Shown here: one piece after another, positions 1 to 35,649 of the stretch | How the letters are laid out: each line of letters begins with the position of its first letter | How positions within the stretch are numbered: position 1 is the stretch's first letter | Source of the DNA: a virus | Virus record (IMG/VR): IMGVR_UViG_3300021517_000014 | Coordinates: 1 to 35,649 of that record | DNA length: 35,649 nt | Strand: one strand, 5' to 3' | Translations under genes and position numbers: made by a program | Notes under the pieces: generated by a model | What the model was told of the DNA's origin: nothing | Databases searched by the model: none | What the model saw: only the letters and a program-made list of their open reading frames with translations

Positions 1-1535
1 CCAAAACCACCCGCTCCACCGATGCCTCCTGTCGATCCACTTGCTCCACCATTTCCGCCCTGAGGAAAATAACAGTTGCTAGTTCCACTACTCCATGCAG
101 AAGTTGTGTGTGTGTGTGTACCAGCGTTAGCCCCAGCTCCTCCGTTACTTGTGTTCCGCCCACCACCACCTCCGCCGCCACCGCCGCCCATAGTGTTCGT
201 GTTTGTGGTTACAGTTATGCTCGCACCCGCCCCACCTGCCGCTCCCGTGTCAGTAGTAGCGTTAGTACCAGCTGTGCCAGCTGTCGCGTCCGACGCGGCT
301 CCACCACCACCACCTCCTCCTCCAGTTCCAGACGTTGCTCCACCGGCCCCAGCACCGCCAGCCCCACTCACTCCGGTTCCCCCAGTTCCACCACCACCAA
401 GACCAGCGGCAGTTGAGGCGCCACCAGCTCCCCCACTGTTTGAAGGAGGGGATCCAGGAAGCCCGTTTAGTCCACCATTTCCGCCCGCGCCCGCAGTAAA
501 CGACTGGACCAGGTTCCCACCTAGTAGTTCTCCAAAGTGCGTCATTCGGATTGTTGGCGTGCTTGTGCAAGAGTTGCGCAGTTCAATTGTCCCGTTGCCC
601 GCAAAGTTTCCTTTAACGTTTAAGTATGCAGCACCGTTGACCCCAGTAAACGCTAAGATTCCAGGCGAAGTGACGGTGACGTTGTTGTAGTTATATAACT
701 GGTCTAAGTTTAAGGTTGTTGTACCAGAGGTGATGTTTAAATCACCGTCCACCCCGGTTCCACCAAACCTCACTCCCCGCGGCAGTAGTGTAAAGTCAAT
801 CGCTCCAGAAGAGTTTAATATTGGCAGTTTTCCCTCGTCGCCACCCAGCGCCGAGCCGGTTTTAATAGCATTTTTTGGGTTCATAAACAATGGCGCGCCG
901 GTTGCTCCGACTTCTGTTAAAGCTGACTGTTCTGCTAAGGTTGCCTGTTCCACTTTACCCGCAACGGTTTCGCTCGCGTTTGGCTGTGTACTGCCCGCCG
1001 CTTCTGTAAACCACGAACCACCGTTGTAACTTTGATATTCACCAGCAGTTGTGTTGTAAATCTTCATGCCGTTGGCAGGGGACGGCAAAGCGTCTCTTTG
1101 TACTGTGGTTAAGTTTGGCAACCGAAACGTGGTTGTAGCTCCAGAGAAACTCACAGAACCTGTGAAAGTGCCACCATCGGCGCCAAACTTAGAGTTCACC
1201 GCTTCCGCTATGTCGTCCCAAGTCTGCCAGTTGTCCGAAATAAGCACTTTAGCCCCTGCTGAGTGGGACTGAGCGGTAGAGGCGCCTCCCTCATAGGCCG
1301 CCACCCCTCTTGTCACGACGTTTAGGTTATTACCTGTAATACCGTCACATTTCACCACTTCGTACTTCGACTCAGAGTCATAGTCAATTACAATATAAAA
1401 CGAGTTTGATCCGCCTGTGGTCATCGCAAAACTAGGCGGGGTGTTTAAAGGAATTAAGCTGTCAACCGCATTGATGTCAGCCGACAAGTTTGTTTCAAAC
1501 CTGTCTTGCCTTGGGTATTGTGTAAAATTAGCCAT
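1..1535 (-). CDS. Glycine-rich tail fibre-like protein, N-terminal part (runs off the window)
   Basis: The frame opens at ATG 1533-1535 and stays open for 511 codons to position 1, where it leaves the window. The first ~130 residues look like a virion-attachment domain. Next comes a segment typical of phage fibres (LTTVQRDAL...GMKIYNTT...YNGGSW, ~150-190), then a beta-rich part. From about residue 370 the sequence is almost all Gly, Ala, Ser, Thr and Asn in GGxGG-like runs. It lies 1 bp after the stabilisation-protein gene in the late operon. The start is preceded by ACTTAAT, a weak version of the start motif used across this genome. I infer that it is the front half of the protein whose end lies at 34979-35649. 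The role as receptor-binding or decoration fibre is inferred from position and composition. Confidence 0.7.
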   Translation of the reverse strand, partial: MANFTQYPRQDRFETNLSADINAVDSLIPLNTPPSFAMTTGGSNSFYIVIDYDSESKYEVVKCDGITGNNLNVVTRGVAAYEGGASTAQSHSAGAKVLISDNWQTWDDIAEAVNSKFGADGGTFTGSVSFSGATTTFRLPNLTTVQRDALPSPANGMKIYNTTAGEYQSYNGGSWFTEAAGSTQPNASETVAGKVEQATLAEQSALTEVGATGAPLFMNPKNAIKTGSALGGDEGKLPILNSSGAIDFTLLPRGVRFGGTGVDGDLNITSGTTTLNLDQLYNYNNVTVTSPGILAFTGVNGAAYLNVKGNFAGNGTIELRNSCTSTPTIRMTHFGELLGGNLVQSFTAGAGGNGGLNGLPGSPPSNSGGAGGASTAAGLGGGGTGGTGVSGAGGAGAGGATSGTGGGGGGGGAASDATAGTAGTNATTDTGAAGGAGASITVTTNTNTMGGGGGGGGGGRNTSNGGAGANAGTHTHTTSAWSSGTSNCYFPQGGNGGASGSTGGIGGAGGF

Positions 1536-1536
1536 A

Positions 1537-3561
1537 TTATGCAATTAAGTTATTTGGATAAATATCAACCGGCTGAGCGTAAGGGTAAATAGACGCTTTT
1601 GTAAGAATAAACTGAGAGTTTAGCGTGTTCACGGTTGTTTGAAGTTGGATCCTTGACCCGGTCTGGTACATTGGGATACGCACTTTAAATGAGAAAAAGT
1701 CTTGCTCGTCGCCAACTCCACCTCCCAAAGGTGCAACCCCCAAAGGACGAACGCCTAAAGAGAAAGCTGGAGTGTCTGTGACATAATTATCTGAGTCAAC
1801 ACTTATTTCACCAGAAGAGTCTACGCCATCAACAAATACTGTAAATTTCACCGTAGTGTCACGAGCTATAAATCCATGGAATTCTACCATCTCAAACGTC
1901 TTGAAGGTCTCTGGTTGCCCAAAGTCAAAGTCTTTACTAACAATTGAAGTTAAAATCTCGTTACTGTTGTCGTTTGTACCGACTTCAATTTCTTTAGCGT
2001 AGCCGTTGTTAGCGTTGGCACACACAATGTGACGGTCTCCGTTTGAGTCTCTCCAAACCACCGCTTCATTAAATGGCATGTTGTTATATGTGGTCCATTT
2101 TTTAGTTAACACCGAAAACACCAAAGCTGTATCTGGTATCCCGTCACCCGCTGTATCACAAAAGAAGTAGCAGTTTTTTAACTGTTCAACATACACCGCA
2201 GATACAATGGTTTTGTCTTGTATAGCGTCGATTATTTGTTTGATGTCATCAGACAAAGCATCCGCACGAATAGATCCAACTGTAGCTTCACGTTGTGCTA
2301 AAGTGTAGATACCAGACTGGTTAATGCCAAATACCTCGTTTTCGACCCTAACCAGCGCTCTGTGAGATAAAAAGCCGTTTGAGTAGTCGATCTGCTCTCT
2401 TGCTGGAGAAGCCGTGTTTACCTTGTAAATCTTCCCTCTTTTCATAACAAACACAATCGGACCAAGGTTGATAAGCCCGGTAATAGATCCATCAGAAGAG
2501 TCTTCGTCACAAACCAACACGTTTGGGAAGGTGTTTAAATTAGCCGGCACTCCACCAGTATACGCTAAAGTAGACGGCACGGTTGGGTCTCCCGCTATGT
2601 ACCCAACATCGTTTGCTAACAATAAGTATTTGCCCTTGTATGTATTTGTGCCAGTTCTATCAGTACAAGTTTTCCCATTATAATCGAAGTAATTATCTAC
2701 TCCGTTTGAGAAATACATGATGTTTTTATAGGCTGTACTTGTAAATCTTGTCCCATCGGTAAGCCCCAGCTTAATAGGATTCCAGTGAGAGGTGTTTTCG
2801 TCGTACTCCCAAAGAGCAGTACCACAATTAGCGTGCAGGTATCTCACAGACGGAGTTGTTGATGTCTCGAAATATTTCATAGACATCATTGGTTTAGTGT
2901 AGGTCGCAGAAGTGCACACGATGTCGTCAAGCTTTACTCCGACCTTATCTGTATATCCAGCCGTATACTCAATTCTGAGTTGGCAGTAGTTAATAGTAGT
3001 ATCAACCGGCGTCCCAGTTATGGTTGCCGCACTAAAAGGCACGACAACATAATTCCAAGCAGCTTGAGTAAGTGTTCCCGCTGTAAACTCATAATAATTA
3101 GCCGCGCTAGACCCTATTCTCATTCTCACGGCAGTAAGATTTGTGTTGAACGCTGTAGGCGCAAATATCCAAAACCTTAAAAAACCTTTAACAGGAGTTA
3201 TGTCTACAGCTGTAAGTGTAGAGTTTGTAAGTAGCGCGAAATTATTAACACTAGTCGCTACCGTGATGTTAAAAGCTAAGGCTCCAGCTCCTCTTTTTTG
3301 ATTAGTCGTGTCTGCGGTTAGGGTCACGCCATCATCAGTCACAGCCCAGCCTGTAGTGGCGTCTGCTGTGGATATTTGTTTAACCGCGTCAGGAATTGGG
3401 CTCCCAAAGTTTTGTTGGCCGTATCTAGTTTGTAGGTTTTTGTCTTGATTGTAAAAACAGTTCTCACCAGTCGAGAGTTGGTTGTCATCAATAATAGTGG
3501 CGTCCTTTTTGGAAACTCCACCTTGAAAATTATTGATTCTGATTGGTTTAACTTGTGCCAT
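1537..3561 (-). CDS. Tail stabilisation / tail tube protein (podovirus type)
   Basis: A 674-residue protein encoded between a predicted head-tail adaptor (3561-4196) and the glycine-rich fibre. The N-terminus (NNFQGGVSKKDATIIDDNQL) resembles the start of podoviral tail proteins that cap the portal, in which a short segment about gathering or binding is followed by beta-propeller-like repeats. The rest is beta-rich, with many short aromatic strands and no signal peptide or membrane segment. In P22- and T7-like phages a large protein in this position extends the short tail below the portal. The start codon is adjacent to the stop of the upstream gene (shared position 3561), suggesting coupled translation. 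The family assignment rests on size, order and the N-terminal pattern. Confidence 0.55.
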   Translation of the reverse strand: MAQVKPIRINNFQGGVSKKDATIIDDNQLSTGENCFYNQDKNLQTRYGQQNFGSPIPDAVKQISTADATTGWAVTDDGVTLTADTTNQKRGAGALAFNITVATSVNNFALLTNSTLTAVDITPVKGFLRFWIFAPTAFNTNLTAVRMRIGSSAANYYEFTAGTLTQAAWNYVVVPFSAATITGTPVDTTINYCQLRIEYTAGYTDKVGVKLDDIVCTSATYTKPMMSMKYFETSTTPSVRYLHANCGTALWEYDENTSHWNPIKLGLTDGTRFTSTAYKNIMYFSNGVDNYFDYNGKTCTDRTGTNTYKGKYLLLANDVGYIAGDPTVPSTLAYTGGVPANLNTFPNVLVCDEDSSDGSITGLINLGPIVFVMKRGKIYKVNTASPAREQIDYSNGFLSHRALVRVENEVFGINQSGIYTLAQREATVGSIRADALSDDIKQIIDAIQDKTIVSAVYVEQLKNCYFFCDTAGDGIPDTALVFSVLTKKWTTYNNMPFNEAVVWRDSNGDRHIVCANANNGYAKEIEVGTNDNSNEILTSIVSKDFDFGQPETFKTFEMVEFHGFIARDTTVKFTVFVDGVDSSGEISVDSDNYVTDTPAFSLGVRPLGVAPLGGGVGDEQDFFSFKVRIPMYQTGSRIQLQTTVNTLNSQFILTKASIYPYAQPVDIYPNNLIA

Positions 3562-4196
3562 TATATAGTCTCGTATTGAAATTGATAATTTTCGTCTTGT
3601 CGTCTACCCAAATATTGAGCGTTTAATCCCTTCATTGCTTCTTGATAGTCTTGAGCAGCGGCAACCGCTTTATCTGATCTGCCCTCAATTGTTGACCAAC
3701 ACAAATATGCAGCCCATTTCACAAGCGCAATATCAAAAGCGTCTGGCACCCCCGAGTCATTTGCATCCGCTGACATAGCTGTTAGTTTAGTGCGGTATAA
3801 ATAAGTCAGCGTCTTAATAGCATCGGGTGGTTGTGCAAGGTACAAGCTCGTTCCTCTTAATGCATAATAAGAAGGGGTCCCATTAGTAGCGGTAGTTAGT
3901 CCATCAACCCACAACTCGTTGTATGTTTTAGGGTGCAGTTGTCCGCCGTCGTACAAAAGACTGCCAAGCTCTAGCCTTACGAAATTACTTGGTAAAGTAT
4001 ATGCAGACTGCCCGATAACAGTTGGTTCTGTGTTTACTCCGTCGTTGAAGTGCCACATATAATCTCCGTCTTGTTGTAGTTGATTAACCGCCTGATTAAT
4101 CGCAGCGTTTAAAGTGGAATCAGTCCAGATACGACCGCTCGGATCGATCTTTATCTCTGTTCTCAACTTCCCCCGTAGTGTTAGTAGTGTGCTCAT
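3561..4196 (-). CDS. Head-tail adaptor / connector protein
   Basis: A 211-residue protein. Its N-terminal part (LRGKLRTEI...WTDSTLNAAINQAVNQLQQDG) is helical and has the layout of podoviral adaptor proteins (P22 gp4 / T7 gp11 type) that form the ring below the portal: a helical N-terminus, then a short beta region (SAYTLPSNFVRLELGSLLYDG), then a helical C-terminus rich in Ala and Tyr. It overlaps the glycosyltransferase gene by 4 nt (ATGA) and abuts the stabilisation-protein gene, so the three are probably translated from one message. The call is based on order and fold-like pattern, not on a detected signature. Confidence 0.55.
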   Translation of the reverse strand: MSTLLTLRGKLRTEIKIDPSGRIWTDSTLNAAINQAVNQLQQDGDYMWHFNDGVNTEPTVIGQSAYTLPSNFVRLELGSLLYDGGQLHPKTYNELWVDGLTTATNGTPSYYALRGTSLYLAQPPDAIKTLTYLYRTKLTAMSADANDSGVPDAFDIALVKWAAYLCWSTIEGRSDKAVAAAQDYQEAMKGLNAQYLGRRQDENYQFQYETI

Positions 4197-4813
4197 GCTC
4201 CAAAAGTTAAATAACTAGTCTTAGCTTCATGTCCTGGCCTTACGTCAGAGTGCAACCATACTTTAAACCCTAGTTCTTTTGCACGCTCACAAAAAACCAC
4301 GTCCTCTCCTTTATAGTTTACAACTCCTGTTAGTGGGTTGGTTTCCTTTAAAAACTCGAACATAAACTGTTTATGCTTCTCAAACATTTTTTCTAAAACC
4401 TGTCTTTTAATTAAGACACATCCAGTTCCAATTGCATCGACTTCTTGGACATCCTCTTGGATTTTTTTGATTGGTTTGTAAAGTTTAACCTTCCCGTTTT
4501 CAAATTCTTTGGCCTCAAAGGCACACGGCTCTTGTGTGTGGCGTGACACGCATAGCCCACCGATAATATCCTTGTTAGCTTCATAAAGTTTTGTTAAAGT
4601 GTCCGGCTCTAAACTCATATCATCATCCACAAAAAATATATGTTCAAAACCGTTCACCAGCGCATCTCTCACAAGCAGGTTTCTGGCGTGGTCAACTAGT
4701 GACCTTTCTATGTAAGCAAACCCGCAAGCAACGGGCTTTTTCAGGTAAAACAAATCTCGCACAAGTTGCGCTGGTATCTTTCCGCTCGATGTTGGTATAG
4801 CAATTAGTATCAT
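4193..4813 (-). CDS. GT-A fold glycosyltransferase-like protein
   Basis: A 206-residue protein opening with a Rossmann-like strand (ILIAIPTSSG). It contains HIFFVDDDMSLEPDTL (about residues 59-74), where the DDD run is the DxD metal/nucleotide-sugar site of GT-A glycosyltransferases. The later segment GEDVVFCERAKELGFKVWLH has the ED acceptor-site pattern, followed by GHE near the C-terminus. Such single-domain enzymes transfer a sugar from a nucleotide sugar. It sits between a small membrane protein and the adaptor gene, inside the tail module, which suggests modification of virion proteins or of the host surface; the acceptor is unknown. It overlaps the downstream adaptor gene by 4 nt. Confidence 0.7.
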   Translation of the reverse strand: MILIAIPTSSGKIPAQLVRDLFYLKKPVACGFAYIERSLVDHARNLLVRDALVNGFEHIFFVDDDMSLEPDTLTKLYEANKDIIGGLCVSRHTQEPCAFEAKEFENGKVKLYKPIKKIQEDVQEVDAIGTGCVLIKRQVLEKMFEKHKQFMFEFLKETNPLTGVVNYKGEDVVFCERAKELGFKVWLHSDVRPGHEAKTSYLTFGA

Positions 4814-4816
4814 CTT

Positions 4817-5074
4817 TTATGTTTTAATGCTGTTGTGCCTTCTGCAAAACTCAGTTGAGTTCAATAACCTGTCTTCATTTTTTTTAAGCTCCGATACTAC
4901 GGCGGTCAACTCTCGTGTAGCTTCGGTGTTTTCGGTGAGAGTTTCCTGGAAAGCCTGCATAATCTTTCCCTGTTCCTGTAGAATCTTCATCTGCTGGAGA
5001 ACTACATAAGCTAACACTATCAGTGCCGCTCCAGTAAGTCCATAATCTAAGATTAGTTTTAAGATTTCTTCCAT
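4817..5074 (-). CDS. Small membrane protein with coiled coil, BhlA/UviB-like holin candidate
   Basis: An 85-residue protein. Residues ~8-27 (LDYGLTGAALIVLAYVVLQQ) form one hydrophobic segment, followed by a charged helical stretch rich in Gln, Glu and Lys and a short tail containing Cys and His. One N-terminal helix followed by a polar coiled coil is the layout of BhlA/UviB-type phage proteins, some of which act as holins. The start is preceded by TTAACC 7 nt upstream of ATG, matching the genome-wide start motif. It overlaps the LamG gene by one base and stands just before the glycosyltransferase. It could instead be a virion or spanin-like membrane protein. Confidence 0.45.
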   Translation of the reverse strand: MEEILKLILDYGLTGAALIVLAYVVLQQMKILQEQGKIMQAFQETLTENTEATRELTAVVSELKKNEDRLLNSTEFCRRHNSIKT

Positions 5075-6651
5075 TAGATGGTTAATTTAATACTTGATAC
5101 TTTGGCTCCCGTAGTCATGGTAATGGTAAATCCAGTGGCGGTTTTAGCCAGTGTAGCCGTACCGGTAGATGTGTAAGTGTGAGTTGTGTACTTGTTGGCG
5201 TTGGGTAACACAATCTCAACAACCCCATCAGACACGCACTCAAGCGTTCTGCCTGCGCTTGTTTCGGATATTTTAAAACTTCCAGAATTCACCTTAAATT
5301 CGGTATAAGGGATGGTTCCGGATGTTACATTAACCGTCGTGGGAGGCGTAAAAAGAAAATCTTCAACATAAATTATCTCTTGAGAGGCTTTGGCATATTC
5401 GGCAGAGGCGAAGTCTGCCCCCTTGTCCGTGTTGTACAGCTTGATGTCAGCCGTGTCCATGACGGTTATTTCGCTTCCTTTGCGCATAAGGTACAGTGGC
5501 CCCGCTGGAATGGTTGCCAGTGGCGCCGCGACCGAGCTTAACAACACGCCGTTTCTATATAAATACAAATTAGTGCCGTCATGTCTAACTACTGTGTGTA
5601 CCCATTGTCCTGTGTTCACGCTAGACACCGAGATGGTATTGAGCGTGTTGTATGATACCCTGTTAGTTCCGACATAAAAACGGGGTACAGCGGGTTCAAT
5701 CGATAGAATGGCATCATTGCCATCCGAAACACTCACGGGCGCACGAGTCATTGCTTCAATAGTGAAAGGTTGTTGACCAAAGGTATTGGTTAGAGGAAGC
5801 ACAAAAGCTGAGCCTACCTTCCCTTTGAGATTTTGCCCCCTTCCGTATATCGTCGGGACAGAATTGATAAATCCGGCTGGCGCGGCATGATTACCGTTAC
5901 CAGACAAATCAGCTAGTTTTCCGTCTGATAGAAATGTCTGCATGTCATAGTGGGCCACACACCCAGTTCCGGCCTTTGGATTGGTTAGAACAAAATTACG
6001 CTTTTGTTTGAAAACCGCTCCCCTGATATTCATGTACTCGGTATATATCTGTGAAATCTCCAAGTCAGTTACCGTGTCTTTGAGTAGTAAAAACATCCCT
6101 ATTGGTGTTCTTTGGGAGTAGTCTCCGTTTACCCAGTTGTTTATGTAGATATCGCTCGTGTTCGTGACTATAGTGCTTGTGCCACTGAAATTACCAATAT
6201 TTATTCCATTATTGTACCCCTGACATGTTCCGGTTAAAAACCTTGCACCCAGCATATAACTGCCAATACTGTTGGTTGTGGCGCTCCTATTGGTGGTTGC
6301 ATCTTGGAATCCGATCGTTGCGTTCCCCGGATTAGTGGATAAAGCAAAAGCCGGCGTACCTCCTTTGGTTACTAGATACTTATTCGTTGGCCCAGGGTTT
6401 CTCGATAAGGGTGAAGTGAAGAAAACCAATATCACTCCAGAAGACAGGTTGACAGAACTGGAGTGTGTAACTTGTAGATACTGACCGGCTCCGTGAGTTA
6501 AATAGCCCCTGCCTTTAGTGCCGTTAACCATTGTACCTCCAACGACTGTTATCGTGTTGTTGTTTCCCGAATGGTCTAACAAAGAATTAAAGATAGGTTC
6601 CACCCAGAGAGCCACTTTATTTTCTGATTTTAGCCTTTCAAGAGTTTGCAT
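5074..6651 (-). CDS. Double LamG/concanavalin-like domain tail protein
   Basis: A 525-residue protein with two laminin-G/concanavalin-like beta-sandwich segments. The first spans ~10-200 (LLDHSGNNNTITVVGG, later ILVFFT). The second spans ~230-430 (YDMQTFLSDGKLADLSGNGN, then QPFTIEAMTRAP, GQWVHTVVRHDGTNLYLYRNG). The last ~90 residues form a separate beta domain ending in TTGAKVSSIKLTI. LamG domains in phage tail proteins generally bind cell-surface glycans. It is followed in the operon by the small membrane protein and preceded by a single-LamG protein, so the two are probably related receptor-binding or decoration proteins. The sugar or receptor cannot be told from the sequence. Confidence 0.6.
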   Translation of the reverse strand: MQTLERLKSENKVALWVEPIFNSLLDHSGNNNTITVVGGTMVNGTKGRGYLTHGAGQYLQVTHSSSVNLSSGVILVFFTSPLSRNPGPTNKYLVTKGGTPAFALSTNPGNATIGFQDATTNRSATTNSIGSYMLGARFLTGTCQGYNNGINIGNFSGTSTIVTNTSDIYINNWVNGDYSQRTPIGMFLLLKDTVTDLEISQIYTEYMNIRGAVFKQKRNFVLTNPKAGTGCVAHYDMQTFLSDGKLADLSGNGNHAAPAGFINSVPTIYGRGQNLKGKVGSAFVLPLTNTFGQQPFTIEAMTRAPVSVSDGNDAILSIEPAVPRFYVGTNRVSYNTLNTISVSSVNTGQWVHTVVRHDGTNLYLYRNGVLLSSVAAPLATIPAGPLYLMRKGSEITVMDTADIKLYNTDKGADFASAEYAKASQEIIYVEDFLFTPPTTVNVTSGTIPYTEFKVNSGSFKISETSAGRTLECVSDGVVEIVLPNANKYTTHTYTSTGTATLAKTATGFTITMTTGAKVSSIKLTI

Positions 6652-7661
6652 TAGTTGTTCAATAAATTCTCCAATTTGAATCGAATATATTTTTGTTGCG
6701 CGGTAGTTAAAACGAATGGATATATCACCAAACCAGCAAGCAGTCCGTTATATCCACTCGCTGTCTTTATGGCCGTTAGTGTGGCCAAAGTATTATCAAA
6801 AGTCACCTTCTGGCCGTTATAGGTGACCACGGTGTAACTGCCTGTTGGATTGGCAATGTTTGAAAAATACCCACCAGTGGAAAGTCTATCGCCTCGTGGG
6901 GTTCTGAATGCGTGTCCTGTGGTGGTTGTACCGTCGTTGAGGGTGACGGTCCCCCCCACCGTGCCAAGGTTGTCTGTAACATATATTCCCTCTGAAACAT
7001 AATAAGTTCTCAATGGAAGAAAATAACTAGCGTTTTTAAAGTCAACTTCTGTGTATGTAGTAGAGTTCTTTATGTCGTCAAGTTCAGCTTTACTGAGCGC
7101 ACGCCTATATATATTCACCCCCTTGTAATTCGGTTGGCCGTTATAAGTAGCGTCTTTGTAGGGGAGAATCAGTGAGCCTTTGCCCTGTAAGTTTTGTATA
7201 GTAACACTAGTCTCGACATACTGGCCGTTAACATAGTAGAACACCTTGCCCGAGGCTATCCCCCACGCTAAGGTAATTTCGGTTGAGTTTGGAACGGGCA
7301 CAAGTAATGCAGCGTAAGCTTGTGCGTCTGTGCCCCAAAATAACTGGGGATAATTTGTGTTTGTAACGAAACAACGAAAATCCAACTCTGCTGGAGTCGA
7401 AGTCGTACGTTTCGCTACAATCGTTTGAAAGGAGGCTTTCGGAAACACGGTTCCTTTAAAAACGACCGTGAATGGCTGTACATTATACGCCTGATTCCAT
7501 GTGTACTCTATCCGGCCTGTAGTTGAGTTCGGCCTGTATTCGCCAGAATCCGCCCCAGAGCCAATCACCGACCCTCCGTTTTTGAATATATCCAAAAGCG
7601 AGGCGAAGTCCTCAAAAAAATCAAGATCAGTATAGCCTGGTTTTTTTATGTTAGTTGGCAC
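6651..7661 (-). CDS. LamG-like tail protein (GTG start)
   Basis: A 336-residue protein with one LamG-like beta sandwich (QPFTVVFKGTVFPKASFQTIV, ITLAWGIASGKVFYYVNGQ, then VNIYRRALSKAELDDI, the usual closing motif of such domains). A smaller beta region follows (YVTDNLGTVGGTVTLNDGTT). The frame starts at GTG (7659-7661) inside the last codons of the upstream gene, an 11-nt overlap, so translation is probably coupled. It resembles the neighbouring 525-residue protein in fold and perhaps origin. I infer a receptor-binding or virion-decoration role. Confidence 0.55.
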   Translation of the reverse strand: MPTNIKKPGYTDLDFFEDFASLLDIFKNGGSVIGSGADSGEYRPNSTTGRIEYTWNQAYNVQPFTVVFKGTVFPKASFQTIVAKRTTSTPAELDFRCFVTNTNYPQLFWGTDAQAYAALLVPVPNSTEITLAWGIASGKVFYYVNGQYVETSVTIQNLQGKGSLILPYKDATYNGQPNYKGVNIYRRALSKAELDDIKNSTTYTEVDFKNASYFLPLRTYYVSEGIYVTDNLGTVGGTVTLNDGTTTTGHAFRTPRGDRLSTGGYFSNIANPTGSYTVVTYNGQKVTFDNTLATLTAIKTASGYNGLLAGLVIYPFVLTTAQQKYIRFKLENLLNN

Positions 7662-7968
7662 TTTTATACAGATTAAATCCTTGTTCTAATTCTTGAATGA
7701 CCTTCACGCAATCAGCTCGGGAAATCTTGTATTTCCCGGCCAAAGCCATAATACCCCCAGCGTGTGCGATAGATTCGCTTGGTGTGGACTTAGCCAGCAA
7801 ATCATTAAATATGCCCTCGATAATGGTTTTGGTGAGTTGGTTGTGTTCAGCTGGTGCCACTGGCGCTGGCACCTTCTTAAAATTGTTCTCGACTATGGTT
7901 TTAGTGAGGGTAGGAATAACCTCAAAAATAGTCGGCATAGAATCTTGGTAGTCTTGTAGTGTTGGCAT
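7651..7968 (-). CDS. Small protein of unknown function, internal repeat
   Basis: A 105-residue protein I do not recognise. It contains a short internal repeat: LTKTIVENNFK near residue 21 and LTKTIIEGIFND near residue 45, separated by a Pro/Ala-rich linker. The C-terminal half is helical (GIMALAGKYKISRADCVKVIQELEQ). It starts immediately where the upstream 171-residue gene ends (shared base 7968) and overlaps the LamG gene by 11 nt. It is probably a small virion or assembly factor, by position only. Confidence 0.5.
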   Translation of the reverse strand: MPTLQDYQDSMPTIFEVIPTLTKTIVENNFKKVPAPVAPAEHNQLTKTIIEGIFNDLLAKSTPSESIAHAGGIMALAGKYKISRADCVKVIQELEQGFNLYKSAN

Positions 7969-8483
7969 TAGTAAGCTCGGTTAACATATAATGCGGCGAT
8001 TCCGTTATCAGCGGATGTCGCTGTAATAGTAAGTCGCAAAAACTTCCAGCCCTTACAGTTGAACCTAAAGGCGCCGTCAGCGGTTAGTGAGGCCGCCTGG
8101 GGGCCGGTCGTAATAATCGTTCCGTACTGTAGAATGTCCACATAAGACGCCGCTGAGTCTGCCGTGCCGTTGTTTTCTCCGGAGGCGTGAGCGGTCAGGG
8201 TGAGCGTTCCAGGGCCACTTGGAAGGCTGACAATGTCATAATGTACCACCACCTCGCCCACTCCTTCAACATCAACATACACCACTACTGGTGTTGCCAC
8301 GGGGATGCCTAGAGTGTCCATTTGGAGCATCGGCGCGAAAGCGGTGTTTGGTGGGTTGGTTATAGTAACATTTTCGGCCCCAGTTGTGGGGTCGTAAGCA
8401 GAAGATGATACGGGCAAAGGGTACGTACTGGACACATCCCTTGCTGCATCAGTTGTGTCTCTATATATTAATCTTTCAGCCAT
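7968..8483 (-). CDS. Structural protein of unknown function, beta-rich
   Basis: A 171-residue protein made mainly of beta-strand-like segments (ATPVVVYVDVEGVGEVVVHYDIV, here split by glycines, and GWKFLRLTITATSADNG) with no signal peptide or membrane segment. The N-terminal phrase DAARDVSSTYPLPVSS resembles linkers found at the start of phage virion proteins. It is encoded downstream of the capsid genes and upstream of the LamG proteins, which suggests a head-decoration or tail component. A strong hairpin lies immediately before its start codon. The start context is TTAACCCGCCTTTTATATG. Confidence 0.5.
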   Translation of the reverse strand: MAERLIYRDTTDAARDVSSTYPLPVSSSAYDPTTGAENVTITNPPNTAFAPMLQMDTLGIPVATPVVVYVDVEGVGEVVVHYDIVSLPSGPGTLTLTAHASGENNGTADSAASYVDILQYGTIITTGPQAASLTADGAFRFNCKGWKFLRLTITATSADNGIAALYVNRAY

Positions 8484-8486
8484 ATA

Positions 8487-8520
8487 AAAGGCGGGTTAAG
8501 ATATAAGGATTCCCGCCCTT
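8487..8520 (-). terminator. GC-rich stem-loop with T run just before a start codon (attenuator-like)
   Basis: On the minus strand, GGCGGG (8512-8517) pairs with CCCGCC (8490-8495). G·T and A-T pairs extend the stem, the loop is 16 nt, and the stem is followed by TTTTATATG, whose ATG starts the 171-residue gene. This has the form of an intrinsic terminator or translation-blocking hairpin in the leader. It separates the 132-residue gene from the tail genes and may lower their expression relative to capsid. Confidence 0.5.
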
Positions 8521-8531
8521 GCACGGAGATA

Positions 8532-8930
8532 TTATACTACTTCTGTTGATGTTTCTTCAACTATTTCTTTCTTTTTTCTACCTCTTTTAACTCCAGCTAC
8601 TTCTTCAAGAACCTGAGCTTGTACTTCAGCGTTCTCTGCGAGCTTTTCAGCTACTTTAAGCATAGCATCAGCTGGCGTAATTGGAGCCTCTGGTGATTTA
8701 ACTCTAAGGCTTAAGTCATCAGAGATAAACACACCGTCAGTGTGGATAAAACCTTTTGATAGTTTATCCGCTACCAAATGTCTAGCAATAGGTACTTTTC
8801 GGTTGTGTTTGTTTAACATCCAGCAATAGTCATTAGAGTTGTTTAACTCTTTAATGCTTGAAGCGTCTTGTGCCCCGATTCTTTCCATAGACTGTACTAG
8901 CGGATGTTGATTAATTGTTTCACCGTTCAT
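8532..8930 (-). CDS. Unknown phage protein, basic-acidic C-terminal tail
   Basis: A 132-residue protein I do not recognise. The first ~60 residues (YCWMLNKHNRKVPIARHLVADKLSKGF) look folded. The C-terminal third is helical and ends in a short lysine/arginine block (KRGRKKK) followed by acidic residues. The gene lies between the capsid gene and the 171-residue structural gene and starts after TCCTAACCCAATAACTATG, a clear example of the genome's start motif. It is probably a minor head component or assembly factor, by position only. Confidence 0.5.
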   Translation of the reverse strand: MNGETINQHPLVQSMERIGAQDASSIKELNNSNDYCWMLNKHNRKVPIARHLVADKLSKGFIHTDGVFISDDLSLRVKSPEAPITPADAMLKVAEKLAENAEVQAQVLEEVAGVKRGRKKKEIVEETSTEVV

Positions 8931-8978
8931 AGTTATTGGGTTAGGAATTTTTGATAACTTAGGTTGTTACATAGTCGC

Positions 8979-9019
8979 CATCTATATACTAACCTAAATT
9001 GTCAAAGATCTTTTAGGTT
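8979..9019 (-). promoter_or_regulatory. Possible promoter inside an inverted repeat, downstream of the capsid gene
   Basis: TTGACA reads on the minus strand at 9000-9005. TAGATG follows at a 15-nt spacing and TATAGA at 13 nt, so the -35 is perfect but the -10 is weak. The -35 lies in the loop of an 8-bp inverted repeat, AACCTAAA (8991-8998) and TTTAGGTT (9012-9019). It would drive the 132-residue gene and those after it. A purely structural role for the repeat is equally possible. Confidence 0.35.
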
Positions 9020-9060
9020 CATATTGGGGATGTTTATAATGTAACACCCCCAAATATGAA
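9018..9060 (-). other. Long stem-loop in the 3' region of the capsid message
   Basis: TTCATATT at 9018-9025 pairs with AATATGAA at 9053-9060. Inside these, GGGG pairs with CCCC and AACA with TGTT, giving roughly 17 pairs with one bulge and an 8-9 nt loop. It begins 13 nt after the capsid stop codon. No T run follows on the minus strand, so it is more likely a 3' mRNA-stabilising or processing element than a simple terminator. Confidence 0.55.
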
Positions 9061-9072
9061 TTGTGAGGCTTA

Positions 9073-9948
9073 TTAGTTACGGAATTCAACTCCGAAAGAA
9101 TCCCTTCTTTCCAAAACCCCGTACAATGTGTCTGCAACAACCAAAGTTCCTAAGAAGTCAATTCTGTTGTCAGATTGAACACGTGGGTTCTTTTGGATTG
9201 CGCAAGCAATAGCTTCTTTATGCATGTACATGTTAGAGATGTTATTACCAGTCTGGTATACCTGAGTAGTCATGTATACTGGAGCGTTATATAACATACC
9301 AACTAGACCGTTTGGTCTTACACCACCTTTATCAGAACCAATGAAACCGGTAGAAGCAGAACCTGCGAAACCAGTACCATCGTATCTTGTATAATCAGAA
9401 ATAGTTCTTAGGTCATTTACAGCATGTGGTTTTAGGATCCAAACTCTATCAGATTGTGGCACGTCACCATCATCCAACGCTTGAACAGCTGTTAATGTAG
9501 CTGTTGTTGTGATTGTTGTGTTGAATGTACCAGCTGAAATAGAGAATCCAGTTGCAAGGTTAGCAATATCAGTATCAATAGCTTTTCTGATAGCGTATCC
9601 ACCTTTTTGTGTGTATTCGCTCATTAGAGAGTATTGAGATTGAGCAGCAAGAATGTCTTCAATTAAGAAAGCACAATATTTGTGTTTATTAACCAACAGA
9701 TTGATAGATGTTTCTGTTGGAGACTGTAATGTAACAGCTGTGTTAGCAACCTTATCTAAAGCGTTTAAGTTAGATAGGTTAGGGATATAAATAGATTTAC
9801 CCTTGCTCATAACATCTTGATCAAACCTAGACACTTTATCAGCAAGTACGAGGGTAGCCTCAGTTGCCCTAGTTAATTCACGAGACCAAATGTCAGGTCG
9901 GAATACATTTCCGGTTGTGACATCCATATGATTTGTTCCAAGAGCCAT
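9073..9948 (-). CDS. Major capsid protein
   Basis: A 291-residue protein directly after the scaffold and a small decoration-like gene, the canonical place for the coat protein. The N-terminus (NVFRPDIWSRELTRATEATLVLADKV, split here) and the phrases SKGKSIYIPNLSNLNALD and KHKYCAFLIEDILAAQS match the pattern of HK97-fold coat proteins common in environmental podovirus-like phages: a helical arm, a spine helix with DVMSKGKSIYIP, then KGGYAIRKAIDTDIA. No prohead-protease gene was seen. The start context is ATCTAACTAAAATACTATG. The fold assignment is by pattern and gene order. Confidence 0.75.
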   Translation of the reverse strand: MALGTNHMDVTTGNVFRPDIWSRELTRATEATLVLADKVSRFDQDVMSKGKSIYIPNLSNLNALDKVANTAVTLQSPTETSINLLVNKHKYCAFLIEDILAAQSQYSLMSEYTQKGGYAIRKAIDTDIANLATGFSISAGTFNTTITTTATLTAVQALDDGDVPQSDRVWILKPHAVNDLRTISDYTRYDGTGFAGSASTGFIGSDKGGVRPNGLVGMLYNAPVYMTTQVYQTGNNISNMYMHKEAIACAIQKNPRVQSDNRIDFLGTLVVADTLYGVLERRDSFGVEFRN

Positions 9949-9986
9949 AGTATTTTAGTTAGATAATAGCCGTCCTATTATTAAGT

Positions 9987-10400
9987 TTAGTTGTTAAAGT
10001 CGATTGGTAGGAAAACTCTAGCTGTACCTGTTACAGTACCACCAGCACCTTGTGCTTTATTCACAACAAGGATAGTGTCGCCAGCTAATAATTCATAATA
10101 GCCTTTTGGCGCATTAGTTGCATTAGTAGTGGCATCAGCTTGAAAACCAATTGCTCTAGCAGTTGCTGTTGTACCAGTTGACCATGTAGCTACATCAGAT
10201 GTAACAGAAGATCTTACAACTTGGACGGTATAGTCTCCAGCCGCAGATGTGAATCCACCAGAAGCAACAGCCTCTTCAAGGATTCCAAAGATAGCGTTAG
10301 TTTGTAGAGTTCCAGCAGTGGACATTGTCCATGTGAGACTAGCTGTAGCGGCTGTAGCATTGAAGTCTACAACAGCAGGAGCTTGGATTAATGAAAACAT
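9987..10400 (-). CDS. Head decoration-like protein
   Basis: A 137-residue, Ala/Thr-rich, mostly beta protein (TASLTWTMSTAGTL, DYTVQVVRSSVTSD, YYELLAGDTILVVNK, ending in ARVFLPIDFNN). It lies between the scaffold and the major capsid genes with 38-nt flanking gaps, a position where many phages encode a head-stabilising or decoration protein. No signal peptide is seen. The start context is TTTAACAATTAATAATTATG, nearly the same as that of the putative holin at 26777-27034. Confidence 0.5.
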   Translation of the reverse strand: MFSLIQAPAVVDFNATAATASLTWTMSTAGTLQTNAIFGILEEAVASGGFTSAAGDYTVQVVRSSVTSDVATWSTGTTATARAIGFQADATTNATNAPKGYYELLAGDTILVVNKAQGAGGTVTGTARVFLPIDFNN

Positions 10401-10417
10401 AATTATTAATTGTTAAA

Positions 10418-11116
10418 TTATATACCTGAGATTCCAGCGTCTCTTAGAAGTTTAACTCTATGTTTTTCATATTCAGTATTCGACATACGGGATATATCAA
10501 CAGGTGCATCAACCTTCTTAGATTCGCTTCGTATCGGTCTTTCTTTAACCGACACTTTTGTACCCATTAATTTGTTTATCGCAGGAGCAAAGCGGTCGTT
10601 ATATATAGATTCAAACGTAACTTGCTTTAAATCAGGGTGTTGCGCATATTCCCTGAAAATCTTGTCCATCCCAGTCTCGACGAGCTCAGGTTTGGATTTA
10701 ATAAACGTCTCCATCTGTTGGAAATCGCTTTGTGCAGTTGCTTCTTCAGTTGATTGTAACATCAACCCCCGTAGTTCGTTGTTTTGGGTTTCCATATCAG
10801 TGATACGTTCCATCAAAAACTGAACTTGTTCGTCATAACCTAACCCTTTAATAGATTCGAGCTTAGCTTTCTTCGCTTCAGCTTCGAGTTCCTTTAGCTT
10901 TTGTTCTGCTTTAGTAGCTCTTGCTTGAAGGTTAGTGTACCCTTTCTCTAATTCTTCGGGGCTCTTGTACTTCCCAAGGTAAAGACGTTCGTCTTGCTTG
11001 GTAGTAGGTTCTGCGACTTCGGGTTCTGGCTGCTTCTCCTCGACAGGCGCAGACAAGGCTTGTTCCAGGGTGTCCTGATCTATGATCGGAGCCTGGTCTT
11101 GTGCGGTATTGTCCAT
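10418..11116 (-). CDS. Scaffolding protein
   Basis: A 232-residue, highly charged protein with a disordered acidic N-terminus. It carries the motif YLGKYKSPEELEKGYTNLQ (about residues 46-64), seen in scaffold proteins of T7-like and related phages, followed by a long coiled coil (TKAEQKLKELEAEAKKAKLE) and a basic C-terminal region (VKERPIRSESKK) suited to binding the coat. It stands between portal and capsid, as expected. Such proteins guide procapsid assembly and then leave the head. An unusual 12-bp inverted repeat lies directly upstream of its start. Confidence 0.75.
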   Translation of the reverse strand: MDNTAQDQAPIIDQDTLEQALSAPVEEKQPEPEVAEPTTKQDERLYLGKYKSPEELEKGYTNLQARATKAEQKLKELEAEAKKAKLESIKGLGYDEQVQFLMERITDMETQNNELRGLMLQSTEEATAQSDFQQMETFIKSKPELVETGMDKIFREYAQHPDLKQVTFESIYNDRFAPAINKLMGTKVSVKERPIRSESKKVDAPVDISRMSNTEYEKHRVKLLRDAGISGI

Positions 11117-11120
11117 GATC

Positions 11121-11193
11121 TTTAATTAATGGATAGTCGGGGCGGGCAGAAGGACGGGAAGCAACTGCACGCCTTGAGCAGCCATTAATTAAA
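11121..11193 (-). repeat. Perfect 12-bp inverted repeat enclosing a GC-rich 49-nt segment with a tiny ORF
   Basis: The arms are TTTAATTAATGG (11121-11132) and CCATTAATTAAA (11182-11193), exact reverse complements. The 49-nt loop is much richer in G and C than its surroundings. Reading on the minus strand, the arm supplies an ATG (11183-11185) and the opposite arm a TAA (11126-11128), giving a 19-codon ORF, MAAQGVQLLPVLLPAPTIH. It lies 5 nt before the scaffold start codon. It may be a leader peptide or hairpin controlling scaffold translation, or a small inserted element. Whether the ORF is translated is unknown. Confidence 0.6.
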
Positions 11194-11203
11194 CACCCAA
11201 TTG

Positions 11204-11542
11204 TTAAAGAGCCTCAGGGATTGATGTTTGTTGTGTTTCCAACACCTCTCTCTCATAATCCGCCATCATACCCTCGATATCCTGTATGAATGCCCTCATA
11301 ACTTTAATCTCAGCTTGAAACACTCTGATCTTTTCTGATTGGTCTAAACCTAGAACCTCAAGCGCATCTCTGTTGATTTCTATCTTTGTTTCGAAATACT
11401 CTTTTAATAGCTTGTACAAATTGCTTGAAGCTATAGAGGCGTATGCCCTTTTAATCTTTTCAAACTCATTAATTAACTCAAGCTCAGTCTTTAAGGCTGG
11501 CAATTCTCGTTTCTGGAAGTTGGCAAATAGTTCTCTAAACAT
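11204..11542 (-). CDS. Small coiled-coil protein of unknown function
   Basis: A 112-residue, almost entirely helical protein rich in Glu, Lys and Leu (ALKTELELINEFEKIKRAY, EIKVMRAFIQDIEGMMADYE). I do not recognise its family. It overlaps the portal gene by 8 nt and precedes the scaffold, so it probably acts in head assembly. TTAACC lies 17 nt upstream of its ATG, inside the last portal codons. Confidence 0.55.
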   Translation of the reverse strand: MFRELFANFQKRELPALKTELELINEFEKIKRAYASIASSNLYKLLKEYFETKIEINRDALEVLGLDQSEKIRVFQAEIKVMRAFIQDIEGMMADYEREVLETQQTSIPEAL

Positions 11543-13310
11543 TAGTCAATGATTGGTTAAGTTGATCCTCTGGAGTTGGTTGTACTTGAGCTTGATCAAC
11601 GGTTGATTGAGGTAAAGAAGCTGGCCCTTTTTCTTGTGGCTGTTCTGGCGGTAGAATGTACTCAGCAGGATTAAGTTGCGGGAATGTTCTTAGAATATCT
11701 TCGAAAATCTTATTCATATCTACGTTAACCCCCTGAGCTTTGTATGCTATTGCTAACTGACCTAACGCCAACGCTTGATCTCTTTGGTTTTCTACAGAAT
11801 CAAACGCTGTTGAATCCGCCAATACAGACACGTTGTAGAAATCTTGAGCAGCATCAAAAGCAGTCTTGGCTACTTCATAAAACTGTCCTGTGGCTTCATC
11901 CTGAATAAGGGGGTTCTGTGTTGCGTGTTTAGCCACAATTCGCAACATCTTTTCTCCTAGTTTGGAGAGCGCTTCTTCATAGTTCTCTTTAATAGATTTA
12001 AACCTAACATTAAACTCATTCCATCTAATCTTTTGACCAGTCGCTAAGTTAGTAAACCCATTCGCACTGGAATCCTGAGACGTATCAATCGTGCCAAGTG
12101 TGGTTTGAATTTCTGTGTTTAACGCCTGAGTTTCGTTGTAGCTAGAAGACGTGACATCTGGCGTTTGTAGTGGTGCAAGGTCATTTAAATCTTTAACCGC
12201 AATAACGTTTCCTGCTACAGACCTAAGTCTCCTTGGATCAATACCAGCTCCCTGTTTCATCAACCACATTCTATTAAGCACCAAAGACACGTTCTCAATT
12301 CTCTGGTTTCTTGTTAGGTTGTAGCCGTCTTGAATCTTTTTAATAGGTTCTACCAATCCAACCCCCACTCCCACTCCAGGAACATCGGTCGGAACAAACT
12401 TCTCAAACGGGATAAAGTCTATCTCTTCGTATCGAATCAACACTGAATTGTCTACCACAGTAGCCATGACAATCTTTGCGTCCTCGGCTTTGTCAGTCTC
12501 TGAAAAGTAGCCGTAGTAGTTCTTTAAGTTTACTTTGTGTTCTTCTTTAGCTCCGTAGTTTGGAATGCCATGCATCTGCCATCTAGTCAGTTTGTCCTGG
12601 TCTCCATCAGTAGAAAATTCGCTACCACCCAAACCATCCAGCTCGTTTAAGTTGAAGTATATATCTTTCTGAAGTTTTAAGTCTTGTATTCTTACCTGAT
12701 CTAAACTCTCGATAATACCGTCCCTGTCGCACTCGTCCTCAATACGAGGATCAAAATAAATGTCAAAAATATCACAAGGTTCAAAAGTAGGATACTCAGA
12801 CACGATAGTTTCGGTCTCGGTTTCTTTAATGGCCAAATCTCCGTTCTCTTTTGCAACAACTTCAGACTCAGTTCTCTTCGCAGTCTTTCTTTGGACGTAC
12901 GCTTTAGCCCACGCAACACCATAAACAAGCGCAGACTTAGCCCAAATTCTAGACTTCTTCTGACACTCTCCCACCTTCCAGAAGTAGTTTAAACCTTTTT
13001 GGGCTGCCATAGCATTTGCTACCATATCAGCCTCTGGAGAGGCATAGTTAATAGGAGAGGATAGTCCAATGACAAACTTAGGTTTATTCCCAAAGATACG
13101 AGGCGCTACCTTTTCAACCTGCTCGTAACATTTTGGGATAAATATCTGAGACTGGCCTGGTTGCCGTCTATCAGTTTCAAAGATGTAGGTTGCTTTATAA
13201 AACTCTAACCACTTATTGCGGTATGCATTCAACAACGTATCATAGTCGCTGAACCTAGAGCTCACAAAGCTGAGAATTTTGTCTTGAATTTCTTGTTTCG
13301 GTTTTCTCAT
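11535..13310 (-). CDS. Portal protein
   Basis: A 591-residue protein encoded between the terminase/GroES group and the scaffold. Features fit a podoviral portal: a helical N-terminus (IQDKILSFVSSRFSDYDTLLNAYRNKW), a segment RIFGNKPKFVIGLSSP, a central part (VGVGLVEPIKKIQDGYNLTRN and DPRRLRSVAGNVIAVKDL), and a Gln/Pro-rich C-terminal tail (EQPQEKGPASLPQSTVDQ). Portals form the dodecameric ring through which DNA is packaged and ejected. The first ~134 codons and the whole upstream promoter are duplicated next door (13582-14255). This is the intact copy. The start codon follows a perfect 8-bp hairpin. Confidence 0.75.
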   Translation of the reverse strand: MRKPKQEIQDKILSFVSSRFSDYDTLLNAYRNKWLEFYKATYIFETDRRQPGQSQIFIPKCYEQVEKVAPRIFGNKPKFVIGLSSPINYASPEADMVANAMAAQKGLNYFWKVGECQKKSRIWAKSALVYGVAWAKAYVQRKTAKRTESEVVAKENGDLAIKETETETIVSEYPTFEPCDIFDIYFDPRIEDECDRDGIIESLDQVRIQDLKLQKDIYFNLNELDGLGGSEFSTDGDQDKLTRWQMHGIPNYGAKEEHKVNLKNYYGYFSETDKAEDAKIVMATVVDNSVLIRYEEIDFIPFEKFVPTDVPGVGVGVGLVEPIKKIQDGYNLTRNQRIENVSLVLNRMWLMKQGAGIDPRRLRSVAGNVIAVKDLNDLAPLQTPDVTSSSYNETQALNTEIQTTLGTIDTSQDSSANGFTNLATGQKIRWNEFNVRFKSIKENYEEALSKLGEKMLRIVAKHATQNPLIQDEATGQFYEVAKTAFDAAQDFYNVSVLADSTAFDSVENQRDQALALGQLAIAYKAQGVNVDMNKIFEDILRTFPQLNPAEYILPPEQPQEKGPASLPQSTVDQAQVQPTPEDQLNQSLTNV

Positions 13311-13335
13311 GTTTAAGGGGTTCCCGTCCTTAAAC
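13311..13335 (-). promoter_or_regulatory. Leader hairpin abutting the portal start codon
   Basis: GTTTAAGG (minus strand, 13328-13335) pairs perfectly with CCTTAAAC (13311-13318) around a 9-nt loop, and the next base begins the portal ATG. The promoter -10 box ends 7-8 nt upstream, so the transcript should start at or next to the hairpin. A 5'-terminal stem-loop could stabilise the message or control initiation. The same element occurs in the duplicate at 13985-14009. Confidence 0.6.
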
Positions 13336-13342
13336 TGTATAT

Positions 13343-13371
13343 ATTATATGCTCTTTTTTCACCTACATCAA
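13343..13371 (-). promoter_or_regulatory. Sigma-70-type promoter for portal (copy A)
   Basis: On the minus strand TTGATG (13366-13371) is followed after 17 nt by a perfect TATAAT (13343-13348). It overlaps the end of the zinc-protein coding sequence and precedes the portal start by about 33 nt. It would drive portal, scaffold and capsid genes. Confidence 0.65.
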
Positions 13372-13581
13372 CTTTTTCTTTATATATTTTTTGTAATCCG
13401 CAACTTTACCATCTTGGTTCTCCCACCAGGAGTCACTGTCTTTAATCTCTTTGATGTTCTCGTCTATATCAGTAAGTCCAGTCATTGTATCTAAAATAGC
13501 CAAATCTTTGTCAGCCTGGAAATAAGGTAGCTTAGCTTCCCAATTCACCGTGCCTGTGTGTCCTTTCCCTATAAAACAAAC
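13363..13581 (-). pseudogene. Truncated copy of the zinc-protein gene (C-terminal fragment)
   Basis: The last ~73 codons of the gene at 14037-14420 (from VCFIGKGHTG to the KKKLM terminus) are repeated here as part of the 674-bp duplication. The part encoding the two CxxC pairs is absent. An open frame starting at 13602 (MFMVLRG followed by the fragment) reads across the duplication junction and could make a 79-residue fusion, but no start motif precedes it. I regard it as a by-product of duplication. Confidence 0.75.
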
Positions 13582-13984
13582 CCCACGCAACACCATAAAC
13601 AAGCGCAGACTTAGCCCAAATTCTAGACTTCTTCTGACACTCTCCCACCTTCCAGAAGTAGTTTAAACCTTTTTGGGCTGCCATAGCATTTGCTACCATA
13701 TCAGCCTCTGGAGAGGCATAGTTAATAGGAGAGGATAGTCCAATGACAAACTTAGGTTTATTCCCAAAGATACGAGGCGCTACCTTTTCAACCTGCTCGT
13801 AACATTTTGGGATAAATATCTGAGACTGGCCTGGTTGCCGTCTATCAGTTTCAAAGATGTAGGTTGCTTTATAAAACTCTAACCACTTATTGCGGTATGC
13901 ATTCAACAACGTATCATAGTCGCTGAACCTAGAGCTCACAAAGCTGAGAATTTTGTCTTGAATTTCTTGTTTCGGTTTTCTCAT
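13532..13984 (-). pseudogene. Truncated duplicate of the portal N-terminus (150 codons)
   Basis: The first ~134 codons are identical to the portal gene, up to GVAWG. The frame then crosses the duplication junction into out-of-frame zinc-protein sequence and stops after LFYRERTHRHGELGS-type residues. It keeps the promoter (14017-14045), the leader hairpin and the start codon, so it is probably transcribed and may be translated as a 150-residue fragment able to interfere with, or be ignored by, portal assembly. If the duplication is an assembly error, this gene does not exist. Confidence 0.75.
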
Positions 13985-14255
13985 GTTTAAGGGGTTCCCG
14001 TCCTTAAACTGTATATATTATATGCTCTTTTTTCACCTACATCAACTTTTTCTTTATATATTTTTTGTAATCCGCAACTTTACCATCTTGGTTCTCCCAC
14101 CAGGAGTCACTGTCTTTAATCTCTTTGATGTTCTCGTCTATATCAGTAAGTCCAGTCATTGTATCTAAAATAGCCAAATCTTTGTCAGCCTGGAAATAAG
14201 GTAGCTTAGCTTCCCAATTCACCGTGCCTGTGTGTCCTTTCCCTATAAAACAAAC
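13582..14255. repeat. Tandem duplication, copy B (674 bp)
   Basis: Second copy of 12908-13581. Its outer end runs into the intact zinc-protein gene. On the minus strand the order is therefore: intact zinc gene, promoter, portal fragment, zinc-gene fragment, promoter, intact portal. Confidence 0.9.
14017..14045 (-). promoter_or_regulatory. Sigma-70-type promoter (copy B)
   Basis: Duplicate of the portal promoter: TTGATG, 17 nt, TATAAT on the minus strand. It overlaps the end of the zinc-protein gene (stop at 14037) and would now transcribe the truncated portal copy before reaching the second promoter. Confidence 0.6.
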
Positions 14256-14420
14256 CTCACATAAACCTTTATGCTTCTCTTTAAACTTACTTTCATTGAG
14301 CATCAAGTCTTGTAACCTTTCGTTACACCTAGCGAAATACACCCTTGCCTCAGCTCCGCAATTCTTGCAGTGACCTATCATCGCCAGTAACATATCCCCT
14401 TGGTATCCTGATTTAGTCAT
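14037..14420 (-). CDS. Zinc-binding protein of unknown function
   Basis: A 127-residue protein. It has two paired-cysteine sites, CKNCGAEAR near residue 18 and CEVC near residue 52, the arrangement of a four-cysteine zinc ribbon with a helical insert (NERLQDLMLNESKFKEKHKG). The C-terminal part is acidic and then ends in a lysine cluster. The family is not recognised. It lies 2 nt downstream of the GroES gene and its 3' end holds the portal promoter. Two methionines and an aspartate-rich middle give no further hint of function. Confidence 0.6.
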   Translation of the reverse strand: MTKSGYQGDMLLAMIGHCKNCGAEARVYFARCNERLQDLMLNESKFKEKHKGLCEVCFIGKGHTGTVNWEAKLPYFQADKDLAILDTMTGLTDIDENIKEIKDSDSWWENQDGKVADYKKYIKKKLM

Positions 14421-14422
14421 AT

Positions 14423-14719
14423 CTAGTTTTTAATTATAGCTAAAATGTGGTCTTCTCTAGCAATGATAAAATCCTCTCCGTCCAATTGCACCTCGTCAGG
14501 GGCGTACTTAGAGAAGATAACCACATCACCAACATTGACTTCCAGAGGATGAATTTTACCGTTTTCATCTCTCTTACCTGGACCAACGGCCACTACTACC
14601 GCTTTTTGCGGACGATCTTTTTTAGCAGTTTCAGGAATAATAATCCCCGAAGCGGAAGTGTCAATATCACTTGATCCTTTAAGTAGAATTCTATCTTGTT
14701 GTGGTTGAATATTTTTCAT
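14423..14719 (-). CDS. groES: GroES-like co-chaperonin
   Basis: A 98-residue protein with the full length and motif order of bacterial Cpn10/GroES: QPQQDRILLKG at the N-terminus, the mobile loop followed by SGIIIPETAKKD (about 26-37), AVVVAVGPGKRDENGK (about 40-55), VGDVVIFSKYAPDEVQLDGEDFIIAREDHILAII at the end (split by function into the beta-barrel core). GroES caps GroEL and helps fold substrates. Encoded between terminase and portal, it probably works with host GroEL to fold the coat or other virion proteins, as phage-encoded co-chaperonins such as T4 gp31 do. No GroEL gene is present. The start context is TTTTAACTACATTAATATG. Confidence 0.9.
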   Translation of the reverse strand: MKNIQPQQDRILLKGSSDIDTSASGIIIPETAKKDRPQKAVVVAVGPGKRDENGKIHPLEVNVGDVVIFSKYAPDEVQLDGEDFIIAREDHILAIIKN

Positions 14720-14797
14720 ATTAATGTAGTTAAAATAAATGTTGTGTGTTAATCTTTTGTATCGAGCGGAATCGCTCTGGAAGCCAACTTGACAAAA

Positions 14798-16081
14798 TTA
14801 ATACACCGGCTCTCCAAAGTCGGAGAATCTCATAAACGGCGTGTCGTCCTCAAGTGGCATTCTTGTCACCAATTGTTTTTCTGGCAAGCGATAACAAGCT
14901 AAAGCCAAGGCCACAACCGTATCGTCGTGCTGGCCTTGTGGTGCCCCGTACCGAATATTGCCGTGGCTGGTAGTCTCAAACGTGTAGTTCTGTAGTTCTT
15001 TGATTTGCTCCTCGTCGGGAATGATCTTTAGTTTATCCTGCTCAAGTAACAGCGCTAGGTTTTGAATAAGGGCGTTCTTGACTTGGTTGGTAAACACAAA
15101 CGCTTCTACATCTAAACCTTTGTTCTTAAGCTCAAGACATATCGGATCACCCACTCCGGTAGAGTCGATGTTGATATGAGCGTTATTGTATCTTCTAGCT
15201 ATAGCTTCTATTCTACTAATCTGTAGATTCCAGTCTATCTGATTAAACCTATCGATATATACTTGTTTATGGGTCTTGGTGTTCACCACAGAGATCACAG
15301 TAAAGTCTTGATGACGAGCAAGGTCAACCCCTATTTGATACTCTCCATCATCTAAAGCTTCAGATGGCTTTACGGTAGCATTCTCGTTGATGCGTCTAAA
15401 TATATTTCCTGCGCCCTCTAAAAACTCACATTCAAACTCCTGGTTAAATGACTTTTCAGTCATATCCTTCTTAGCCTCTGCCAGTATCTCAGGTGAGAGT
15501 ACTCCAGACTGAGAAGCTTTAAGGTGAACAACCTGCCAAGTTGGTAGATGCTGAGCTTGTTGGTATCGTAACCAGAAATGGTTCTTACCTTTAGGCGTTC
15601 CTATCATCCACACCCAGCCGCCGTTTGCTTTAATGATTGGCATCAGGATTTCGTCGTAGACCTCAGGTTTGATTTGCGCATACTCATCAATAACAATCCC
15701 AAAAGGATTAGTTCCCCTTAGAGTATCTGGATCATCAGCGCCTTTAATACAAATCTGGCTTCTGTTTTTTAAATAGATAGTTAGTTCTACTTCGTTTCGT
15801 TTATCAACCGCTTCAGGAGGTAGATACTTATTAATCATATCAGGAGCTTTCCACACCACTTCCTTGGCTTGCTTTTGGTTAGGACATAAATACCAATAAA
15901 CCTTACCAGGACTACATATAGCCTGAAGAATAAGCCAGTTTAACGCTAAAGACGTCTTGCCGTGCCTTCTTGGGATGACGAGAAGTTTGTTAGGACGTTT
16001 ATCATTCCAGATCTTAGTTTGAAACGGCCTAGTGGTAGGTTCAAAATTATATGGCAAACTAATTTTAATCCCGTCACTCAT
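14798..16081 (-). CDS. terL: Terminase large subunit
   Basis: A 427-residue packaging motor. The ATPase domain shows Walker A RRHGKTSL at about 38-45 and Walker B IVIDEYAQ at about 129-136, with a coupling motif MIGTPKGKNH at about 159-168. The nuclease domain begins near residue 240 with GVDLARHQDFTVISV (first acidic residue), contains INIDSTGVGD near 294 (second), and ends with HDDTVVALALA (third acidic residues). The length is typical. It cuts concatemeric DNA and pumps it into the procapsid through the portal. It is separated by one base from the predicted small subunit and followed by GroES. Confidence 0.92.
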   Translation of the reverse strand: MSDGIKISLPYNFEPTTRPFQTKIWNDKRPNKLLVIPRRHGKTSLALNWLILQAICSPGKVYWYLCPNQKQAKEVVWKAPDMINKYLPPEAVDKRNEVELTIYLKNRSQICIKGADDPDTLRGTNPFGIVIDEYAQIKPEVYDEILMPIIKANGGWVWMIGTPKGKNHFWLRYQQAQHLPTWQVVHLKASQSGVLSPEILAEAKKDMTEKSFNQEFECEFLEGAGNIFRRINENATVKPSEALDDGEYQIGVDLARHQDFTVISVVNTKTHKQVYIDRFNQIDWNLQISRIEAIARRYNNAHINIDSTGVGDPICLELKNKGLDVEAFVFTNQVKNALIQNLALLLEQDKLKIIPDEEQIKELQNYTFETTSHGNIRYGAPQGQHDDTVVALALACYRLPEKQLVTRMPLEDDTPFMRFSDFGEPVY

Positions 16082-16082
16082 A

Positions 16083-16364
16083 CTATTCTTGTTTCTTAAT
16101 TATAAACTCAATTGGCATTCCCATTTCTCCAGCCATCTTTTGAACCGCTTTGCCGTCTACTCTATCAATCAAGTCTCGAAGTATCTTATCATCCCCCTCA
16201 ACCAAGGCTTTATGAAAGTACTTTTTAACCATTAATTGAGCATAAGTTTCCTTTTGACCATCAGGTATTTCTTGTAGTTTCTCTTTAATCATCTGTACAA
16301 TCGAAAAAGATCCAGGTGGTCTACCTTCTCGATTAATGTTTGGATCTCCTTTGTAGAATGGCAT
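16083..16364 (-). CDS. Probable small terminase subunit
   Basis: A 93-residue protein immediately upstream of the large terminase. The N-terminal NREGRPPGS is a motif seen in many small phage proteins that precede terminases. The remainder is helical (YAQLMVKKYFHKALVEGDDK, ILRDLIDRVDGKAVQK) and lacks an obvious helix-turn-helix. The role in recognising the phage DNA end is inferred from position and the motif; the protein is shorter than most small terminases. The start context GCTTAAAC lies 13 nt before ATG. Confidence 0.6.
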   Translation of the reverse strand: MPFYKGDPNINREGRPPGSFSIVQMIKEKLQEIPDGQKETYAQLMVKKYFHKALVEGDDKILRDLIDRVDGKAVQKMAGEMGMPIEFIIKKQE

Positions 16365-16382
16365 AGTAAGTTATTGTTTAAG

Positions 16383-16580
16383 CTATGGAGCGCTAGGGTG
16401 GGATTCGAACCTCCTTTTATCAGCTGGAAGCAGATCGTGTAGCCTATTCACTGCTAGCGCATATATATTATATGTGTTTAATAATGTATCTTCTTTTGCA
16501 ATCGATGTACCACACTTCTTAAGTACAGACTCGAAGGTTTCTTTCTTATTCCATTTTGTTGGTGTGATTTTAGTATTCAT
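16383..16580 (-). CDS. Small ORF overlapping the tRNA (doubtful)
   Basis: A 65-codon frame from ATG 16578-16580 (an alternative ATG lies at 16592). The first ~40 residues (MNTKITPTKWNKKETFESVL, then KKCGTSIAKEDTLLN) look protein-like, but the last ~25 are a translation of the tRNA-like gene. It may be a real small gene whose end was invaded by, or overlaps, the tRNA. No homologue is recognised. Confidence 0.3.
   Translation of the reverse strand: MNTKITPTKWNKKETFESVLKKCGTSIAKEDTLLNTYNIYALAVNRLHDLLPADKRRFESHPSAP
16386..16460 (-). tRNA. tRNA-Gly(UCC)-like gene with encoded CCA
   Basis: On the minus strand a perfect 7-bp acceptor stem GCGCTAG/CTAGCGC encloses a cloverleaf-like arrangement: D arm with GG in the loop, anticodon arm ATCTG-CTTCCAG-CTGAT (T33 present, anticodon TCC), 4-nt variable loop, and T loop TTCGAAT. 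CCA is encoded after a T discriminator. Weaknesses are a T·T mismatch in the anticodon stem, two mismatches in the T stem (GGAGG against CCCAC), and one extra base before the acceptor strand. A TATAAT (16467-16472) ends 6 nt upstream, which would start transcription at the mature 5' end. It would read GGA and GGG codons. It may be partly degenerate. Confidence 0.55.
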
Positions 16581-16774
16581 GTATTTAAACAATAATTTGT
16601 TTTATCGGCCTGACATAGCGTAACATAGGGTGAGCCCTGGTAGGGATAAATATCGACAGAATTAAACCTTCCACAAGTGGGACACCTCCCACAGTTAGGA
16701 CAAATAGAGTTGTTTTTGTTTTCTTTTTGTAACAAGGCACTGTTTACGTTGTTTTTAGGCTGTTTATTGGTCAT
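16577..16774 (-). CDS. Small zinc-ribbon protein
   Basis: A 65-residue protein with CPNCGRCPTCGR at about residues 25-36, giving three to four cysteines in CxxC spacing, plus two further cysteines in the C-terminal part (LCQADKTNYC). This suggests one zinc site. It lies 26 nt downstream of the NinG-like gene. The start is preceded by TTTTAACTAATTCAAATG, the genome's start motif. Function is unknown; small zinc ribbons in phages often bind nucleic acid or host proteins. Confidence 0.55.
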   Translation of the reverse strand: MTNKQPKNNVNSALLQKENKNNSICPNCGRCPTCGRFNSVDIYPYQGSPYVTLCQADKTNYCLNT

Positions 16775-16800
16775 TTGAATTAGTTAAAATTTATTACAAT

Positions 16801-17205
16801 TTAGCTTTTAAGCATCAACAGCTCGTTTACCTCTTTAGTATAATACTCTATAAGAGCGTTATAATCAACATTTTTAGTGATTTCTTTAGAGAGTTTTAGT
16901 AGTTCATCTCTTACATCTTCGCCATGTAAGTCAATTATAGCAAGTTCATGAAGATGATTTTTCCCCCTACCGTATCCATTACATCCCCAACATTGAGCAT
17001 GGCAGTTGTATTCGTGGAATCTAGTGTTGAGTTCAATCCTTGTAATCCAGTGTCCGTTTTGCATCTCTTTCCAGTGTTTGGTTGTAGGACAGGTGACACA
17101 GGTAACCATACCGTTCTCTCTTGCGTCTCTTAGTCTTATGTATTTACTAAAAACAGAGTCTGCTTTTGCTTTAAGTTTTGACGTGCTTAGTTTTTTGGTT
17201 TTCAT
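16801..17205 (-). CDS. NinG/Rap-like recombination protein
   Basis: A 134-residue protein with the order of conserved elements seen in lambda NinG (Rap): FSKYIRLRDARENGMVTCVTC, GHWITRIELNTRFHEYN, then CHAQCWGCNGYGRGKN and a helical tail. The cysteine/histidine set (CVTC, NGHW, CHAQCWGC) resembles an HNH-type zinc/nuclease centre. Lambda NinG binds and cuts branched recombination intermediates. The protein is shorter than lambda NinG (about 200 residues), lacking much of the N-terminus. It follows the ORF6C-like regulator by 2 nt and may work with the ERF annealing protein. Confidence 0.75.
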   Translation of the reverse strand: MKTKKLSTSKLKAKADSVFSKYIRLRDARENGMVTCVTCPTTKHWKEMQNGHWITRIELNTRFHEYNCHAQCWGCNGYGRGKNHLHELAIIDLHGEDVRDELLKLSKEITKNVDYNALIEYYTKEVNELLMLKS

Positions 17206-17207
17206 GG

Positions 17208-17900
17208 TTAGTTTTTGTAGATTTTCCGGGCTAAAGCATATAGGTCGTCTAGGTGGTCATACTCTTCTGCATATTCTATCACAGTCATTTCCTTCTTCTT
17301 CGCTCTCATGGTTATATTAATTCCATACCTAGAGTAGAACTGTGAGTATAGCTCGCTCCATAGTATGTTGATATATCGGTTCTGTTTAACAGCTTGTTCT
17401 CGTATGAACTTGTTAATCGCCGCCCGTGTGTTCATATCAGGCACGTCCTTCTTTGGCTCTGGCAGTAACGACTCACTTAAAACGCCGAGTTGTTTGATTC
17501 CCTCTCTCTGGACCGTAAGAGCTTCAACCGTCGCTTGTAACCTTTGAACACTTTCTACCAAACTAGGGATCATTTTTTCATACAATTCCAACCTTCTTAC
17601 AACCGAAGCATTGTCCTTAGCCATATTTACCATCTGGTCTTTTGCGTCTTTCAGCTTCGTTTCACGAAATTGAACGGAGCCTTGTCTAAGCCCTTTTCGT
17701 ACCGTGAATTCTGGTATTAGCGCTTTAGAAGCCATTAATTGCTTGCCTTGTTTTTGGCAGTGTTTGTCCTTAAGGTCTGGATTGTTTGTCAGGAACATCG
17801 AGAGGGTGCTTTGGGCAACTCCAAGAAGCTGAGACATCTTTCTTTGACTCAACCACTCTTGATTACCCCCTGTCGTTGTGATATGTTGTTTTTGTTTCAT
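17208..17900 (-). CDS. Regulator with N-terminal helix-turn-helix and ORF6C-like C-terminus
   Basis: A 230-residue protein. Residues ~14-45 (EWLSQRKMSQLLGVAQSTLS) read as a helix-turn-helix. A long coiled coil follows (~95-140, RRLELYEKMIPSLVESVQRL). The C-terminus (NTRAAINKFIREQAVKQNRY, then LWSELYSQFYSRYGINI) matches the pattern of the ORF6C domain found at the end of phage antirepressors. I infer a DNA-binding regulator. It heads a separate transcript with its own promoter carrying two dyads, consistent with autoregulation. Start ATG 17898-17900 follows TAACCAAAAATGCA. Confidence 0.6.
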   Translation of the reverse strand: MKQKQHITTTGGNQEWLSQRKMSQLLGVAQSTLSMFLTNNPDLKDKHCQKQGKQLMASKALIPEFTVRKGLRQGSVQFRETKLKDAKDQMVNMAKDNASVVRRLELYEKMIPSLVESVQRLQATVEALTVQREGIKQLGVLSESLLPEPKKDVPDMNTRAAINKFIREQAVKQNRYINILWSELYSQFYSRYGINITMRAKKKEMTVIEYAEEYDHLDDLYALARKIYKN

Positions 17901-17907
17901 TGCATTT

Positions 17908-17956
17908 TTGGTTATGTAGCGTAACCAATTGTATCAGAATTAAACTTCTGACACAA
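17908..17956 (-). promoter_or_regulatory. Promoter with two operator-like dyads for the ORF6C-like gene
   Basis: On the minus strand TTGTGT (17951-17956), 17 nt, TACAAT (17928-17933). The spacer carries the inverted repeat TCAGAA-N6-TTCTGA (17934-17951). Downstream, over the expected start of transcription, lies a second perfect repeat, TTGGTTA-N7-TAACCAA (17908-17928). The two dyads differ in sequence, so they may bind different regulators, or the second may be a leader hairpin. Confidence 0.6.
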
Positions 17957-17959
17957 GGG

Positions 17960-17983
17960 AAAAGGGCTTTAATTGGCCCTTTT
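17960..17983. terminator. Intrinsic terminator at the end of the early operon (possibly bidirectional)
   Basis: AAAAGGGC (17960-17967) pairs with GCCCTTTT (17976-17983) around an 8-nt loop. The stem overlaps the stop codon of the 86-residue gene. The following T run is longer on the plus strand (7 T) than on the minus strand (4 T), so it could stop transcription in both directions, more strongly rightward. Confidence 0.6.
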
Positions 17984-18229
17984 TTTAAAATCGGTTAAGT
18001 TTTGTTGTAGTTTGTCGTCTGTTAAGTCTATCTTTCTCGTTATTTCGATCAATCTGTCAAAGTTGGAATCATTATTGTTGATGTTGTAGGCCTTAATTAC
18101 GCGGCAGATGTAACCGTGAGGCAGTCCTGATTGGTGTTCCACAGTATCCGTTGCCACGCCTCGCCATTTTAATCCGTATTTGTTTTTTAGATTTTCTAGT
18201 TTTGTATATATTTCTTTTGTTGGCTCCAT
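17969..18229 (-). CDS. Small helical protein, possible DNA-binding
   Basis: An 86-residue protein I do not recognise with confidence. The part GVATDTVEHQSGLPHGYICRVIKAYN (read in two halves) could form a helix-turn-helix, with the rest helical and polar. It is the last gene before the operon terminator, its stop codon lying in the terminator stem. It overlaps the end of the cytosine methyltransferase gene by 34 nt. The start context ACTTAAAC-8 nt-ATG fits the start motif. Confidence 0.5.
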   Translation of the reverse strand: MEPTKEIYTKLENLKNKYGLKWRGVATDTVEHQSGLPHGYICRVIKAYNINNNDSNFDRLIEITRKIDLTDDKLQQNLTDFKKRAN

Positions 18230-19857
18230 TGTATTTGTTTAAGTATGTGTTTAATAATCTCACTATTAAAGGCGTTCCCACACATCTTATATTTTTGACT
18301 GTCTGATATTGGTTTCCCTTTGTGTGTTGCTTTGTCGAAATAATCATCTGGCATTGATTGGAGGCGCAAACACTCTGTCGGGGTGAGTTTTCTGACGGTG
18401 TTTTTTTTCAAATCAAGTACACCCTGTCCAGTTTTTGCTGTTTGGCATTGTGAGTTTGACCCAAGGGTGTTTGTTTTGTCAAAGTTCAAGGTTCGGTTGT
18501 AATTAGACACGACTGCGTACAGCCCAGTCTTCGCGCCCCCGCCACCGCCATTTGCCGATAGTAATATGCTTTTGCCTTCTTGCGAACAAATTCTGTCTCC
18601 TTGGCCGCCAAAGTTTAGTGAGCCGATCCTTTTTGACACATCTACGCCCTTAACATAATACTTCACGTTAACATTTTCTTCCAAAATGTCTTTCAAAATT
18701 ATCCCTCTGTCTTCTGGTTGTGGAATTTCTACTTGTTCATATTTTATTGGGGTTATTCCTCCACAACACGAACAGATATTATTCTGTCCTTTTTGCATGA
18801 ATTGCAACTCCGACAAAGTGGTTGTAAGTTCTCCAAATCGTTCGTCCCACCCTTGCTCACTGGGATTATGTGGTCTACCGTTAAGTCCTCCATAGAACCG
18901 CAAAACGAACATTCCGTGTTTATCTTTCTCCACATATCCAACAATTCCTCGTTCCCAATCATATTGATAGTTTTCTTGCCCCTTCTCCACGCCTCTCTCT
19001 GTGCCCTCCTCATTCTTACTTCGGGTTTGGAAGAGTATTTTTTGTAATATTTTAGAAAACTCTTTTTGTTGTTCAGGCGATAATTTTTGCCATACTCCAA
19101 CAATTCTTTCTTTTTTCTCTTGTAGTATTTCTTTTGGTAATCTTTCTTTCTTTGGCTCGGTTTCTTGTCGTTCTGCTTTTTGTTGATGTTCATACAATTC
19201 TCCGAGCAACATTTCTGTGTGGAGTTCTTGCGAAAAAACTCTTTGTCGCAAATCTTGCACCTTGTTTTCTTCTTTGGATTCTTCTTGTAGTAACTTTTCA
19301 ACACCTGTTCTCTGTGTTTTTGAAGTTTCTCCTCCGTGTTGTATCTCGTTAAGTAATTGCTCATACTTACAATTATAGCACAAATCTAAACGAGATGAAA
19401 TCCAAAATAATCGTTTCCTGTTTTGTGCCGACACTAAACTGGCATTTATCATTACAGGTTCTATACCCAATGCTTCTGTAATAGTACCTCTTGCTTCTTT
19501 TGGCATTGATGCGACATTTTCCAATATGAAGTATTTAGGTTTCACCTCATCTCGTATTCTTACATATTCCCAGAATAACCCCGACCTTGTCCCTTTAAGC
19601 CCTTCTCTGTTTTTTTTAGCAATAGACAAATCTTGGCACGGCGACCCGCCTATCATTAAATCTGGCCGGAAATCTACCGATAACCCCACCACGCTTCCCA
19701 ACTGTATTGTATTGGGGAAATTACCTTGTGTGACTGCAATGGCATAGGAGTCTGTTTCGCTTGCATAGTATTGCTCAATAGACATCCCAACCTCTTTTAA
19801 CGCCTGTTGTGCAACTGACATCCCATCAAACAAGCTTAAAACTTTGATTTTCTTCAT
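18196..19857 (-). CDS. dcm: DNA (cytosine-5) methyltransferase interrupted by an in-frame 624-bp insert
   Basis: A 553-residue frame with the C5-methyltransferase motifs in order: I LFDGMSVAQQAL (~9-20), IV GGSPCQDLS (catalytic Cys ~74), VI LENVASM (~112-118), VIII QNRKRLFW (~145-152), then IX RKLTPTECLRLQSMPDDY and X KMCGNAFNSEI near the end. Between VIII and IX, about residues 168-375 are a Gln/Lys/Glu-rich segment unlike any methyltransferase. This is the reading-frame shadow of an HNH endonuclease gene (18753-19364) in the +1 frame. Without it the protein would be ~345 residues, normal for the family, with KYEQ running into VEIPQPEDRGIILKDILEE. It may still methylate, since the variable target-recognition region tolerates insertions. 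It starts at TAATG overlapping the upstream stop. Confidence 0.85.
   Translation of the reverse strand: MKKIKVLSLFDGMSVAQQALKEVGMSIEQYYASETDSYAIAVTQGNFPNTIQLGSVVGLSVDFRPDLMIGGSPCQDLSIAKKNREGLKGTRSGLFWEYVRIRDEVKPKYFILENVASMPKEARGTITEALGIEPVMINASLVSAQNRKRLFWISSRLDLCYNCKYEQLLNEIQHGGETSKTQRTGVEKLLQEESKEENKVQDLRQRVFSQELHTEMLLGELYEHQQKAERQETEPKKERLPKEILQEKKERIVGVWQKLSPEQQKEFSKILQKILFQTRSKNEEGTERGVEKGQENYQYDWERGIVGYVEKDKHGMFVLRFYGGLNGRPHNPSEQGWDERFGELTTTLSELQFMQKGQNNICSCCGGITPIKYEQVEIPQPEDRGIILKDILEENVNVKYYVKGVDVSKRIGSLNFGGQGDRICSQEGKSILLSANGGGGGAKTGLYAVVSNYNRTLNFDKTNTLGSNSQCQTAKTGQGVLDLKKNTVRKLTPTECLRLQSMPDDYFDKATHKGKPISDSQKYKMCGNAFNSEIIKHILKQIQWSQQKKYIQN
18733..18744. repeat. 12-bp imperfect direct repeat, right border of the HNH insert in dcm
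   Basis: TTGTTCATATTT here matches TTGCTCATACTT at 19357-19368 in 10 of 12 bases. On the coding strand both read Lys-Tyr-Glu-Gln in the dcm frame. They are exactly 624 bp (208 codons) apart and bracket the HNH gene, as a target-site duplication would. Confidence 0.65.
18753..19364 (-). CDS. HNH homing-type endonuclease nested out of frame inside dcm
   Basis: A 203-residue protein in the +1 frame relative to dcm. An N-terminal zinc site CKICDKEF...CCSENC (~37-57) is followed by a lysine-rich helical middle and a complete HNH domain: CSFCG (~151-155), LTVDHIIPVSKGGTNDLEN (~160-178, the catalytic DH and the NL pair), and PLCRSCN (~181-187). It lies wholly inside the methyltransferase frame. The start codon sits in the first of two imperfect repeats bounding the inserted DNA. 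Its first codons contain AATTACTTAACGA, matching the box found upstream of two other genes here. No start motif precedes its own ATG, so expression may be low or from a separate transcript. Confidence 0.8.
   Translation of the reverse strand: MSNYLTRYNTEEKLQKHREQVLKSYYKKNPKKKTRCKICDKEFFRKNSTQKCCSENCMNINKKQNDKKPSQRKKDYQKKYYKRKKKELLEYGKNYRLNNKKSFLKYYKKYSSKPEVRMRRAQREAWRRGKKTINMIGNEELLDMWRKINTECSFCGSMEDLTVDHIIPVSKGGTNDLENLQPLCRSCNSCKKDRIISVRVVEE
19357..19368. repeat. 12-bp imperfect direct repeat, left border of the HNH insert in dcm
   Basis: Partner of 18733-18744. It includes the HNH start codon and encodes the first KYEQ of the dcm frame. Confidence 0.65.
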
Positions 19858-20102
19858 TAGTATATAACTCTATTAAGATCTACATTACTTAGTTCAGGGG
19901 CAAAAAGTGCCAACCTGATTTTGTATTTAGTGACTTTTAACATATTGTCTAGTCGTGGAGACTCGCCTTCTTCCAGTAGTAGCGTACGGATGAAGGTGGT
20001 CACCTGTAAGATGTTCCGCCTTATATCCTCTCCATGTACGCACTTCTCCCGCACCTCAAGCGTTAGGTCTTCTATTTCTTTGATTCTTTGTTCTGTATTC
20101 AT
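19857..20102 (-). CDS. Small protein of unknown function
   Basis: An 81-residue helical protein (MNTEQRIKEIEDLTLEVREK, DIRRNILQVTTFIRTLLLEE). No family is recognised. Its stop overlaps the dcm start as TAATG, so translation of dcm is probably coupled to it. The start context is ACTTAACGAAAAACAACAATG-like (21 nt repeated almost exactly before the gene at 20130-20279). Confidence 0.5.
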   Translation of the reverse strand: MNTEQRIKEIEDLTLEVREKCVHGEDIRRNILQVTTFIRTLLLEEGESPRLDNMLKVTKYKIRLALFAPELSNVDLNRVIY

Positions 20103-20129
20103 TGTTGTTTTTCGTTAAGTAATTCAAAA

Positions 20130-20279
20130 TTATTTAAAAATTGCTAATATTTCGTTCTTTGGATATTCCCGATAGATGCGGACTACATCTAGTATGGTTG
20201 CCTTGCCTGAGTACACTAAATGTTTGATTTCCTTCTTCTGTTTTTCTGTGAGGTCTGGTATTTGTTTTAGTGCTGTCAT
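20130..20279 (-). CDS. Very small protein, 49 residues
   Basis: A short ORF, ATG 20277-20279 to TAA 20130-20132, that reads like a compact helical protein (MTALKQIPDLTEKQKKEIKH, then LVYSGKATILDVVRIYREYP). Evidence for a real gene: it fills the otherwise empty interval, its start overlaps the upstream stop as TAATG, and it carries the ACTTAAC start box. The C-terminal half (ATILDVVRIYREYPKNEILA) could be a helix-turn-helix, but that is uncertain. Confidence 0.55.
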   Translation of the reverse strand: MTALKQIPDLTEKQKKEIKHLVYSGKATILDVVRIYREYPKNEILAIFK

Positions 20280-20536
20280 TATTGTTTTTTGTTAAGTAAT
20301 TGACACGCCGCATCATAAGTTGTCGAACGAGATTCAGATCCTTCTACATTTGATTGACTCATTACATTTAAGCATTCAAGAACCGCCTCTTCCCTTCCTT
20401 GTTGGTAGCTAAATTTGGCTTGTTCACATAACAAAGTCTTTATTGCAGGATAGCATCTTTTATCTATCTCAACTTCTTCAGGCCACAACATAAACAGTGT
20501 TTTCTCCCAACCTTTAATTGTTATTTGTTCTTTCAT
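20279..20536 (-). CDS. Small protein of unknown function
   Basis: An 85-residue protein with several conserved-looking positions (GWEKTLFMLWPEEVEIDKRC, EAVLECLNVMSQS) but no known motif. It overlaps the Dam-like gene by 4 nt (ATGA) and the 49-residue gene by one base (TAATG). Its last codons, encoding QLLNKKQ, also form the ACTTAAC start box of the next gene, so the box is partly coding. Confidence 0.5.
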   Translation of the reverse strand: MKEQITIKGWEKTLFMLWPEEVEIDKRCYPAIKTLLCEQAKFSYQQGREEAVLECLNVMSQSNVEGSESRSTTYDAACQLLNKKQ

Positions 20537-21129
20537 TGTTGTTGATTAAGTTTATAATCTAAATAGCCACAACTACACCCGACATCCTTAGACTTTAAAC
20601 AATAATCAGCGTGGCTTGTTTTTTCTCCCTCAAAAGTTCGCCCGTGATCAGTTCTCAGCCTAACCAAACACCCTTTTAATCCACAACTCATTAAATCAAT
20701 AAAACTGTCTTCATTGTATGCAATTAAACAACTTGGAGCACCAGCACTATTTTTAGATTCTTTGCCAGTCACATCATAAAATTTAATCCTGCCTTTTAAA
20801 AATAAAACTCCATAAGCTTTAGGCCACACATGTTCAAAGAATGATTTTGTTTCTGTTCTGGCAAACACAAGTGCTATTACATTTTCGTGTTGTGAACACT
20901 TTTTAAGCCACTTGCCAGTTTCGGCACCATAAGGTGGATTACAAAACACCCGTCCTTCCCAGTTTTTTGTTAAACCATCATCTAGAACAGTGTAGTGTTT
21001 TTTTGCTGTGTCCCATGGCCTAGTAATCGGAGAACATGGATCTAAGTCAAAAACCCCAAGAGCTTGAATAATATATTGAGGAGTGAGCCACTCGTCTTTA
21101 CCTTCTGTTTTTTCAAACCTTACGTCCAT
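20533..21129 (-). CDS. dam: DNA N-6-adenine methyltransferase (phage Dam type)
   Basis: A 198-residue protein with the layout of the phage DNA N-6-adenine-methyltransferase family: DEWLTPQYIIQALGVFDLDP (~12-31) at the cofactor pocket, AKKHYTVLDDGLTKNWEGRVFCNPPYG (~46-72, carrying the catalytic NPPY), ALVFARTETKSFFEHVW (~87-103), and FLKGRIKFYDV (~112-122). A second cysteine-rich tail (CLKSKDVGCSCGYL) ends the protein. It methylates adenine in phage DNA, probably to block host restriction, and sits in one operon with the cytosine methyltransferase. Its stop overlaps the next start. Confidence 0.88.
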   Translation of the reverse strand: MDVRFEKTEGKDEWLTPQYIIQALGVFDLDPCSPITRPWDTAKKHYTVLDDGLTKNWEGRVFCNPPYGAETGKWLKKCSQHENVIALVFARTETKSFFEHVWPKAYGVLFLKGRIKFYDVTGKESKNSAGAPSCLIAYNEDSFIDLMSCGLKGCLVRLRTDHGRTFEGEKTSHADYCLKSKDVGCSCGYLDYKLNQQQ

Positions 21130-21134
21130 AATTT

Positions 21135-21647
21135 TTAATTAAATTCTATTAAATGTTTTACTTTGTTGCGCTTGTAGTAACCATAGAACGCCCCTTTACG
21201 CTGTTTATAGATGTTATAATGGTACTGCATAATCTCAGTAGGAGTGACTTGTTTAGCGAGTATTTTCTTGATAAACGGCATGTGATAAGCATCATTGAGA
21301 CCTTGCGAATAATCGTAAGTCTTATTAAAGTTACGAACGGGGTGCTTCTTATACAAATCCCAGCTACCGTTTTCAGCAGTCATCGTAAGGATAAAATCTT
21401 TATCACCCCCGCTTACATCCCAAGCAGCTTTTAGCGCTTCATTTGCCGCCTCTCCCTTCCAGACCGTAAACCTCGGTGTTTTCGATTCGAGTTGTTTAGC
21501 TCCATTATCGCTAGGAATATTATCAGGTCTAGCGCTACTATTGCTGATAATCCAATTGCTAATATCAGGTTTGTTGTTTCCATTTTGAGTTTGGTTAAAT
21601 ATATTGGCGGTTTCTGGCTTGCCCGCCGTGCCACTTAAAAAGAACAA
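21135..21647 (-). CDS. Lysozyme-like (transglycosylase-type) protein
   Basis: A 170-residue frame starting at TTG 21645-21647; no ATG occurs before the domain. The first ~75 residues are Asn/Pro/Ser-rich and overlap a membrane-protein ORF in another frame. From ~75 a compact domain follows: NEALKAAWDVSGGDKDFILT, then MTAENGSWD with a glutamate in the position of the catalytic acid of SLT-type lysozymes, YSQGLNDAYH, and AFYGYYKR near the end. I infer peptidoglycan cleavage. Certainty is limited because the match is by pattern. It overlaps the upstream gene by 13 nt. Confidence 0.45.
   Translation of the reverse strand: MFFLSGTAGKPETANIFNQTQNGNNKPDISNWIISNSSARPDNIPSDNGAKQLESKTPRFTVWKGEAANEALKAAWDVSGGDKDFILTMTAENGSWDLYKKHPVRNFNKTYDYSQGLNDAYHMPFIKKILAKQVTPTEIMQYHYNIYKQRKGAFYGYYKRNKVKHLIEFN
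21431..21583 (-). CDS. Overprinted small membrane protein, holin candidate
   Basis: A 50-residue ORF in a different frame from the lysozyme-like gene and wholly inside it. It has one strongly hydrophobic helix, LILAIGLSAIVALDLIIFLA (~6-25), followed by a basic tail (NRKHRGLRSGRERRQMKR), a layout common to small holins. The ATG (21581-21583) is preceded by TTAACCAAACTCAAA, the best form of this genome's start motif, whereas the host gene starts at a weak TTG. That supports it as a real gene. A pinholin or spanin role is possible. Confidence 0.5.
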   Translation of the reverse strand: METTNLILAIGLSAIVALDLIIFLAIMELNNSNRKHRGLRSGRERRQMKR

Positions 21648-21925
21648 GCTGATAGATTTTCACCTTTAGACTTTGACTTGAGTCTAGCTAAATCTTCTGT
21701 GCTCATATTACCAGACCCTTTAGCGTCAAGCTTTGCCTGAGCTAAAGCAATCTCAGTTTTTTGGCAAGCCTCGTAAGCTGTCTGCGCTGTTAGGACGTTG
21801 TATTTTAAAGCATCCTCTAAAGCGCCCAAAGTGTCAGGCTGCGCCGCTATGACAGCCACCCCGAAACTTGTTAGCCCTAAGATTAAGATCACCGCCCCCG
21901 CTTTTTGTAGTTTTGTTGTTTGCAT
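21635..21925 (-). CDS. Exported or membrane-anchored small protein
   Basis: A 96-residue protein with an N-terminal signal sequence or single membrane helix (AGAVILILGLTSFGVAVIAA, ~9-28) and a polar helical remainder containing two Cys (TAYEACQKTEIALAQAKLDA). It lies directly upstream of the overprinted membrane ORF and lysozyme-like gene, suggesting a role in lysis or the envelope. Start ATG follows AATTAACAAAAAAACAT. It heads a possible transcript from the promoter at 21961-21989. Confidence 0.55.
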   Translation of the reverse strand: MQTTKLQKAGAVILILGLTSFGVAVIAAQPDTLGALEDALKYNVLTAQTAYEACQKTEIALAQAKLDAKGSGNMSTEDLARLKSKSKGENLSACSF

Positions 21926-21960
21926 ATGTTTTTTTGTTAATTAATTATGCTTATACTAAT

Positions 21961-21989
21961 ATACTACATTACCGTAAATACAAAATCAA
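21961..21989 (-). promoter_or_regulatory. Possible sigma-70-type promoter before the exported protein
   Basis: On the minus strand TTGATT (21984-21989), 17 nt, TAGTAT (21961-21966), about 36 nt before the start at 21925. It lies in the only gap between 21925 and the zinc-finger gene. Confidence 0.4.
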
Positions 21990-21996
21990 TAGATTT

Positions 21997-22173
21997 TTAT
22001 TCCAAACCGCATTTGTTTTTCCAGTATTTCAAACACGACTTGCTTGGGAATACTTTAACGAATGGGTTTTTTGTGAGTAGTTCTTTTAATCGCTCAACAA
22101 CAACCTTGCATGAGACACAAGCATCTTTCCCATCCCTAGGAGCAATTGCAGCTTGGCAGTATTTACACTTCAT
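21997..22173 (-). CDS. Small zinc-finger protein, 58 residues
   Basis: ATG 22171-22173 to TAA 21997-21999. It contains MKCKYCQAAI and ACVSCK, two CxxC pairs 13 residues apart that would bind one zinc, then a helical segment (VVVERLKELLTKNPFVKVF) and a second Cys pair near the end. It overlaps the ribbon-helix-helix gene by 11 nt in another frame. Plus-strand frames across it are shadows. The role is unknown; a nucleic-acid-binding factor is plausible. Confidence 0.55.
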   Translation of the reverse strand: MKCKYCQAAIAPRDGKDACVSCKVVVERLKELLTKNPFVKVFPSKSCLKYWKNKCGLE

Positions 22174-22348
22174 GTTTGTACTTTTTTAAAATCTTTTTAG
22201 CATAATTAGCCACCGCATTATCCACAATACAAGACCTAGTCATACTGGTTAGATCAGATACTTTATTTATTAATTCGTCGGTTTCTACTCGAATCCAAAA
22301 GCCATAAGGTTTTGCTGGGTTTTGTGCGTTTCTTACTCTATATTTCAT
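22163..22348 (-). CDS. Ribbon-helix-helix-like DNA-binding protein
   Basis: A 61-residue protein with the pattern of a ribbon-helix-helix fold: a short strand (GFWIRVETDE, ~16-25), helix A (LINKVSDLTSM), turn and helix B (SCIVDNAVANYAKKIL). Such proteins dimerise and use the strand to bind DNA as repressors. It sits one base after the 102-residue gene and could regulate the early operon. The assignment is tentative because many small phage proteins share this spacing. Confidence 0.45.
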   Translation of the reverse strand: MKYRVRNAQNPAKPYGFWIRVETDELINKVSDLTSMTRSCIVDNAVANYAKKILKKYKHEV

Positions 22349-22349
22349 G

Positions 22350-22658
22350 TCAATTAATTAATGATTTATACTTCTCAATGATGCGTTCAATGTGTGTTTT
22401 ATAGAACTGCTCAAAGGTTATCTCTTTATTCCCAATCTCCCAGAGTCGGTACATTACAGCCCTGAGTCTAGCGCTTGGCGTTTTCTCTCCCGCCTCTTGG
22501 TCAACTTCAATCTGCACCAACTCACCCGATTGTTTGGCCGTGAATATCTCCGCCATTCTCTCAGAATTCATCTCCTGGCAATCGAGAGTAATTCTCACCG
22601 TATTGTCCGCTAGCGTGGTTACTTTACTAATTATCGACAAGGGTAGTTTAATCTTCAT
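22350..22658 (-). CDS. Small protein of unknown function
   Basis: A 102-residue protein. I chose ATG 22656-22658 over an upstream ATG because the former overlaps the upstream stop (TATGAAGATTAA) and begins a coherent sequence (MKIKLPLSIISKVTTLADNT). It has a beta-rich N-terminus, a Lys/Glu-rich middle and a helical C-terminus (FEQFYKTHIERIIEKYKS). The family is not recognised. It lies in the ERF operon, so a role in DNA replication or recombination is possible. Confidence 0.5.
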   Translation of the reverse strand: MKIKLPLSIISKVTTLADNTVRITLDCQEMNSERMAEIFTAKQSGELVQIEVDQEAGEKTPSARLRAVMYRLWEIGNKEITFEQFYKTHIERIIEKYKSLIN

Positions 22659-22896
22659 AAAATGCAGCGTTAGATAATGCATGAGCAAGAGCCATATCAG
22701 CGGTTAGCGCAATCGCATCCGCTGTCCCACAAGCAAAGCCTGTAGATATAGATGGTGTTTTTCCTTGGTAGGCGGTTAGTCGTACGTCCACAATCACCCT
22801 GTGGTCTTGTTGGTAATATTTAGCTTCTATCCAATAGTCGTTAATTACTCCTTTTTCTTTTAGTGATCTTAGTTTTTCTGCTGGTGTTTTTGTCAT
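22648..22896 (-). CDS. Small protein of unknown function
   Basis: An 82-residue protein with a mixed alpha/beta pattern (VINDYWIEAKYYQQDHRVIV then DAIALTADMALAHALSNAAF). No recognised motif. It ends 11 nt inside the next gene and starts after a short AT-rich leader lacking both the start motif and a Shine-Dalgarno sequence. Confidence 0.45.
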   Translation of the reverse strand: MTKTPAEKLRSLKEKGVINDYWIEAKYYQQDHRVIVDVRLTAYQGKTPSISTGFACGTADAIALTADMALAHALSNAAFYED

Positions 22897-23169
22897 TTAA
22901 TTTTTGTAAATCAGTTCTTTAATTGTTTTTGTTCTCCCCTCCCAGTAGCCCTCTGCTACCTCTTCAGGGTCTTGTATCTCGTATATCTCAACATAGATTT
23001 CTTTAATTTCTTCCTCTCCCCAGTCGCTAATCTCTTCACTCACCAGAGGATTCACCTCGTCTTCAATGACAGAATCTATATCCAGTTCCTCGACAATACA
23101 CTCTCCTTGTTTGCGGGTAACACGGCCGTCTTGATGATAGCTCTTTAGTTCAATATTTATTATCTTCAT
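22897..23169 (-). CDS. Small acidic protein
   Basis: A 90-residue, strongly acidic protein (EELDIDSVIEDEVNPLVSEE, WGEEEIKEIYVEIYEIQDPE). Acidic phage proteins of this size can mimic DNA to inhibit host DNA-binding enzymes, but nothing specific identifies such a role. It directly follows the ERF gene (18-nt gap). The start context TTAACCAACAAACAAATG is the clearest example of the genome's start motif. Confidence 0.5.
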   Translation of the reverse strand: MKIINIELKSYHQDGRVTRKQGECIVEELDIDSVIEDEVNPLVSEEISDWGEEEIKEIYVEIYEIQDPEEVAEGYWEGRTKTIKELIYKN

Positions 23170-23187
23170 TTGTTTGTTGGTTAATTA

Positions 23188-23769
23188 TTAACTATTTTGT
23201 TTTCTTTTGATTACTTCCAGGTCATCTGCAATCGATAGACCCTTTTCGTATTTGCCAACTAAAACCTCGTAAGAGTGAGCATCAAGCCACACAAGGTCAT
23301 TAGCGGTCTTGTATCTGTACCAGGTTTTACCTTGTGCGTTCGTACCAGTGGCGAAAGGGTAATTTTTGGCGACTTTTTGCACTTCGTTGCCCTCAGCCAC
23401 ATTTGCGTCATCATCATCCTCAGCAACTAATCCCAACGCTGTAACTAATCCATATCGGCGAAAGTAAGTAATCACTGACCCAATTTCTTGCGGTTTAGTA
23501 GGGATGGGCGGAAGCGGTAAAGTAGAGATTAACTCTTCACCGCTAGAATGGGTGATTTTAGTAACCATGTGACCTTCAGTAATACTTTGTGTTACAAAAA
23601 GTTCAAACTCTCCCAAAAGAGGCCTTATATCGTTCCAAATCTGCCCAAGAGTAGCATAGTCAAACTTATAACTCCCTCCCGTTGTGGTTTTAACCTGAAC
23701 GCTAGAGTTTAGCTCTATGTTTTTTACTTTTGCTTGGAACTTTGATAATGCTAAATAAATGTTTTTCAT
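23188..23769 (-). CDS. erf: ERF-family single-strand annealing protein
   Basis: A 193-residue protein with the ERF signature: LGQIWNDIRPLLGEFELFV (~42-60), MVTKITHSSGEELISTLPLP (~67-86), then GSVITYFRRYGLVTALGLVAEDDDDAN (~97-123), where YFRRYGL and the acidic LVAEDDDDAN tail are typical. ERF proteins form rings that anneal complementary single strands, as in P22, and serve genome circularisation and recombination. The C-terminal ~70 residues are a separate small domain. It shares its start base with the stop of the upstream gene. Together with NinG it forms a recombination pair. Confidence 0.88.
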   Translation of the reverse strand: MKNIYLALSKFQAKVKNIELNSSVQVKTTTGGSYKFDYATLGQIWNDIRPLLGEFELFVTQSITEGHMVTKITHSSGEELISTLPLPPIPTKPQEIGSVITYFRRYGLVTALGLVAEDDDDANVAEGNEVQKVAKNYPFATGTNAQGKTWYRYKTANDLVWLDAHSYEVLVGKYEKGLSIADDLEVIKRKQNS

Positions 23770-23963
23770 TACTTCTTGATGGTTAAAGAGTTCAACAAAC
23801 TAACCTCAGGAAACATAGCATCCATAGCCTTACTGTAATCCTCGGTGGTAGTTAAACCTAATGCCCTCTCGAGAGCACCTTGCTTCTCAAGGAATAGTTC
23901 ATAGTCGTCACTCTCGGCCTTATATGTAGTATTATCGGTCTCAATTAGCAGTGTGTATTTCAT
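23769..23963 (-). CDS. First gene of the early operon, unknown function
   Basis: A 64-residue protein (MKYTLLIETDNTTYKAESDD, then YELFLEKQGALERALGLTTT) with no recognised motif. It lies about 24 nt downstream of a strong promoter and immediately upstream of erf, with which it shares a base. The start context is ACTTAACCACAAACACATG. Its position suggests a partner or regulator of recombination. Confidence 0.5.
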   Translation of the reverse strand: MKYTLLIETDNTTYKAESDDYELFLEKQGALERALGLTTTEDYSKAMDAMFPEVSLLNSLTIKK

Positions 23964-23993
23964 GTGTTTGTGGTTAAGTAATCTTACGCTCTT

Positions 23994-24022
23994 ATCTTAC
24001 TCTACCGTTAACACATTGTCAA
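23994..24022 (-). promoter_or_regulatory. Strong sigma-70-type promoter of the recombination operon
   Basis: On the minus strand a perfect TTGACA (24017-24022), 17 nt, TAAGAT (23994-23999). The -35 overlaps the stop of the 72-residue gene. Expected transcription starts near 23987, 24 nt before the first start codon. Confidence 0.7.
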
Positions 24023-24237
24023 TAGATTCCGTAATTTATGTTGACAGCTTGTTTATGTTGTCCCCTAAGTTCCCTAGCTCGTTCTGGAGTGATCACATTC
24101 TCTGTTTCACGTGTCTCAAACACTTTCCCCATATTGGCTCGGTATAAATCCGCCACTTCCCAGTTGCCTGTTAGCAGGTGGTCGTGCCAAATCTCTCTAC
24201 TAACCGTCTTGCCGTTGATTTTGTATGTTCTTGTCAT
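24019..24237 (-). CDS. Small protein of unknown function
   Basis: A 72-residue protein from ATG 24235-24237 (an upstream in-frame ATG lies in structured DNA and lacks a start motif). It begins MTRTYKINGKTVSREIWHDH and contains ETENVITPERARELRGQHKQ. No family is recognised. The start follows ACTTAAAAACA. It is the first gene after the hairpin-dense region, whose last hairpin (7-bp GCTCGCT/AGCGAGC) stands in its leader and could control it. Confidence 0.45.
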   Translation of the reverse strand: MTRTYKINGKTVSREIWHDHLLTGNWEVADLYRANMGKVFETRETENVITPERARELRGQHKQAVNINYGIY

Positions 24238-24239
24238 TG

Positions 24240-24454
24240 TTTTTAAGTTATGTATTAAAGCTCGCTGCATTCGGGAGCTTGAAGCGAGCCAACCCCCCTA
24301 CCCCCTTAAGAGTAGGTGGTTGTCCATTCGGTATGCTTTCGCTCACCAAACAGCCCCCGGACTGAGTGTCCCTCGCTACTATCTAGCAACTGCATGCTGA
24401 TAGGATGCTACCTGTCAATATTGGAGTAAAGGCTCGCAGGTTTTTGCCAAACAT
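24240..24454 (-). ncRNA. Hairpin-dense non-coding segment downstream of the HNH gene
   Basis: No plausible gene on either strand. On the minus strand I see: CTATCAGCA/TGCT-A-GATAG (about 24384-24407); GGAC-N5-GTCC (24359-24371); a 24-nt stem-loop with a GAAA tetraloop and TTTGGT/ACCGAA base; CAACC-CCTAC / GTAGG-GGTTG (about 24290-24333, ~10 pairs); and two mutually exclusive helices, GCTCGCT/AGCGAGC and AAGCTC/GAGCTT (about 24258-24287), next to the following gene. This density suggests a structured RNA or leader. Strand and boundaries are inferred. Confidence 0.4.
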
Positions 24455-24745
24455 TTAGATAATCTTTTTTTGAGATTTTAAATAATAAACTCTTTGGTTT
24501 AGTGTGTGTTTGTCGTTTAGAAGTTTAACGCCATCTTTAAAATGCACCTCTGTGTGACACTTACTACATAACGCTACTAGGTTTTGTAGTTTTTCTTTCC
24601 CTCGCCACTTATAGGTTTTGTGATGAATGTTATACTTCTCCGACACCTGATTGCACACGAAACACTTATTCTTAAATCTCTTGCTTTTGTAAAAGCGCTC
24701 TTTTAAAGATTTCCAATGCTCTGATTGTAAGTATTCTTTATACAT
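24455..24745 (-). CDS. HNH endonuclease (short)
   Basis: A 96-residue protein with the HNH order CFVCNQVSEKYNIHHKTYKW (~31-50), NLVALCSKCHTEVH (~60-73) and a lysine-rich tail. The HH, N and H positions and two CxxC pairs fit a zinc-stabilised HNH nuclease. It could be a free-standing homing nuclease or a packaging-associated nuclease, but it is far from the terminase. It is flanked on both sides by hairpin-rich non-coding DNA, the arrangement expected of an endonuclease gene carried in a mobile RNA or DNA element. Confidence 0.75.
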   Translation of the reverse strand: MYKEYLQSEHWKSLKERFYKSKRFKNKCFVCNQVSEKYNIHHKTYKWRGKEKLQNLVALCSKCHTEVHFKDGVKLLNDKHTLNQRVYYLKSQKKII

Positions 24746-24925
24746 GTTCTTTATAATTAGCCAGTTGGTCTGCTAATAATGGACTCTTCCGAGCCGTACT
24801 CGTGAAGTTAACTTCGGGCGTCACCCTAGGAGTTTTACTCCGTGGGCTTTCCCTCAGCTATGTAGCCCCCGTGCAAGACCTTTCGCCCTTGTCAGGTGAG
24901 AAGTATAAAAAAATACACCTCTGCT
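24746..24925. ncRNA. Array of short hairpins upstream of the HNH gene
   Basis: In 24790-24920 I see, in plus-strand order: CGAG-N5-CTCG (24790-24802), GAAGTTAACTTC (24804-24815, perfect palindrome), GGG-N5-CCC (24816-24826), GGAG-N5-CTCC (24829-24841), GGGCT/AGCCC (about 24843-24869), CAAG/CTTG (about 24876-24893) and AGGT/ACCT around GTAT/ATAC (about 24895-24920). The spacing is regular. This suggests a structured RNA on either strand, a replication or protein-binding site, or an element with the HNH gene. No coding capacity is evident. Confidence 0.4.
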
Positions 24926-24926
24926 A

Positions 24927-24954
24927 TTGCTTTTGCATGCAGAAGTGCTATAAT
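24927..24954 (+). promoter_or_regulatory. Plus-strand promoter for the small RNA
   Basis: TTGCTT (24927-24932), 16 nt, perfect TATAAT (24949-24954). Transcription would begin near 24961, just ahead of two stem-loops and a terminator. It points opposite to nearly all genes in the window. Confidence 0.65.
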
Positions 24955-24960
24955 TGTTTT

Positions 24961-25031
24961 GTCAGCACATTCTGTATGATTAAGCACACACAGAATAACA
25001 CGCCCATATCGAAAGATCAAGCGTGTTTTTT
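24961..25031 (+). ncRNA. Predicted ~70-nt small RNA ending in an intrinsic terminator
   Basis: From the promoter at 24927-24954, the transcript would contain hairpin 1 (ATTCTGT 24969-24975 with ACAGAAT 24990-24996) and hairpin 2, the terminator, then six T. A 28-codon ORF (ATG 24976, beginning MIKHTQNNTPISKDQ) overlaps both and runs past the terminator, so an attenuator with a leader peptide is the alternative to a regulatory RNA. Confidence 0.5.
24997..25031 (+). terminator. Intrinsic terminator of the small RNA
   Basis: AACACGC (24997-25003) pairs with GCGTGTT (25021-25027). An inner ATC-GAAA-GAT (25008-25017) gives a GNRA-type tetraloop. T run 25026-25031. Confidence 0.7.
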
Positions 25032-25034
25032 ATG

Positions 25035-25063
25035 TTGCCAGACCAACAGCTGTGGGGCATAAT
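25035..25063 (+). promoter_or_regulatory. Plus-strand promoter for the 58-residue gene
   Basis: TTGCCA (25035-25040), 17 nt, CATAAT (25058-25063), immediately after the small-RNA terminator. Expected start near 25070, 34 nt ahead of the coding sequence. Confidence 0.6.
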
Positions 25064-25103
25064 ACAAACGTCTAAGTCCCGTCCTTGTTTAACCCACATC
25101 AAT

Positions 25104-25280
25104 ATGTCTAAAAACCTACTTACTTTTGAAGATGAGGCTGATAAATTAATCGGCCAAATACTTACTATTATTGACACAGCGCTCCCCTCAGGCACTCAAA
25201 ACAAAGCCACTAAAGATTTAGCTCGTACGGCTATTTTACGTTTCGTTGACCACGTTCAATCCCGCAGTTTGTTAGAATAA
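25104..25280 (+). CDS. Plus-strand small protein, possible regulator
   Basis: The only convincing plus-strand gene in the window: 58 residues, ATG 25104 to TAA 25278-25280, beginning MSKNLLTFEDEADKLIGQIL and continuing ALPSGTQNKATKDLARTAIL. It is helical and of a type often seen as small phage proteins with no known function. The start is preceded by TTTAACCCACATCAATATG, the same motif as minus-strand genes, and by its own promoter. Being opposed to all other genes and sitting in the switch-like region, it may be a regulator of the early or late operon; this is inference only. Confidence 0.65.
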   Translation: MSKNLLTFEDEADKLIGQILTIIDTALPSGTQNKATKDLARTAILRFVDHVQSRSLLE

Positions 25281-25445
25281 CCTATAAGGGACTTAGACGA
25301 CCCCGAAATAGCTCGCTCATGTATTACTTGATTCGGTTAATCGGATTTAGTATAATATCCCTAACCTACTCACCTCGCTCAGAGGGTTTTCGCCAGCTTG
25401 TCGTTGGAATTCAGGTGTGCTAAATACTCACGAATTCAACTTATA
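25281..25445. other. Non-coding part of the bidirectional control region
   Basis: No gene seen. It holds a plus-strand promoter, part of a minus-strand promoter, the hairpin CCTC-N5-GAGG (25373-25385), and two GAATTC palindromes (about 25410 and 25432) whose flanks partly pair. It could hold operators or a replication origin, but nothing proves either. Confidence 0.5.
25328..25356 (+). promoter_or_regulatory. Plus-strand promoter with a spacer dyad
   Basis: TTGATT (25328-25333), 17 nt, perfect TATAAT (25351-25356). GATT-N5-AATC forms a dyad overlapping the -35 and spacer, a possible operator. The transcript would run antisense to the genes at 25446 and beyond. Confidence 0.55.
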
Positions 25446-25472
25446 TTATACGCCCCTTTTTCTTTTTATCAA
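25445..25472 (-). promoter_or_regulatory. Minus-strand promoter reading toward the HNH/early region
   Basis: TTGATA (25467-25472), 16 nt, perfect TATAAT (25445-25450) on the minus strand, overlapping the end of the 80-residue gene. Its transcript would run through the antisense of the 58-residue gene and the small RNA into the HNH region. Confidence 0.65.
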
Positions 25473-25688
25473 TCCATTTTTTCGCGGGGTACTCATAATT
25501 AGCTCCTTGAAACTAGCCTCTTTTCTGGCGATTCTAGCCCTGATCTCGTGTATTACCGAACCAAGAGCTATCTCTATCTCGTAAGGTTCATATTCGCTAA
25601 TTCTGCGTAGCATGAGACGGTAGTCTTGTTTGACTATCTCTGACAAGGGTTGCTCCTCTAGCCAGCCTTGTGCTTGTTGTATGTTCAC
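25446..25688 (-). CDS. Small basic protein of unknown function (GTG start)
   Basis: An 80-residue protein from GTG 25686-25688, which overlaps the exonuclease stop as GTGA. Helical N-terminus (AQGWLEEQPLSEIVKQDYRL), then a basic C-terminus (PRKNGLIKRKRGV). No recognised family. It is the last gene of the late/lysis-side transcript, its stop lying in the minus-strand promoter. Confidence 0.5.
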   Translation of the reverse strand: MNIQQAQGWLEEQPLSEIVKQDYRLMLRRISEYEPYEIEIALGSVIHEIRARIARKEASFKELIMSTPRKNGLIKRKRGV

Positions 25689-26215
25689 GGGGTGTAGGTT
25701 ACCATTCTGTTAATTATGCTAGACTTTTCAGGGTCTTTGCAAAGTATGCTCATGACCATGCGCTTAAACAACTCTCTTAACGCCGTTACATCAGTAAAGG
25801 CATTGTGTGCATTCTTCATATCCACAGGAATCCCCAGTTGCTCGATTAGATAGCCCAGTTTGTGATTTTTGAAGCCGGGGTATAATCGTCTTGCGATTGT
25901 GAGCGTATCGATTCCTTTATCAATGTTCACCCCCTCGTTAGCCAATACCCGTCTGTCAAAAGGCAGGTTGTGGGCAATAACTATCCCATCCCCGAGTAGT
26001 TTTTGAATAGACTCCCTGACCGTGTCAAACGGCTCATACATATCAGCCTGTTCTTGAGTTATGTGGTGTATCTCTGAAGCCCCCGCCTCCACCGGTACGG
26101 GTGGTTTGTACAATTGCACATTTACGGGGTGATTGTTGATGGCCCACCCCAACTGAAGCAAGCGGGGATTGGACAGGCCGGTGGTCTCGGTGTCGAGAAA
26201 TATTAGTTTTCTCAT
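25685..26215 (-). CDS. DnaQ-like 3'-5' exonuclease (DEDDh)
   Basis: A 176-residue exonuclease domain with all three motifs: ExoI FLDTETTGLS (~6-15), ExoII IVIAHNLPFDRRVL (~78-91), ExoIII NAHNAFTDVTALREL (~134-148, His and Asp six residues apart as in the DEDDh group). It removes nucleotides from DNA or RNA 3' ends. No polymerase is encoded in the window, so it either assists the host polymerase or degrades nucleic acid independently. It overlaps the neighbouring genes by 4 nt on both sides. Confidence 0.88.
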   Translation of the reverse strand: MRKLIFLDTETTGLSNPRLLQLGWAINNHPVNVQLYKPPVPVEAGASEIHHITQEQADMYEPFDTVRESIQKLLGDGIVIAHNLPFDRRVLANEGVNIDKGIDTLTIARRLYPGFKNHKLGYLIEQLGIPVDMKNAHNAFTDVTALRELFKRMVMSILCKDPEKSSIINRMVTYTP

Positions 26216-26415
26216 AATTCATCAATTTGTTTACGGATTAGGTTGATAACTATTCTCTGCTCATAGTCTGGTAGTTCTTCGTTAAGCAGTAGGTTGATTT
26301 GGCTTTCGATCCAGTTGATCTTGATTAGAGCGTCAAAGCTGACCACCTTAGCGCAAGTTATTTGATCGGCCTTTATCGCCAGTTCCTCGTTGAGTTGCAT
26401 GAATTTAGAGTTCAT
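26212..26415 (-). CDS. Small acidic protein, paralogue group member 1
   Basis: A 67-residue helical protein. The start is ATG 26413-26415; a TTG three bases upstream is the alternative. Its C-terminal half (INWIESQINLLLNEELPDYE then QRIVINLIRKQIDEL) resembles that of the next gene (IRWVRAQIRAFSLMNTNNEQ then TRIISDEIFSQIDEL), sharing order and the final IDEL. A tandem duplication of a short coiled protein is likely. Function is unknown. Confidence 0.5.
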   Translation of the reverse strand: MNSKFMQLNEELAIKADQITCAKVVSFDALIKINWIESQINLLLNEELPDYEQRIVINLIRKQIDEL

Positions 26416-26614
26416 CAATTTGTGAAAAAATTTCGTCCGATATGATTCTCGTCTGTTCGTTGTTGGTGTTCATCAAGCTAAAAGCTCTGATCTGCGCTCT
26501 CACCCACCTTATCCGACACAAAATATCAGCCCCCACCGGCTGATCCCCATATTCCTCAACCACCTCTGCTAGCGCCTGTTCAAGTATTTGTATTTCTTTG
26601 TCTTTTAATTTCAT
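26405..26614 (-). CDS. Small acidic protein, paralogue group member 2
   Basis: A 69-residue helical protein (MKLKDKEIQILEQALAEVVE). It resembles the 67-residue neighbour at its C-terminus and overlaps it by 11 nt and the upstream 62-residue gene by 4 nt. Acidic and soluble, with no recognised motif. Confidence 0.5.
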   Translation of the reverse strand: MKLKDKEIQILEQALAEVVEEYGDQPVGADILCRIRWVRAQIRAFSLMNTNNEQTRIISDEIFSQIDEL

Positions 26615-26799
26615 AAAACGATATTAAGAAGATTGAATATTTTAAGGTGTATCTCTTCATACAGGCCCTCAAACTCAATGCTACCACTAGTCCTTAACCT
26701 CGACAAATCCTCTTCCAACTCGTTTCTAAGCTCCCCTTCCAATTCGTCTACCACGCTTTGTATCCCGTCGATTAGCTCATCCCTGTCTATTTGATTCAT
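26611..26799 (-). CDS. Small acidic protein
   Basis: A 62-residue helical, very acidic protein (MNQIDRDELIDGIQSVVDEL). I chose ATG 26797-26799 because an upstream start would lie within the holin-like gene. It overlaps that gene by 23 nt. It may be a distant third member of the adjacent paralogue pair; similarity is weak. Confidence 0.45.
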   Translation of the reverse strand: MNQIDRDELIDGIQSVVDELEGELRNELEEDLSRLRTSGSIEFEGLYEEIHLKIFNLLNIVL

Positions 26800-27034
26800 G
26801 TAGTTTTTTGATAAAAATCTCGTAAGTACCAAAAGCTACTCCGGCTGTTTTGATAGCTTCAACAAAAACCTCGTATAATCCGGTGTTGTAGTGTGCTAGT
26901 ATAGCCAGCAAGAGTGACAACAAGAACACTATAAGCTGTATTATTCCAGCGGGGATTTTGATGAATTTGGTGATTTCCACCATAATTGACACGATTATCC
27001 CCATAGGGATGGCAAGAACCGATGTTATGTCCAT
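26777..27034 (-). CDS. Two-helix membrane protein, holin candidate
   Basis: An 85-residue protein with two hydrophobic segments: SVLAIPMGIIVSIMVEI (~5-21) and GIIQLIVFLLSLLLAILAH (~30-48), followed by a third amphipathic stretch (VEAIKTAGVAFGTYEIFI) and a short charged tail. Size and layout suit a class II holin or a small virion membrane protein. It lies 4 nt downstream of the C39-like peptidase gene, the usual neighbour of a holin. The start context GCTTAACAATTAATAATATG is nearly identical to that of the decoration-like gene. Confidence 0.6.
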   Translation of the reverse strand: MDITSVLAIPMGIIVSIMVEITKFIKIPAGIIQLIVFLLSLLLAILAHYNTGLYEVFVEAIKTAGVAFGTYEIFIKKLHESNRQG

Positions 27035-27038
27035 ATTA

Positions 27039-27887
27039 TTAATTGTTAAGCATTCTGTTAAGTATTACCGCCCAGCGTGCCTGCGTTAAAGGCTCAGTTG
27101 GTTTTTGTACAATCCCAAGTTTATGCAAAGTCCACTGAACTTGGTCTATGGTAATCGGCGCTGATGGGAGAGGATTGTCGAATAATTTAGAATACTCCTT
27201 CCACGATTCGTCAGCCCAAGATGGAATAACCTGATACTGATCATTAGCCCGTCTATACTCGTCTTCACTCATAAAAAAGTAAGCAGATGCAAAAAAATTA
27301 GACAAATCAGCCCAGTGCTCAGTTGGGATTGTATAAGTGTTGTGAGTTATGCCCTTGTAGTTGTCAATAATAGTGAGCCTCTCGTCTACCCACGCAACTC
27401 TTACAATATGTCCATATGTAGTCGCCCCAAAATTTGTCTCATCTAACTGGCCGTCGTTTTTGTCATTATTGTAGGTAGAATTTCCCCTAAACGCCACGGC
27501 TGCAGAATAGCCCTTTTTGAGCGTTTCCCAGAATTTTTGGGACAATCTATCAACTCGGAATGAAAGAAGCTTTTTGTCGTGCCTCGAGTTCCAGTTTTTA
27601 CGAACCAAGTCTACCGCCTCAGATAAAGACCAGCCATAATCCGGTCTAGCTCCTAGGTTGATTGCTTTTTGCCAGAGTTTTTGGAGTTCGTCTGTAGAAT
27701 ATGAGTATCCAGTAAGGTCAGACACTACCCCCGCGGCTCCGTGGATTGTGCAAGAATACGCACTCACTAATTTTTGGTTGTATTCGATTTTCTTTTCCTG
27801 GAAGGTGAAAAACGGTGTCGGCGTTTCTTTTAGAATATAATCCGATTCTTTTGGACTAACCGTTGACCCGAAATCTAATTCGTCCAT
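27039..27887 (-). CDS. C39-like papain-fold cysteine peptidase, probable endolysin
   Basis: A 282-residue protein. The papain-like pattern is present: catalytic Cys in YSCTIHGAAGVV (~44-55), then GWSLSEAVDLV (~85), His in TYGHIVRVAWV (~157-167) and the following IIDNYKG (~172-178) supplying the third position. About residue 200 onward is a different helical part ending in a possible binding module (ITIDQVQWTLHKLGI, LTQARWAVILNRML). With the adjacent holin-like gene it probably acts in lysis by cutting peptide cross-links; processing of virion proteins is the alternative. Confidence 0.6.
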   Translation of the reverse strand: MDELDFGSTVSPKESDYILKETPTPFFTFQEKKIEYNQKLVSAYSCTIHGAAGVVSDLTGYSYSTDELQKLWQKAINLGARPDYGWSLSEAVDLVRKNWNSRHDKKLLSFRVDRLSQKFWETLKKGYSAAVAFRGNSTYNNDKNDGQLDETNFGATTYGHIVRVAWVDERLTIIDNYKGITHNTYTIPTEHWADLSNFFASAYFFMSEDEYRRANDQYQVIPSWADESWKEYSKLFDNPLPSAPITIDQVQWTLHKLGIVQKPTEPLTQARWAVILNRMLNN

Positions 27888-27909
27888 ATGGATAATTAGT
27901 TACATATAT

Positions 27910-27939
27910 ATTATAATCTATTCTCCTTCGTCTTGTCCA
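27910..27939 (-). promoter_or_regulatory. Possible promoter before the C39-like peptidase gene
   Basis: On the minus strand TGGACA (27934-27939), 18 nt, perfect TATAAT (27910-27915), 23 nt before the start at 27887. The -35 lies in the end of the 79-residue gene. Confidence 0.45.
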
Positions 27940-28157
27940 CTATCAGTATCTTGCATCATCATCGGCATTTTTCCATTTTCCTCTTCACAATCTTGCCACT
28001 TAAGGCTCCTAGAGTTGCAATAGTCTATAAAAATGTTTTTAAGCTCAGACGGCCAGCTTTCTGGTTTATCCATATAAATAGCTTTCTCTCCAAGAGTTTT
28101 ACTTCTCTTAGATTCAAGTAATATCTGTTTGATTAGTTCAAGTATTTTGTTATTCAT
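27918..28157 (-). CDS. Small protein of unknown function
   Basis: A 79-residue protein with a helical N-terminus (MNNKILELIKQILLESKRSK) and a Met/Gln/Asp/Glu-rich C-terminus (KMPMMMQDTDSGQDEGE). Not recognised. The start follows AATCTAACAACAATG. It could be an adaptor or chaperone for the adjacent structural protein. Confidence 0.5.
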   Translation of the reverse strand: MNNKILELIKQILLESKRSKTLGEKAIYMDKPESWPSELKNIFIDYCNSRSLKWQDCEEENGKMPMMMQDTDSGQDEGE

Positions 28158-28162
28158 TGTTG

Positions 28163-29488
28163 TTAGATTATTTCTCTAAAGGTTATAGATCCTTCTACGC
28201 TAACATTTGTGCTGCCAGCAATCGGTCGAATACATAAAAATACCGTATCTGCTGTGCCATTAATTAAAGAACCCAATATTAAAGCATTGGTTATCGTTGT
28301 AATACTACTCGCTGCAGCGCCACTTGCCGGATTACCACTCTCTAAAAACCCTCCCCCTATAGCATACCCTCCAGTTACGGTGTTAGCTGTGGCACCAAAA
28401 GCATACTCAATAGCACTCGCGGAAAGTCCTGTCCAACTAAGTGACCCAGCAACCGTTGGATTAAACACTAACACATATTCACATTTACTTGACGCGCTTT
28501 GTATTTGTATTGCTTGATCAACTAGTTTTACTGTAATACCCAAATGGCCGCTTTTTAAACGCAAACCAATTACTGCGTATAAAGTGTCTTCTACTGATGC
28601 CACCATATGGGTGCCACCTGTCGAGACCCTCCTTACAACACCATTATCCTCATTCCCTCCCTCTGATATAGCACTACTACATATCAATTCCAGGACAGAA
28701 GCCGCTCCACTACCAGAATTACTTATTTCACCCCTAATAGGAAGGTTTGGCGTAGACATATATACTACATCTAACACGTTTGCGTGTAAAAAAGCGTGGA
28801 CATAATAAATAAGTCCCCCAATCACAAAACCAATCCTCACGCGCCCCACTCCCAACCACTCATAATCAATCACAAGAATTTGCGATTTAGTAATGTCTAA
28901 AGTGAATTGACTTACCCCGGATCCATTCATTTTGTCAATATTCCAGTTGCTCTGTGGGATTACCGTATCAACGGGAGACCCACTTGCGTTAGTTCTTCTT
29001 ACAACACGAATTTGCCCAGCGTTGTTTTCTAAAAAAATCCCATTAGACTCGTCAAACAAACCAACCCTTTTTATAATCCCAGTTCCCGCATTTCCCATAA
29101 CAAAAGTGGAAAATATTAATTGAGATTTACCAGGTTGATAATTAAAGCGTCTTTTAGTCTGTCTTACCCTTGTCCCAGCCGTAGTATTAGATACCCCAAG
29201 GGTTGTAGATGCCCTAACAGCTACAAATGACGTTGTTGTCCCACTCCCTGAGGTGTGCTGGTTATCAAAAAACAACGGGAAGTTTTCTGCGCTATCAGCT
29301 ATACTTGGATCATTGTATATTTGTTTAGAGTCGAAAATCGTAAACGGCGTTGAAACACGCAACCTACTAAAAGCATCTACTTCAGCTGAGTCACTAAAAA
29401 AAGTTGTAACCGGCAATGGATTAATATCCGAGGTTTCGGTCTCTGTTGAATTACTTCCGCCTGAATATTTTCTCCACTTGATTGCCAT
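28163..29488 (-). CDS. Conserved virion structural protein
   Basis: A 441-residue, beta-rich protein. The N-terminal phrase VDAFSRLRVSTPFTIFDSKQ (~37-56) is a hallmark of structural proteins found in many large and small phages, usually annotated as unknown. Beta-strand-rich segments follow (SQLIFSTFVMGNAGTGIIKR) and the C-terminus ends VSVEGSITFREII. It is encoded between a 513-residue ejection-like protein and the lysis genes. I infer a head-fibre, spike or baseplate role. Confidence 0.6.
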   Translation of the reverse strand: MAIKWRKYSGGSNSTETETSDINPLPVTTFFSDSAEVDAFSRLRVSTPFTIFDSKQIYNDPSIADSAENFPLFFDNQHTSGSGTTTSFVAVRASTTLGVSNTTAGTRVRQTKRRFNYQPGKSQLIFSTFVMGNAGTGIIKRVGLFDESNGIFLENNAGQIRVVRRTNASGSPVDTVIPQSNWNIDKMNGSGVSQFTLDITKSQILVIDYEWLGVGRVRIGFVIGGLIYYVHAFLHANVLDVVYMSTPNLPIRGEISNSGSGAASVLELICSSAISEGGNEDNGVVRRVSTGGTHMVASVEDTLYAVIGLRLKSGHLGITVKLVDQAIQIQSASSKCEYVLVFNPTVAGSLSWTGLSASAIEYAFGATANTVTGGYAIGGGFLESGNPASGAAASSITTITNALILGSLINGTADTVFLCIRPIAGSTNVSVEGSITFREII

Positions 29489-29539
29489 TCTATTTTGTGT
29501 TATACATTGTACATGGAAACATTTTTATTTGCTATCATC

Positions 29540-31081
29540 TTAGGGGTTCTCTTTGGCCTGTTTGCCAAGGATTAAGTTTCTCGCAGATTGTACTACTGGC
29601 ATAGCAAACGGCTGTGCTGTTTTTAGAGTTCGTGCAAGTCCAATACTACCAACTGGCGATTTAAGCCCACGTTTTATAGCAATGGCCGTTAAAGCGTTTT
29701 TAAGTGCGCTACCAAAATCTCCACGCCCTAGATCAGAGGATCCGGCAGCGCCGCCTAAAATTACATCAGACAAAAACCCACTATATGCTTTGGGCGTGTG
29801 TGTCATGCGTTTTGCTGCTTTCTTTAACACGCTATAATCTCCTTTTGCTTTTTTAAAAGTCTTAAGAGCATCTTGTGAAGCGCTACCGACGATTGATTCT
29901 GCCTCGTTTTTCAATCCACTGCGGATAGACTTTCTATAGATGTTTTCTAGCTTCTCTGTTGCACTGTTCGCAAACAACTTTGACCCGAAACTTTCTTTAA
30001 ACTTTTCTAGTTCCGCTAAACTATATCCACGGTTTGCCGCTTCTTTGTAAAACCCCTTAATTTGATCCAGCTTCTTCATAGCACCTGGCACTTGATCCAA
30101 AGATATACCAGCTTCTTTAATTGCCGCTTGAGACGTTGCAGATTTATAAGCGTCATCCAAAATTTGATTTACACGGGCCCCTGAGGTAGTTGTTGGTAGG
30201 CCGCTTTTTGATACTTGCTCAATTACTCCTGTTTTTGTCCTATAAGCGTCTTGTGCCATGTCGGCGATCTTTGCCCCCAGCGTCGGTCTATTACTAGTCA
30301 TTGGTAGATTTTCAACATTCTCATATAATAAATTGCCTAACTTTGAAATTTCAGCCTGCGATGCTTGTTTGTTTGTAAATTGAGGTATTTGTCTAAGTCC
30401 ACGTTTAGATAAACCCTGTAATAATTTACCAGCGCCAAATAGAGTGGTGTCAATAGCCAAACCTGTTGCAGCTTCTTCTGGAGTCATTGCTCTACCTTCG
30501 TTCGCTGTTACCCCTCCTTGAGTTGCCCCCAAGGAGGATCCTATTAATTTAGTTGCTGGTTCTATATATTGCCCTACTTTGGGAATAAACTTGGCATACC
30601 TTGAAGCTAAATTACCAACTACTTGCCCTGCCTTTGCACCAGCTTGTCCACCAGCAAGCGATAAACCAATGTTACCAGCTAACCATCCAGTTCCTTCGCC
30701 AAGTTTAGCCGTCATGCTATCTTTAGTAATCCCTCCACCTTCTCTAGTTACCATCTCTATATTTTCACCCGCTTTATCAGTAATAGATTTAACTCCTTCA
30801 CCAAGCATTTTAACTGGCGAAACATAACCAGTTTTTTGCCCTGTTAAAGCCTCGTAACCAGCAGTTCCTAGTTTAATCGGGTCAGTGTATTGCAGTGTGT
30901 CCCCAGCAAACTTGGCGGTGTTTCCGACTACATCCCCCACCCCCTTCATCATATAATTTGTGAATCCAGCAACCTCTGAAAAACCAGGATAATAGTTTGA
31001 TTTCTGTGCAGGTTTTGGAGCAATACCAGCAAAGTTGTATTGATTTGATTGATTCTGTATTCCGCTAAAATCGTATGCCAT
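29540..31081 (-). CDS. Probable internal virion / DNA ejection protein
   Basis: A 513-residue protein with a glycine/alanine-rich central region (GTGWLAGNIGLSLAGGQAGA then KAGQVVGNLASRY, ~130-165) that could insert into membranes, and helical segments on both sides. Proteins of this size and composition next to a large CHAP protein form the ejection apparatus of podoviruses (compare P22 gp7/gp16/gp20 and T7 gp14-16). It overlaps the 1068-residue gene by one base (TAATG). The specific role is inferred. Confidence 0.55.
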   Translation of the reverse strand: MAYDFSGIQNQSNQYNFAGIAPKPAQKSNYYPGFSEVAGFTNYMMKGVGDVVGNTAKFAGDTLQYTDPIKLGTAGYEALTGQKTGYVSPVKMLGEGVKSITDKAGENIEMVTREGGGITKDSMTAKLGEGTGWLAGNIGLSLAGGQAGAKAGQVVGNLASRYAKFIPKVGQYIEPATKLIGSSLGATQGGVTANEGRAMTPEEAATGLAIDTTLFGAGKLLQGLSKRGLRQIPQFTNKQASQAEISKLGNLLYENVENLPMTSNRPTLGAKIADMAQDAYRTKTGVIEQVSKSGLPTTTSGARVNQILDDAYKSATSQAAIKEAGISLDQVPGAMKKLDQIKGFYKEAANRGYSLAELEKFKESFGSKLFANSATEKLENIYRKSIRSGLKNEAESIVGSASQDALKTFKKAKGDYSVLKKAAKRMTHTPKAYSGFLSDVILGGAAGSSDLGRGDFGSALKNALTAIAIKRGLKSPVGSIGLARTLKTAQPFAMPVVQSARNLILGKQAKENP

Positions 31082-34000
31082 TAAAAGTTTGGGTTATTTT
31101 TTAGAAATAATGCCACAGAGGCGGGGCTTGCATCCATTCCGTTTTCTAAAAGTATTTGGGCTGCCTGTTGGTCCCTTCCTGTAGATTGTGGAGCCCGTGC
31201 GCTTTGCTGAGAAAACTGTGGTAAAGATCTAATACCGGCTACATCATAACCAGAAGCTCCATAAAAGTCTAAAGCGTTTTGTTTGGCCTTTTGAAGTAAC
31301 TCTTTAAGTTGACCGATCTTATAATTTGCGACATCTCTAGTATCTGTAATGCTTGGTAACAATTGGTCAACCCTCTTTAAATCTGAGTCGGTAAGAGCAC
31401 CAACTTCTTGCAAGATCGTACGAGCAGCAGGACCTGTTAATGAAGTTTTTAGTGCATCAAACTGCCTAGCTTCTGTGTCAAACGGATTCCAACCACGGGC
31501 AAATTCCTGAGGCCCCACGTTTTGAATGTTTTTATAAAAGTCATCTAGTGTACCCAAAGACTGCTCAATGCCAGCAAACTTCTGAAGGTTTTGTACCGCA
31601 GTGTCGGTTAATTGCTTGCCACCAGCACCTGTTTTTTTGGCAGACTGTTTTGCAAAAGTTAAATCAGATAAATATTCGTTAAACGCCTGAGGGTTGTTTT
31701 GTCTAAGATAAGACAATTCGTCTTTACCGAGTTCATAATTACCACTTCTTACTGCCGCCCTAGTAGCGTCAATAGGTCTTCCTGTTTCGTCAACAGTTCC
31801 AGCCTCAAACTCAGCATCCATTGCTTGGTTTGGTATGTAATCAGATGCCGCAAGTTTTTGTCTAGCCATTTCAGCGTCTAAGGCTTTTGGTATAACTCCC
31901 AATAATTTACCAATCGCTGTAGAGCCAAGTACGTCAGCCCCAGCTTTTACCAACGGGTCTTTTTTAACAACGTCTTTAGTTAAACTTTGTATGTCTTTTG
32001 CAACTTGGTAGTTTTTGTTTGGCTGCGTGTCAATTACTCCTAAAATCATAGGGTTGTTCGGATCTACAACACGAGAGTTAGAGAACTGAAGAGGACCAGT
32101 TCGATTGTACTCGGTTAACACATATTTCCCATCTGGCGTGATCTCGTTAATAACCGCAACATGCCCCCATTTTGCCGACTCGTTTGTAATAACAGAGTTA
32201 CCCACCTTCGCTTGACCATTTCCACCAAAGAACGCTTTTCCTTGGTTTACATAATTAGCTAAAGTTTTCTTTTTGTCGTTTATATTCATTCCATAAACCA
32301 TACGTTCGTTGCTGCCAGGTTTATTAACCATACCTCCAGCTTCATATGCACACTGCCCTCCAAGTCCAGTAGGACCGGCCGCTTTTTTAGAGCCAGGCAC
32401 AGCTGCATTTTTAAGTTGTGGCGACACTTGTGCTCCAGAGTTTAAAATTAAACCCGCTCCGTTGTTTACAATCCCGGTGGCGTCGTTGGCATAAGAGCCA
32501 TACCCAAGGTTCGCATATTTTTGAGCTGATAACTGGTCTTTGAAGTTTTCTTTCGCAAGCTCGTTGTTAAATTGAATACCCATTTTTTGCAAGTCTTGCT
32601 TAAACCCACGGTCAGCCATAAACATGGAAAAATCCTGGTTTGCTTGTATTTTTGCCAAGTCAAACTCTTGATCTTGGATGTATTTCATTTGTTCCCAGTC
32701 TCTGTCCAGTTCTTGTTGCGTTTTACCAAGTTTCGCCAACACAGAAGCGGGCACGCCTACATTATGCGCTAACGTTTGCATGTCTTCTGGAGACATACTA
32801 CTAAGATACTGAGAGCCAAACTCTCCAAGCATAAATTCAAGGTTGTCTTTAGCCGCGGCTCTAATTTCTTTCTGCTCTGCCGCCGCTAACCTTTGTTGCT
32901 CAATTCTTTCTGCTTTTAGCTTCTCAGCAGTCTTAATCATGTTCTCTGGACTAGACGGATTCTGTTTAAATAAATCCATCATCAACTCCCCCTGAGCTGC
33001 TATTTTCTTTAACTCCAGCTCGTCTCTTGCATCTCCAAATTTATCTACTTTTGATTGTAAGTCAGAAATCCTATTGTTGAACTTCTCAAGAGCTGATGCT
33101 TTAAACTGATTGATCGCCGCAGACGACTGTCTTTCAATGTCTGCTATTTGAGCTTGGGTGTCCGCAGAAATACTTTGACCAGCATCTACCGCTACACTTG
33201 AACGTCCAAACCCTTGGAACGCCATTGACCGGTTGAGTTGTTCCTGTCGTTGTGCGCTTGCCTTTTGCACCGCCTGTACGGCCTGTGCTTTTGCCGCCTC
33301 TTGGGCCGCTAAAAAATCAGCCTCTTCTTTAGCTTTTTGAGCTTCAAGTTGTGCTTTTTCTGCGTCAAGAGCCGCTTGCGCTTCGTTTTGGCGTGTAGCA
33401 AACATTTGGTCTTGCGCTCCAAATAAATTTTGTAAATTACCAGCCTGCATCTGCGCTTGTTGCTGAAACGCCATCTGCCTCATCTGAGCTTGCTGTTCGG
33501 GCGTAGCATTAAGGTAGTCCTCTTCCGTAAACATTTGACCTTCTGGCTGTAGATTAAACATACTACCTTGTGTTGTCGCTGGAGCACCCAACATACCACC
33601 ACCGGCCATTGCAGAAGGTTTATTATAAGCCGCCTCAGCCGCCCCTCTACTTAAAACTGGAGTGTATGGGGTTGGAGCGGTAGACACTGGAGTTCTTGCC
33701 CCTGTAGCACCAACTGGCACCATCGGATTAGTTGGGGTGGGAGCGCTAGAGGCTAAAGTCTCAGAACGTTTTGCTACTAAAGCTGCGCTTGGTGTTGCCG
33801 TGGTGTTAGCCGCAGCGTTCGCGGCAATTTGTGCGGTGTAACCGGGGGTGTTAGTAGTTAACTGTGAACGCAACCCCTGCAAAGCAGTGTTACGCGCTTC
33901 TTGAGACACACCTGGTGTTTCCATAGTCGCCGCCATGTTCCGTTTAATTACAGCGTTAGCTTGGTTAGCATCAAGAATTTTTTTATACTCCGCATCAGTT

Positions 34001-34287
34001 ACCCCGATGTTTTTTTGTGTGTAAATAGGCCCTTGTTGTCCAAGTTCCTGTAAAGTTTTACCCGTGTTTGTTTCTATAGATTTTGCTAAACCTTGGTCGA
34101 AGGTTCGAAGAAGCGACTTGCCGTCGGCAGCATACCTATAACCAGTTGGCGCTTGTTTAACATAATCTTGCGTACCAGCGTTTTTTTGTATATTCCCCGC
34201 TGCATCATAACTGTATCGAAGTTGTGTGTTCTTCGCTTGGTCTTGCACTAAATTATTAGGAGTCGGTTGGGGCTTAACTATTGCCAT
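31081..34287 (-). CDS. Large internal virion protein with a CHAP peptidoglycan hydrolase domain
   Basis: A 1068-residue protein. The N-terminal part is Ala/Gln/Thr-rich with disordered linkers. Residues ~260-460 form a long coiled coil (AALDAEKAQLEAQKAKEEAD). A CHAP-type domain lies at about 640-760: catalytic Cys in GGQCAYEAGGMV (~644), His in KWGHVAVINEI (~708), and the polar residue in YVLTEYNRTG. The C-terminal ~300 residues are helical. It resembles ejection proteins that open the cell wall during DNA entry. It is the largest gene of the window, in the ejection module with the 513-residue protein. Confidence 0.7.
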   Translation of the reverse strand: MAIVKPQPTPNNLVQDQAKNTQLRYSYDAAGNIQKNAGTQDYVKQAPTGYRYAADGKSLLRTFDQGLAKSIETNTGKTLQELGQQGPIYTQKNIGVTDAEYKKILDANQANAVIKRNMAATMETPGVSQEARNTALQGLRSQLTTNTPGYTAQIAANAAANTTATPSAALVAKRSETLASSAPTPTNPMVPVGATGARTPVSTAPTPYTPVLSRGAAEAAYNKPSAMAGGGMLGAPATTQGSMFNLQPEGQMFTEEDYLNATPEQQAQMRQMAFQQQAQMQAGNLQNLFGAQDQMFATRQNEAQAALDAEKAQLEAQKAKEEADFLAAQEAAKAQAVQAVQKASAQRQEQLNRSMAFQGFGRSSVAVDAGQSISADTQAQIADIERQSSAAINQFKASALEKFNNRISDLQSKVDKFGDARDELELKKIAAQGELMMDLFKQNPSSPENMIKTAEKLKAERIEQQRLAAAEQKEIRAAAKDNLEFMLGEFGSQYLSSMSPEDMQTLAHNVGVPASVLAKLGKTQQELDRDWEQMKYIQDQEFDLAKIQANQDFSMFMADRGFKQDLQKMGIQFNNELAKENFKDQLSAQKYANLGYGSYANDATGIVNNGAGLILNSGAQVSPQLKNAAVPGSKKAAGPTGLGGQCAYEAGGMVNKPGSNERMVYGMNINDKKKTLANYVNQGKAFFGGNGQAKVGNSVITNESAKWGHVAVINEITPDGKYVLTEYNRTGPLQFSNSRVVDPNNPMILGVIDTQPNKNYQVAKDIQSLTKDVVKKDPLVKAGADVLGSTAIGKLLGVIPKALDAEMARQKLAASDYIPNQAMDAEFEAGTVDETGRPIDATRAAVRSGNYELGKDELSYLRQNNPQAFNEYLSDLTFAKQSAKKTGAGGKQLTDTAVQNLQKFAGIEQSLGTLDDFYKNIQNVGPQEFARGWNPFDTEARQFDALKTSLTGPAARTILQEVGALTDSDLKRVDQLLPSITDTRDVANYKIGQLKELLQKAKQNALDFYGASGYDVAGIRSLPQFSQQSARAPQSTGRDQQAAQILLENGMDASPASVALFLKNNPNF

Positions 34288-34289
34288 GT

Positions 34290-34793
34290 TTAAATTCGTG
34301 ACGATGATAATTTTTTGCCCCGTTCGCTGCTTATTATAGCAGTTATTGGGCGTGATAGTCTATCTGATTTTATAGATTTTGAGCGGATGTTCGGAACTGT
34401 TTTAGTCTCTCTAAGGTTGAAACTTTTCTTTGCGGGTCGGATTCGGTTAGTTGTGATGTTATACTTACGTCGGTTTTCTAATTTACTTGATGCGGACAAA
34501 AGCTCAGAACCAAGTTTGGACGTTCGTTTTGTGGTTTCGTTTTTAAGTTTATTCAGTTGTTGGTTGGCAGCACCAAGCGCCTTGCCTACGTCGGCTCCTT
34601 CTCGAGCCATTGCTTCTAACATAATAATGTTTGCAAGTGCTGCGTTCATTTTTTGCAACTCTGCAGCCACAGCGCCCTCGGCTTTAACGTTATCCGTCGA
34701 CCTCCCAAAACCTATAAAAGCATATTTAGACTTTGAAGCCTGGAGCTCCTTTTCGGATAGATCGGCTAGTTGTTTGTATCGTGGGTCGTCCAT
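34290..34793 (-). CDS. Helical protein with basic C-terminus, probable virion component
   Basis: A 167-residue protein. The motif GFGRSTDN near residue 28 resembles FQGFGRSSVAV in the 1068-residue protein; in both it precedes an Ala-rich helix. The C-terminal half is strongly basic and polar (RKYNITTNRIRPAKKSFNLR). It is encoded 2 nt upstream of the CHAP protein. I infer an internal virion protein or scaffold for the ejection proteins. Confidence 0.5.
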   Translation of the reverse strand: MDDPRYKQLADLSEKELQASKSKYAFIGFGRSTDNVKAEGAVAAELQKMNAALANIIMLEAMAREGADVGKALGAANQQLNKLKNETTKRTSKLGSELLSASSKLENRRKYNITTNRIRPAKKSFNLRETKTVPNIRSKSIKSDRLSRPITAIISSERGKKLSSSRI

Positions 34794-34973
34794 TTATTCT
34801 AATGGTGATTGGTCAATAATTAGTTGCGGAACACCCTCGTTAAGTTCAATCGAACATTTATTAAGAGCATGCAGATCTTCTTCGGTTATGACATAAGGGA
34901 AAGACATAGAGTCCTCCCCCTCACTCATACCCATTATTTGTAAAGTGTCCGGGTTGTAAAATATTTTTCTCAT
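34794..34973 (-). CDS. Small protein of unknown function
   Basis: A 59-residue protein from ATG 34971-34973. An upstream ATG at 35000 gives 68 residues, but the former is preceded by ATCTAACAAAC, the start motif. It begins MRKIFYNPDTLQIMGMSEGE and contains YVITEEDLHALNKCSIELNE. The family is not recognised. It abuts the 167-residue gene (stop 34794, next start 34793). Probably a tail chaperone or regulator, by position. Confidence 0.5.
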   Translation of the reverse strand: MRKIFYNPDTLQIMGMSEGEDSMSFPYVITEEDLHALNKCSIELNEGVPQLIIDQSPLE

Positions 34974-34978
34974 GTTTG

Positions 34979-35649
34979 TTAGATTAAAAATTGCTGACAA
35001 ATAGCCCTTCCGCTTGCTCCCGCGGTCCCAGCCACGCCAGCCGCTCCTCCAGCCCCACCGGTTCCTGCAGCGCCAGCCGACCCTCCGGCCCCGCCGGTGG
35101 TGTTGATAGTTGGGGCAGTTACCGTGCCAAGGGCTAAAACAATAACGTCAGAGCCAGGCGAGCCATTACCTCCGTTACCACCAGTTCCGTTTGTAGCGCT
35201 CACCGCATTCCCACCCGCACCGCCATTACCGCCGGCGCCACCTTGGGCGTTTATCGTTCCGGTAAAGGTAACGTTACCAGCTACCAACGCAAGAAAACCA
35301 GCACAACCCGACTTGGCGTTTCCTCCGTTGCCGCCATTGCCCGCAACCAAAGTCCCGGTCACGGGCGTTCCGCTTTGTTGCACCCTCCCTCCAGCGCCAC
35401 CGTTACCACCCGTTCTCCCGTCACCTCCGTTACCACCAACACCTCCGTACGTTGTACAACCGGTGTATCCGCTACTAGATTGCGTGTCGACATCACCACC
35501 CCTTCCCCCAACACCGCCCGCTCCATGTGAAGAGTTCCCCCCGTTGCCACCGTCTGGTTTGTTACTTAACAAGAAGAACTGATGATTGCTAGAGCCCCAC
35601 GTTAATATGTTGTAGTCACCACCCCTTCCGCCAGCGCCACCGCCCGCAT
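34979..35649 (-). CDS. Glycine-rich tail fibre-like protein, C-terminal part (enters from the right edge)
   Basis: Open from the window edge to the stop at 34979-34981, 222 residues without a needed start. About a third is glycine in GGNGG/GGAGG runs, broken by hydrophobic strands such as LVAGNVTFTGTINAQGG and VIVLALGTVTAPTINTTGG. It ends GRAICQQFLI. The first residues, AGGGAGGRGGDYNILTWGSS, match the style of the fibre that leaves at position 1. Joining the two ends directly would shift the frame by one base, so some bases are missing or extra at the junction if the molecule is circular. This is probably the distal part of that fibre. Confidence 0.7.
   Translation of the reverse strand, partial: AGGGAGGRGGDYNILTWGSSNHQFFLLSNKPDGGNGGNSSHGAGGVGGRGGDVDTQSSSGYTGCTTYGGVGGNGGDGRTGGNGGAGGRVQQSGTPVTGTLVAGNGGNGGNAKSGCAGFLALVAGNVTFTGTINAQGGAGGNGGAGGNAVSATNGTGGNGGNGSPGSDVIVLALGTVTAPTINTTGGAGGSAGAAGTGGAGGAAGVAGTAGASGRAICQQFLI

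Follow-up and report, generated by a model that had tools for sequence, protein, structure and literature searches.

A C5-cytosine DNA methyltransferase gene in the DNA analysed here (a 35.6-kb virus record that encodes a terminase, a portal and a major head protein, hereafter the window) appears to harbour, at the margin of its target-recognition region, an inserted HNH endonuclease gene that is dual-coded with its host, such that one 553-aa methyltransferase would be made with neither RNA nor protein splicing, a reading to which we assign a probability of about 0.8. Mobile nuclease genes usually spare the host gene because they are spliced out of its RNA or protein, lie between genes, or split the gene in two. 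Here, the methyltransferase frame is stop-free across the entire HNH ORF. An earlier sequence-only reading had reported a 612-bp HNH ORF lying wholly inside the methyltransferase gene in the +1 frame, and we recovered its coordinates, lengths and frame exactly. The features are:

18196..19857, minus strand: C5-cytosine DNA methyltransferase ORF, 553 aa, uninterrupted across the insert; Pfam DNA_methylase (PF00145), E 4.3e-40
19369..19857, minus strand: N-terminal methyltransferase part, residues 1–163, with motifs I (FDGMS), IV (GGSPC), VI (ENV) and VIII (QNRKR)
18745..19368, minus strand: inserted segment, 624 bp, methyltransferase-ORF residues 164–371, absent from all other fetched homologues
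18196..18744, minus strand: C-terminal methyltransferase part, residues 372–553, with the target-recognition region and motifs IX and X
18753..19364, minus strand: HNH endonuclease ORF, 203 aa, 612 bp, +1 frame relative to the methyltransferase; Pfam HNH, E 5.9e-15, and HNH_5, E 3.3e-12
19194..19259, minus strand: zinc-finger-like motif (CKIC...CCSENC), HNH N-terminal residues 36–57, with Cys positions common to loci L182, L205, L208, L282 and L289
18783..18911, minus strand: HNH catalytic domain, residues 152–194 (CSFCG..DHIIPVSKGG..NLQPLCRSCN)
19357..19368, minus strand: left KYEQ repeat, AAGTATGAGCAA, which includes the HNH ATG
18733..18744, minus strand: right KYEQ repeat, AAATATGAACAA, which belongs to the methyltransferase itself (L011–L013 have KYEQVEI)
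19381..19388, minus strand: possible promoter-like TAGATTTG (Bacteroidota TAnnTTTG type), a weak match to the pattern only

The host ORF has motifs I, IV (PC), VI (ENV), VIII, IX and X in the order of a C5-cytosine methyltransferase, with all catalytic motifs retained on the two flanks of the insert, and is matched by phrog_116 across residues 1–548. Its N-terminal part shares as much as 81% identity with uninserted homologues, and pN/pS values against homologues of 0.18–0.31 for the N-terminal and 0.29–0.45 for the C-terminal part, with dS saturated in most pairs, show what appears to be purifying constraint on both. AlphaFold2 (AF2) predicted a high-confidence core (pLDDT mostly 80–98 in the N-terminal part) and an insert of helices and loops at low-to-moderate confidence, including a helix over residues 180–229 (pLDDT near 75), with confident structure resuming at the right edge of the insert (pLDDT 94–96 from residue 371). 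Taken from sequence, the methyltransferase with its insert is probably still functional.

The sequence-only reading had taken the segment for an insertion and proposed comparison with uninterrupted homologues, and these bear it out. Of the nearest homologues in IMG/VR, L011–L013 read straight across the site as QNRKRLFWVGKWNGE-KYEQVEIQQPEDRG (uninserted site GEKYEQVEIQQPEDRG; in L011, FWVGKWNGE-KYEQ-VEIQQPEDRG), L001 and L014 are continuous over it as KYKQVKIPQPED (uninserted site KKYKQVKIPQPED), and so are L027 (KYVQVEIPQPED), L017 (TYKKVEILQPED) and L010 (TYRTLEIPQPED). As these homologues do not have the segment at the site, it is therefore an insertion. It adjoins KYEQVEI, which by alignment places it directly after motif VIII and ahead of the target-recognition region, and homologues with the Gln/Lys-rich segment but no HNH frame, the outcome named as refuting, were not found among those fetched. 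The left edge could alternatively lie at 19380 if CYNCKYE is part of the element (insert of 636 bp); both candidate lengths, 624 and 636 bp, are multiples of 3, and only ~12–24 nt of the insert are outside the HNH ORF. The bracketing KYEQ repeats AAGTATGAGCAA and AAATATGAACAA are indeed identical at 10 of 12 bases and 624 bp apart, but weaker than had been presented, the DNA-level match being marginal (P ~0.07 for any equally good 12-mer in both junction regions); the identical in-frame KYEQ tetrapeptide has a chance probability of ~0.004. The left KYEQ may have been copied from the target or may belong to the 5' end of the element itself. The fetched loci contain ~220 methyltransferase N-domains, of which no other had an HNH at the same place, and querying contigs of IMG/VR and GTDB with either the HNH or the interrupted methyltransferase revealed no second copy of the insert, profile scans returning only uninserted methyltransferases or other HNHs. 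Nor did the 1.8 kb downstream of truncated methyltransferases in other loci contain a nuclease motif, except for a weak GIY-like match in L156.

The HNH protein has the DH...N...C..CN core inside two CxxC pairs, and its AF2 model (mean pLDDT 80, pTM only 0.31) combines the N-terminal zinc-finger-like part, long helices and the beta-beta-alpha fold characteristic of HNH/HNH_5 endonucleases, with the Gme HNH nickase (4h9d, E 7e-4) as top Foldseek match in the PDB. The possible promoter-like element TAGATTTG is overlapped by an extended −10 sequence, TGCTATAAT (19380–19372), 8–17 bp upstream of the HNH ATG; the window contains 38 occurrences of the TAnnTTTG pattern, and promoter and terminator scans around the HNH start gave nothing above shuffled sequences. 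The internal HNH ATG is not preceded by a Shine-Dalgarno sequence. Such sequences are nearly absent from the window genes, and for most genes on the minus strand A/T-rich sequence precedes the start, as in Bacteroidota phages.

Five relatives of the HNH share its Cys pattern, and each is inserted into a phage ParB-N4/N6 methyltransferase gene, where the linker between the ParB and methyltransferase parts lies (L182 1045–1647, L205 929–1444, L208 1468–1986, L282 1159–1767 and L289 1495–2106). In all five, the host gene is divided into two ORFs, neither of which shares more than ~52 bp with the HNH: in L282 and L289 the upstream ORF matches phrog_498 at ~33–200 and the downstream ORF at ~188–442, and the halves in L182, L205 and L208 match profiles built from those of L282 and L289. 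Both Faecalibacterium phage FP_Lagaffe and a Monoglobales phage have the ParB-N4/N6 methyltransferase intact, as a single ORF. These relatives share with the window HNH a two-part architecture and a location within phage DNA-methyltransferase genes but differ in methyltransferase class and insertion site, the host being split there and its frame open here. The HNH tree places the window HNH near these methyltransferase-splitting HNHs with weak support (97/57). With five relatives and the window HNH in such genes, this HNH group is therefore found in phage methyltransferase genes. In several of the split ParB-methyltransferases, a short peptide containing a CxxC motif is appended to the upstream half. 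It might be a conserved peptide marking the end of the element ahead of the HNH, but it is missing in L282, and the L182 version may be more like the host-gene sequence on the 3' side.

We then asked how many stops the methyltransferase frame should contain. Permuting the HNH's own synonymous codons gave 14.7 ± 2.5 expected stops versus 0 observed (z −6), and none of 20,000 HNH-preserving permutations was stop-free in the methyltransferase frame. In a context-aware null, based on the codon choice of the other window genes conditioned on the next two bases, the mean was 22.8 stops and the minimum 10. Moreover, among the 134 HNH codons able to end in T, T was used at 0 of the 55 junctions where it would make a stop (preceding AA, AG or GA) versus 36 of the 79 others (Fisher P 7.5e-11), compared with 43% at such junctions and 39% elsewhere in 28 other window genes. 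The ratio of observed to expected stops in the same frame was 1.06 for 48 other window genes pooled, and ~175 other HNH ORFs yielded no comparable case, the next most extreme having z −3.4. That the open frame is a mere by-product of the Lys-rich, A-rich composition of the HNH, such sequence having few T-initial codons in some frames and T occupying only 18% of HNH third positions, can be given almost no credence: the permutations keep the HNH's own codons, T is common wherever it is harmless, and stops are not depleted in other HNH ORFs. The permutation and junction tests refute this explanation, unless the base calls are wrong. These results show that selection kept stops out of the methyltransferase frame, and that its openness, already pointed out in the sequence-only reading along with full dual coding, is not due to chance. 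The HNH frame is likewise protected, since permuting methyltransferase-frame codons gave 5.9 stops in the HNH frame, with one or fewer in only 0.02% of cases. Elsewhere, the HNH ORFs L214 1054–1656 and L378 showed moderate depletion of stops in an alternative frame that is not open (z −3.4 and −3.2 respectively), and those in L299, L307 and L188, whose second frame is open or nearly so, were set aside, since high GC or a low expected number of stops accounts for them.

The peptide that the insert contributes in the methyltransferase frame (including IVGVWQK and FGELTTTLSELQFMQK; HNH-frame peptides, TINMIGNEELLDMWR) is largely dictated by the HNH frame, with little tuning beyond the absent stops. 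Of ~24 features tested, net charge differed, going from +7 to −5 (z −2.6), a possible shift to neutral. Such a shift, the strong selection for an open frame and the helix predicted at residues 180–229 would fit a 208-residue segment that has become a useful methyltransferase domain, for example for target or stability, with the HNH frame retained for or alongside that role; we regard this as unlikely, given that uninserted homologues keep all motifs without the segment, which is of low confidence overall and mostly HNH-dictated in composition. Two-chain action of the methyltransferase, with the open frame being incidental, has precedents in Aeh1 nrdA, in the genes split by relatives of the HNH and in split enzymes that are functional in T4-like phages (PMC2988022), but the first chain here has no terminating stop and exclusion of stops across 204 codons would be senseless for separate chains, which leaves it highly doubtful. 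Also very improbable is removal of the insert from RNA or protein as a self-splicing intron or intein. HNH nucleases are carried by group I introns and inteins, and the element begins much like the sequence on its 3' side (KYEQ), a feature also pointed out for group I introns and the ShiLan domain (PMC11855218), but an intron would not need an open host frame, and no Rfam family matched positions 18000–20200 up to E 1, the ~12–24 nt outside the HNH ORF being too little for a group I or II intron. As for an intein, the HNH is in the wrong frame, the insert has no Pfam match in the host frame, and its edge residues (Lys or Cys at the start, Ile at the end and Lys after it) misfit splice junctions. 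The distinction from introns and inteins drawn in the sequence-only reading is supported.

Insertion followed by dual coding is the likeliest history. A homing-type HNH gene would have entered the methyltransferase gene at the margin of the target-recognition region, via homing or ectopic cutting and repair, and selection for a working methyltransferase would then have stripped host-frame stops by synonymous third-position changes in the HNH. The +1 frame of the insert would encode the HNH nuclease, started at the internal ATG, and the methyltransferase frame would add ~208 residues, mostly helical or disordered, to the 553-aa chain; this double reading would be what lets the insert persist. 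We infer that both proteins, the 553-aa methyltransferase and the HNH, are made, and the HNH presumably cuts uninserted alleles at KYEQ/VEI and is copied in by repair (homing). Uninserted alleles, as needed for homing, exist, and a single inserted copy is known. Counting against this explanation are the marginal DNA repeat, the weakly supported position of the HNH in the tree, the scant tuning of the host-frame peptide and the single known copy; in addition, ~15–23 stops had to be eliminated, which raises the question of how they could be lost without a functional intermediate. By analogy with the split relatives, one possibility is that a working two-chain enzyme may have served as such during stepwise stop loss.

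The architecture itself is not new, having as precedent the ShiLan domain, first described by Arsenault, Gosselin and Gogarten (2025; PMC11855218) as a 202-aa insertion in a mycobacteriophage methylase, with a stop-free host frame, a 195-aa HNH out of frame and nothing that marks an intron or intein. Its distribution is scattered, which the authors take as homing (PMC11855218). We fetched ShiLan gp65 (JN020143, our L421) for kinship tests. Like it, the window has a stop-free insertion of ~200 aa in a phage DNA methylase, with a zinc-finger HNH out of frame and no intron or intein signature; in both, the insert is predicted as a poorly ordered excursion and its first residues resemble those after the site. 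On the other hand, the ShiLan host is an N6/N4-type methylase of 64% GC whereas the window host is of the C5 type, the HNH belongs to Pfam HNH_3 rather than HNH/HNH_5, the best blastp match (E 0.04) is not significant, and, relative to the HNH, the host frame is f1 in ShiLan and f2 in the window. Moreover, an open frame is only mildly unlikely in ShiLan (0 versus 2.3 stops expected, P 0.018), whereas the exclusion of stops is overwhelming in the window. Given the different methylase class, HNH family and phase and the lack of a significant blastp match, the window case is thus independent of ShiLan and non-homologous to it, and not a ShiLan domain by descent. A second published case, Pacc40 gp60, contains a hidden HNH insertion (PMC11855218); it too has an out-of-frame HNH-like ORF in a phage methylase, but its published description sets it apart by a 160-aa product and a helicase-methylase host. 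T4 mobA in gene 60/39 and Aeh1 mobE in nrdA are free-standing HNH insertions that split phage genes (PMC2988022), similar in that an HNH gene lies within a phage enzyme gene whose function is retained but different in that the host is broken into two chains, while the window frame is continuous.

We consider it rather probable that a second, unrelated HNH lineage has independently become dual-coding in a phage methyltransferase, with the host frame reshaped by selection (15–23 expected stops removed), and that this is a recurrent, splicing-free third strategy beside introns and inteins. Being independent of ShiLan in HNH family, methylase class and phase, the window case indicates that full frame overlap is a recurrent alternative. 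Its AT-rich setting makes selection readable from one sequence, which the GC-rich ShiLan does not allow, and the avoidance of T at junctions in nuclease ORFs offers a simple screen for further such elements.

The region is flanked in the window by genes for a Dam-type adenine methyltransferase (20533–21129, minus strand) and a NinG-like endonuclease (16801–17205, minus strand), so that, with the C5 gene, the phage carries two DNA methyltransferases. In other loci (L048–L057, L067, L071, L073, L074 and L086–L089), at least two tandem C5 methyltransferase genes occur per phage. L071, L074 and L075 had been flagged as interrupted but were rejected as tandem methyltransferases, the second of the two in L075 (4192–6995) having an in-frame, intein-like insertion right after GGSPC.
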